A stretch of DNA of 52,894 nt. It comes from an uncultured Pelagibacteraceae bacterium (GTDB lineage: Bacteria; Pseudomonadota; Alphaproteobacteria; Pelagibacterales; AG-422-B15). A model generated the notes under the pieces. It was not told the DNA's origin, did not search any database, and was given only the letters and a program-made list of their open reading frames with translations. Shown here piece by piece: positions 1 to 52,894 of the stretch. Location: contig CABYIR010000007.1 of NCBI GenBank assembly GCA_902518955.1, positions 1-52,894 of the forward strand, in the 5' to 3' direction. Position 1 is the stretch's first letter, and each line of letters opens with the position of its first letter. Both the position numbers and the translations under genes were made by a program.

Positions 1-946
1 CTAATATAATGTTTATTAAATTACCGAATTTTGATTTTACAAGTAATTTAAGTAAGTGATATGTAATGAAATTGAATTTATAAGCACTTAAATATATTAC
101 ATTAAAATAAGAAAGTTCTAACCCAACCGTACCTGATGCTATAAGCGCATATTCAGCTAAAGAAAATGATTTAAATTTTTTTTCTTCATCATTAAATATA
201 ATCATATTAAAATTTAGGGATTTTGATGAAATTATACTTTTAACAATTGGTTGCATTGTTTCAGTTGTGGGAAGAATAAAATCAAACTTATCAATTAAAC
301 TTGAGTTATTAATCGTATCAATAAATATAGGTAATAATCTTTTTACCTCTGATGCCCTACTTCCAGGTAGAATCAAAAAAATTGGTTTAGTAATTGATTC
401 ATCAACCTCATCTAATTTGATTCCTTCAAATTTACTTAAATCTATTTGAGTAATTGGGTGCCCGACAAAAGTTGTAGGTACAGACTCTTTATCAAAAATT
501 TTTTTTTCAAATGGTAAAATTGTCAATAAGTGATCAATACTTCGTTTTACTATCTCAATTCTTTTAGGTCTCCAATTCCATACAGAAGGTGCCACATATT
601 GAATAATCTTTAAGTTGGAATTCTCATTTTTAAGTTTTGAGGCGATTCTTAAATTAAAATCAGGACTATCAATAGTAATTATTAAATCTGGTTTAATTTT
701 TAATATCTTTTTGACTGTTTGTGAGATTATTTTTTTTATTTTAAAAATTTTAGGGATAACTTCTATTAGACCCATAACATTAATATCGGAAATGCTATAA
801 AAGTTTTTGATGTTATGTTTTTCTAATTCTTTTCCTCCAATTCCATATAGTTCAATTGGTTTCAGATAGCTTTTTTTAAGCGCATCCATAAGAGATGCAC
901 CTAAAACATCTCCTGACTCTTCACCTGTAATGATCACTAGTTTCAT
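1..946 (-). CDS. lpxB: Lipid-A-disaccharide synthase LpxB (3' end cut off by window edge)
   Basis: The reverse strand is open from an ATG at 946 down to base 1 with no stop, giving 315 codons. LpxB is a peripheral inner-membrane glycosyltransferase (family GT19) that joins UDP-2,3-diacylglucosamine and lipid X to form the lipid A disaccharide. Visible family motifs are the N-terminal TGEESGD at residues 7-13, the APSVWNWRPKRI block, VGHPI, and LPGSRASEV in the sugar-nucleotide half. The last readable residues (LLVKSKFGNLINIIL) fit the C-terminal part of the family, so roughly 60-70 residues are missing off the left side. It is transcribed divergently from the gene at 998. The identification is firm from the motifs. 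Confidence 0.93.
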   Translation of the reverse strand, partial: MKLVIITGEESGDVLGASLMDALKKSYLKPIELYGIGGKELEKHNIKNFYSISDINVMGLIEVIPKIFKIKKIISQTVKKILKIKPDLIITIDSPDFNLRIASKLKNENSNLKIIQYVAPSVWNWRPKRIEIVKRSIDHLLTILPFEKKIFDKESVPTTFVGHPITQIDLSKFEGIKLDEVDESITKPIFLILPGSRASEVKRLLPIFIDTINNSSLIDKFDFILPTTETMQPIVKSIISSKSLNFNMIIFNDEEKKFKSFSLAEYALIASGTVGLELSYFNVIYLSAYKFNFITYHLLKLLVKSKFGNLINIIL

Positions 947-997
947 TGACTTACTATTTGATTATTAATGAATTGAATGTAATATTATTTTTAAAAT

Positions 998-1579
998 ATG
1001 TCTAAAACAGTTATTTTCTGCTTTGATTTTGGCAGTCCGTATTCTTATATGGCCTACAAATACCTCAATGTAATTGAGGATAAAGCGGCAATAATAGAAA
1101 TGAAGCCTGTACTTGTTGGAGCAATACATAAAGCTACAGGTAATCAGTCGCCAGTGATGATTAAAAATAAGGGTGACTATATGTTTAAAGATCTTAATCG
1201 ATGGTCTAATAAATTAGATGTACCACTCAAAATGAACCCCTATTTTCCAATAATAACTATCCCTCATATGAGAGGAGCAATATTAGCTCAGCAAGAAAAT
1301 ATCTTGAAGTCATACATGGATACAATGTTCAAAGCAATATGGGTAGATTCATTAAATTTGAATGATCAAGAAGTGCTATCTCAAGTTGCAACAGACGCTG
1401 GTTTTGATGCAAACTCATTTTCTGAAGGCATAATGAGTGAAGCAATTAAAGAAAAATTGAAAGAAAATACTCAGTATGCAATTGATAATGGTTCATTTGG
1501 AGTGCCAACTTTCTATTGCAATGACCAAATTTACTGGGGAATTGATAGTATAAAGTTTCTTCTCGACGACTTATCCTAA
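998..1579 (+). CDS. DsbA-family 2-hydroxychromene-2-carboxylate isomerase-like protein
   Basis: A 193-residue thioredoxin-fold protein without a signal peptide. The N-terminus FDFGSPYSY (residues 9-17) is the signature of the HCCA isomerase/kappa-class GST branch of the DsbA superfamily, with Ser13 where oxidoreductases carry Cys. The middle KMNPYFPI and the C-terminal FGVPTFYCNDQIYWG block (cis-Pro loop of the fold) also match. Family members isomerise 2-hydroxychromene-2-carboxylate with glutathione in naphthalene breakdown, but many homologues sit outside such pathways. No aromatic-degradation cluster is visible here, so the real substrate is unknown. It is followed nine bases later by a GNAT gene on the same strand and probably shares its transcript. 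Confidence 0.8.
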   Translation: MSKTVIFCFDFGSPYSYMAYKYLNVIEDKAAIIEMKPVLVGAIHKATGNQSPVMIKNKGDYMFKDLNRWSNKLDVPLKMNPYFPIITIPHMRGAILAQQENILKSYMDTMFKAIWVDSLNLNDQEVLSQVATDAGFDANSFSEGIMSEAIKEKLKENTQYAIDNGSFGVPTFYCNDQIYWGIDSIKFLLDDLS

Positions 1580-1588
1580 ATCTTTTTC

Positions 1589-2062
1589 ATGAATACTCTT
1601 CGATATGCAAGAAATAAAGATGCGGTTGGATTAATTAAATTAATCGATACTTGTTTTAGAGAATATCCAAATTGTATTCTCGATGTTGATAATGAAATGA
1701 CAGAATTGAAAAATATTTATTCATATTTTAAAAAAAAGAATGGATATTTTTGGGTTATAGAAAAGAATAAAAAAATTATTGGCTCCATGGGAGTTGCACC
1801 TTTAAAAAGAAATCTTGAATTACACAAAGTTTACATAACTAAGAAAGAGAGAAGAAAAGGTCTCGCTAGAAAGCTCGTATTAAAAGCTGAAAAATTTGCA
1901 AAAAAAAATAATTTTGAAAAAATTATACTATGGTCAGATACTAGATTTAAAGAAGCACACAGTATGTATTTAAATTTTAATTATAAGAAATTATCCAAAA
2001 CAAGAAGGCTTCATGATATAAGCAAAACGACTGAATTCTATTTTGAAAAAAAACTTAATTAA
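1589..2062 (+). CDS. GNAT-family N-acetyltransferase
   Basis: A 157-residue soluble protein with the GNAT fold. Strand beta-4 (KIIGSMGVAPL, about residues 62-72) leads into the acetyl-CoA pyrophosphate-binding loop RRKGLA at 88-93, followed by the helix ARKLVLKAEKFAKKN. The C-terminal part (HSMYLNFNYKKLSKTRR) is the usual GNAT end motif, where a residue becomes YxxxGF in other members. The substrate cannot be told from sequence. The gene lies nine bases after the isomerase-like gene, and its end overlaps the convergent permease gene by four bases (2059-2062). Confidence 0.75.
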   Translation: MNTLRYARNKDAVGLIKLIDTCFREYPNCILDVDNEMTELKNIYSYFKKKNGYFWVIEKNKKIIGSMGVAPLKRNLELHKVYITKKERRKGLARKLVLKAEKFAKKNNFEKIILWSDTRFKEAHSMYLNFNYKKLSKTRRLHDISKTTEFYFEKKLN

Positions 2063-2739
2063 GCACCAGGAATACTTAATCTATTTTCAGCATATTTTAC
2101 TAATCTTGTAATAATAAAATTGATAAATAAATAGATCGATCCTGCAACTAAAAATATTTCAACAGGTGCATAAGTTTTCGAGATTATTGTTCTAGCAATT
2201 CCGGTAATTTCCATCAGTGTAACAATTGAGATAAGAGAGCTTGCCTTAACCATTAATATTAACTCATTCCCATATGCTGGCAGAGCCTGTCTGATCGTAA
2301 TTGGCATCACTATCCGAAAGAAGAGTGAAATTCTTCCAAGTCCAAGAGCTTTTCCAGACTCAATGTAACCCTGTGATACAGATTGGATTCCTCCTCTTAT
2401 AATTTCAGCAGAATATGCACCGGTGCTGATTGTAAGGGTAATTATTCCACACCAAAAAGGCTCCCTTAAAATTGGCCATAAAAAACTTTCTCTTACAAAA
2501 CTAAATTGACTAATCCCATAATAAACAAAATATAATTGTAGCAATAATGGTGTCCCTCTTATTAAATAAATAAAAGAATAAGCTGGCACACTATAAAGCT
2601 TATTATCTGATATCCTCATGAGGGCGATAATTATAGCTAATCCAAATCCAAGAAGTGTTGATATAAAAACAACTTCAAGAGTAAGGGGTACTCCTTTTAA
2701 AATTTTAAAGAAAGACTCATACATTAATTCAAATCTCAT
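2059..2739 (-). CDS. Polar amino-acid ABC transporter permease (HisM/GlnP type)
   Basis: A 226-residue inner-membrane permease of the His/Glu/Gln/Arg/opine family. Several hydrophobic segments are clear (about 15-40, 50-75, 90-110, 150-175 and 190-215). The EAA-type loop that contacts the ATPase is ESGKALGLGRISLFFRIVMP, and the IRGTPLLLQLYFVYYG segment is typical of the family. It overlaps the preceding permease by four bases (ATGA), which implies translational coupling, and the two should form a heterodimeric pore. The partner binding protein is encoded upstream at 3519-4349. No ATP-binding subunit follows; the next gene is convergent. Confidence 0.88.
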   Translation of the reverse strand: MRFELMYESFFKILKGVPLTLEVVFISTLLGFGLAIIIALMRISDNKLYSVPAYSFIYLIRGTPLLLQLYFVYYGISQFSFVRESFLWPILREPFWCGIITLTISTGAYSAEIIRGGIQSVSQGYIESGKALGLGRISLFFRIVMPITIRQALPAYGNELILMVKASSLISIVTLMEITGIARTIISKTYAPVEIFLVAGSIYLFINFIITRLVKYAENRLSIPGA

Positions 2740-3449
2740 GAGATTTTCCTTTTAATAAAACCACGTGAATATCTTATTTCTGCCTTATCAAAGGCTATAT
2801 TTGAAACTCTCGTAATAATTAAATATAAAATTATTGCGATTGTATAAAATATAAATGGCTCATGTGTAGAGCCAGAAGCAATTCTTGATTGCCGCATAAT
2901 CTCAACTAATCCCGTTACACTGATTAATGCCGTATCTTTAAGAGTAATCTGCCATACATTTCCTATCCCAGGCAGTGCAAGTCTAGCGACCTGAGGAAAA
3001 ATAATTTTCTGATATAGTTTAAAGCCTTTCAAACCCAAAGCACTTCCAGTCTCAAATTGTGAGCGAGGAATAGCATTTACAGCGCCCCTAATTACTTCAG
3101 TGGAGTATGCTCCTGATATTGCGCCAACAGCTAAAGTGCCAATTACAAATGGCTGAAGCTCTATATAGCCAAAGTATCCAAAAATTTTAGCAACATACAT
3201 GACTGCACTTCCACCACCAAAAAATAAAAGATAAATTACTAATAACTCAGGCACGCCTCTAATTATTGTTGTATAGAATTCAGCAATTAAATTTAGAACT
3301 CTTATTGATGAAAGTTTAAAACCTGCAAAAATAATTCCAATTACAAGTCCCAAGAGAATAGATGAAATACTTACGGCTACGGTCCAAAATGCTCCCATGA
3401 GCATTTCGTCACCCCACCCTGCGTCTCCAAATGAAATTGCTTCAAGCAT
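2736..3449 (-). CDS. Polar amino-acid ABC transporter permease (HisQ/GlnP type)
   Basis: A 237-residue inner-membrane permease, sister of the downstream gene. It has the family N-terminal AFWTVAVSISSILLGLVIG segment, IIRGVPELLVIYLLFFGG, and the ATPase-contact loop ETGSALGLKGFKLYQKIIFP. It starts 69 bases after the stop of the binding-protein gene, beyond an intrinsic terminator at 3462-3495, so its expression probably depends on read-through. Substrate class (basic or polar amino acids) is inferred from the family and the linked binding protein. Confidence 0.88.
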   Translation of the reverse strand: MLEAISFGDAGWGDEMLMGAFWTVAVSISSILLGLVIGIIFAGFKLSSIRVLNLIAEFYTTIIRGVPELLVIYLLFFGGGSAVMYVAKIFGYFGYIELQPFVIGTLAVGAISGAYSTEVIRGAVNAIPRSQFETGSALGLKGFKLYQKIIFPQVARLALPGIGNVWQITLKDTALISVTGLVEIMRQSRIASGSTHEPFIFYTIAIILYLIITRVSNIAFDKAEIRYSRGFIKRKIS

Positions 3450-3461
3450 TTATATTATAAA

Positions 3462-3495
3462 AAAACGGCTGAAATTTAAAAAAATCAGCCGTTTT
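3462..3495 (-). terminator. Intrinsic terminator between binding protein and permease genes
   Basis: A perfect 11-bp inverted repeat (arms 3462-3472 and 3485-3495, core ACGGCTGA/TCAGCCGT) encloses a 12-base loop. On the minus strand the stem ends in a run of seven T (3459-3465), giving a canonical Rho-independent terminator. Placed between a solute-binding gene and its permeases, it would make the binding protein more abundant than the membrane parts, a common arrangement in ABC importers. Confidence 0.85.
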
Positions 3496-3518
3496 AATAT
3501 TATTAATAGAAGTAGTGA

Positions 3519-4349
3519 TTATGGAGCGAGATCTTTACCAAACCACTGCATAGAGATTTTAGTAATTGTTCCATCTGCAGATGCGTCAGCAATTGCTTTA
3601 TCAAACATTACTTTAAGATCTGCGTCACTTTGTCTAATGCCAGCACCAACACCTTCACCTAATGGTCCACCAAATACATTTGGTCCAAATGTTACAACAT
3701 TTGCTCCACCAGCTGTTCCCATAAATGCTTCAGCAGTTCCAACGTCACATAGCATCGCATCAATTCGCCCAGCAGCTAAGTCAAGGTTCATTTCGTCTTG
3801 AGTTGGATAGATCTTTAAATCTGTATCCAAATAAGAGTTTGCAAAATCTTCATGAATAGTTGCAACAGTAACGCCTAACTTTGCTCCTTTTAATGCATTG
3901 TTAAGAGAACTAATTGTTCCTACTGTTGCACTTCCATCATCATCTAAATTAAGATTCTTAGCAGAAGAAAATGTACTAAGAGGTGAGCTGTTTAATGTAA
4001 AAAATCTTGCGGGCTCTGTCATATAAGCTTTAGAAAAACTGATAGTTTTCTTTCTCTCATCAGTGACAGACATTCCAGCCATAATTACATCATACTTTCC
4101 TTGAGTTAGAGCTGGAATAATTCCATCCCAATCTTGTTGTACAAATGTGCATTCAGCATTCATTCTTTTGCATAAATCATTTGCTAAATCAATTTCAGCG
4201 CCGACAATATTGCCAGCCGAATCTGTAAAGTTCCAAGGCTCATAGGCGCCTTCAGTGCCAATTCTAATTTTTGACCAATCCCCAGCAATTGCTATCGTTG
4301 ATGAAATAGCCAAAATTAGAGAAATAAATATTAAGTTAATTTTTTTCAC
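3519..4349 (-). CDS. Periplasmic amino-acid-binding protein of an ABC importer
   Basis: A 276-residue type II solute-binding protein. Residues 1-22 are a Sec signal peptide (Lys-Lys, hydrophobic core, AIA before the predicted cut ahead of GDWSK). The mature start IRIGTEGAYEPWNFTDSAG, the helix DLANDLCKRM, and DWDGIIPALTQGKYDVIMAG are characteristic of the ArgT/HisJ/AotJ group that binds Arg, Lys, ornithine or His. Cys pairs near residues 59 and 66 could form the HisJ-type disulphide. It is probably the most highly expressed gene of this importer, because a terminator follows it. The exact ligand is not decidable by eye. Confidence 0.9.
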   Translation of the reverse strand: MKKINLIFISLILAISSTIAIAGDWSKIRIGTEGAYEPWNFTDSAGNIVGAEIDLANDLCKRMNAECTFVQQDWDGIIPALTQGKYDVIMAGMSVTDERKKTISFSKAYMTEPARFFTLNSSPLSTFSSAKNLNLDDDGSATVGTISSLNNALKGAKLGVTVATIHEDFANSYLDTDLKIYPTQDEMNLDLAAGRIDAMLCDVGTAEAFMGTAGGANVVTFGPNVFGGPLGEGVGAGIRQSDADLKVMFDKAIADASADGTITKISMQWFGKDLAP

Positions 4350-4434
4350 TACTTTCCTCCATTAATATTGAGGACATAGGTTCACCTATATTGAGAAATT
4401 TCGCAAGAAAAATTTAATGTTTTCTGGGATTTAA

Positions 4435-4662
4435 TTACTTAGATGATTTATTCCAGAGATATATAATTATAGCTATCGAGATCAATCCTACCACTCCCGC
4501 ATTACCAAGATCTTGAATTAATCCAACTAAGTTATCAATTATATTTTGCCCAAGAAAAGGCGTAGAAGGACCAAAAAGTAGTTCCAATATTATCGCGATT
4601 GCAATTAAAAGTAAGCCAAAGTCGATGATTTCCCTCATTATTTGTTTAATCTTCGATATCAT
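4435..4662 (-). CDS. Small two-helix membrane protein, paralogue B
   Basis: A 75-residue, almost wholly hydrophobic protein. A short basic N-terminus leads into helix 1 (about 15-30), a turn with PFLGQ, an amphipathic middle, then helix 2 starting at LGNAGVVGL (about 52-70) and a basic tail NKSSK. It shares the layout and the PF-G / LGNAG-VGL motifs with the gene just upstream (4721-4936), so the two are tandem paralogues. A good Shine-Dalgarno (AGGAGG, about 4671-4676) lies before the start. I do not recognise a named family and infer no function beyond membrane location. Confidence 0.72.
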   Translation of the reverse strand: MISKIKQIMREIIDFGLLLIAIAIILELLFGPSTPFLGQNIIDNLVGLIQDLGNAGVVGLISIAIIIYLWNKSSK

Positions 4663-4686
4663 TTAATAGCCTCCTGTATAAATTTA

Positions 4687-4711
4687 TCTTCCCCTCTAAC
4701 CGAGGGGAAGA
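4687..4711 (-). terminator. Strong hairpin between the two small membrane-protein genes
   Basis: A perfect 10-bp stem (arms 4687-4696 and 4702-4711, core TTCCCCTC/GAGGGGAA) with a five-base loop. No proper T-run follows on the minus strand (it continues GATAAATTTATA). It may be a partial terminator or a 3'-end stabiliser that lets the first gene be expressed more than the second. Confidence 0.55.
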
Positions 4712-4720
4712 CTGGATAGT

Positions 4721-4936
4721 TTAATCTCTAAACAACCATAAGATTACGCCAACTGCCACGAGGCCAACAATGCCTGCATTACCTAGTTGACCAACTAGAG
4801 AAATTATGTTGCCAGCGATATTGCCAACAAATGGTATACTTCCACCACTCAATAAGCCAACAACAATTCCAAGAGCTAGCAAAGCTAATCCTAAGCTTGT
4901 TAACCCTTTTATTGCGTTCTCTGCATTCTTAATCAT
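4721..4936 (-). CDS. Small two-helix membrane protein, paralogue A
   Basis: A 71-residue hydrophobic protein with helix 1 at about 12-30, a glycine-rich turn with SIPFVGN, and helix 2 beginning LGNAGIVGLVAVG (about 51-68), ending in RD. The charged N-terminal stretch MIKNAENAIKG and its strong Shine-Dalgarno (GGAGGAAATG before ATG) suggest high expression. It is the first gene of a pair with the 4435-4662 paralogue and is preceded by about 210 bases of very AT-rich non-coding DNA. Function unknown; two-helix hairpin insertion in the membrane is an inference from hydrophobicity only. Confidence 0.75.
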   Translation of the reverse strand: MIKNAENAIKGLTSLGLALLALGIVVGLLSGGSIPFVGNIAGNIISLVGQLGNAGIVGLVAVGVILWLFRD

Positions 4937-5149
4937 AACATTTCCTCCGGTTATGTTTTTAAGGCACTATATGTTGTGCTAAATGAACTTTATCCTCAAA
5001 ATATAGATATACATAATTTTTATTTATATCTATCTTATTGATAATATTAAATAAATTTATTTTTTAGCAATTATGTTGCACTTTTAACACTTAAAAAAGA
5101 TTTAAATTTGTTCAATTCTAATATTTTGATTCTCTACAAAAAAAAGTTT

Positions 5150-6691
5150 TTATCTTATGCTTATGAAGAATAATTTTCTCATTAAGTCCTCACATATTAT
5201 CTCTAGAGAATTGTCATTGTCACTTACTCCAAAAATCTTTCTATCTGGACGAATAATAAAAGAATGATTTTTAAAGCTTTCTTTTATAAACGTATCTTCA
5301 CACGCTATACTAGTAGTATCATAAATTTTGACATTAATTTCATCTAAAAATCTTATAATTTTTTTTGAAAAATTGTATTTACCAGCAGTAAAAATACAAA
5401 AATCTAACCCTAATAGATCATCAAATAAAACTCGCTTCTTATCGATAGTCATATAAAAATTTGGCATCGATAAATTAAAAGATCTTGTAATATCTGAGTC
5501 ATAAAAGAGTTTTTTATTTTTCTCAGCACCCTCTAATGAATTTCTAGAATCCTTAAAGGCTTGAATTCGTGCTTCAGGTGGTACTGACTCTTCTATGGGT
5601 ATATTTTTTTTAAATGAAATAGCAATTGAGTCAATTAGCTGCCCCATTGCTAAAGATGATGAAATTGTTTCTTTAGCAACGGGTTCACGTTCAGCGTTAT
5701 AAGATAATAAGATATCAGGCTTACATTTGTTCTTTAGGACAAGATTGAGCTTCCAACATAAATTATTTATATCCCTAATTTCAGAGTTTAAAGACTGGTA
5801 TCCAAATGGTGGAAGCTGATATGCTGCTCCACCTAATAAAATTGTTTTATTCTTTAGCCAGTTCTTTGAGCATTCAGCTTTAAATCTATAAATATCTCTT
5901 CTGTTTATCCAATAAGCATTTTTATCAATATATTTTTTTAACAAAGAAAAAATTTTTTTATCTTGCAGCATTTCATTTCTATTTTCTCCTGGTAATAATT
6001 GAAATTCCCATCTGTACCTTTTATTTGATAGATAAGTAAAGGATGTTGGTCTTTCAAAATCACAAATTTGCCTAATAGTATTGTTCATTAAACTTTTATT
6101 TTTTGTATTAATTTCAACAATCAACCAATCCTTGTTATACTTAAGGTCCTCAGAAGGTATCTTTAACTTTTTGCGAATAGAACTATTTACACCATCACAA
6201 GCAAGCAAATAATTTGACCCTATTTCAATTAATTTATTTTTACTAATATCTTTACATTTTACTGAAATTTTATCTTCCTCTTCTTTAAAAAATATAAGTT
6301 CATGTTGAAGGTAGAGATCTATGAGATCTGACTCCGTAATTTTTTTTCTTAGAGCAACTTCTAGATCTGGCTGATAAAAAGTAGATATGTTTGGATATCC
6401 ATCTAAAGTTTCCTTATTAATACTTCGCTGAATTATTTTTCCATCGGGTAACGTATAGTCCAAAAATTCAGGAGTATTAAATAAATTTTTTATCTCACTA
6501 TAAATATTTATTGCATTCGTAAACCGTAAGCTTTGTCCATCAACTACAGAAGATCTGGGCATTGGGTTTACATCTTTTTTTCTTTCAATGATTGCAGTTT
6601 TGACTCCTAATTTTGATAAAAGAAGCCCACATAATTGACCTAATAGACCATACCCAACAATTATAACTTCATACTCATTTTTTAGAGCCAT
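5150..6691 (-). CDS. FAD-dependent aromatic-ring monooxygenase-like protein (PheA/TfdB/MhpA family)
   Basis: A 513-residue class A flavoprotein hydroxylase homologue. The N-terminal Rossmann motif GYGLLG (residues 13-18) ends in an acidic residue at the second strand (IIER). The DG motif is ACDGVNSSIR (164-173). The usual GD motif (GDAAHxxPPFGxQGxN) appears as GGAAYQLPPFGYQSLN (287-302), so the Asp that normally contacts the FAD ribityl chain is Gly288. The C-terminal thioredoxin-like extension typical of the group is present in divergent form. Family members hydroxylate phenolic substrates with NAD(P)H and O2; with the altered GD motif, activity here is uncertain. It is divergent from the amidinotransferase gene, with 96 bases between them. 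Confidence 0.8.
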   Translation of the reverse strand: MALKNEYEVIIVGYGLLGQLCGLLLSKLGVKTAIIERKKDVNPMPRSSVVDGQSLRFTNAINIYSEIKNLFNTPEFLDYTLPDGKIIQRSINKETLDGYPNISTFYQPDLEVALRKKITESDLIDLYLQHELIFFKEEEDKISVKCKDISKNKLIEIGSNYLLACDGVNSSIRKKLKIPSEDLKYNKDWLIVEINTKNKSLMNNTIRQICDFERPTSFTYLSNKRYRWEFQLLPGENRNEMLQDKKIFSLLKKYIDKNAYWINRRDIYRFKAECSKNWLKNKTILLGGAAYQLPPFGYQSLNSEIRDINNLCWKLNLVLKNKCKPDILLSYNAEREPVAKETISSSLAMGQLIDSIAISFKKNIPIEESVPPEARIQAFKDSRNSLEGAEKNKKLFYDSDITRSFNLSMPNFYMTIDKKRVLFDDLLGLDFCIFTAGKYNFSKKIIRFLDEINVKIYDTTSIACEDTFIKESFKNHSFIIRPDRKIFGVSDNDNSLEIICEDLMRKLFFISIR

Positions 6692-6727
6692 AATTCTCTC
6701 TACCTAAATATAGATTGATGTTAGTGC

Positions 6728-6756
6728 TTGACTTCTACTTTTAATTTAGCTTCAAT
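6728..6756 (+). promoter_or_regulatory. Candidate sigma-70 promoter for the amidinotransferase operon
   Basis: A -35 box TTGACT (6728-6733) lies 17 bases before a -10-like TTCAAT (6751-6756), about 31 bases upstream of the ATG at 6788. The -35 matches five of six consensus bases and the -10 four of six. In AT-rich DNA such matches can arise by chance. Confidence 0.4.
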
Positions 6757-6787
6757 TCAATAAAATTTATTTTCAGATTAAATTTAT

Positions 6788-7894
6788 ATGACAAAAATTG
6801 TTAATTCTTGGAATGAATGGGATCCCCTTAAGCACGTTATATTAGGTAGAGCCGATAACTGCTGTATTCCTCCTCCTGAACCAGCTACAGATCCTAAAAT
6901 ACCGGAAGATTCTGACATGCAGGGCGTGCATGGCCCTCGAAGTGAAGAGTCTATTACAAAAGCAAATATACAATTAGATAATTTTGCAAAGATATTAGAA
7001 AATAGAGGTATAAAAGTTGATAGACCTACTCCATTAAATTTTAATCAGAAAATTTCTACTCCTGATTGGGAAAATGACTCTATGTTTGGCTGCATGCCTC
7101 CACGTGATGTAATTTTAACACTTGGAAATGAAATGCTTGAAGCAACAATGTCTTACAGATCTAGATGGTTTGAGTATCTTTGTTACAGACCATTACTGGA
7201 AAAATATTATGATTTAGATCCTGATATGAAAATGGAGTCTGCGCCAAAACCAAGACTGACAGATGATAGTTACAGAAAACACTATCTTAATAGCGAAATT
7301 ACTTTAGAGGAGAGATTAAACATGGTTGCAAAAAGAGAATTTGTAACCACAGAAAAAGAAATTTTATTTGATGCAGCTGATATTTTAAGAATGGGTAAAG
7401 ATTTATTTGTTCAGCATGGCTTTACAACGAATTTGAAAGGCAGTAATTGGCTTAGAAGACATTTTAAAGATCATAGAGTACATACGTTAAACTTTCCTGG
7501 AGATCCATATCCAATTCATATTGACGCTACGTTCACTCCATTAAAACCTGGTTTAATTATCAATAATCCAACAAGACGCCTTCCAGAAGAACAGAAGAAA
7601 ATATTTGAGAGAAATGACTGGGAAGTTATTGATGCTGCACAGCCAGCTTATAACGAACCTCCTCCATTATGCTATTCTAGTATTTGGTTAAGTATGAATG
7701 TCTTAGTTGTTGATCCAAAGACAGTATGTGTAGAAGAAAGTGAAGTTTATCAGTGTGATCAGATAAATAAACTTGGATTTGAGGTAATTCCTGTTCCATT
7801 TAGAGACGCTTATCCATTTGGTGGCGCTCTTCATTGTGCAACAACTGATGTTTATAGGGAAGGAAATATGGAAGACTATTTTCCTAATCAATAA
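6788..7894 (+). CDS. Glycine/inosamine-type amidinotransferase (AGAT family)
   Basis: A 368-residue cytosolic enzyme of the guanidino-modifying fold. These enzymes move the amidino group of arginine to an amine acceptor via a Cys-amidino intermediate, releasing ornithine. All three catalytic residues are seen by comparison with human AGAT (D254/H303/C407): Asp195 in FDAADILRMGKDLF, His244 in PIHIDATF, and Cys350 in GGALHCATTDVYREG. The spacing from Asp to His (49 residues) is the same as in the human enzyme, and KWLSMNV-like text (IWLSMNVLVVD) is also kept. Acceptors in the family include glycine, inosamine-phosphate, lysine and 4-aminobutyrate; the one used here is unknown. The gene is five bases from the next one, so they are surely co-transcribed. 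Confidence 0.9.
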   Translation: MTKIVNSWNEWDPLKHVILGRADNCCIPPPEPATDPKIPEDSDMQGVHGPRSEESITKANIQLDNFAKILENRGIKVDRPTPLNFNQKISTPDWENDSMFGCMPPRDVILTLGNEMLEATMSYRSRWFEYLCYRPLLEKYYDLDPDMKMESAPKPRLTDDSYRKHYLNSEITLEERLNMVAKREFVTTEKEILFDAADILRMGKDLFVQHGFTTNLKGSNWLRRHFKDHRVHTLNFPGDPYPIHIDATFTPLKPGLIINNPTRRLPEEQKKIFERNDWEVIDAAQPAYNEPPPLCYSSIWLSMNVLVVDPKTVCVEESEVYQCDQINKLGFEVIPVPFRDAYPFGGALHCATTDVYREGNMEDYFPNQ

Positions 7895-7899
7895 TTTAA

Positions 7900-9069
7900 A
7901 TGGTTTTTGAAAAAACTGAATATATTGAAAGATTGAAAAAAACTAAAATTTCAATGCAAGAAAAAGGTATTGATCTTTTAATTTCTCAAGATACCGCGAA
8001 CATAAATTACTTAACTGGCTATGATGCATGGTCATTTTACTATGCTCAATGTGCCTTAGTTCATGTTGACCATGATGAGCCACTTTTATTTATAAGAGAA
8101 CAAGATTCGGGTGGAGCCTACATTAAATCATATATCAAGTATAAAAATATAATTGTATATGATGAAAAATATATTCATACATGGCCGTCACATCCATATG
8201 ATTTCCTCATTGATTTAATAAAAAAAAATAAATGGGACAAATTAAATATTGGAGTTGAAATGGACAGTCACTATTTTACTGCCTACTGCTATCAGAAATT
8301 ACAAAATGGTCTTCCAAATGCTAAGCTTATCGACTCAGAAAGGCTAGTTAACTGGATCAGAGTAATTAAATCTGATAATGAAATTAACTTAATGAAAAAT
8401 GCAGCATTAATTTCTCAAGAGGGAATGAAAACTGCCTTCAATGTTATAAATCCTGGAGTAAGACAGTGTGATGCAGTCGGAGAAATTCAGAAATCTCTTT
8501 TATATGGGACTCCAGATTATGGTGGAGAATACTCAAGTATAGCAACCCTTTTACCAACTGGCGCAGGTACATCGGCTTCACATTTAACTGCAACGCAAGA
8601 TCCATTTATAAGTGGTGAAGCCACTATTGTCGAAATAGCAGGTGTATACAAAAGGTATCATGTTCCTATGGCGCGAACTGTTTTACTTGGTAAAGCAGAA
8701 CAAAAAAAAATTGATGCCATGAACGCAACTAATGAGGCATTAGACTCAGGTATTTCAGCAATCAAACCAGGAAATACAGCTAATGATGTTGCTCAAAAAT
8801 TTTGGAAAATTCTAGATAAATATAACATTAAGAAGGAGTCTAGAACCGGATATTCTATTGGAATTGGCTACCCTCCTGATTGGGGGGAGCATACATTAAA
8901 TATTTCTAAGGGAGATAAAACCGTTCTTAAGCCAAACATTACTTTTCATATGATCGCAGTAATGCAATTTGGTAACTGGGGAGTTGAAGCTTCAGAATCT
9001 ATTAGAGTGACTGAGAATGGATGTGAAACTTTTTGCAATATCTCGCGTGATCTTCATACAAAAGAGTAA
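7900..9069 (+). CDS. M24-fold hydrolase without metal ligands (ectoine hydrolase/creatinase-like)
   Basis: A 389-residue pita-bread protein: a creatinase-type N-domain (NYLTGYDAWSFY, 36-47) and an M24 C-domain from about 155. The positions that hold the two metal Asp in aminopeptidases read VEIAGVYKRYHVPMART (244-260). The His motif reads GYSIGIGYPPDWGEHT (317-332), and the last block is VEASESIRVTENG. The metal-binding set is therefore lost, as in creatinase and in ectoine hydrolase (DoeA/EutD), and the wording is closest to the latter. Such enzymes hydrolyse C-N bonds in small molecules, not peptides. Linkage to an amidinotransferase hints at a guanidino or cyclic-amidine substrate. No doeB/C/D neighbours are seen, so ectoine use is unproven. 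Confidence 0.82.
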   Translation: MVFEKTEYIERLKKTKISMQEKGIDLLISQDTANINYLTGYDAWSFYYAQCALVHVDHDEPLLFIREQDSGGAYIKSYIKYKNIIVYDEKYIHTWPSHPYDFLIDLIKKNKWDKLNIGVEMDSHYFTAYCYQKLQNGLPNAKLIDSERLVNWIRVIKSDNEINLMKNAALISQEGMKTAFNVINPGVRQCDAVGEIQKSLLYGTPDYGGEYSSIATLLPTGAGTSASHLTATQDPFISGEATIVEIAGVYKRYHVPMARTVLLGKAEQKKIDAMNATNEALDSGISAIKPGNTANDVAQKFWKILDKYNIKKESRTGYSIGIGYPPDWGEHTLNISKGDKTVLKPNITFHMIAVMQFGNWGVEASESIRVTENGCETFCNISRDLHTKE

Positions 9070-9080
9070 ATTATATAGCT

Positions 9081-10220
9081 TTAAAAAAAATCACCTCTTT
9101 CCAAATTAGTTCTCTGATTAATATAGCAATTCATTAGCAGTCCAAATCCTCCCATAATAGCAAGTGTTGAGCTACCTCCATAAGATAAAAACGGTAGTGG
9201 AACTCCCACAACTGGAATTAATCCCATTACCATTGATATATTGATTAAAACATATAGTGAAAAAACAAAGGTAACTCCAATTGATAGATATCTTGAGAAA
9301 AGACTTTTTGATGCGATAGCCATTCTGAATGATAGTAAAATAATACTTAAATAGATAATTATTAAGAAGATTGATCCTAAAAAACCAAACTCTTCACCAA
9401 ACATTGTAAATATAAAATCATTATGCATCTCAGGCAAAAAATTAAGATGACTTTGTGTTCCATCAAGATAACCTTTTCCAAAAAAACCACCTGAACCAAG
9501 TGCGATCTTGGATTGAAGAATATGATAGCCATTGCCAAGCGGATCTCTCTCAGGATTAAAGAAGGTAAAGACTCTCTCTTTTTGATACTCTCTTAAAAAT
9601 TGCCATGCAATTGGGATAGATAATAAGCCAATTAAGCCTCCTGATATGAAATACCTATAACTTAGTCCAGCTGCCCAAAATATAGAAAGGCTACCTAAAG
9701 CAATTACTATTGCGGTTCCTAAATCAGGCTGAATAAAAACAATTAGTGTTGGAACTATTACAAAAACTGAGGGAATTAAAAGTTTTGTTAAAGAATTTGT
9801 GTTTGCATATTGCATGCTATGATAATATTTTGCGAGTGCCAAAATAAGAGTGTATTTAGCAAATTCAGAGGGCTGTAAGCTTATTCCACCAATTTTAATC
9901 CATCTAGTAGCACCAAATACTTCCGTTCCAATAATTGGCGTCAAAGCTAAAACTATAATATTTAAAAAGAATATAGGGTAAGCAAATTTAAAGATTAATT
10001 TAATATCAATCATACTTAAAAAAAATATCAATAATAAACCAATAAGAAATCTATAAAGATGATTTTTAGGCCATGAATTAAAATTTCCTTCAGCAACGCT
10101 ATAAAGAGCTAATAAGCCAAAACTAAACAAAACTAAGATTAAAAAAATAATAAAATAATTTATACGCTTTATACGTTCAGAATACGATAAATTTCCAGAA
10201 CTATAAGAAGAGTTAAACAT
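9081..10220 (-). CDS. rodA: Peptidoglycan glycosyltransferase RodA (SEDS family)
   Basis: A 379-residue polytopic membrane protein with about ten hydrophobic segments. SEDS hallmarks are seen: PEMHNDFIFTMFGEEFGFLG with the catalytic-region acidic residue, and near the end GVPLPFLSYGGSS. RodA polymerises lipid II during lateral wall growth together with PBP2, whose gene (mrdA) is immediately upstream and overlaps by eight bases. It is the last gene of the mreBCD-mrdA-rodA unit and ends 11 bases from the convergent M24 gene, with no obvious terminator between them. The other SEDS protein in the window, at 43184, is FtsW by its dcw location. Confidence 0.95.
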   Translation of the reverse strand: MFNSSYSSGNLSYSERIKRINYFIIFLILVLFSFGLLALYSVAEGNFNSWPKNHLYRFLIGLLLIFFLSMIDIKLIFKFAYPIFFLNIIVLALTPIIGTEVFGATRWIKIGGISLQPSEFAKYTLILALAKYYHSMQYANTNSLTKLLIPSVFVIVPTLIVFIQPDLGTAIVIALGSLSIFWAAGLSYRYFISGGLIGLLSIPIAWQFLREYQKERVFTFFNPERDPLGNGYHILQSKIALGSGGFFGKGYLDGTQSHLNFLPEMHNDFIFTMFGEEFGFLGSIFLIIIYLSIILLSFRMAIASKSLFSRYLSIGVTFVFSLYVLINISMVMGLIPVVGVPLPFLSYGGSSTLAIMGGFGLLMNCYINQRTNLERGDFF

Positions 10221-12096
10221 TTTTTATTACTGATTGTTTTATATCCATTTTTTTTCTAAATAAAAATTTAAATATCTTGGATGCTATTGGTGCCGCTGCC
10301 TTCGATCCACTACCTCCATGCTCAATAATAACTGAGATAGCATACTTAGGCCTATCACTTGGACCATAACCAACATAAAGGCCATGATCTCTTTTGTTCC
10401 ATGGTAAATCCTTATTTTTTATAATACCTTCCTCTCGCTCTTTTTCAGTGATTACTCTTACCTGAGAGGTCCCAGTTTTACCCGCCATTTTATTCTCACC
10501 TAAAATTCTTGATCTATATGATGTTCCTCCTGGCTCATTTGTAGCATTGTCCAGAGCTTTCATTAAAATTTTAAGATGACTTTGTGCAGCTAAAAGGGTT
10601 GGAATTTTTATGTCTCTTTCATCTTTCCTATAAATTAGGTTAGGTTTTATTTGTTTTCCCCCATTAACAATCTGAGCAAAAGCAAGACTTAGTTGAGATG
10701 ATGTAGATAAAAAATAACTTTGACCAATAGCTGACACTAGCGTTTCACCAATAAGCCAATTTGTTCCAAGCGTAGCCCGTTTCCACTTCTTATCAGGTAC
10801 AATTCCAGGCTGTTCTTCATAAAATAAGTCAAACACTTCATCGCCAAGACCAAATCTTCTACAGACTTCAGCAATTTTATCAATACCAACTCTTCTAGCA
10901 ATATGATAAAAATAAACATCACAAGATACTTTAATGGCTTTATTCATGTTCACTTCTTTATGACCATCTTCCTTCCAACAGTGAAAGGTTTTAATTCCTG
11001 ATTCTAAACTTGTATCTTCAACTTCATGCTTTCCATTACATGAAAATGTTTCATTCGGATTTATGCCACTTTCAAGAGCTGCTAAGGCTACAAGAGGCTT
11101 AATGGTTGAACCAGGTGGGTAATATGATGAAATTGACTTATTGATCAGAGGTTTATATTTATTGTCTAATAAACTTTGCCAGTCGCTTGAACTTATTCCA
11201 TCTGAAAATTTATTTGGGTCAAATGCAGGAGCGGATGCTAAAGCAATATAATTTCCAGTATTTACATCTATAACTGAGATTGAGCCACTAAGACCTTTTA
11301 ACAAGTCGAAACAAAAATTTTGAACATCAGAATCGATTGTTAATTGAACACTTTGGCCGACTTTGCCCTCAATTCTTTTTAATTCTCTTATTTCTCTTCC
11401 AAAAGCATTAATTTCTATACTTTTTAATCCAAGTCGACCTCGTAATTCTTTATCTAAAGATTTTTCGAGGCCTATTTTCCCTGATTTGGCATTATTAAGT
11501 TTTGAAAATGGATTTTCCTTATATTCTTCTTTAGCGATATCTGAAATATACCCCAACAAATGAGCATGTGAGTCTTTTTCTGGATAAAAACGTTTATATC
11601 CTACGGATGGAAAAACGCCTTTTAATTGATATAAGTTTGAATTTAATTTTGCAAATTCGTTCCAACTTAAATTATCAATTATTTGAACAGGAACAAACTT
11701 TTTAGATTTTTTAATTTTCTTAATAGTCTTATCTATATCAATTTGTTTTTCAGGAAGGACTGCATTTAAAGATTCTAATGCCTTATTTATATCTGAGACT
11801 TCTTCCAAGATAATTGAAGCGTGATAACTTTCTATATTGTTAGCTATTGGCTTACCTTGAGCATTATAGATTACCCCTCTCGAGGGCTGGATAAGCCGAT
11901 GAGTAATTCGATTTTCATCTGAAAGTGACTTATAATCTTTGTGTCTATAAAGCTGAAGATAAGCTAACCTAGAAGACATTAGTGCAAAAATCCCAGTTAC
12001 ACCAATTGAAAGAATCATAGTTCTTCGTGAAATTTGCTTATCAGTATTTTCTGATTTAGATATATATTTTTTTTGATCAAACATTTGATGATACAA
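10213..12096 (-). CDS. mrdA: Penicillin-binding protein 2 (transpeptidase, elongasome)
   Basis: A 627-residue class B PBP. One N-terminal membrane anchor (about 27-45) is followed by the pedestal domain and then the transpeptidase domain. Catalytic motifs are intact: S330-T-I-K333, S391-C-D393, and K540-T-G. The SCD triad in place of SxN is usual for PBP2. It crosslinks new peptidoglycan during elongation as the partner of RodA. The assigned start overlaps mreD by 20 bases; a second in-frame Met four codons later (MFDQ) would reduce this to eight, and I cannot choose between them. Confidence 0.95.
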   Translation of the reverse strand: MYHQMFDQKKYISKSENTDKQISRRTMILSIGVTGIFALMSSRLAYLQLYRHKDYKSLSDENRITHRLIQPSRGVIYNAQGKPIANNIESYHASIILEEVSDINKALESLNAVLPEKQIDIDKTIKKIKKSKKFVPVQIIDNLSWNEFAKLNSNLYQLKGVFPSVGYKRFYPEKDSHAHLLGYISDIAKEEYKENPFSKLNNAKSGKIGLEKSLDKELRGRLGLKSIEINAFGREIRELKRIEGKVGQSVQLTIDSDVQNFCFDLLKGLSGSISVIDVNTGNYIALASAPAFDPNKFSDGISSSDWQSLLDNKYKPLINKSISSYYPPGSTIKPLVALAALESGINPNETFSCNGKHEVEDTSLESGIKTFHCWKEDGHKEVNMNKAIKVSCDVYFYHIARRVGIDKIAEVCRRFGLGDEVFDLFYEEQPGIVPDKKWKRATLGTNWLIGETLVSAIGQSYFLSTSSQLSLAFAQIVNGGKQIKPNLIYRKDERDIKIPTLLAAQSHLKILMKALDNATNEPGGTSYRSRILGENKMAGKTGTSQVRVITEKEREEGIIKNKDLPWNKRDHGLYVGYGPSDRPKYAISVIIEHGGSGSKAAAPIASKIFKFLFRKKMDIKQSVIKNV

Positions 12097-12574
12097 AAGA
12101 ATTAAAAAGTCTTTTTGTGAATAAAAATAAAATAATCATCAAAATCAAATTGATAAATACTTTATAAAAATCAATAACGATGCTGTAACTAAAGAATAAA
12201 AAAAACCCCTCAAAAATTGATAATAAAACGACGCTTATTGAAAAAAAATATAAATTTATTAGAAAAGAGCCTTTTCCTGAAACTAAATTAGAAATCTGAC
12301 CTAGAAAGAAAAAAAATAAAAAAAATAAAGAAGAAAATCCAAATTGAAAGCCTAAAAGTGTATCTTGGTATAGTCCATAGAATGAAACTAATAATATCAA
12401 TTTCCAATTATATTCGTATTCAGCTCTTATAAAAATCATCAACCCTAATATATACAATATATTTAAATAAGAATTCGTTACAATAATTTGTGATGAAAGA
12501 ATAAAAATAAATAAAAAATGGAATATAGAATTTTGAAAATTATTTAAATTAATTAAAGACGACTGAGTTTTCAT
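12077..12574 (-). CDS. mreD: Rod-shape protein MreD
   Basis: A 165-residue, very hydrophobic protein with about five transmembrane helices. MreD sequences are poorly conserved; the call rests on size, topology and its place between mreC and mrdA. It links the MreB-MreC scaffold to the PBP2-RodA synthase in the inner membrane. It starts five bases after the stop of mreC. Confidence 0.85.
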   Translation of the reverse strand: MKTQSSLINLNNFQNSIFHFLFIFILSSQIIVTNSYLNILYILGLMIFIRAEYEYNWKLILLVSFYGLYQDTLLGFQFGFSSLFFLFFFFLGQISNLVSGKGSFLINLYFFSISVVLLSIFEGFFLFFSYSIVIDFYKVFINLILMIILFLFTKRLFNSFVSSNV

Positions 12575-12579
12575 TATAT

Positions 12580-13398
12580 TTAATATTCTAAAATCCTAAC
12601 ATGTGTTAGTTTTTCAATATCTTCAAATAATTTAACTTCAATCTCGTTATCAGTTATAGAGCTAACTTGACCAATTAAGATAAATGGAGGGAAAATACCC
12701 CCTCTACCTGAAGTACTAATCTTATCGCCAACTCTTATCGATTCTCTATCTTTAGCGAACACAATTTTTGGATTTTTAAACCCTTGGCCAATCATGATTG
12801 CTTGGTAACTATTATTAGAGATTGAGACTGGTATTCTGCTATTAATATTTGATAATAAAATAGCAACAGAAGTATTTTTTCTTACTTGATCAACAAATCC
12901 AACTAGTCCTTTTAGGCCTAGAATCGGCATACCGGGCTCTAAGCCATTAACTTCACCAGATTTAATTAAAATTGAATTTAGATAATTATTTGATATTTTT
13001 GATACTACTCGAGCAGTTGTGAAATTAAATTGATTGTCATTAAATGTATTTAATAGTCTTTCGTATTCTTCAATCTTTAATTTCATTTCAATAATTTCTT
13101 GAAAACTAATAGACTCTGAAAGCTGCAATTCTCTCAATTCTTTATTTTCTTGGTACACTCTACTGATATCAATGATTTTATTGTATCCAGAAATCATTAA
13201 TTTAACAGGTGAAGCAATAATTGATGATAAATTAAATGATAATTCAGATGAAGAAGCTCTTATACTAGTTGATAAATTTGACGTATCAAATCTAGATAGC
13301 ACCAGAGTTAAAAAAAATACTAAGAGAAAAGTAATAAGAATAAGTTTTCTTGACTTACTACTTAATGAATAGAAAAAAGTATTTCTATTGTTTCTCAC
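12580..13398 (-). CDS. mreC: Rod-shape protein MreC
   Basis: A 272-residue bitopic protein: short cytoplasmic N-terminus, membrane helix at about 18-36, a coiled-coil stretch at about 75-115 (NKELRELQ...EEYERLLN), and a C-terminal beta-sandwich region with typical MreC wording (VNGLEPGMPILGLKGLVGFV; STSGRGGIFPPFILIGQVS). It activates PBP2 from the periplasmic side. It lies 16 bases downstream of mreB. Confidence 0.95.
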   Translation of the reverse strand: MRNNRNTFFYSLSSKSRKLILITFLLVFFLTLVLSRFDTSNLSTSIRASSSELSFNLSSIIASPVKLMISGYNKIIDISRVYQENKELRELQLSESISFQEIIEMKLKIEEYERLLNTFNDNQFNFTTARVVSKISNNYLNSILIKSGEVNGLEPGMPILGLKGLVGFVDQVRKNTSVAILLSNINSRIPVSISNNSYQAIMIGQGFKNPKIVFAKDRESIRVGDKISTSGRGGIFPPFILIGQVSSITDNEIEVKLFEDIEKLTHVRILEY

Positions 13399-13414
13399 AA
13401 TTATTTTTCAAATT

Positions 13415-14473
<1,059 letters not shown>

Positions 14474-16033
14474 TTATGACGTTACCGACATTTGTTTTGG
14501 TACAGTTTTTTCCCTTTTAACGATTAATTTATTTAGCGCATTTATATAGGCTTTTGCAGAGGCAACTAAGGTATCTGTATGAGAGCCTTGACCAACAACT
14601 GATTTACCTTTTTCAGATAATCTGACAGAAACTTCGGCTTGCGCATCCGTGCCTTCTGTAACAGCATGCACTTGATAAAGTAAAAGCTTTGCAGAATGAG
14701 GTATTAATTTACTTAGTCCATTAAATATTGCGTCTACTGGCCCTTCGCCAGTAGAAGTTATTTCTTTTGTTTCACCAAAAATTTCTAATGAAATAGTAGC
14801 CTTTTGAGGTCCTTTAGTACCTGCTATTACCTGGAGATCGATAAGTGAAATATTGTCATTAACTCTTATTGCTTGATCTTCAATAATTGCAGCAATATCC
14901 TCGTCATATAAGTTTTTTTTCTTATCAGCTAAAGATTTGAAGTTTTCAAATGCTTCCTCGATAGCATTATCGCCAACATTATAACCAAGCTCAATTACCT
15001 TTTGCTTGAAAGCGTGTCTTCCAGAGTGTTTTCCCATAACTAGATTAGATTCTGAAACACCTACACTTTCTGGTGTCATAATCTCATATGTTTTTGCATT
15101 TTTTAACATTCCATCTTGATGAATGCCCGCTTCATGAGCAAAAGCATTTTTACCGACAATTGCTTTATTAAATTGCACAGGAAAACCAGTAACAGTAGAT
15201 ACTAATTTTGATGTCTTACTTAATTGCTCAGTTTTGATATTTGTTTCAAATGGCATTAAATCATTTCGGGTTCGAATAGCCATTACAACTTCTTCCAAGG
15301 CAGCATTACCAGCTCTCTCTCCTAAGCCATTAATTGTGCACTCAATTTGTCTCGCTCCAGCTTTCACTCCTGCAAGAGAATTTGCAACTGCTAGACCTAA
15401 ATCATTATGACAGTGAGTAGATATTGTTACTTTATCAATATTAGGAACATTATTTATTAGATGTGTTATGATATGTGTAAATTCTTCAGGGACTGAGTAA
15501 CCTACTGTATCTGGAATATTTATTGTTGAAGCACCATTTTTAATTGCTGCTTCAACAGTTTTACACATGAAGTCTAGATTAGTACGGGTGCCATCCTCAC
15601 AAGACCATTCAACATCATCACATAAATTTCTTGCGAATGAAACACTATCAATTACCTTTTGATAAACCTGATCTGGATTTAGCTGTAATTTATGCCTCAT
15701 GTGCAAATCACTTGTCGAAATAAATGTGTGAATTCTAGGTCGAGTAGCATTCTTAAGAGCATCTGCAGCTGACTGAATATCATTTTGGGATGCCCTACTT
15801 AAAGCGCATACTTGTGATTTTTTTATAATTGAAGAGATTTCTTTTACTGCATTAAAATCACCTTTTGATGCCGCAGGAAAACCCGCTTCAATAATATCAA
15901 CTCCAAGAGTCTCTAAAGCATGAGCAATTTTAATTTTCTCTTCAATGTTCATTGAAGCACCGGGAGACTGCTCGCCATCTCTCATAGTCGTATCAAAAAT
16001 CTTTATATTATTTGTATCTTCTGTCATTTCCAA
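14474..16033 (-). CDS. leuA: 2-isopropylmalate synthase
   Basis: A 519-residue enzyme that condenses acetyl-CoA with 2-oxoisovalerate, the first committed step of leucine synthesis. The TIM-barrel start DTTMRDGEQSPG (14-25) and the metal-binding H207-C-H209-ND motif are present, followed by GLGERAGN. The C-terminal third carries the LeuA regulatory domain (feedback by leucine), ending in QVHAVTEGTDAQAEVSV-type text. A second Met at codon 3 (MTED) is an alternative start; the Shine-Dalgarno AAGAGGAAT lies 9-16 bases before codon 1. Upstream, 16076-16195 holds a leucine-rich leader peptide and hairpin, which predicts control by charged tRNA-Leu. Confidence 0.97.
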   Translation of the reverse strand: MEMTEDTNNIKIFDTTMRDGEQSPGASMNIEEKIKIAHALETLGVDIIEAGFPAASKGDFNAVKEISSIIKKSQVCALSRASQNDIQSAADALKNATRPRIHTFISTSDLHMRHKLQLNPDQVYQKVIDSVSFARNLCDDVEWSCEDGTRTNLDFMCKTVEAAIKNGASTINIPDTVGYSVPEEFTHIITHLINNVPNIDKVTISTHCHNDLGLAVANSLAGVKAGARQIECTINGLGERAGNAALEEVVMAIRTRNDLMPFETNIKTEQLSKTSKLVSTVTGFPVQFNKAIVGKNAFAHEAGIHQDGMLKNAKTYEIMTPESVGVSESNLVMGKHSGRHAFKQKVIELGYNVGDNAIEEAFENFKSLADKKKNLYDEDIAAIIEDQAIRVNDNISLIDLQVIAGTKGPQKATISLEIFGETKEITSTGEGPVDAIFNGLSKLIPHSAKLLLYQVHAVTEGTDAQAEVSVRLSEKGKSVVGQGSHTDTLVASAKAYINALNKLIVKREKTVPKQMSVTS

Positions 16034-16075
16034 TAATTCCTCTTATTACTTATTAAATGTGTTAAAATTAAGTAT

Positions 16076-16106
16076 CCCCTGTAGCTGAAATTATTTCGCC
16101 CAGGGG
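16076..16106 (-). promoter_or_regulatory. Attenuator-like hairpin in the leuA leader
   Basis: Arms CCCCTG (16076-16081) and CAGGGG (16101-16106) form a GC-rich six-pair stem. Inside it a second small stem (GAAA/TTTC, 16087-16097) is possible. The hairpin begins at the end of the leader peptide frame, just after its leucine codons, and ends 43 bases before the leuA start codon. A competing hairpin CTGC/GCAG (16107-16117) covers the last two leucine codons. No clean T-run follows on the minus strand (ATACTTAATTTTAA), so it could act at termination or by another route. Position and GC content, unusual in this DNA, support a regulatory role. Confidence 0.65.
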
Positions 16107-16195
16107 CTGCTAAGCAGATTTAACAGCAATAATATTTGGGATAAAGGCGCACTAGTGGTGTCTGAATATTTAGATAATTTACTATTTCTAACCAT
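16091..16195 (-). CDS. leuL: Leucine-rich leader peptide of leuA
   Basis: A 34-codon frame starts at ATG 16195 and stops at TAA 16091, in the otherwise non-coding 289-base gap between ilvC and leuA. Residues 18-28 read LSQILLLLNLL: six leucine codons (TTA TTG CTG TTA, then CTG CTT) within seven positions, followed by SSPWAK and the stop. A leucine run placed just before a GC-rich hairpin and upstream of leuA is the classic layout of ribosome-mediated attenuation. The start codon is the nearest in-frame ATG. There is no strong Shine-Dalgarno, only an A-rich stretch, so the exact start is less sure than the leucine run and stop. Confidence 0.72.
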   Translation of the reverse strand: MVRNSKLSKYSDTTSAPLSQILLLLNLLSSPWAK

Positions 16196-16271
16196 TTTTT
16201 TTATAGTGCGTTCAATAACGTTAGTTATGCTATGTTTATATTTATTTTTAATATAAATCAATAGGTTAGTG

Positions 16272-16297
16272 TTTTAAGCCAATAAAATGGCTTAAAA
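16272..16297 (-). terminator. Hairpin after ilvC
   Basis: A perfect 10-bp inverted repeat (TTTTAAGCCA at 16272-16281, TGGCTTAAAA at 16288-16297) with a six-base loop lies 26 bases past the ilvC stop. The AT-rich stem ends carry the A and T tracts, so it could terminate in both directions. The sequence beyond it on the minus strand has no extra T-run, and read-through into the leuA leader is possible. Confidence 0.5.
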
Positions 16298-16322
16298 ACT
16301 ATTAAAGTATTGCTATTTAAAG

Positions 16323-17351
<1,029 letters not shown>

Positions 17352-17858
17352 TTACATTTTTTCAGTGCCGCGTGCAATTGCAACAACACCAGTTCGAGAA
17401 ACCTCTGATAGCCCTAAAGGTTTCATTAGATTAATAAACGCATCAATTTTATGAGGAGATCCATTTAATTCAAAAACAAAAGAGTCGTGCGTTGTATCAA
17501 TAATTTTTGCTCTAAATACTTCAGATAACCTCATCGATTCAACTCTTTTTTCACCAGTTGCAAGTATCTTAACCAATGCCATTTCTCTTTCAATGCCCTT
17601 TTTTTCAAAAGTAACATTCGCAGCTCTGCTAACTGGAACCAATTTTTCAAGTTGTGAAATTAGCTTATTAACTGTTTCCTCACTTCCAGGTGTAACAATT
17701 GTAATTCTTGAGATATGTTTTTCTGCATCTACTTCGGCAACAGTAAGACTGTCAATGTTATAGCCTCTACCAGAAATAAGCCCTATAACACGAGCTAGTA
17801 CTCCTGGCTCATTGTCAACTAGAACTGATACAGTATTCTTTATTACATTATCATTCAT
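17352..17858 (-). CDS. ilvN: Acetolactate synthase small (regulatory) subunit
   Basis: A 168-residue protein with an N-terminal ACT domain (VSVLVDNEPGVLARVIGLISGR begins at residue 11; the domain spans about 9-85) and the C-terminal ALS small-subunit domain. It confers valine feedback control on the catalytic subunit, whose gene it follows immediately (the stop and start are back to back at 17858). Also called ilvH in other genomes. Confidence 0.95.
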   Translation of the reverse strand: MNDNVIKNTVSVLVDNEPGVLARVIGLISGRGYNIDSLTVAEVDAEKHISRITIVTPGSEETVNKLISQLEKLVPVSRAANVTFEKKGIEREMALVKILATGEKRVESMRLSEVFRAKIIDTTHDSFVFELNGSPHKIDAFINLMKPLGLSEVSRTGVVAIARGTEKM

Positions 17859-19633
17859 TAAACAAGAACCTTTCCTTCATCGGAAATTTCACTTTTCTCG
17901 GTTTCATCTCCAAGCAGCATTTCACTATGAGACTTGCCCGAAGGAATCATCGGAAAAACATTTTCGTTTTGATCAACAACACAATCAAAAATTACAGGGC
18001 CATCATAATCAATCATTTCTTTTATTGATTTATCTAAATCTTTAGGATCTTCAACTCTTATTCCTTTTGCGCCATATGCCTCAGCTAGTTTTACAAAATC
18101 AGGTAACGAGTCAGTATAACTATGTGAGTACCTCTTATCATGAAGTAGTTCTTGCCATTGACGGACCATTCCCATGTACTGGTTATTAATAATAAATATC
18201 TTTACAGGTAATTTGTGTTGAATTGCTGTGGACATTTCTTGAATGCACATCAGTATCGATGCTTCACCAGCTATATCAATCACAAGCTTTTCCGGATATG
18301 CAACTTGAACACCCAAAGCAGCTGGAAAACCAAATCCCATAGTTCCAAGTCCACCAGAGGTAATCCATCTATTAGGTTTAGAAAATTTATAATGCTGCGC
18401 AGCCCACATTTGATGTTGCCCAACTTCAGTTGTAACAAAAGTATCTTGATCTTTTGTTAATTCATAAAGTCTTTGAATTGCGTACTGTGGCTTAATCGTC
18501 TTCTTGCCTTGATCAAATTTTAAAGAGTCTTTTTTTCTCCATTGATCAATTGTACTCCACCAGTTTTTTATCTCAGCTTTATTTGTTTTGTATACCTTAG
18601 TCTTCCATAACTTAATTGCATCTTCTAATACATGAGCAACATCGCCAATTATTGGAACATCTACATTAACTGTTTTATTTATTGATGACGGATCAATATC
18701 AATGTGTATCTTTTTAGAATTGGGCGAGAATTCATCAACCTTTCCAGTTATTCTATCATCAAATCGTGCTCCAATATTAATCATTAAGTCACATTGATTC
18801 ATTGTCATGTTTGCTTCATATGTTCCATGCATTCCAAGCATTCCAATAAACTGATTATCATCACCTGGAAAAGATCCCAAACCTTGAAGTGTAGATGTAA
18901 TTGGAAATCCAGTAAGTCGCACGAACTCTCTTAATAATTGAACAGCAGCATTTCCAGAATTTATAACGCCTCCCCCTGTGTAAAAAACAGGTTTTTCAGC
19001 TGATGAGATTAATTGTAAAGCATCATCTATTGTATCAATGCTTGCTTTAAGCTTTGGACGATATGACTTGTGTTTAACAGTCTCGGGGCCAATATAGGTA
19101 CCTATTTGAAACTGTATATCTTTTGGAATATCTACTAAGACAGGGCCTGGTCTTCCATTTGAAGCAACATAGAATGCCTCATGAAGTATTCTTGATAAGT
19201 CATTAATATCCTTAACTAGCCAATTATGTTTTGTACATGGCCTTGTGATTCCCACTGTGTCACATTCTTGAAAAGCATCCGTTCCAATTAAATGACTTGG
19301 AACCTGTCCACTTATACAAACTAATGGAATGGAGTCCATTAGTGCATCTGTTAAACCAGTAACAGCATTTGTTACACCAGGGCCTGATGTGACCAACAAG
19401 ACTCCAACCTTACCAGAAGATCTGGCATATCCCTCAGCAGCGTGTGATGCACCTTGTTCATGACGCACTAAGAAATGCCTCATTGGCTTATTATCTTTTG
19501 ATGTTGTCCTTTTTGCGAGCTCATCATATATCGGCAAAACAGCTCCACCTGGATAGCCAAATATTGTATCCACGCCATGGTCTTCAAAAGCTTTTAAAAC
19601 CATCTCAGCACCTGATAATTGAATATTAACCAT
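17858..19633 (-). CDS. ilvB: Acetolactate synthase large (catalytic) subunit
   Basis: A 591-residue thiamine-diphosphate enzyme that makes acetolactate from pyruvate, or acetohydroxybutyrate with 2-oxobutyrate. The catalytic Glu is E59 in RHEQGASHAAEGYARSSG. The C-terminal TPP-binding motif reads DIAGEAS...NNQYMGM instead of the textbook GDGS...N; I recall the same GEAS wording in other alphaproteobacterial enzymes, so it is not taken as a defect. It heads an ilvB-ilvN-ilvC unit with its own promoter at 19658-19686. It is sometimes named ilvI. Confidence 0.96.
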   Translation of the reverse strand: MVNIQLSGAEMVLKAFEDHGVDTIFGYPGGAVLPIYDELAKRTTSKDNKPMRHFLVRHEQGASHAAEGYARSSGKVGVLLVTSGPGVTNAVTGLTDALMDSIPLVCISGQVPSHLIGTDAFQECDTVGITRPCTKHNWLVKDINDLSRILHEAFYVASNGRPGPVLVDIPKDIQFQIGTYIGPETVKHKSYRPKLKASIDTIDDALQLISSAEKPVFYTGGGVINSGNAAVQLLREFVRLTGFPITSTLQGLGSFPGDDNQFIGMLGMHGTYEANMTMNQCDLMINIGARFDDRITGKVDEFSPNSKKIHIDIDPSSINKTVNVDVPIIGDVAHVLEDAIKLWKTKVYKTNKAEIKNWWSTIDQWRKKDSLKFDQGKKTIKPQYAIQRLYELTKDQDTFVTTEVGQHQMWAAQHYKFSKPNRWITSGGLGTMGFGFPAALGVQVAYPEKLVIDIAGEASILMCIQEMSTAIQHKLPVKIFIINNQYMGMVRQWQELLHDKRYSHSYTDSLPDFVKLAEAYGAKGIRVEDPKDLDKSIKEMIDYDGPVIFDCVVDQNENVFPMIPSGKSHSEMLLGDETEKSEISDEGKVLV

Positions 19634-19657
19634 ATTTACCTCTCGATTAAGATGGCT

Positions 19658-19686
19658 TGTGTATGAGTATTTACAACAAATGTCAA
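19658..19686 (-). promoter_or_regulatory. Candidate sigma-70 promoter of the ilvB-ilvN-ilvC unit
   Basis: On the minus strand a perfect -35 TTGACA (19686-19681) is followed after 17 bases by TACACA (19663-19658), a moderate -10. The start point would lie near 19651, leaving a leader of only about 17 bases with the Shine-Dalgarno GAGAGG. That is too short for an attenuator, unlike leuA. Confidence 0.5.
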
Positions 19687-19725
19687 ATAATTATTAATAT
19701 GTGGAAAGTAAATTATATCAATTCT

Positions 19726-20604
19726 TTATAAATATTTCTTAATATCACAATTTTTTGTAATATTATTACCTTTTATCCAAGTAATTTGTCTTTTGATATA
19801 ATTTCTTGTTTTTTGTTTTGCTAAATTTGATGCAGCTAAGAGTGAAATTTCATTATTTAGATATTTAGATATTTCTCTTACTCCAATTGCTTTCATAATA
19901 GATAAATTTGGATCATAATTCATTTCAAGCATTTTCTTTACTTCATCAATACCTCCATTTTCTAACATTTTATCAAATCTGCTTTCACTATTTTTGTAAA
20001 TTTCCGATCTATCAAAATCTTGTATAAATATATCGAATTCCAAGTCTTCTATTACTTTTTTATTTTTTAAATTCCATTCTTCAATCATTTTACCTGTACT
20101 TACAAAAACATTATACGCTCTTTGAATTCTTTGATTGTCATTTAAATTTATTTTAAGGCTGGCATTTTCATTCAACAAGATCTCATAAATAGACTCTAGT
20201 CCTTTTTCTTTCACTTTTTTTTTTGTTTCTTCTTTTATGCTAATAGGTATATCTGGAATCATCGATATTCCATCAATAAGACTTTTTAAATACATTCCTG
20301 TTCCACCAACTATTATCGGCAGCTTATTTTGATCAAAAGATTCTTTGATTTCTTTTTTTATTAATTCTAACCACATAGAAACTGTACAGTTTTGATTACC
20401 TAGAAGAAATCCATATAACTTATGATCAAAGTTCTTTTCATCCTCAATTGAGGGTCTTGAAGTAATTAATCTTAATTCCTTGTAGACTTGAATACTATCA
20501 GCATTAATTATTGTAGAATTGTGTTTTTTAGCAATTTGCATTGCCATTGATGATTTTTCGCTTGCTGTAGGACCGAAAATTACAAGCGCTTTTTTTTTAT
20601 TCAT
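19726..20604 (-). CDS. miaA: tRNA dimethylallyltransferase MiaA, with altered P-loop
   Basis: A 292-residue enzyme that prenylates A37 in tRNAs reading UNN codons. Family blocks are clear: INADSIQVYKEL, GGTGMYLKSLIDG, the NQRIQRAYNVF region, and KTRNYIKRQITWIKGN near the end. The N-terminal P-loop, normally GPTASGKS or GPTASGKT, reads GPTASEKS (11-18): the invariant glycine before the catalytic Lys17 is Glu16 (codon GAA). The block after it (LRLITSRPS for the usual IGTAKPS) is also divergent. It sits between the Do protease gene and the ilv unit, 12 bases after the former. Identity is firm; activity is uncertain. Confidence 0.92.
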   Translation of the reverse strand: MNKKKALVIFGPTASEKSSMAMQIAKKHNSTIINADSIQVYKELRLITSRPSIEDEKNFDHKLYGFLLGNQNCTVSMWLELIKKEIKESFDQNKLPIIVGGTGMYLKSLIDGISMIPDIPISIKEETKKKVKEKGLESIYEILLNENASLKINLNDNQRIQRAYNVFVSTGKMIEEWNLKNKKVIEDLEFDIFIQDFDRSEIYKNSESRFDKMLENGGIDEVKKMLEMNYDPNLSIMKAIGVREISKYLNNEISLLAASNLAKQKTRNYIKRQITWIKGNNITKNCDIKKYL

Positions 20605-20616
20605 TAAATAATTTTT

Positions 20617-22023
20617 TTAATCTAAAGAAAGCTTAGCCCCAATATACTTTCTTGTATTAGGTCCACCGTAAAAAACTATCAATACATTTTCTTTACCGTC
20701 GGCAACTACATCTTTAATTATGGATAAAACATCAGATCCACTTTTTACAGGTCTATTTTGAATTTCAATAATTATATCATCAGGTGAAATGTTTTGCCTT
20801 AATAGAAAAGAGTCTTGGTTTAATTCGGTTATTATCGCTCCTTCAAGCGCCGTAGCTAATTTTAAACTTGACTTATCAGCAGCCGATAATTTTCTTACTT
20901 TTATACCTAATTCTTTTATGAATACACTGTTATCGTTACTTTCTATTGCTGCTAACTCATCCAAACTAGGTTGTTTACCTAAATTAACATTCAGCATCAC
21001 TTCTCTTTCATTTCGCCAAACAAGAACTTTAGCTGAGCGACCAATTTCAGCACCAGCTACAAGTCTTGGAAGAGTTTTTACAGACTCGACTTCTTGGCCA
21101 TTAAACTCAATAATAATATCTCCTTCCTGAATGCCGTCTTTCAGAGCCGGGCTATCAGGAGTTAATCCCTGCACTAATGCACCGTATGTTTTCTTTAATC
21201 CAACACTTTGAGCAATTTCATCAGAGACTTCTTGTATTCTCACCCCTAGCCAAGCGCGCTCAATTTCACCATTAGTTTGCAATTGATCAATTATATTTTT
21301 TGCAAGGTTTGATGGAATTGCAAAACCTATGCCTATTGATCCACCGCTTGGGGATATAATTGCCGTATTAACGCCTATTACATTGCCGTCTAAATCAAAT
21401 AACGGCCCCCCAGAATTTCCTCGATTAATAGATGCATCAGTTTGAATAAAGTTATCATATCTTCCACCAAGCATTCTTCCTCTTGCTGATACAATTCCAG
21501 CTGTGACGGTGCCGCCTAGTCCATAAGGATTTCCTATTGCCATGACCCAGTTGCCTACCTTGGCGCTATCAGAGTCTCCAAAGCTTAGTGATGGTAATCT
21601 TTTTTCTGGTTCAACTTTAAGTAACGCTAAATCTGTTTCTTTATCAGTGGCAATTAGAAGTGCTTCAAGTTTTAGGCCGTCAGTGAATGTCACAGTAATG
21701 TCAGTTGCATTTTCGACTACATGATTGTTTGTAACGATATATCCATCTTCAGATATAACAAACCCCGATCCAAGAGACTGGACAGTTCTTTCTGAGGGTT
21801 GTTGCTGCCTAGGAACATTAAATGGAAAATTAAAAAAATCTTCTAAAGATGGTTGTGGATTCTGACTTGTTTTGACAGTGCCTGTAGTTGAAATATTCAC
21901 TACAGAGGGCGATAGTCTTTCTGCAAGATCAGAAAATGAATTTGGTCCAGTAAAGCTATGAGATGTTTGTACTGTTGAAATAAGCAGAATTATATAAATA
22001 GAAATATTTCGTAACAAATTCAT
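20617..22023 (-). CDS. degP: Periplasmic Do-family serine protease/chaperone
   Basis: A 468-residue HtrA protein with an N-terminal signal sequence (about 1-24, ending SHSF). The trypsin-like triad is His101 (TNNHVVENA), Asp131 (DKETDLALL) and Ser204 (RGNSGGPLFD). Two PDZ domains follow (about 255-345 and 365-460). It degrades or holds misfolded envelope proteins. The gene lies five bases after the DUF2065 gene in the typical alphaproteobacterial hflK-hflC-DUF2065-Do cluster. Whether it should be called DegP, DegQ or MucD cannot be settled by eye. Confidence 0.94.
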   Translation of the reverse strand: MNLLRNISIYIILLISTVQTSHSFTGPNSFSDLAERLSPSVVNISTTGTVKTSQNPQPSLEDFFNFPFNVPRQQQPSERTVQSLGSGFVISEDGYIVTNNHVVENATDITVTFTDGLKLEALLIATDKETDLALLKVEPEKRLPSLSFGDSDSAKVGNWVMAIGNPYGLGGTVTAGIVSARGRMLGGRYDNFIQTDASINRGNSGGPLFDLDGNVIGVNTAIISPSGGSIGIGFAIPSNLAKNIIDQLQTNGEIERAWLGVRIQEVSDEIAQSVGLKKTYGALVQGLTPDSPALKDGIQEGDIIIEFNGQEVESVKTLPRLVAGAEIGRSAKVLVWRNEREVMLNVNLGKQPSLDELAAIESNDNSVFIKELGIKVRKLSAADKSSLKLATALEGAIITELNQDSFLLRQNISPDDIIIEIQNRPVKSGSDVLSIIKDVVADGKENVLIVFYGGPNTRKYIGAKLSLD

Positions 22024-22028
22024 GGTAT

Positions 22029-22217
22029 CTATTCTTTAACTACCCAAATTATTATTAAACCAACTACCGCAGAGATAATTCCCGTCCATCTAAGAGTTTC
22101 ATTTGAGGAATTTAACATTTTACCAATCATTGATTTCATTGTATTTGGAAATATGGCATAAAGAAGTCCCTCAATAATCAAAAACAGCCCAAAAGCAGTG
22201 ATCAGAGTACTAATCAT
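22029..22217 (-). CDS. DUF2065 (YjeT-like) small membrane protein
   Basis: A 62-residue protein with two hydrophobic helices (about 1-22 and 42-60) separated by a polar stretch, with the family wording GLFLIIEGLLYAIFPNTMKSM and the end VVGLIIIWVV. DUF2065 genes lie next to hflC in many Proteobacteria, as here (five bases downstream). Its function is not known. Confidence 0.85.
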   Translation of the reverse strand: MISTLITAFGLFLIIEGLLYAIFPNTMKSMIGKMLNSSNETLRWTGIISAVVGLIIIWVVKE

Positions 22218-22222
22218 GATTT

Positions 22223-23110
22223 TTAGTTTTGGGAATTCTCCATAATCGAAGAAGCATCTGGATCAGCAAAATATTTAAAGAACTCACTATCAGGAGATAA
22301 AATCATTGTTGTATCAGAGTTTTGAAGACCCTCAGCATAGGCTTGCATAGCCCTATAAAAAGCAAAAAACTCTGGATCTGTATCGAATGCCTCTGCAAAT
22401 ACTCTATTTGCTTCACCGTCACCTTCTCCTCTAATTATATTTGCTTTCTTTTCTGCTTGAGATTTTATGATTGTAACATCTTTATCAGCCGTTGACCTAA
22501 TTCTCTGAGCTATTTCAGCACCTTGGGCACGAAACTCTTTTGCTTCTCGTTCTCTCTCAGTTTGCATTCTTCTAAATATTGCTTCACTGTTTGCCTCGGG
22601 AAGATCAGCTCTCTTAATTCTCACATCAACGATAGAAATACCAAAGTCATTAACTTCAGTCTCGACTAACGCTGTAATTTCTTTCATTAAATTAGCCCTG
22701 TCTTCTGATAAAACTGCTGCCAAAGGTCTTTCACCGAGAACACTTCTAATTCTAGAGTTTACAATTGCCGATATTCTTGAACGAGCAACATTCTCATTTC
22801 CGAGAGTTTTATAAAAGTCTAAAACATCAATAATCTTGAATTTAACATATGCATCAACAATTAGCCTTTTTTGATCTGATGCAATTACTTCAGCTGGAGG
22901 AGCATCAATATCTAGTATTCGATTATCAATAAAAACGACATTCTGAACAAATGGTACTTTAAAGTTAAGTCCAGGTTCCATTATAACTCTCTTCGGATCA
23001 CCAAATTGTAGAACGATAGCATTTTTAATTTCAAAGACCGTAAAAATACTTAAATACCCTACGAAGGCAATGAGGCCGATTATAATCAATGATATTCTTG
23101 ATGCTTTCAT
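22223..23110 (-). CDS. hflC: HflC, FtsH-modulating band-7 protein
   Basis: A 295-residue SPFH/band-7 protein with one N-terminal membrane helix (about 7-27), the SPFH domain (VLQFGDPKRVIMEPGLNFKVPF onward), and a C-terminal coiled region rich in Glu/Arg (RRMQTEREREAKEFRAQGAE). With HflK it forms a large periplasmic-facing assembly around the FtsH protease. It starts four bases after hflK. Confidence 0.96.
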   Translation of the reverse strand: MKASRISLIIIGLIAFVGYLSIFTVFEIKNAIVLQFGDPKRVIMEPGLNFKVPFVQNVVFIDNRILDIDAPPAEVIASDQKRLIVDAYVKFKIIDVLDFYKTLGNENVARSRISAIVNSRIRSVLGERPLAAVLSEDRANLMKEITALVETEVNDFGISIVDVRIKRADLPEANSEAIFRRMQTEREREAKEFRAQGAEIAQRIRSTADKDVTIIKSQAEKKANIIRGEGDGEANRVFAEAFDTDPEFFAFYRAMQAYAEGLQNSDTTMILSPDSEFFKYFADPDASSIMENSQN

Positions 23111-23114
23111 AATA

Positions 23115-24179
23115 CTATTGCTGACCTTTCTTTTTTAATTCAGGCAAAGGTAAATATGGAACAACAGAGTCACCAGCTTTATCTATTATAACTTTATCCA
23201 TGTCTGAAAAAACATCTTCCATCGTTTCATAGAAAATTCTTTGTTTTGTAACGAATGGGGCTTTTGCAAATTCTGATTGAATAGCTAAAAACCTTGAGGC
23301 TTTACCTTCACTGTCTGCAATCACTTTCTGTTTATAACCTTCAGCTTGTTGTAAAATTTGCTCTGCTTCACCTCTTGCTCTTGGAATTATATCATTTGCG
23401 TAAGCTTCAGCTTCATTTCTTTGTCTCTCTAAATCTGCTCGTGCGGCTTGTACATCTCTAAATGCATCGATCACTTGTGATGGGGGATCGGCTTTTTGAG
23501 TTTGAACTTGGGTGATTGTAATACCTGCTTGATAGTCATCAAGTATTTGTTGAATTAAAATACTAGTTTTCCTTTCGATGTCAGTTCTACCCTCAGTTAA
23601 AATTGATTGAATAGCTCCTTGACCAATCACTTCTCTCATTGCAGTTTCAGCTGCACTTTTAATTGTTTGCTCAGGATCCTGTATATTGAATAAGAAGTCA
23701 CCAGCATCTTTAATAAACCAAAATACAGAATAATCGATATCCACAATATTTTCGTCTCCCGTTAACATTAGGCTTTCTTCAACAACATCTCTAATGGCGG
23801 TAACACGACTATCAGGGCTTTGACGATATCCAATATCAACTCTATTAATTTTAGTTACTTTTGGAGTAAACACGCGCTCGATAGGATAAGGTAAATGATA
23901 GTTTAGTCCCGGTTGGGTAGTTTTTGTAAACTTACCAAATTGTAATACAACTCCTTGCTCATCAGGAAGAACACGATAAAAACCACTTCCTAACCATATA
24001 AGAAGCAAAATGATTAAAATAAATAGAGGGCCAAATTTTCCAAAGAAAGAACCTGGCAAGAAACGTTTCATTTTATTTTGGGCGTCACGAATAACTTGAT
24101 CAATGTTTGGACCTGAGCCACCACCGTTATTACCAGGAGATCCCCAAGGATTATTGTTGTTGTTATCTGACCAAGACAT
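23115..24179 (-). CDS. hflK: HflK, FtsH-modulating band-7 protein
   Basis: A 354-residue partner of HflC. The cytoplasmic N-terminus is rich in Asn and Gly (residues 4-25) and carries the DQVIRDAQNKMKRFLPG motif. One membrane helix (about 50-66) is followed by the SPFH domain and a long coiled-coil tail. It is the first gene of its cluster and is divergent from mrp, with a 115-base AT-rich promoter region between them. Confidence 0.96.
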   Translation of the reverse strand: MSWSDNNNNNPWGSPGNNGGGSGPNIDQVIRDAQNKMKRFLPGSFFGKFGPLFILIILLLIWLGSGFYRVLPDEQGVVLQFGKFTKTTQPGLNYHLPYPIERVFTPKVTKINRVDIGYRQSPDSRVTAIRDVVEESLMLTGDENIVDIDYSVFWFIKDAGDFLFNIQDPEQTIKSAAETAMREVIGQGAIQSILTEGRTDIERKTSILIQQILDDYQAGITITQVQTQKADPPSQVIDAFRDVQAARADLERQRNEAEAYANDIIPRARGEAEQILQQAEGYKQKVIADSEGKASRFLAIQSEFAKAPFVTKQRIFYETMEDVFSDMDKVIIDKAGDSVVPYLPLPELKKKGQQ

Positions 24180-24294
24180 CTAATATGAAACTCTTTTTTT
24201 AAATATATATTTCAAACTACTATAAAAACAACTAAGTTTGTGTTTATACTATATGTTATATTGTTATTAATAAGACAATTACAACCACCAAAAT

Positions 24295-25395
24295 ATGGCA
24301 GAAACACTAGAAAATAAGGTATTACATGCACTAGGTCAAGTAATAGACCATGATTCTGACCAAAACATCGTTTCTCTAGGATTAGTTAAAGATATTACAA
24401 CTGAAGAAGGTAAGGTTAGTTGTGTTTTAGAGTTCAATGAAATTGATCAAAAGAAAAATGAAAAAATATTTGAAGATTCAAAAAAAGCTATAAATGAAAT
24501 TCCGGGTGTAACTAAAATAAACATAGTTACCACATATCATAAAAAGAATAATGAAGACAATGATGACGATACATCAATCAGTAGTGAACTAGAGCAGCCT
24601 CACCCTGAGAGCATTGGTACATCAAAAATAAAATACATTATTGCTGTATCTTCTGCAAAAGGAGGTGTTGGAAAATCAACTATATCTGTAAATCTTGCTT
24701 CTGCATTCAAACATATTGGATTAAAAGTTTGTCTACTAGATGCGGATATTTATGGTCCATCACTTCCAAAAATGATTGGATCAAAAGATAAGCCAGAGTC
24801 TGATGGTAAAAAAATTGAAACTATTAAAAAATTTGGCCTCTCAACAATGTCTATGGGCTATATGGTTAATGATGAAAACCCAATAATTTGGCGTGGGCTC
24901 ATGGTCATGAAAGCTATTAATGAAATGATAGAAAAAGTAAACTGGGGAGAAGCAGATATTATGATCATTGATATGCCCCCAGGCACGGGTGATGTTCAAT
25001 TGACCTTAACTCAAAAATTAAAGTTAACTGGAAGTGTTTTAGTTTCTACTCCACAAGACATAGCACTAATAGATGTTGTTAGAGGATTGAAAATGTTTGA
25101 AAAAACAAATGTTCCTATTTATGGCATTATAGAAAATATGAGTTATTTCGTTGCTCCAGATACTGGAAAAGAATATCAACTTTATGGTGAGAGTAAAACA
25201 GAAACAATTGTAGAAAAATATGACTATGAACTGCTTGCAAAAATTCCTCATGACCCTTTATTAATGGAACAGTGTGAAAAAGGTCATCCATTAACAGACT
25301 TATTCCCTGAACATAAAGTAAGTAAGATGTTTATTGAAATGGCTGAAGATATATTAAAGAAAATTAAACTAAATAAATTATCAGAAACTACTTAA
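24295..25395 (+). CDS. apbC: Mrp/ApbC-type P-loop iron-sulfur carrier protein
   Basis: A 366-residue protein: an N-terminal MIP18/DUF59 domain (about 5-85), an acidic linker ([10 protein letters not shown]), and a Mrp/NBP35 ATPase domain. The deviant Walker A is [11 protein letters not shown] (119-129). Members help assemble or transfer Fe-S clusters. The CxxC that binds the cluster in many homologues is absent; the region reads [14 protein letters not shown], a form I recall from other alphaproteobacterial Mrp proteins. It overlaps the convergent thyX gene by eight bases. Confidence 0.92.
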
Positions 25396-26323
25396 GATCA
25401 AATTTTTTCTGAAGTTCTGACCATTCGCGTTTTGAAATGCCTTCGTCTTCAAATGACGCCTTTTCACCTTTTAATAATTTTTTTATAAGGCTAATCTCTT
25501 TTGCTGAAACTTCAGTACCCCCTATGCGATAATCTTCAAAAGCATCAGCTGCAATCGGTACCCACTTTTTTACAATATCCATCATAATATCAGCATATAC
25601 TCTTATTTCATACTGAGCATGCGCATCTGCTCGCAAAGCTAGAAAATGGAGTAAGTTGTTCAAATCGATTTTCCAATACCATTGTGTATAGGTGTTTAAT
25701 GTCAAATTCATTCTAGCGAGCTCTCTTGCGACACCTGGTTTACTAGAATCAATCGATTCACCGTTAGGATTTTCATTCAATAGTGTTTCATAGTTTGCAT
25801 ATGTTTGCTCAGCATCTTTCTTAAGTATTGATATCACTTCAGCTGCCTCATCACTTGATAAAACTTCTCCTCTTCCCTGATTATTTATCGTTGATTGAGC
25901 TGCAACATTTTCCATGGATGGAATATAAAATTCTTTATCTAAAATTGAATATCGAGCTGAATATTCATTTACATTTGCCGTTCTATGCCTAATCCATTGA
26001 CGAGCAATAAAGATGGGAAGCTTGATATGAAATTTTATTTCGCACATCTCAAAAGGGGTTGAGTGCCTGTGTCTCATCAAATATTTTATTAAGCCTTTAT
26101 CATTTGATATTTTCTTCGTTCCCTTTCCGTATGACACTCTTGCAGATTGAACTATTGCAGAATCATCACCCATATAATCAATCACTCTTACGAAACCATG
26201 GTCAAGAACTTCGAATGGCTGATATAGAATATTTTCTAATTCGGGAACAGTTGACCTTAATGTTTCAGACTTTGAACTTCTCAGCTCTTCTATTTCAGAA
26301 AGTTGATCTTTATTTACAGCCAT
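25388..26323 (-). CDS. thyX: Flavin-dependent thymidylate synthase ThyX
   Basis: A 311-residue FAD/NADPH enzyme that methylates dUMP using methylene-tetrahydrofolate. The ThyX signature [13 protein letters not shown] is at 112-124, and HRHSTPFEM at 86-94. The C-terminal [18 protein letters not shown] block holds further substrate-binding residues. A lineage with ThyX usually lacks ThyA, which cannot be checked here. It is transcribed away from the adjacent ssrA. Confidence 0.96.
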
Positions 26324-26575
26324 TTATGAATCATGAGTTAAAACAACACTATATAATTAATATATTCTTTAAAAAGATAGATTTACAATCTATATTGAAA
26401 TTGCTGGGGATATCCTCAGCTATTGGGATAAACGACTTGTGTAATACCCATTACGGACCCGGGGGCGGTACCCGGCACCTCCACCATAATATGGGGGTGA
26501 TATAGGATCGACGGATGTTTAAAGACTGGTTTTTCTCACGGCATTGTACCGCCGTTATCGGGCTAATTTATAAAT

Positions 26576-26605
26576 GCTAACAATAAAGTAGCACTCGCTG
26601 CTTAA
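26576..26605 (+). other. tmRNA tag-peptide frame (ANNKVALAA)
   Basis: Nine codons, GCT to GCT (26576-26602), then TAA (26603-26605), encode A-N-N-K-V-A-L-A-A. The ending ALAA matches the standard C-terminal degron read by ClpXP, and the Ala resume codon and AN start fit tag conventions. The tag is shorter than the usual 10-15 residues. The resume codon is inferred from the reading frame, not from a known set-point motif. Confidence 0.75.
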
Positions 26606-26642
26606 GTTTACTTAAGCTAGCGCGGTTCGGGAGGCACCGGGC

Positions 26643-26660
26643 AACAGAAGTCTCCCACTT
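26643..26660 (+). repeat. Direct repeat copy 1 (end of ssrA)
   Basis: The 18-mer AACAGAAGTCTCCCACTT, part of the last stem of the tmRNA coding piece, recurs at 27416-27433 with one change (C to T). The GGCAACAGAAG part is a conserved tmRNA segment. Confidence 0.7.
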
Positions 26661-26676
26661 CATAATACACTCTGAC

Positions 26677-27279
26677 TTACTTTGTATAATTTGAAAAATA
26701 TTTTTCCCAGATTATTTTTACTTTCTCATTATCTTGGTTAAGTTTGCCTGTAGATTTTCCACTACCCGAATATTTAATATTAAAAAGATTACCAGGAAAG
26801 ACAATATGTTGGTCTCCGTCTGGTATGCCATTTTTACAAACAAAATAAAAAGATCTCATATCAATTCTTTTCTCGCCTTCATACGCTTTCCAGCAATTGA
26901 TTTTTTCTCCTGAACCCCAGTCTACCCACTGTCTGCAATACTTATCATTTTCAAAAGTAACAGTACCAATTGTCCAATCTTGCTTTCCCTTAGAATGTTC
27001 CTTCGGCATCCACCCGACAGTATTTTTATTTGAAGGATAGTAAATAGCATAAGTCCCCCATCTATCAACTGACACGAGTGTATTTCCTGTCAGTAGGTCG
27101 TCAAGATCTTCAGTAGATAAGTTATCTTTATCATTTTTAAAATTAACATCGACGCCTTTTTCTGGTTTACATTTTGTCCACAATTTAGTTTTCTCTGCTT
27201 TTTTTTCATTAATTTCAGAGATTGAATAAGTTGGAAAAAAGAAAAGAGTGAGAAGAAGAATACCTAAAAATTTTTTCAT
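26677..27279 (-). CDS. Secreted protein of unknown function with four cysteines (DUF995-like pattern)
   Basis: A 200-residue protein with a signal peptide (about 1-21: MKKF, hydrophobic core, then SEINEKK). The mature part has Cys at 37, 115, 129 and 148, allowing two disulphides. The pattern LTGNTLVS...YYPSNKNTVGW...DWTIGTVTFENDKYCRQW...NCWK resembles DUF995 and similar lipocalin-like envelope proteins, but I cannot confirm the family. It is convergent with ssrA, ending 17 bases after the repeat at 26660, and lies alone inside the segment bounded by the two tmRNA-derived repeats, which suggests it may have arrived by insertion. Confidence 0.7.
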   Translation of the reverse strand: MKKFLGILLLTLFFFPTYSISEINEKKAEKTKLWTKCKPEKGVDVNFKNDKDNLSTEDLDDLLTGNTLVSVDRWGTYAIYYPSNKNTVGWMPKEHSKGKQDWTIGTVTFENDKYCRQWVDWGSGEKINCWKAYEGEKRIDMRSFYFVCKNGIPDGDQHIVFPGNLFNIKYSGSGKSTGKLNQDNEKVKIIWEKYFSNYTK

Positions 27280-27347
27280 ACTTAATTCTACCCTAAAATA
27301 TATTGAAAAAGAAGACTAACGAGCAATCACAAAACTGGATGCTCAAA

Positions 27348-27370
27348 ACTACGAAGGTCACTACGAAGGT
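27348..27370 (+). repeat. Two tandem copies of an 11-mer (ACTACGAAGGT)
   Basis: Identical copies at 27348-27358 and 27360-27370 are separated by one base. They lie in the 264-base gap between the secreted-protein gene and fumC. The rest of the gap holds the second tmRNA-end repeat and an AT-rich stretch with a TATAAT (27487-27492) that could serve fumC. No further gene is visible. Confidence 0.6.
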
Positions 27371-27415
27371 TGCTAAAATTTAAGATATACTGTTAAATAT
27401 TGCTTGGAGACAGAT

Positions 27416-27433
27416 AACAGAAGTCTCTCACTT
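27416..27433 (+). repeat. Direct repeat copy 2 (tmRNA-end remnant)
   Basis: AACAGAAGTCTCTCACTT matches the ssrA end at 26643-26660 in 17 of 18 positions, in the same orientation. It still sits in a small hairpin (GGAGAC at 27406-27411 with GTCTCT at 27423-27428), so a piece of the tmRNA 3' stem seems duplicated here. Confidence 0.65.
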
Positions 27434-27543
27434 GATTTGTTTTTTAAGATGACCTCAACATTTTTTAAAACAAAAAATTATTTTTTTATAATCTTAAAAC
27501 ATTTCTTCCATGTTTCTTTAGAAGGTAATATAATACCGTATCG

Positions 27544-28938
27544 ATGAGTAAAAAGAATCGAATAGAACAAGATAGTATTGGCAAAATAGCAGTTTCTAAT
27601 GAAAATTTTTGGGGTGCGCAGACACAAAGATCCCTAAAAAACTTCAAAATTGGCAACCACATTATGCCAATTGAAATAATCAGAGCGTTGGCAATTATTA
27701 AACTGTCCTGTGCCAAGGTTAATTCTAAACAAAAAATATTGAGTAATAAATTATCAGGGGCGATCGTTGGTGCCTCTAAGCTAGTTTTGTCTGGTAAATA
27801 TGACAAACACTTTCCATTATCGGTATGGCAAACAGGATCTGGTACTCAAACAAATATGAACGTGAATGAAGTAATTGCAAATATCGCAAATAAAAAACTG
27901 ACTGGAAAGCTAGGATTAAATAATCCTGTTCATCCAAATGATCATGTTAATAAAAGCCAATCGACAAATGACTCCTTTCCATCTGCTATCAATATTGCAA
28001 CAGCATTGCTTATCAAAAATAATTTGATCCCTTCAATGAAAAGAATTCAAGCTACGTTGAAAGGTCAATCAAAAAAATGGGATAAGATAATTAAAGTTGG
28101 ACGCACGCATTTACAAGACGCAACCCCACTTTCCCTTGGACAGGAGTTTTCTGGATATGAAGCAATGGTAAGCTCTAATATCAAGCGAGTAGAACAGTCA
28201 TTTGGTAGTTTATTAAATCTTGCACAAGGAGGTACGGCTGTTGGATCTGGTCTAAATACTAAAAGAAATTTTGATAAATTGGTTGTTAATGAAATTAGTA
28301 AAATTACTAAGATAAAGTTTAAACCAGCAATTAATAAATTTCAGGCTTTGGCTGCCCATGATGCGATAGTTGAAATGTCTGGGTCACTTAATGTATTAAC
28401 AACAGACTTATTTAAAATTGCAAACGACATAAGATTACTAGGCTCAGGCCCGAGATCAGGACTAGGAGAATTAAACCTGCCTGAAAATGAGCCTGGATCA
28501 TCAATTATGCCAGGTAAGGTCAATCCTACACAATGTGAAGCATTAACTATGGTTTGCGTGCAAGCGATGGGCATGCACAACACAATCAGTTTAGCTGGCT
28601 CACAAGGTCACTTTGAACTTAATGCTTATAAACCTGTAATAGGACATAATATTATTGAATTAATACATCTTCTATCAAGTGGAATGGACAATTTTAATGA
28701 TAAGTGTCTAAAAGGCATTAAACCAAACTTAAAAAATATTAAATCTGGTTTAGATAATTCGTTAATGCTTGTAACCGCACTCGCTCCTGAAATTGGATAT
28801 TCAAAAGCAGCAGAATTAGCAAAGCTTGCACATAAAAAAAATATTTCACTTATCGAAGCAAATAAGATTTTAAAACATATGGACAGCAAAAGAATTAAAT
28901 TAGTGCTTGATCCAAAAAGAATGATCTCTCCCTCATAA
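27544..28938 (+). CDS. fumC: Class II fumarate hydratase
   Basis: A 464-residue tetrameric, metal-free fumarase of the citric acid cycle. The superfamily signature GSSIMPGKVNPTQ is at 318-330, with the catalytic serine in it. The second active-site His is in GRTHLQDA (186-193), and SGTQTNMNVNEV and STNDSFPSA are the substrate-binding blocks. It heads a + strand run with the RHH gene five bases downstream. Confidence 0.96.
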   Translation: MSKKNRIEQDSIGKIAVSNENFWGAQTQRSLKNFKIGNHIMPIEIIRALAIIKLSCAKVNSKQKILSNKLSGAIVGASKLVLSGKYDKHFPLSVWQTGSGTQTNMNVNEVIANIANKKLTGKLGLNNPVHPNDHVNKSQSTNDSFPSAINIATALLIKNNLIPSMKRIQATLKGQSKKWDKIIKVGRTHLQDATPLSLGQEFSGYEAMVSSNIKRVEQSFGSLLNLAQGGTAVGSGLNTKRNFDKLVVNEISKITKIKFKPAINKFQALAAHDAIVEMSGSLNVLTTDLFKIANDIRLLGSGPRSGLGELNLPENEPGSSIMPGKVNPTQCEALTMVCVQAMGMHNTISLAGSQGHFELNAYKPVIGHNIIELIHLLSSGMDNFNDKCLKGIKPNLKNIKSGLDNSLMLVTALAPEIGYSKAAELAKLAHKKNISLIEANKILKHMDSKRIKLVLDPKRMISPS

Positions 28939-28943
28939 TTGTT

Positions 28944-29156
28944 ATGTCCTCTCCTAATAAACATACCGTTGTAATTAACGGCCATAATACAAGTGTATTT
29001 GTAGAAGATGACTTTTGGATTGAATTAAAAAAAATTAGTAGTGAAAAAAAAGTATCATTGAGTGAACTTATTTCATTAATTGATCAAAATAAAAAAAAAT
29101 CTAATCTTTCAAGTGCAATTAGACTTTATGTATTGAATCACCTAAGAAAAATTTAG
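28944..29156 (+). CDS. Ribbon-helix-helix domain protein
   Basis: A 70-residue protein of the short RHH_4-like type (Pfam PF13467): a strand HTVVINGHNTSVFVEDDFW, then two helices FWIELKKISSEKKVSLSELISLID and SNLSSAIRLYVLNHL. Such proteins bind DNA as dimers. Small RHH genes next to fumC are common in alphaproteobacteria. It is followed two bases later by a helicase gene, not by a toxin, so an antitoxin role is unlikely. Its targets are unknown. Confidence 0.78.
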   Translation: MSSPNKHTVVINGHNTSVFVEDDFWIELKKISSEKKVSLSELISLIDQNKKKSNLSSAIRLYVLNHLRKI

Positions 29157-29158
29157 AA

Positions 29159-31383
29159 ATGTCTAATCAAGAATATTTATCAACCTTAAACAAATCTCAG
29201 CTCAAAGCGGTTCAAAGCATTGAAGGTCCTAACTTAGTGATTGCAGGGGCTGGAACTGGTAAAACTAGAGTATTAACAACAAGAGTTGCTCACATTATTG
29301 ATACTCAAAATGCTTTTCCGTCTCAAATCTTATGTGTAACATTTACAAATAAAGCGGCCAGAGAAATGTCTGACCGAATTCAAAAATTAGTTGATAATAA
29401 ACTCGAGAGAATGCCATGGATGGGAACTTTTCACTCCATTGGAGCAAAGATAATAAGAAACCACTCGGAATTATTGGGCTTAAAAACAAGTTTTACCATA
29501 CTCGATAAAGACGATCAGCTTTCTTTAATTAAGCAAATTATAAAAGCTGAAAATTTAGATCAAGCAATCTACGTTCCTAAATTCATTCAAAACAAAATTG
29601 ATCAATGGAAGAATAAAGCTCTAAATCCTCAAGATATTAAAACAGATTCTCTGGACAGCATGACAGATGATAAATCACATAAAATTTATCAAATATATCA
29701 AAAAAGATTGTTTGAAATAAATTGTCTAGATTTTGGAGATTTACTTTTACAATGCATCAATTTATTTTCAAATGCTGACATTATAAGACGCTATAGCTCT
29801 AATTTTAAATATATCCTTGTAGATGAGTATCAAGATACAAATGCAGCCCAATATATCTGGTTAAAAAAACTTGCGTCCACACATAATAATATTTGCTGCG
29901 TAGGCGATGATGATCAATCGATCTATAGTTGGAGAGGAGCTGAAGTAGACAATATGATAAGATTTGAAAAAGATTTTGATAAGGCTTCAACAATACGTCT
30001 TGAACAAAATTATCGATCAACAAATAACATTCTAAAGTCTGCATCATCGCTTATTAGCTATAATTCAATTAGACTTGGAAAAGAATTGCACTCTGATCAA
30101 GGTAATGGTGATCCAATATTTATTCATCAAACAAACTCTAGTAAGGACGAGGCAACTATGATTGCTCAAGAAGTTATGAAATATAGAGACCTTAATCCTG
30201 ATTTAAATAATATAGCGGTTTTAGTAAGAGCAGTTTTTCAATCAAGAGAGATAGAAGAGGCAATGATACGGTATTCAATTCCGTACAGAATTATCGGTGG
30301 AATTCGTTTCTATGAAAGATCTGAAATAAAAGATGCTGTTTCATACCTTAGATTAGTTTTTGAAGAACATGATGATATTGCTTTTGAAAGAGCAATAATG
30401 AATCCAAAAAGAGGAGTCGGTGAAAAATCTTTTAATCATTTAATTTCTGTTGCAAAGAATCAAAGTATCCCGTTATTACACGCTGCTCGATTAGTAATTG
30501 GAACTGACGAGGTTTCAAAAAAAGTATCTCATAATCTTGAAATGTTTAATAATATGATAATACAAGCACAAAAGATGATCGAAAATACTCATTATTATGA
30601 CATCTTAAAATTTCTACTTGATGAGTCAGGTTATATGAATATGTTAAAAAATGACAAAAATGTATCTGCTCAAAGTAAGATAGAAAATATCAAAGAACTC
30701 TTAGTCGCAATGCAAGATTATGCATCAATTGAAGAATTTCTTGAACATGTTTCCCTAGTAACCTCAATTGATGAAAATAATGAAGACAATAAAGTAAGCT
30801 TAATGACTTTGCACGCAGCTAAGGGGCTTGAATATAACTATATATTTTTACCTGGATGGGAAGAAGGTCTATTTCCTCATCAAAAAACCATTGATGAAAC
30901 TGGAAATAAAGGAATAGAAGAGGAAAGACGACTAGCTTACGTAGGCATTACTAGAGCAAGAAAAATAGTCAATATTTCAACATCATTATCGAGGAGATTT
31001 CAAAATAATTGGATGCCATCACTTCAGTCACGTTTTATAGAAGAACTTGATGAAAACTTAGTTAAACATATAAATCATGTATCTGACCATATGCAAAATT
31101 TTGGAATGGCTTCAATTGATGAATTTAATCAAGAATACAGTGTTGAACCAAAAAGATTAAGCAAAAGAATATCACCGGGTATTGAATATAAAACTATAAT
31201 GGATATCGAAGAAGAGGAAAATAGTAGAGATATAAATGATGAGACTTATTTACAGATTGGACAAACAGTAAAGCATAGTAAATTTGGAATTGGTACAATT
31301 AAAGATATTGATGGACCCAAAGCGATTGTGAAATTTGATAACCACGGAACAAAAAAATTAATATCATCATTTTTAAGGCCATT

Positions 31384-31387
<4 letters not shown>
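29159..31387 (+). CDS. uvrD: UvrD/PcrA-family superfamily 1A DNA helicase
   Basis: A 742-residue 3'-5' helicase. Motif I is GAGTGKT (30-36), Ia CVTFTNKAAREM, II DEYQDTN, III GDDDQSIYSWRGAE, IV QNYRST, V MTLHAAKGLEY, and VI AYVGITRARK. The C-terminal Tudor-like tail (VKHSKFGIGTIKDIDG near residue 705) is that of UvrD/PcrA and binds RNA polymerase. Roles in the family are nucleotide-excision and mismatch repair. The stop overlaps the start of pepP by four bases (ATGA). Confidence 0.95.
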
Positions 31388-35155
<3,768 letters not shown>

Positions 35156-35167
35156 TTACTTCTATAA

Positions 35168-35929
35168 CTAAGAACTGCTATTAACAATTTCGTATGATTT
35201 TTTATACCATTCACTATCTGGGAAATTATACCCTAAAGTTGATGCATATTTCTCAGACTCTTTAATTAAGCCGAGAGAATAGTAGATTTCGACAAGTCTA
35301 TGAAGCGCTTCAGCGGTATAAATAGAAGTTTTATATTTATCTAGAACAGTATTGTATCGATTAATTGCAGAAATCCAGTTTTTACTAAATTGATAATATC
35401 TTGCAACTTCCATTTCCTTTGCTGCAAGACGATCATTCAAAATATCAATCTTGCCTTTTGCGTCATTAGCAAAAGAGGTATCTGGATATTTATTTATTAT
35501 ATTCTGAAATGAATTGAGAGCAACTTCAGTCATACTTTGATCCCTCTCTACATCTTCAATTTGATAAAAGTAATTTAGAGATTTTAAATAGTAAGCGTAA
35601 CCTATGTCTTTGCTTGCAGGATGTAAGGATATAAATCGATCGAGACTATTTAAACTCTCATCGTAAAATTGTGACTTATAATAACAATATGCGCTCATTA
35701 ATTGAGATTTTGCAGCCCATTTTGAATAGGGGTACTGCCTTTCAATATCCTCAAAAATGATTGCCGCATCAATAAAGTCTTTTTTTGAGACTAGACTTAT
35801 AGCTTGATCATACAAAATTTTAAGCTCTTCTCCCTCAGTTATTGGGACTTCAAGCTTAGTCGAAGAACAACTAATCATAAAAAGAGATAAAAATAATAAC
35901 GTTACTAATAATCTATATTTATGGAGCAT
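35168..35929 (-). CDS. bamD: Outer-membrane assembly lipoprotein BamD
   Basis: A 253-residue lipoprotein. The signal ends in the lipobox MISC with the lipidated Cys21. About five TPR units follow (LYDQAISLVSKKDFIDAAIIFEDIERQYP is the start of the first). BamD is the essential partner of BamA in beta-barrel insertion. The lpxC-bamD-ligA order matches other alphaproteobacteria, except that recN, often found between bamD and ligA, is missing. Confidence 0.94.
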   Translation of the reverse strand: MLHKYRLLVTLLFLSLFMISCSSTKLEVPITEGEELKILYDQAISLVSKKDFIDAAIIFEDIERQYPYSKWAAKSQLMSAYCYYKSQFYDESLNSLDRFISLHPASKDIGYAYYLKSLNYFYQIEDVERDQSMTEVALNSFQNIINKYPDTSFANDAKGKIDILNDRLAAKEMEVARYYQFSKNWISAINRYNTVLDKYKTSIYTAEALHRLVEIYYSLGLIKESEKYASTLGYNFPDSEWYKKSYEIVNSSS

Positions 35930-35997
35930 GCCATTACTTGATAATTGACCACATATTAAATTAATAATTTTAAGATGAAAGATTATTCTACAGTAAA

Positions 35998-36924
35998 TTA
36001 GATATAATTGATTACTTCTTTACTATCATAAATCGGATTTTTTGACTCTGAACTTATAGAGTCTTGAATTATTGATAGAGAGCCATCATTCATTAAGAAT
36101 TTTAGCATTTCTTGAGTTCTTCTATGGCCTGCACAATATGCTTCGATAGAACCAATGATACTCATCCCTGAAAGATAAATATCACCAATTATATCTAGTA
36201 CTTTGTGCCTAACAAACTCATTTTCAAACCTGAGATCTTCATCATTTAAAATTCCATCTTTGCTCAAAACAATGGCATTATCAACTGAGCCACCCTTGAT
36301 TAATCCTTGAGCTCTCAGAAATTCAACTTCATCTTCAAAACCAAAAGTTCTTGATGGTGAAATCATCTCTTTGTACCTTACTTCATTTAATTCATCTAAA
36401 AAAAAGTTTTGCTTCTTAATAAGAGAATGGTCATAAACAATAGTATAATCAATACTCAGTTTTTCATTCGGTGAAACTTTTATAAAAGAATTTTCATCTC
36501 CAACCATAAATGGTTTTAAGATTTTTATTGATTTTTTTGAAGCATGTAATTCTTTTACTCCAACACTTTCAATTGTTTCGACAATTTGTTTTGAACTTCC
36601 ATCCAAGATAGGAAGTTCATCAGTGTTCAAATCAATAAGGGCATTGTCAATATTCAATCCGTGAAAAGCTGATAATAAATGCTCTGTCATACTCACCTTA
36701 TGCCCGTACATATTTTCAAGAGATGAGCAAAGCTGAGAATTTATTATATTATTTATGCAGCACTCAATTACTTTTTGGTGATTTGGTACACCAAGATCAA
36801 TTCTTTTAAAATTTATTCCAGTGTTAGCTGGCGCGGGATGAACAGTCATTATTGAAGTCTCTCCAGAATGAAGAGTTATACCAGACAAGGTGAATGATCT
36901 TTTTAAGGTGGTTTGAAGTGACAT
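35998..36924 (-). CDS. lpxC: UDP-3-O-acyl-N-acetylglucosamine deacetylase
   Basis: A 308-residue zinc enzyme for the first committed step of lipid A synthesis. Zinc ligands His82 (MTEHLLSAFHGL), His240 and Asp244 (FVRHKVLDIIGD) are seen, with the catalytic His267 in AGHRRTQEM. The N-terminus TLKRSFTLSGITLHSGE is typical. A 61-base gap with a TATAAT on the minus strand (about 36950) separates it from ftsA, so it may have its own promoter. Confidence 0.96.
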   Translation of the reverse strand: MSLQTTLKRSFTLSGITLHSGETSIMTVHPAPANTGINFKRIDLGVPNHQKVIECCINNIINSQLCSSLENMYGHKVSMTEHLLSAFHGLNIDNALIDLNTDELPILDGSSKQIVETIESVGVKELHASKKSIKILKPFMVGDENSFIKVSPNEKLSIDYTIVYDHSLIKKQNFFLDELNEVRYKEMISPSRTFGFEDEVEFLRAQGLIKGGSVDNAIVLSKDGILNDEDLRFENEFVRHKVLDIIGDIYLSGMSIIGSIEAYCAGHRRTQEMLKFLMNDGSLSIIQDSISSESKNPIYDSKEVINYI

Positions 36925-36985
36925 GGGGTGGTTATATAAGCAAATCGCTAATTATACAGACAATGTTTGTTACCGTATTTTACAA

Positions 36986-38191
36986 CTAAATTGATGCAAA
37001 AAAATTATAAATGTATGAAAAAAAAGACTTTTTTTGACTATCTCGATCATGGTTTTCATCAACTTGTAAATCATGCTCCGAAGCATATGTGAGCAGGCCG
37101 AAAGATGATGATAGAGATGGGTTTGATATGATAGTTTTTAATCCATTAAATTTTTGAGCCACTCCTAGTCTTACTTTTTTTGAACCAAGTTGATTTTTAA
37201 TTTTATTTATAAGTTTTGCTGACTTAGATCCTTTGCCAGTAATGATTATATTTTTATCCACAAGATAAAAATATTTTGAGTCATTTGTAACTTTTTGTAT
37301 TAACTCTACTAGTTCTTCACATCTTGAATTAAATACCTTTAAACTATCAATCTCAAATTGATCATTTAAATTTTCTTCATTACTCGTATTTAATTTTTTT
37401 CTAAGAGTATCTGCGTCAGTTAATTCAATATTCATCACCTGACTTATATCTTTTGATATATGCAAGGTACCAATTGGTATTTTTTGGAAAGCGATCAGAT
37501 TATTATCAAAAATATAACTGATAAATGTGTAGTTTTTACCAATATCAATAACTGCTGATCCATGTGAAGACTCTTCTTCTGATAATGTTGAAATAGAAGA
37601 GGTATAAGCGCTTGCAATAAATTGACGCACCGATACTTGTAAATTCTCAAAAATGCTCCTTAATTTATTTAACTTGTCACTGTCACTCATGATTATGTGC
37701 CACTTTGTCCTCAGGTTATTAACCCTCATTCCAATTGGATCAGAAACAGATTTTAAATTATTAATTCTATGACTAATTGGAAATGAATGTAGAGGTTCTT
37801 TCGCATCACTATATAAAGACTTAAACTCTCTTTGTTTAAAGAATGAATTTATCATTTTATTTGTGATAACTTCATTGCCTAACTCAATCTCCTGATCAAT
37901 GTAAATAGAATCATTATGATCATAAATGCTGATAAAGGCTTCTTTAACTGATACATTTGACTCAATTTCCGCCTTATCAATTGATTGTCTAATATATCTC
38001 TCTAATTCTTCTTCTGGATATTGAAATGGGTCAACGCACTCAATTGGGAAATCTACAATACCATGACCAATTAACTGTAGAAAAGTTCCTTGATTCACAA
38101 TTTCAAGCTCGTGAGCAATTACACAAACAACCCTATCTGGACGTATATCTATTCCTGTAATGATTGTTCGACTCAAATCAAACCTCTTCAA
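36986..38191 (-). CDS. ftsA: Cell-division protein FtsA with degenerate nucleotide site
   Basis: A 401-residue actin-family protein placed after ftsQ. The fold outline is followed: a SHS2-like 1C region (about 85-160), the phosphate-2 position at 215-224, and the adenosine region at 315-324. The binding motifs are altered: phosphate-1 reads GIDIRPDRV (usually G-DIGTSKV), phosphate-2 IDIGKNYTFI (usually DIGGGTTDI), and adenosine ITGKGSKSA (usually LTGGGSQL). The C-terminal helix KKSFFSYIYNFFASI is a credible membrane-targeting sequence. FtsA tethers FtsZ to the membrane. Its start overlaps ftsQ by 14 bases. Identity rests on location, length, IPIGTLHISKDIS and the tail. Confidence 0.88.
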   Translation of the reverse strand: MKRFDLSRTIITGIDIRPDRVVCVIAHELEIVNQGTFLQLIGHGIVDFPIECVDPFQYPEEELERYIRQSIDKAEIESNVSVKEAFISIYDHNDSIYIDQEIELGNEVITNKMINSFFKQREFKSLYSDAKEPLHSFPISHRINNLKSVSDPIGMRVNNLRTKWHIIMSDSDKLNKLRSIFENLQVSVRQFIASAYTSSISTLSEEESSHGSAVIDIGKNYTFISYIFDNNLIAFQKIPIGTLHISKDISQVMNIELTDADTLRKKLNTSNEENLNDQFEIDSLKVFNSRCEELVELIQKVTNDSKYFYLVDKNIIITGKGSKSAKLINKIKNQLGSKKVRLGVAQKFNGLKTIISNPSLSSSFGLLTYASEHDLQVDENHDRDSQKKSFFSYIYNFFASI

Positions 38192-38921
38192 TATTTACTT
38201 TTAATTTATCCCCATCGATTTTGATGATTGCTCTGTCATTAATCCTTAAATCAACCTCAATTATATTACTTTTAAGTATTTTATCTCTTTCAATAAGTTT
38301 TTTAAGATTTTCAAGAGATCTACCAATATTACTTTCAGGTAATTTAACAATTAACTTATTGCTAAAAATTAAATTCCATCTTCTTCGTTCGATAAACTCC
38401 ATTTCTTTTATCGATAATAAAATTTCGGGATAATGAATATTTAAATTTGAGATTAAATTTGGAAGATTAATTTCGCTATCAATACCACTTAAAAGTAACC
38501 GCTGACTTTCTATTATTACATCTTCATTTTCTTCAATAATTAATTCTCCATCAATATCAATTAAATAAACCTTTTGATCTTTTAAAAGGTATGCAAATGG
38601 ATCATTTTCTGTAACAAATATATTTAAAGTATTAGGAAAACTTTTTTTTATATTAACTTTTTTTATCCAGTTTAAATTTTTAATTTCTTCAGCTGCATTT
38701 TTTAAATCAAAAGTCAATAAACTTTTTCCTTTTTCAAATGAAATTTCTTTGATTTTTTGTGTGTTAGAAAAATTTACTCCAGTAACATTAATCGTTTTTA
38801 TATGAGCATAGGAATTTAATGCTGAGGGATTTAAGTAGTAAAAAAACATAAAACCAAATGAAAGAATAACTACTAAACCACAACCAAGATTTAGATATCT
38901 AGCGATTTGTTGACGCATCAT
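38178..38921 (-). CDS. ftsQ: Cell-division protein FtsQ
   Basis: A 247-residue bitopic protein: a short cytoplasmic N-terminus (MMRQQIARYLNLG), one membrane helix (about 12-30), a POTRA domain (IKTINVTGVNFSNTQKIKEI at about 42-61), and the FtsQ-type beta domain. It links FtsA/FtsZ events to FtsL and FtsI at the septum. The start overlaps ddl by 23 bases. Met2 would serve equally well as the start. Confidence 0.92.
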   Translation of the reverse strand: MMRQQIARYLNLGCGLVVILSFGFMFFYYLNPSALNSYAHIKTINVTGVNFSNTQKIKEISFEKGKSLLTFDLKNAAEEIKNLNWIKKVNIKKSFPNTLNIFVTENDPFAYLLKDQKVYLIDIDGELIIEENEDVIIESQRLLLSGIDSEINLPNLISNLNIHYPEILLSIKEMEFIERRRWNLIFSNKLIVKLPESNIGRSLENLKKLIERDKILKSNIIEVDLRINDRAIIKIDGDKLKVNIEEV

Positions 38922-39813
38922 TTAGTATCCAATCTATCAATTCATCAAAGCTAATTCCATGAAATTTTGCAATTTCTGGAACTAAAGACGTTGGTGTCAT
39001 GCCAGGCTGAGTATTTATTTCTAGAATATAAAACTTACTTTTATTTTTATCATATATAAATTCAGTTCGAGATATACCTTTACAACCAATTAAATTGTGA
39101 ACCTTAAGAGCTAGTTTTTCAACTTGTACAATCTCATCTTTCGATAGCCTTGCTGGAATGATATGTTTTGTTTCTCCATCATCAAAATATTTTGACTCAT
39201 AATCATAAAAATCATTTTTGGGATCTATTTCAATAGATCCAGTCTTACTATCACCAATAACAGCAACATTGATCTCAGGTCCATTTATAAATTCTTGAAT
39301 TAAGACTTCCTTTCTATCTCTGTTTCTAGCAGTATAGTCTTCTATATCCTCTACTTTTCTGATGATTGATACACCTACACTTGACCCTTCACTTCTTGGT
39401 TTAATAATAAATGGAAACTTAAAATGAAGGTTATCTTTTAAGTCGTTAAGACTTGATAATATTGTTGAAGGATAAAGGATATCATTTTTAATAAAAATCT
39501 TTGCAGATTCATGTTTATCCATGGCAATTTGAGAAGCTTTAACACCAGAGTGTGTATATGCAGTCTTACTTAGCTCAAGAATCTTTTGAACTTGGCCATC
39601 CTCACCCCATGTTCCGTGCAAAGCGTTGAAAATAACATCAGGCTTACTTTCTTCAATTTTTTTTAAAAGTTCTAAATTAGCATCAACATTAATTATTTCG
39701 TGTCCTAAACGATCCAAAGACTTAGCTACTTCTTTCCCTGATATTAAGCTAATTTCCCTTTCAGCAGAAATGCCACCAGATATCAACATTACTTTTTTAA
39801 AATCTTTATTCAT
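38899..39813 (-). CDS. ddl: D-alanine--D-alanine ligase
   Basis: A 304-residue ATP-grasp enzyme making the D-Ala-D-Ala end of the wall precursor. Visible blocks are GGISAEREISL (13-23), NALHGTWGEDGQVQ, FIIKPRSEGSSVGVSII, and the C-terminal EINTQPGMTPTSLVP with metal-binding residues. It overlaps murB by four bases (ATGA). Confidence 0.96.
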   Translation of the reverse strand: MNKDFKKVMLISGGISAEREISLISGKEVAKSLDRLGHEIINVDANLELLKKIEESKPDVIFNALHGTWGEDGQVQKILELSKTAYTHSGVKASQIAMDKHESAKIFIKNDILYPSTILSSLNDLKDNLHFKFPFIIKPRSEGSSVGVSIIRKVEDIEDYTARNRDRKEVLIQEFINGPEINVAVIGDSKTGSIEIDPKNDFYDYESKYFDDGETKHIIPARLSKDEIVQVEKLALKVHNLIGCKGISRTEFIYDKNKSKFYILEINTQPGMTPTSLVPEIAKFHGISFDELIDWILNDASTNR

Positions 39814-40739
39814 CTTTGGCCTTTAATTTGAATTTCCCATTCTAATTCAACACCGGTTTTTTCTAAAACTTTCTTTCTAATTCGTTCACCAAAATCTTCA
39901 ATAAGATTAGATGATTTTGTTTGTGTATTAATAATGAAATTTGAATGTTTTGCTGACATAGAAACTCCATCAGGACAAACAACTTCATTGAGATAAGGTT
40001 TTATAAGCTCCCATGTTTTTTTATCTGACACTTGAGAACTTGGGTTCTTAAATGTACTTCCACCTGTTCTAACTTTTTGAGGTTGACTATCTAATCTTTT
40101 TGTATTGATGTCTTTCATTTTCTCTTTAATTTGATTTTTATCTCCATAATTTTTTTTTATTTCTACTTCAGTTATAATATGATTTTTTAAGAAATTATTT
40201 TTTCTGTAAGAGAATAACTGTTCAGAATTTTTTATCATTATTTCATTACCCTCAAAATCAATACATTTGAATGAATTGACTACATCTGATATTTCACTTC
40301 CATAGCACCCCGCATTCATTGCAATAGCTCCTCCAATGGTCCCGGGTATCCCATAAAGAAATTCACAATCAGTAAATGATTTTTCATAACAGTATTTTGA
40401 AAATACTTTATCTGGTACCGCCGCACCTGATATAATACTTTTATCATTTTCATTTATAAAATTAAAGTTTTTACTCAGCCTAATAGTTATACCATTTAAT
40501 CCTCCATCTCTAATTAGGATATTGGAACCAAGGCCGATAACATTAATTTTAGTATTACTATTTATTAATTTAAAAACCTTTATCAAATCTTTAGATGACT
40601 GTGGAACAAATAAGACTTCTGCGACCCCACCTACACCAAACCAAGTTTGTTTCGAAATATTTTTATTAAAGAAGATATTTTTATTTAAAAATTCTCTATC
40701 TAATTCATTTTCTAGATGGTTTTGTAATTTAGTTTTCAT
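39810..40739 (-). CDS. murB: UDP-N-acetylenolpyruvoylglucosamine reductase
   Basis: A 309-residue FAD enzyme that reduces the enolpyruvyl group to give UDP-MurNAc. FAD-binding text GLGSNILIRDGGLNG (69-83) and GIPGTIGGAIAMNAGCYG (130-147) is present. The proton-donor Ser228 lies in GGSTFKNP. It overlaps murC by 11 bases. Confidence 0.96.
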   Translation of the reverse strand: MKTKLQNHLENELDREFLNKNIFFNKNISKQTWFGVGGVAEVLFVPQSSKDLIKVFKLINSNTKINVIGLGSNILIRDGGLNGITIRLSKNFNFINENDKSIISGAAVPDKVFSKYCYEKSFTDCEFLYGIPGTIGGAIAMNAGCYGSEISDVVNSFKCIDFEGNEIMIKNSEQLFSYRKNNFLKNHIITEVEIKKNYGDKNQIKEKMKDINTKRLDSQPQKVRTGGSTFKNPSSQVSDKKTWELIKPYLNEVVCPDGVSMSAKHSNFIINTQTKSSNLIEDFGERIRKKVLEKTGVELEWEIQIKGQR

Positions 40740-42120
40740 TTAGATCATCTAATATTTTATATGGCCAATCAGTAATATCTCCAGCACCCAGAAAAATGTA
40801 GATCTCATCTTTTTTACTTTTTTTCATTTCCTCTTTGATATCGTCTAGGCTATTTAGATAGCAACTGACTGTATTTGAGCCCTTACCAATTAATTTAATT
40901 ATTTTATTAAGATTAAAGTTTAAAGGTTTACGTTCATTTGCTGAGTAAACATTTGATATAAACACTTTATCAGAACTAACAAAAGACCTTGAAAATTCTT
41001 TTAATAATGGAATTAGTCTAGAGTACCTATGTGGTTGAAAAACTGCAGTAATTATTGATTTTGGATAAGCATTCTTCAAACCAAGCAGTAAATTTTCGAT
41101 TTCAGTAGGATGATGAGCATAATCATCAATTAATTTTATTGAATTATACTTGCCAACATAAGTTAGCCTTCTATTTACACCTTTAAAATTTCTTAGAGAT
41201 TTCTTTGCTTTAGTTATTGAAAGATCTAGTTCTGTAGAAATAGCAATTGCAGCTAGCGCATTTAAAACATTATATTTCCCAAGCATAGGTATATGAAAAT
41301 TTTTAATACAGTAATTTTTTTTCTTTATATTTATATCAATATCAAAATACGTTTTTTCCTTTTTGTATCTAATATTAAAAGCTCTAATATTACTCTTTTT
41401 GACAGTACCGTAGGTTATAATATTAGTATTTTTTATTGATTTAACTAATAGCTTAATCGAAGGGTCATCTAAACATACAACTGCAAATCCATAAAATGGT
41501 ATATTTGAGATAAACCTCTTAAAGCTTTTTTTAAGTTCATTGTAGTTTCCGTAATATTCTAAATGTTCTTTATCAATATTTGTCACTACTGAAATATATG
41601 GATCCAATTTTAAAAATGTTCCATCAGACTCGTCTGCTTCAACAATTATCCATTCTCCCTTTCCTAACCGAGTATTTGTTCCAAATTCATTGATTATTCC
41701 TCCATTAATAACTGTGGGAGAAAGCCCATAATCAGAGATTAGTGATGCAATAAGAGTTGTAGTTGTTGTTTTTCCATGAGAGCCAGAAATTGCAATTGTT
41801 TTTTTTAATTTGATTAGTTGTGATAAAATAGATGATCGAGATATTGTTGGAATTTTTAACTTTAATGCCTCTTTGATTTCTGGATTTTTATTATCAATTG
41901 CTGAAGAATAAATAATAATATCAGCATTTATAATATTTTTTTTATTATGCCCTATAAAAACTCTTATTCTTTTTTTATTAAGTCGTAAGACATTTTTACT
42001 TTTAGAAATATCACTACCTTGAACTTTATAACCCATACCATGTAGAATCTCAGCAATTCCACTCATTCCAATTCCACCAATACCGATAATGTGAATTTTA
42101 TTTTTTTTATTTATATTCAT
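40729..42120 (-). CDS. murC: UDP-N-acetylmuramate--L-alanine ligase
   Basis: A 463-residue Mur ligase. The N-terminal UDP-binding motif GIGGIGMSGIAEIL is at 13-26, the P-loop GSHGKTTTT at 113-121, and the EADESDGTFL and DDYAHHPTEI motifs follow. It adds the first stem residue, L-Ala. It overlaps murG by 14 bases. Confidence 0.96.
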   Translation of the reverse strand: MNINKKNKIHIIGIGGIGMSGIAEILHGMGYKVQGSDISKSKNVLRLNKKRIRVFIGHNKKNIINADIIIYSSAIDNKNPEIKEALKLKIPTISRSSILSQLIKLKKTIAISGSHGKTTTTTLIASLISDYGLSPTVINGGIINEFGTNTRLGKGEWIIVEADESDGTFLKLDPYISVVTNIDKEHLEYYGNYNELKKSFKRFISNIPFYGFAVVCLDDPSIKLLVKSIKNTNIITYGTVKKSNIRAFNIRYKKEKTYFDIDINIKKKNYCIKNFHIPMLGKYNVLNALAAIAISTELDLSITKAKKSLRNFKGVNRRLTYVGKYNSIKLIDDYAHHPTEIENLLLGLKNAYPKSIITAVFQPHRYSRLIPLLKEFSRSFVSSDKVFISNVYSANERKPLNFNLNKIIKLIGKGSNTVSCYLNSLDDIKEEMKKSKKDEIYIFLGAGDITDWPYKILDDLNEN

Positions 42121-43168
42121 AAAGTTTTGATAATATATGCTCTGAGCTATTGGTAATTTTAATTCTTGATAATTTTGATTTGATATAACCTGAATTTTCT
42201 TCGAAATATAGCAATCTATATGCTTCTAATGATAAATTTATAGAATTTAAATCTTCATTTCTTATAACTTTAGAACATTTAATATCAGATAGTTTTTTTG
42301 CATTAAAATATTGATGATCATCTACAGCATATGGAAACGGTATTAGAATTGATGGTTTTTTTGCATTTATGATCTCATTTGTAGTTGATGAACCAGATCT
42401 AGAAATAATAATATCAGACATATGTATTAGCGTTGTCATATCATCAAAATAATCACTCACTTCACAACTTAATTTATTAGCCGTATAGAAATTTTTTATT
42501 TTTTTAAGATCTTCTAACCTGCCTTGATGACTAACATGTATCTTCTTACTCACTTTATCTTGAAGTTGCACAATTGCTTTTGGAACAATCTCAGAAAGAG
42601 ATTTTGATCCTTGACTACCTCCAATTACACAAATTCTTATCTTATCAATATTTTTACTTATAATTCTTTTATCATTCTTCAGATCACGAACTGGCATGCC
42701 AACATTAATAACCTTTGCTCTAAATTTGTTGTCAATTTTTAATGTTTTTTCAAAAGTAGTAAAAATAATCTTTGCTTTACTGACTAAATTACGGTTTGCT
42801 TTTCCCATGACGGCGTTAGCTTCATGAATTGCAATCTTATAATTTAATATTTTTGCAGCATATAATGGTGCTAAAGTCATATAGCCACCGAATCCAACAA
42901 CAAAATCAGCTTTTGAATTTAGAAATATAAATAATGACCTTATATAAAATAATGGAATATTGAAAATTTGTGAAACTCTATTATTTGCCTTGAATAGATT
43001 TTTTAATATTTTTTTATCCTTTTCTGGAATCGTATCAAAAAAAACTCTTCCTCTTTCATCTGTAATTATCTTGCATTCAATTTTTTTTTTTTTAATAAAT
43101 CTATAAGTCGTTAGCATTGGCAAACAGTGGCCTCCTGTGCCTCCGCCAACTAAATATATTTTTCTCAT
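42107..43168 (-). CDS. murG: Lipid II synthase MurG (GlcNAc transferase)
   Basis: A 353-residue GT28 glycosyltransferase acting on the inner face of the membrane. The first G-loop GGGTGGH (8-14), VVGFGGYMTLAPL, HEANAVMGKANR, and the donor-side GGSQGSKSLSE are intact. It adds GlcNAc from UDP-GlcNAc to lipid I. It starts 15 bases after ftsW. Confidence 0.96.
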   Translation of the reverse strand: MRKIYLVGGGTGGHCLPMLTTYRFIKKKKIECKIITDERGRVFFDTIPEKDKKILKNLFKANNRVSQIFNIPLFYIRSLFIFLNSKADFVVGFGGYMTLAPLYAAKILNYKIAIHEANAVMGKANRNLVSKAKIIFTTFEKTLKIDNKFRAKVINVGMPVRDLKNDKRIISKNIDKIRICVIGGSQGSKSLSEIVPKAIVQLQDKVSKKIHVSHQGRLEDLKKIKNFYTANKLSCEVSDYFDDMTTLIHMSDIIISRSGSSTTNEIINAKKPSILIPFPYAVDDHQYFNAKKLSDIKCSKVIRNEDLNSINLSLEAYRLLYFEENSGYIKSKLSRIKITNSSEHILSKLYEYK

Positions 43169-43183
43169 AGTTTATTATTATTT

Positions 43184-44293
43184 CTAAATGTGTCTTTTTT
43201 TTGAAAGTAACATAATTAGACCAAAAGTAATAGATATACCTATTATTGATGAACCTCCATAGCTTATGAATGGTAATGTCATTCCAGTTGATGGCGTGAG
43301 ACTAATATTAACAGAAATATGTATTAATGCCTGTAATGAAAAATATATGATTAGAGAAAAAAGACTTATCTGAAGAAAATGATTTTTTTCATCGTATAAT
43401 CGAATAAATACTCGATATGCAATAAATAAAAAAATAAATAAAATAAATATACAACCTATTATGCCAAATTCTTCTGCAATAACAGCATATATATAGTCAG
43501 TGTAAGCCTCAGGAAGATCTATCTTTAAAGTTCCATTACCAGGACCTACACCAAATAGCCCTCCACTATTTATTGCTTCTTTTGCTAGTTCTGGCTGATA
43601 ATTATTTATTCCATCAGGCCACAAAAAACTATCAATTCTATTTTTTACGTTAAAATTAAAAAAATATATAAATATTGAAAAGAAAATACCACAAAATAAT
43701 ATTAAGCAAATAATCCAAAAACTAAATCCACTTATAAATATTGAAGAAACAAAAATAGATGTAATTAAAAAAAGTTGACTAATATCTGGTTGAATTACCA
43801 AGATTACTCCTATTGCTATGAATGACAGAATACTTACACCATATTTATATTGATTTGACTGACCAGTTTTAGACTCCAAGAAAAAAGCAAGTGCCAAACA
43901 AAAAAAAGGTTTTATGAATTCAATTGGCATAATTGTAAAATAATTAAGACTTATCCATCTTTTTGATCCATTCCACTCCTGACCAATAAGTAAAGTTGAA
44001 AACAATAACAAAAAAGAAATTATAAATAATGGGAGTATTATTTTCTTTAAATGATTTATTCTTAGCATGGATATTCCAATGCTGATTAAAAGACCGATTA
44101 TTAGATATATGTGCTGTGTCGAGAAAATTGATAGTATGCCTATATTATTTATGTAAATAGATGTTGGATTTATTGTTAAGCTTATCAAAAAGCCCGATAT
44201 CATTAAAATCAATAAAGATATTAAAAGCCATTTATCTATTTGTTTCCACCACTCATTTAAAATACTACTCTCATGAAGAGTATCATTTTTCAT
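43184..44293 (-). CDS. ftsW: Septal peptidoglycan glycosyltransferase FtsW
   Basis: A 369-residue SEDS membrane protein with about ten helices. Conserved texts are GVGPGNGTLKIDLPEAYTD, AVIAEEFGIIG and LPFISYGGSS. It polymerises lipid II at the septum with FtsI. The dcw location between murD and murG separates it from RodA at 9081. Start and the stop of murD share one base. Confidence 0.95.
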   Translation of the reverse strand: MKNDTLHESSILNEWWKQIDKWLLISLLILMISGFLISLTINPTSIYINNIGILSIFSTQHIYLIIGLLISIGISMLRINHLKKIILPLFIISFLLLFSTLLIGQEWNGSKRWISLNYFTIMPIEFIKPFFCLALAFFLESKTGQSNQYKYGVSILSFIAIGVILVIQPDISQLFLITSIFVSSIFISGFSFWIICLILFCGIFFSIFIYFFNFNVKNRIDSFLWPDGINNYQPELAKEAINSGGLFGVGPGNGTLKIDLPEAYTDYIYAVIAEEFGIIGCIFILFIFLFIAYRVFIRLYDEKNHFLQISLFSLIIYFSLQALIHISVNISLTPSTGMTLPFISYGGSSIIGISITFGLIMLLSKKRHI

Positions 44294-45669
44294 TAAACAA
44301 ACTTTCTAGTAATTAATTTTTTAAATATCTTTCCTCTTTCTTCAAAGTTTTTATATTGATCAAATGAAGCGGCGCCAGGACAAAATAAAATAGTTGAGTG
44401 CTTTTTTAAATCTATATCACTATAACACTTTCTAATGACTTCATTTAAATTTGAAGAGGCAAATATCTTATTAGTTTTTGAAAAAAAATTTATAAATGAC
44501 TTTTTATCAATACCTGTTATATAAACTTTCTTAAGTTTATTAACATAAGGTAAAAGCATATTTAAATTTTTGTCTTTAAGGACTCCACCACAAATGAGGT
44601 AAATATTTTTATAATTCTTTATCGCTCTTACCATAGATTCGATATTGGTTGCCTTCGAGTCGTTAATGATCATAGTTTTGTTATTATCAAAAATGAGTTC
44701 TTGACGATGATTTAATCCAATATAACTATTAAGCGCTTTTTTAGTAAATAGATCTTTTAATTTAAGAGAAGATAATACTTGATAAGTAATTTGAACATTT
44801 TCTTCATTATGCTCACCATTCAAGTGTGGGTTACTATGCTTTATCTTCCTTAATTTTGATGTGATTATCAATTTCTTTTTTGATAAGTAAGATTGACTTT
44901 TCATTTTTTCAAAATGAAGAGAAATTGTATTATTTTTTTTATCTTTCAACAGCTTTAATGCTTTTGATTTAATTAAGTCATGGTTACAATTCAATATTGC
45001 TGTATCATCGTTTGTTAAATTTTTAAAAATCTTTGATTTTTGATTAAAGTAATTTCTCATATTTTTATGTCTACTTAAATGATCTGAAGATAAATTGGAA
45101 ATAACTGCAATATTTGGAGCAAAGATTTTTGAAGTTTCTAATTGATATGATGATACTTCTATTATGAGAAATCCATTTCTTATTAGCTTTGAACTAAATA
45201 TCGAATTTCCAATATTACCAATTAGAGAAGTTTTTATTCCATTTGATTTTAATAAATGATTAATTAAAGTTACAATTGTTGATTTTCCATTTGTACCAGT
45301 AACAGCAATTATCTTAATATTATTTTTATTGATTTTATTATTTTTCGATATTGCAACTTGAAATAAATCAAGTTCACTAATAATTCTCTTATTATTTTTT
45401 TTAGCAATATTAATTAGTTTATGTTGTGATTTTCCAATAATACCTATTCCTGGACTTGGCACTACATAGTCAATAGTATTCCATACTTTGCTTATATTAA
45501 AAAATTTTTTGAATTTTGTTTGAGTAATTTTTTTTCTTACTTTTGGGTCATCATCCCAATAGATTATATTTGCTTTACTTTTAGATAATGACCTTGAAAT
45601 TGACAAACCAGTTTTGCCCATACCCAAAATAAGAAATGTTTTATTGGAAAAATAATTTGATGTTATCAT
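44293..45669 (-). CDS. murD: UDP-N-acetylmuramoyl-L-alanine--D-glutamate ligase
   Basis: A 458-residue Mur ligase. The Rossmann-like N-domain starts FLILGMGKTGLSI (12-24), the P-loop GTNGKST is at 125-131, and NLSSDHLSRH and LNHRQELI mark the central and C-domains. It adds D-Glu. It is shorter on GC and richer in Lys than its neighbours, but no key residue seems missing. Confidence 0.95.
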   Translation of the reverse strand: MITSNYFSNKTFLILGMGKTGLSISRSLSKSKANIIYWDDDPKVRKKITQTKFKKFFNISKVWNTIDYVVPSPGIGIIGKSQHKLINIAKKNNKRIISELDLFQVAISKNNKINKNNIKIIAVTGTNGKSTIVTLINHLLKSNGIKTSLIGNIGNSIFSSKLIRNGFLIIEVSSYQLETSKIFAPNIAVISNLSSDHLSRHKNMRNYFNQKSKIFKNLTNDDTAILNCNHDLIKSKALKLLKDKKNNTISLHFEKMKSQSYLSKKKLIITSKLRKIKHSNPHLNGEHNEENVQITYQVLSSLKLKDLFTKKALNSYIGLNHRQELIFDNNKTMIINDSKATNIESMVRAIKNYKNIYLICGGVLKDKNLNMLLPYVNKLKKVYITGIDKKSFINFFSKTNKIFASSNLNEVIRKCYSDIDLKKHSTILFCPGAASFDQYKNFEERGKIFKKLITRKFV

Positions 45670-45677
45670 CCTTTTAT

Positions 45678-46766
45678 TTATCTAATTTTAAGTGTCGCCA
45701 AGCCGATTAGAGCTAAAATAAGAGCTATAATCCAAAATCTAATTACAATTTGAGATTCTGGCCATCCCTTGTGCTCAAAATGATGATGAAGAGGAGCCAT
45801 TCTAAAAATTCTCTTTCCAGTCAATTTGAAAGATCCAACTTGCAATATAACTGATAACGCTTCAGCTACAAAAATACCACCTACAATTGCTAAAACTAAT
45901 TCTTGTTTAATAATTACACTGATTGCACCGAGTGTTCCACCCAATGCAAGTGATCCAGTGTCTCCCATAAAAACCATGGCAGGTGGAGCATTGTACCAAA
46001 GGAAGCCAAGAGAGGCTCCAATCATTGCTCCACAAAGTATAGCTAACTCACCGGCACCAGGAACATAATTTATGTGCAGATAATCAGAAAAAATAATATT
46101 TCCAGCAAGGTAACAAATGATTGCAAAAGTTGCAGCTACAATCATCACTGGAACTATCGCGAGACCATCAAGACCGTCAGTTAAATTTACTGCATTTGCA
46201 GAGCCAACAATAACGATAATTATAAAAGGAATTGAAAAATATCCTAAATTTATAAAAACATCTTTGAGCAATGGAAGAGTCAAGAGATTAAGATCTTCAA
46301 TATTTAGTAACATACTTGTCCAATAAATAAAAATACCTACTGATAAAGCTTGAAGTAAAAGTCTCATCCTTCCAGAAATTCCATTACTAGAATTCTTTGC
46401 AACCTTACTATAGTCATCAATGAAACCTATAAATCCAAAAGATAGAGTTATGAAAAGTATTGGAAGCATTACATCTGTATTAAAATCACTCCACATTAGA
46501 ACAGAAACGGTAATTGATAGTAAAATTATAATTCCACCCATGGTAGGTGTTCCCTTTTTAGCGATTAGGTGAGATTGTGGACCATCCTCTCTAATTGGTT
46601 GTCCATCCTCTTGAAAAGAAGAAATATAATTGATCAATGCTGGTCCAAAAAATAAAATTAAAGTAAACGAAGTAAATAATGCAAGGCCAGCTCTAACTGT
46701 TAAGTAATTTACTAAGTTTAAGAGTGATATATTTATATCAATATAATTTATTAATTCTAATATCAT
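45678..46766 (-). CDS. mraY: Phospho-N-acetylmuramoyl-pentapeptide transferase
   Basis: A 362-residue integral membrane enzyme with about ten helices that makes lipid I from UDP-MurNAc-pentapeptide and undecaprenyl phosphate. Signature loops are TPTMGG (73-78), FIDDYSKVAKNSSNG (115-129) with the Mg-binding Asp pair, NAVNLTDGLDGLA (191-203), FMGDTGSLALGG, and the MAPLHHHFE loop near the C-terminus. Confidence 0.97.
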   Translation of the reverse strand: MILELINYIDINISLLNLVNYLTVRAGLALFTSFTLILFFGPALINYISSFQEDGQPIREDGPQSHLIAKKGTPTMGGIIILLSITVSVLMWSDFNTDVMLPILFITLSFGFIGFIDDYSKVAKNSSNGISGRMRLLLQALSVGIFIYWTSMLLNIEDLNLLTLPLLKDVFINLGYFSIPFIIIVIVGSANAVNLTDGLDGLAIVPVMIVAATFAIICYLAGNIIFSDYLHINYVPGAGELAILCGAMIGASLGFLWYNAPPAMVFMGDTGSLALGGTLGAISVIIKQELVLAIVGGIFVAEALSVILQVGSFKLTGKRIFRMAPLHHHFEHKGWPESQIVIRFWIIALILALIGLATLKIR

Positions 46767-46771
46767 TTAAC

Positions 46772-48142
46772 TTATATTTTTTTGATATGGTTTATAAATT
46801 TACTTAATCCGACAGCATTAGAACCTTTTACATAGATAATAGAGTTATTACATATTTCATAGTTAAATTTATCAATTAGTTCATTTACATCATGAAAAAG
46901 ATTATCTTTTTTATTTAAGCTCAATTCCCTAATTAATTTGAATTGTTTACCAACATAATAACAATGTTTAGAATTAAATGATGTTATAAGTCTAAATAAA
47001 GAATTATGATAATAGTGACTTTTCTTTCCTAGTTCAAACATTTCCCCAATAATATATATTTTACTATTATTATTTTGATTATTAAAAGATTTGAGGGTAG
47101 CAAAATATGATTCGGGGCTTGCATTGTATGAGTGATCAATAACTTTAAAATTTTGATTTCCTTTTTTAATTTTTAATAAATTTCCTCTACCGCTTGTAAG
47201 CTCTAATTTACCATAGTCCTTAATAAAGCTTGTTTTTAAATTCAATGCTTGCAAACTGCTTATAATTGCTAGTGAATTTGAGATTAAATGTTCGTGAGTG
47301 TTGGGTAATGAGTAATTTACTATTTGAGCATTTTGAAGTCTTACACTTAAAAATAATTTATTTTTTTTTCTTATTACTTTTTTTAGTTGAACATTAGAGT
47401 CTTTTGATTTTCCAAAGGAAATTATCGGCTTGAAATAGTTTTTTTTAGACTCTCTTTTCATTAAAGAAAAATATTTATCATCACGATTTAAAATTATCGA
47501 CTTTAATCCACGTGATGAATTCAGAATTTCGGATTTTGCGTATGCAATATCCCGGATTGATTTAAAATTACCCCCATGAACAAAGGCAATATTTAATATA
47601 CATGAAATATCTGGTTGAAGTATTTTAGTTAACTTAGAAAGTTCATTTTTATGATTCATTCCTAATTCAAATATTCCAATATCATCTTTTTTTGACATAT
47701 TTAGTATCTCCAAGGGGAGTCCAATATTATTATTATATGATTTTCTGGAACAAAAAATTTTGTATTTTTTTGCAGTAATTTTGGATAATGCGTCTTTTGT
47801 TCCTGTCTTACCTACACTTCCTGTAATTGCAATTATTGTTCCTTTAAGTTCATTTCTATAATATTTTGCCAACTTTATCATCGCTCTGTGGACATTATGA
47901 ACCTTTACTTGTGGATGCTTAATTTTTCGTTGAATTTTTTCTACAATTGCTAGAGAAGCACCATTTTTAAATGCTTCATTTAAATAATGATGACCATCAG
48001 TATTTTTGCCTTTAAGAGCAAAAAAAATATTACTTTTCTTGACCTGTTTTGAATCTATCGCAGCTCCAGAAAACGACATCTCTTTAATTTTTTTATCTAA
48101 AATCAAATTTATAACCTTTGAATCTAAATAATCATTTTTCAT
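46772..48142 (-). CDS. murF: UDP-N-acetylmuramoyl-tripeptide--D-alanyl-D-alanine ligase
   Basis: A Mur ligase of about 456 residues (460 from the earlier Met). Counted from the earlier Met, the P-loop GSVGKTGTK is at 112-120. NNIGLPLEIL, ELGMNHKNEL and HSYNASPESY follow. It adds D-Ala-D-Ala supplied by Ddl. I chose the ATG at 48142 because it overlaps the murE stop as ATGA; an in-frame ATG four codons upstream (48154) is the alternative and has a slightly better purine stretch before it. Confidence 0.94.
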   Translation of the reverse strand: MKNDYLDSKVINLILDKKIKEMSFSGAAIDSKQVKKSNIFFALKGKNTDGHHYLNEAFKNGASLAIVEKIQRKIKHPQVKVHNVHRAMIKLAKYYRNELKGTIIAITGSVGKTGTKDALSKITAKKYKIFCSRKSYNNNIGLPLEILNMSKKDDIGIFELGMNHKNELSKLTKILQPDISCILNIAFVHGGNFKSIRDIAYAKSEILNSSRGLKSIILNRDDKYFSLMKRESKKNYFKPIISFGKSKDSNVQLKKVIRKKNKLFLSVRLQNAQIVNYSLPNTHEHLISNSLAIISSLQALNLKTSFIKDYGKLELTSGRGNLLKIKKGNQNFKVIDHSYNASPESYFATLKSFNNQNNNSKIYIIGEMFELGKKSHYYHNSLFRLITSFNSKHCYYVGKQFKLIRELSLNKKDNLFHDVNELIDKFNYEICNNSIIYVKGSNAVGLSKFINHIKKI

Positions 48143-49566
48143 GATTGTGCACATATTTCTTTAGCAATCTTTACGTCATCGAACTTATGATAGACATCAT
48201 TAATTATTTGATATTTTTCGTGCCCTTTACCAGCAATAACTAGTAAATCAGAATGCTTAAGTTTTTTTATAGATCTTCTAATTGCAGTTTTTCTATTTGA
48301 AATATTTATAATCGAATTAGCTCTTCCAATGATTTCTTTTCTTATTTTTTTTGGATCTTCGAATCTAGGATTATCATCAGTAACTATTACTGAATCTGCA
48401 TATCTAATTGAAATTGCACCCATTTTTTTTCTTTTCGATCGATCTCTGTTTCCACCGCAACCAAATAAAACATGTAAATTTCCAGATGTCATTTTCCTTG
48501 CCTCGATTAATACTTTTTCTAAGGCATCTGGGGTGTGAGCAAAATCAACAAATACTTTTGCATTATTAGTTTTTTTATGACCAACAAATTGCATTCTTCC
48601 TGGTATTTGTGGCACTCTAGTAATTACTTTACTTATTTTTTCGAATGAAAATCCATATTTTACCAATGAGTAATAAGCTAAAAGTAGGTTTTCAATTTGA
48701 AAAAAAGGAACATTTTTAAATGAAAAAGAATATTTTTTATTTAAATATTCAAGTAATACGATAATATGAGTTTTTGTTAATCTTTTTGTTTTTAGTATAT
48801 TAAAGTTACTTTTTTCTGATTTAAAATAATGAATGTTTTTATTATTTTTTAAACTTTTTTTTATCTTTTTAATTTCGTTAGTATTTTCATTAATTATTGA
48901 TGTACCACTTGTTTTCAAATGTCTTTTAAATAACCGCATTTTACTATTAAGATAATTTTGAAAATTTTTATGAAAATCTAAATGGTCATGAGATATATTT
49001 GTCATAATAGCAAGATCAAAATTAAGTCCACATAGTCTTTTTTGTTCCAGACCATGACTTGAGGCTTCCATTACCACATATTTAATTTTTTTTTCTTTCA
49101 TCTTTTTAAGAGTCCTGGCAATTGATATTGGATCTGGGGTGGTTAGAGTAGATTTTTCTTTTACGTCAATAGAGTTTCCAATAGTTCCAATAATTCCAAC
49201 TTTTTTATTTAATTTTTTAAGTATATGATAAATAAAATAACTTACTGAAGTTTTGCCATTTGTGCCTGTTACTGCAATTAGATTATTTATTTTAGAGTTA
49301 TAAAAATCATAAGCTGTATAAGACAAAGCTTCGCGAACATCATTTACATAAAATACTGGAACTTTCTTTTTTTTAATCTTTTTATTAGACGTTACTATAG
49401 CTGAGGCATGTCTCTTAATTGCATCATCTATGAACTTCGAACCATCTATCAGATATCCAGTAACTGCAAAAAATACATCATCTTTTTTTACTAGTCGAGA
49501 GTCTGAAGAAATACCTGAGATCTTAACTCTTTTGCTAATTTTTAATAATAAAGATGATTTTGCCAT
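48139..49566 (-). CDS. murE: UDP-MurNAc-L-Ala-D-Glu--meso-diaminopimelate ligase
   Basis: A 475-residue Mur ligase. The P-loop GTNGKTS is at 101-107, TTPDPISI and MEASSHGLEQKRL are substrate-binding blocks, and the amino-acid selecting motif is DNPR (398-401), which specifies meso-diaminopimelate rather than lysine. The stop of ftsI and the start of murE share base 49566. Confidence 0.96.
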   Translation of the reverse strand: MAKSSLLLKISKRVKISGISSDSRLVKKDDVFFAVTGYLIDGSKFIDDAIKRHASAIVTSNKKIKKKKVPVFYVNDVREALSYTAYDFYNSKINNLIAVTGTNGKTSVSYFIYHILKKLNKKVGIIGTIGNSIDVKEKSTLTTPDPISIARTLKKMKEKKIKYVVMEASSHGLEQKRLCGLNFDLAIMTNISHDHLDFHKNFQNYLNSKMRLFKRHLKTSGTSIINENTNEIKKIKKSLKNNKNIHYFKSEKSNFNILKTKRLTKTHIIVLLEYLNKKYSFSFKNVPFFQIENLLLAYYSLVKYGFSFEKISKVITRVPQIPGRMQFVGHKKTNNAKVFVDFAHTPDALEKVLIEARKMTSGNLHVLFGCGGNRDRSKRKKMGAISIRYADSVIVTDDNPRFEDPKKIRKEIIGRANSIINISNRKTAIRRSIKKLKHSDLLVIAGKGHEKYQIINDVYHKFDDVKIAKEICAQS

Positions 49567-51344
49567 TAATTAAATGAAGTATTAATAATAATATCACTAT
49601 CATTTAATTTATACTTACTTTTTGTGTCTAAAATAGGACTTATTCTGTCTATCACTTCTCTACTTACTCTAGCTGAGTTCCAGCCTGCATCTGTCCACCC
49701 AAATGTATCATAAGCATGCTCCCTATCATTAATTGGCTTCGGTGAATCGAGCGATATTAGAATAATATATTTTGGTTTATTTATTGGAAAAGCGGCAATA
49801 AAGGTTGCTAGTTTTCCTAAATTTTTATCATAATATCCATTAACATTTCTTCTAGCTGTTCCAGTTTTACCGCCTACAAGGTATCCATGTTCATAATTAT
49901 ATTTATAAGTTTTTTTATAAGTCAATCTTTCGTTATATCCAAAGGCGGTGCTTGCAGTACCTTCAGTAACAACCTTAGAAAATAGATATCTCATTTTCTC
50001 ACTCGTATCATCTGAAAAAATCTTATTCTTAAGCTCATGTTGCTGATTTTTTTTGATCAATGAAGGTTCAATAATATATCCACCGTTTAGCACTGCAGAG
50101 GTTGCTAATGCTAGATGCAGTGGAGTTATAGAAATACCGTACCCATAAGCAATTGAATCAGTATTTACCTCTCTCCAGATTTCAGGATAAATGGGGCTTG
50201 AAAGTTCAGGAATATCTAAATTAACAATATCAAGCAACCCAAGCTTGTATAAATATTTTTTTTGATTTTCTGTACCAATATCTCTGATCATTTTAATTGT
50301 TCCAATATTAGATGAATTACTAAAAATTTCCTCAACTGAACAGAATTTATCTTGACATGGGGGATGAACATCTGAGACTCTATCTTTACCAACTTTTATA
50401 TTTTTACCAATTTCATATTTGGTATTTATATTAAATTTCTTTTCTTCCAAACCTATTGCAGCTGTAAATGTTTTCATTACTGAACCAAATTCATAAAGCC
50501 CTAAGGTATTTCTATTAAATTTCTCACCTGTTGAAATATTAGGATCAAAATCAGGCAATGAAACCATTGATATAATTTCTCCATTATTAATATTCATGAC
50601 CAAACCAGATCCACCTTTAGCATCAAAAATTTTCATTGCGTTTAATATTTCATCTCTCACGATATGCTGTATTCTCAAATCTAAAGAAGAAACCACGTCT
50701 TTATCATTCGGCAGCTTATCAATTGACATCTCAAGGCCTGAGATGCCTTTATTATCTATATCTACTTCTCCAATTACATGGCTAAATAAACTTTTATGTA
50801 GATATTTGCGTTTATAAGAATCTCTTATTTCAACACCAGTTTCTCCTAAATTAATTATCTTTTGCAATTCTTGAGGTGAAGCGTTTCTTTTTAGGTAAAA
50901 AAATTTATTTTTATTGATCTTTTTCTCAATATTTTCGTAAGAAATATCATTATAAATTGACGTAACTTTATTTAAAAACCTCTCTTTATCATGAATTTGT
51001 TCAGGAAATATTTGAATATTCTGCATCTTCAAATTAGCAGTAAGCAAAACATTGTTTCTGTCTAGAATATTTGGCCTTTTTATTAATTCATTATTTGAAA
51101 AATATTTTTCATTTGGATTAAAAAAAAAATTAAGATGCAATATTTGAATTGCTATTGCAAAAAAAAAGGCGCTAAAGATAATTGATGAAAGAATTAATCT
51201 ATTGTTAATTTTTATCTGAAATTTATCTCTTATATTATTTAACTTATCCAGTTTAAACTTTTCTTGATCATATCTGTGTGTAAATGAAAAACTCTTTTGG
51301 TTAAAATCGATTTTCTTTCTTGAGTTTCTTCTTAATTTTCTCAC
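49566..51344 (-). CDS. ftsI: Septal transpeptidase FtsI (PBP3)
   Basis: A 592-residue class B penicillin-binding protein. After a basic cytoplasmic tail there is one membrane helix (about 50-70), the pedestal domain, and the transpeptidase domain with S288-V-M-K291, S344-S-N346 and K493-T-G. It crosslinks septal wall with FtsW. It begins three bases after ftsL. Confidence 0.95.
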   Translation of the reverse strand: MRKLRRNSRKKIDFNQKSFSFTHRYDQEKFKLDKLNNIRDKFQIKINNRLILSSIIFSAFFFAIAIQILHLNFFFNPNEKYFSNNELIKRPNILDRNNVLLTANLKMQNIQIFPEQIHDKERFLNKVTSIYNDISYENIEKKINKNKFFYLKRNASPQELQKIINLGETGVEIRDSYKRKYLHKSLFSHVIGEVDIDNKGISGLEMSIDKLPNDKDVVSSLDLRIQHIVRDEILNAMKIFDAKGGSGLVMNINNGEIISMVSLPDFDPNISTGEKFNRNTLGLYEFGSVMKTFTAAIGLEEKKFNINTKYEIGKNIKVGKDRVSDVHPPCQDKFCSVEEIFSNSSNIGTIKMIRDIGTENQKKYLYKLGLLDIVNLDIPELSSPIYPEIWREVNTDSIAYGYGISITPLHLALATSAVLNGGYIIEPSLIKKNQQHELKNKIFSDDTSEKMRYLFSKVVTEGTASTAFGYNERLTYKKTYKYNYEHGYLVGGKTGTARRNVNGYYDKNLGKLATFIAAFPINKPKYIILISLDSPKPINDREHAYDTFGWTDAGWNSARVSREVIDRISPILDTKSKYKLNDSDIIINTSFN

Positions 51345-51347
51345 TGT

Positions 51348-51701
51348 TCACCTTGAGGAATTTATAATACCTTCTGGTTCTACCACAGTAATTAGATCTT
51401 TATATTGATCAAAATTTTTTTGATTCAATAGATCATCTTCGTCTAAGACTACAAAGTATTTGTTATATTCTTCATTAGAGATTTCTTTTGAGATTTCTTG
51501 AAGATTAATAGGAGATATCAAGTATTCCCATTCTAGTTTATAAAGTTGGTTCTTATTATTTTCATTTCTTAGTTCAACTTCTAAATTATTGATGTATATT
51601 TCTTTTTGAAAGGAAATATTTTTTACTATCAATATTCCTGCTAAACCAGAGATAAAAAATATAATTGAAAATATTTTTATAATTTTTTTCATATTAAACA
51701 A
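51348..51701 (-). CDS. ftsL: FtsL-like cell-division protein
   Basis: A 117-residue bitopic protein with one membrane helix (about 6-26) and a periplasmic heptad-rich segment (ISFQKEIYINNLEVELRNENN) expected to coil with FtsB/FtsQ. FtsL is too variable to recognise by motif; topology, size and its place between rsmH and ftsI carry the call. The YKLEWEYLISPINLQEISKE text fits the family. It overlaps rsmH by eight bases; Met4 is another possible start. Confidence 0.85.
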   Translation of the reverse strand: MFNMKKIIKIFSIIFFISGLAGILIVKNISFQKEIYINNLEVELRNENNKNQLYKLEWEYLISPINLQEISKEISNEEYNKYFVVLDEDDLLNQKNFDQYKDLITVVEPEGIINSSR

Positions 51702-52647
51702 ATCCTAATTCATTAAGACTTACCGCCTTAGAATTATTAAAATTTCTTATTCCATATCTTAATTTTGCAGACCTAGATCTTCTATTATCAGATATTTCTT
51801 GGTCAGAAGGTTTGATTGGCTTATTATTAAAATTAAAGAGTAAATTTTCTTTATTTTCATTTGAAATATAATTTTTTGATCCAGTAATTTTAAAAAAATT
51901 TTTTATAATTCTGTCCTCTATTGAATGAAAAGTAACGAAACATAATTTACCATTCTCTGCTAAAAATTTTGTTGCTGCATTAAGGCCATCAATAAGCTCT
52001 TCAATTTCTTTATTAACAAAAATTCGTATTGCTTGAAAAGTCTTAGTCGCAGGATGACTTTTATAATATTTTTTTGCAAAACAAGATGAGACTATTGTAG
52101 CTAATTCAATTGTCGAAGTGATCCGTTTATTTATTCTTTCACTAACTATTTTTTTAGCAATTTTTCTAGATTTTCTCTCATCACCGTATTGAAAAATTAT
52201 ATCAGCAAGATCAGTTTCGCTATATTCATTAATTATTTCTTCTGCCGTCAAACCATCTTGGCTCATTCTCATATCTAGCTTTCCATCATTTTGAAATGAA
52301 AACCCTCGATCCTGATTATCAATCTGCATAGATGAAACTCCAAGGTCAAAAACAAAGCCATCTATGTTTTTAGTTCCAAGTGACTCTAATAAATTGTCTA
52401 ATTGACTAAATTTATAATTAAAAAATTCAAACCTTTCTTGGTATTCATCTTTAAATTTGTTTGCTTGATTAATTGCTAGTGGATCCCTGTCGATTGCGAT
52501 AACCTTACAATCTAAAGTTTCTAATATCTTTCGTGAGTAACCACCGTTTCCAAATGTAGCATCAATATATGTTTTCATTGGTTTTGGCTCTAGAATATTC
52601 ATCACTTCGTTAAGAAGGACTGGCACATGGCCAGTCTTCTCAATCAT
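51694..52647 (-). CDS. rsmH: 16S rRNA (cytosine1402-N4)-methyltransferase
   Basis: A 317-residue SAM-dependent methyltransferase (MraW). The N-terminus HVPVLLNEVMNIL and SAM motif DATFGNGGYSRKIL (29-42) are clear. GFVFDLGVSSMQID, RGFSFQNDGKLDMRM, FQAIRIFVNKEI and VTFHSIEDRIIKNFF complete the family set. It modifies the ribosomal P site. Its ATG overlaps the stop of the upstream ftsZ as ATGA. No mraZ, the usual upstream neighbour, is adjacent. Confidence 0.96.
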   Translation of the reverse strand: MIEKTGHVPVLLNEVMNILEPKPMKTYIDATFGNGGYSRKILETLDCKVIAIDRDPLAINQANKFKDEYQERFEFFNYKFSQLDNLLESLGTKNIDGFVFDLGVSSMQIDNQDRGFSFQNDGKLDMRMSQDGLTAEEIINEYSETDLADIIFQYGDERKSRKIAKKIVSERINKRITSTIELATIVSSCFAKKYYKSHPATKTFQAIRIFVNKEIEELIDGLNAATKFLAENGKLCFVTFHSIEDRIIKNFFKITGSKNYISNENKENLLFNFNNKPIKPSDQEISDNRRSRSAKLRYGIRNFNNSKAVSLNELGFV

Positions 52648-52894
52648 TTACTTTGTCTTCTAAGGAATGCTGGTATCTCTAAAATTTCTTCATCTAATAT
52701 CTCTTCTGCACTTACTTCTACATCATCATCTTGATCCTGAGTGATTTCAAGTTCATGAATATTATCCTGATCATCTTCAGATTTCTGTTCCTCAGAAAAT
52801 AGACTCGGATTATCTTGATCATGACTTGTGTCATCATCAATTAAATCAAAGATGCTTTGTTCTTGAGATAGTTTTTCTTCCTCTGCTTCTTTGG
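52644..52894 (-). CDS. ftsZ: Cell-division GTPase FtsZ, C-terminal end only (cut by window edge)
   Basis: The reverse strand is open from the right edge to a TGA at 52644-52646 that overlaps the rsmH ATG. The last residues, EEILEIPAFLRRQSK, are the FtsZ C-terminal conserved peptide that binds FtsA and other tethers (compare LDIPAFLRKQ in E. coli). Before it lies a disordered, strongly acidic linker rich in Asp, Glu and Gln (for example SEDDQDNIHELEITQDQDDD). The GTPase domain is outside the window. The position, directly upstream of rsmH, is not the usual one between ftsA and lpxC. Confidence 0.86.
   Translation of the reverse strand, partial: KEAEEEKLSQEQSIFDLIDDDTSHDQDNPSLFSEEQKSEDDQDNIHELEITQDQDDDVEVSAEEILDEEILEIPAFLRRQSK

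Follow-up and report, generated by a model that had tools for sequence, protein, structure and literature searches.

The canonical alphaproteobacterial dcw cluster has the order mraZ-rsmH-ftsL-ftsI-...-ftsQ-ftsA-ftsZ-lpxC, with an amidase gene and the RNase P RNA gene before mraZ and lpxC-bamD-ligA behind. In Caulobacter the genes ftsZ, ftsA, ftsQ and ftsW are regulated by CtrA, for which there is no ortholog in Pelagibacter (PMC2877005). A minimal dcw cluster is found in Mycoplasma (mraZ-mraW-MG_223-ftsZ), where ftsZ is near mraZ in one operon, and in Mycoplasma genitalium ftsZ is repressed by MraZ (PMC8475190).

The cluster described here lies in a stretch of 52,894 nucleotides (the window) from an uncultured member of the SAR11 bacteria (Pelagibacterales). 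It has the same genes as the canonical cluster, in the same orientation and otherwise the same order, and the same genes flank it on both sides, but ftsZ is situated between mraZ and rsmH rather than between ftsA and lpxC. It resembles the Mycoplasma cluster in having ftsZ near mraZ within one operon, although the Mycoplasma ftsZ is last, after mraW, there are no peptidoglycan genes, and the box sequence is different. MraZ repression of ftsZ has been shown experimentally in Mycoplasma.

The dcw cluster of the window and its divided ftsZ gene

All of the dcw genes in the window are on the reverse strand. The rsmH (mraW) gene (51694..52647; PF01795, MraW methylase, E=4.3e-99) is followed by ftsL (51348..51692), which is assigned by position and size without a Pfam match and is conserved in the family by tblastn, by ftsI (PBP3; 49566..51344), and by murE-murF-mraY-murD-ftsW-murG-murC-murB-ddl-ftsQ (38178..49566) in the canonical order, as in relatives. 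The ftsA gene (36986..38191) is full length (401 aa; PF14450 E=2.6e-10 plus SHS2_FTSA), matches PDB FtsA by sequence, and its AF2 model covers whole solved FtsA folds with a TM score of about 0.8. It has no ftsZ behind it and, as the earlier note had stated, runs to lpxC (35998..36924; PF03331 E=1.7e-93) across 61 bases (36925..36985) with nothing between; we take this spacer as the ancestral site of ftsZ on the basis of the ftsA-ftsZ-lpxC order in other Alphaproteobacteria. The spacers in the loci compared range from 22 to 70 nt, likewise without ftsZ. The usual downstream genes bamD and ligA (33122..35929) complete the region, as in relatives. The set from mraZ to ftsA is collinear throughout, contiguous in relatives and divided between two contigs in the window's genome.

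At the right edge of the window, a frame open to the edge (52644..52892, reverse strand) constitutes the 3' end of ftsZ, with 82 codons plus the stop encoding a stretch of acidic linker plus the conserved tail EILEIPAFLRRQSK at the C terminus. Read directly, the frame terminates in SAEEILDEEILEIPAFLRRQSK, and its TGA overlaps the rsmH ATG by four bases as ATGA. A tubulin/FtsZ profile search of the genome's contigs gave one match (G000:C34:568-1050, E=1.7e-50), and the remaining 365 aa of FtsZ are encoded at G000:C34:1-1095(-), directly behind mraZ, in a frame that the start of C34 cuts within the linker. Both Pfam FtsZ domains (PF00091 E=2e-49 and PF12327 E=2e-35) are on the C34 part, with the window contributing linker and tail. 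The edge frame is thus confirmed as the C-terminal 82 residues of the one FtsZ detected in this genome, and the expectation that the full gene would encode a tubulin-like GTPase is borne out by the C34 part. mraZ, for which the earlier note proposed a genome search, has not been lost: it remains at the head of the cluster, with ftsZ between it and rsmH.

The adjacency of C34 and the window's contig (C7), unassembled in this genome, is deduced from relatives. In the congener G004 the FtsZ linker opens with tandem repeats of 45-bp units, and C34 ends exactly at the start of that repeat, which is absent from all of the other contigs of the window's genome that were searched; in a second congener (G008) the contig begins in the same FtsZ tail ahead of rsmH. 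The tail peptide LEIPAFLRRQ, which serves FtsA and other partners, is present in the window, its family and the sister family.

Distribution of the mraZ-ftsZ-rsmH order

The order mraZ-ftsZ-rsmH, with an overlap of -4 nt, is present in all 19 members of the window's family that have an unbroken ftsZ, bearing out the first of the earlier note's two alternatives, a shift of ftsZ from the tail of the cluster to its head. One member (L058, AG-904-D18) was deposited as 'uncultured Pelagibacteraceae' and has the same gene order. In the sister family (Pelagibacteraceae, in which L084 and L086 carry the names Pelagibacteraceae and Fonsibacter) every locus read is mraZ-ftsZ-rsmH with gaps of 12-27 nt, and ftsA-lpxC is without ftsZ. 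The order therefore characterises SAR11 in both of its sampled families. In a class-wide sample of 117 loci, ftsZ is behind ftsA (or ftsQ before lpxC) in 97 and after rsmH or ftsL in three; mraZ-ftsZ-rsmH was found in one, belonging to the second order described below, and 16 were unresolved.

The earlier note had allowed that relatives might share the arrangement as one already described. It is common to relatives, and no description was found in the open papers searched: none dealt with ftsZ and the dcw cluster in SAR11, and nothing on gene order came up for Pelagibacter ftsZ/ftsA. This order-wide rearrangement of ftsZ in a very conserved cluster is probably undescribed in the open literature, and the separation of ftsZ from ftsA across a whole order is a natural experiment on why gene order is kept.

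A second order, made up of small AT-rich genomes (handle G075; 32 genomes in 12 genera of one family), has the same arrangement in 20 of 21 informative loci, and where its cluster is complete it is collinear with the SAR11 cluster. In the exception (L280) a truncated ftsZ is followed by rsmH in inverted orientation; the contig may be chimeric. The assemblies are mostly 1.0-1.4 Mb with one of 2.0 Mb, the locus GC is 26-32%, and 16S is 80-84% identical to that of SAR11. For HIMB59/AEGEAN-169, genome sizes of 1.26-1.84 Mb and GC of 27-32.5% (PMC10308909) and linkage of 16S, 23S and 5S in one operon (PMC3815206) have been reported. An intact 16S-23S-5S operon is also present in the second order (L342, L343), but it is non-discriminating as the window's family has one too (L344:3827-6772). 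These features are compatible with HIMB59/AEGEAN-169, and with no named record matched we give this as a probable name for the second order. In two Pelagibacteraceae genomes read (L346, L347), there is no 5S within the stretch fetched behind the 23S.

Whether the two orders share the arrangement by common descent we regard as a matter of about even odds. In a tree of six dcw proteins, SAR11 and the second order group together even under four-state recoding (94% bootstrap), and an AU test rejects two alternatives in the style of published trees, which place either group with Rhodospirillales or Caulobacteridae (p<0.001); these results come from few genes, and an AT bias common to both groups, of the type known to mislead such trees (PMC6447387), can produce such a grouping. 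The exact slot between mraZ and rsmH is used by SAR11 and the second order only, which also argues against separate gains. Gain by each order independently is nonetheless a strong alternative, to which we give slightly less than an even chance. Published site-heterogeneous phylogenies place HIMB59 apart from SAR11 (PMC3815206, PMC6447387), the second-order FtsZ is only about 50% identical to that of SAR11, and ftsZ has moved independently within family f71. Whole-genome synteny scores showed no special similarity for HIMB59 (PMC3815206); the position of ftsZ is a rare gene-order character bearing on its contested placement.

Further moves are seen in other small alphaproteobacterial genomes (L059 SAT1449, G246 of family f71, G237 and G178), in which ftsZ has also gone from tail to head, although these mraZ-rsmH-(ftsL)-ftsZ-(ftsL)-ftsI clusters differ from SAR11 in using the slot after rsmH or ftsL. 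In f71, nine loci (genera g168, g185, g186 and g189) have rsmH-ftsL-ftsZ-ftsI, and other genera, AT-rich or GC-rich, retain ftsA-ftsZ (-lpxC). Because the genera of this family differ in arrangement, head-ward moves of ftsZ recur, and because the move is confined to some of them it is independent of that in SAR11. The presence of both arrangements in one family (L313-L321 versus L322-L338) offers a natural experiment on the effect of the move. The GC-rich f71 genome G136 has two copies of ftsZ, and beside one of these no dcw gene was recognised (loci with two FtsZ matches are L333 and L338). The Rhodospirillaceae MAG SAT1449 (L059:4095-9380) has mraZ-rsmH-ftsL-ftsZ-ftsI at 48% GC.

Full-length and half-size FtsA

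In part of the sister-family genus g6 (Pelagibacter), ftsQ and lpxC enclose an ORF of only 222-235 aa (one is called at 174 aa); examples are L256:1557-2258(-), L258:17833-18534(+), L262:1231-1938(-), L309:681-1349(-) and L312:16299-17003(+). Other g6 genomes have an FtsA of about 390 aa. By alignment, the short form retains the first half of FtsA as well as the terminal amphipathic helix, and has lost the PF14450 half; it gave no Pfam match, and the FtsA ATPase domain (2A/2B, PF14450) was not found in it. In 12 of the 20 g6 genomes the only PF14450 match is MreB-sized, and the match of that size in the window is MreB. The short form was also modelled (mean pLDDT 79.5), and the 19 structures that match the model best are all solved FtsA, with about 188 of 380 residues covered. 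The FtsZ tail is unchanged in the genomes with a short FtsA. In the FtsA:FtsZ-tail complex 4a2a the tail contacts the half that the short form is missing, and this FtsA thus lacks the portion to which ATP and the FtsZ tail bind. No description of a half-size FtsA was found in open papers.

A connection between the half-size FtsA and the relocation of ftsZ is only a suggestion. In its fullest form, one ancestral move would unite SAR11 and the HIMB59-like order, after which Pelagibacter would have lost the ATP/FtsZ-tail half of FtsA, with another partner holding FtsZ at the membrane. We consider this tentative and on balance doubtful; if true, some very abundant ocean bacteria anchor FtsZ via another partner.

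Control of ftsZ at the head of the cluster

Upstream of mraZ, the amidase gene and the RNase P RNA gene are followed by CCCA repeats at 10-bp steps, the form that MraZ boxes have in E. coli. The window's genome has four copies in a CCCA-N6 array of 10-bp direct repeats. At least two MraZ-type boxes are present upstream of mraZ in 24/24, 18/18 and 14/18 loci, compared with about 0.0004 in shuffles; four of 18 second-order loci are without a clear double box. Many loci have a -10-like hexamer within the box array, often with a -35-like hexamer 15-18 bp ahead. In a plain scan, promoter-like hexamers do not exceed chance frequency. The mraZ-ftsZ gap is 25 nt in the window's family, leaving little room for a separate ftsZ promoter, and the simplest reading is transcription from the MraZ-controlled promoter.

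Our overall reading is that a single move brought ftsZ into the mraZ-rsmH gap and so into an MraZ-autoregulated operon, to which we give a probability of about 0.75 on the basis of gene order, single copy, overlaps, boxes and conservation, with the C34-C7 join deduced. Under this reading ftsZ would have left the ftsA-lpxC gap a single time, no later than the origin of the order, with no second copy remaining and the rest of the cluster unaltered. It would stand second in an operon with a putative promoter that follows the RNase P RNA gene and overlaps the MraZ-box array, and FtsZ synthesis would most likely be set by MraZ autoregulation at the cluster head. The move may have become possible once CtrA no longer controlled ftsZ. 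The invariant overlap suggests that RsmH translation is coupled to that of ftsZ, ribosomes perhaps reading out of ftsZ through the ATGA, and with ftsA now 14 kb downstream, its co-translation with ftsZ would be lost and the FtsZ:FtsA balance changed. A changed ratio and RsmH coupling are both reasonable to infer from the arrangement. Relocation has probably altered the control of division, and the proposed change, from CtrA-type to MraZ-type, is testable.

A more conservative alternative is that the order is real yet functionally neutral, a chance move in small streamlining genomes with expression and partners unaffected (for example, through internal promoters). Relocation to three head positions (after mraZ, rsmH or ftsL) in small genomes indicates that no single slot is required, and the partner-binding FtsZ tail is conserved everywhere. 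However, in every move seen ftsZ has stayed within the dcw cluster and gone to its promoter-proximal end, and the rsmH overlap of -4 in 19/19 family loci, together with a gap of 18 nt in 10/10 Pelagibacter g6 loci, suggests constraint. We therefore think neutrality unlikely, and prefer a move that brought ftsZ under MraZ control.

The earlier note had also raised the possibility of a second FtsZ copy. A specialised FtsZ before rsmH with an ordinary one elsewhere, to which the 79% completeness of the window's genome lends some room, is very improbable and is contradicted by the complete single-contig relatives, each with exactly one FtsZ match, as by the single match in the window's genome and in nearly all related genomes, and the protein has a normal GTPase domain and tail. 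A false join of the FtsZ tail to rsmH is scarcely credible, for although the window ends within a repeat-rich gene where many relatives break too, the arrangement is present on unbroken contigs from the same order, some as long as a whole chromosome (single-contig G041, G042, G045 and G047), ruling out assembly error at the order level.

In-frame tandem repeats in the FtsZ linker (G000:C34 start; L024:1-216; L265:3076-3436; L042:2688-3017) vary in unit by genus, with units of 27, 48 and 117 bp in other genera, and it is because of these repeats that the window's assembly and many related ones break inside ftsZ. Elsewhere, an FtsZ fragment (G123:C26:15634-16002) is inside a frame reported as 22364 aa long with no stop, where the sequence is presumably masked or faulty.
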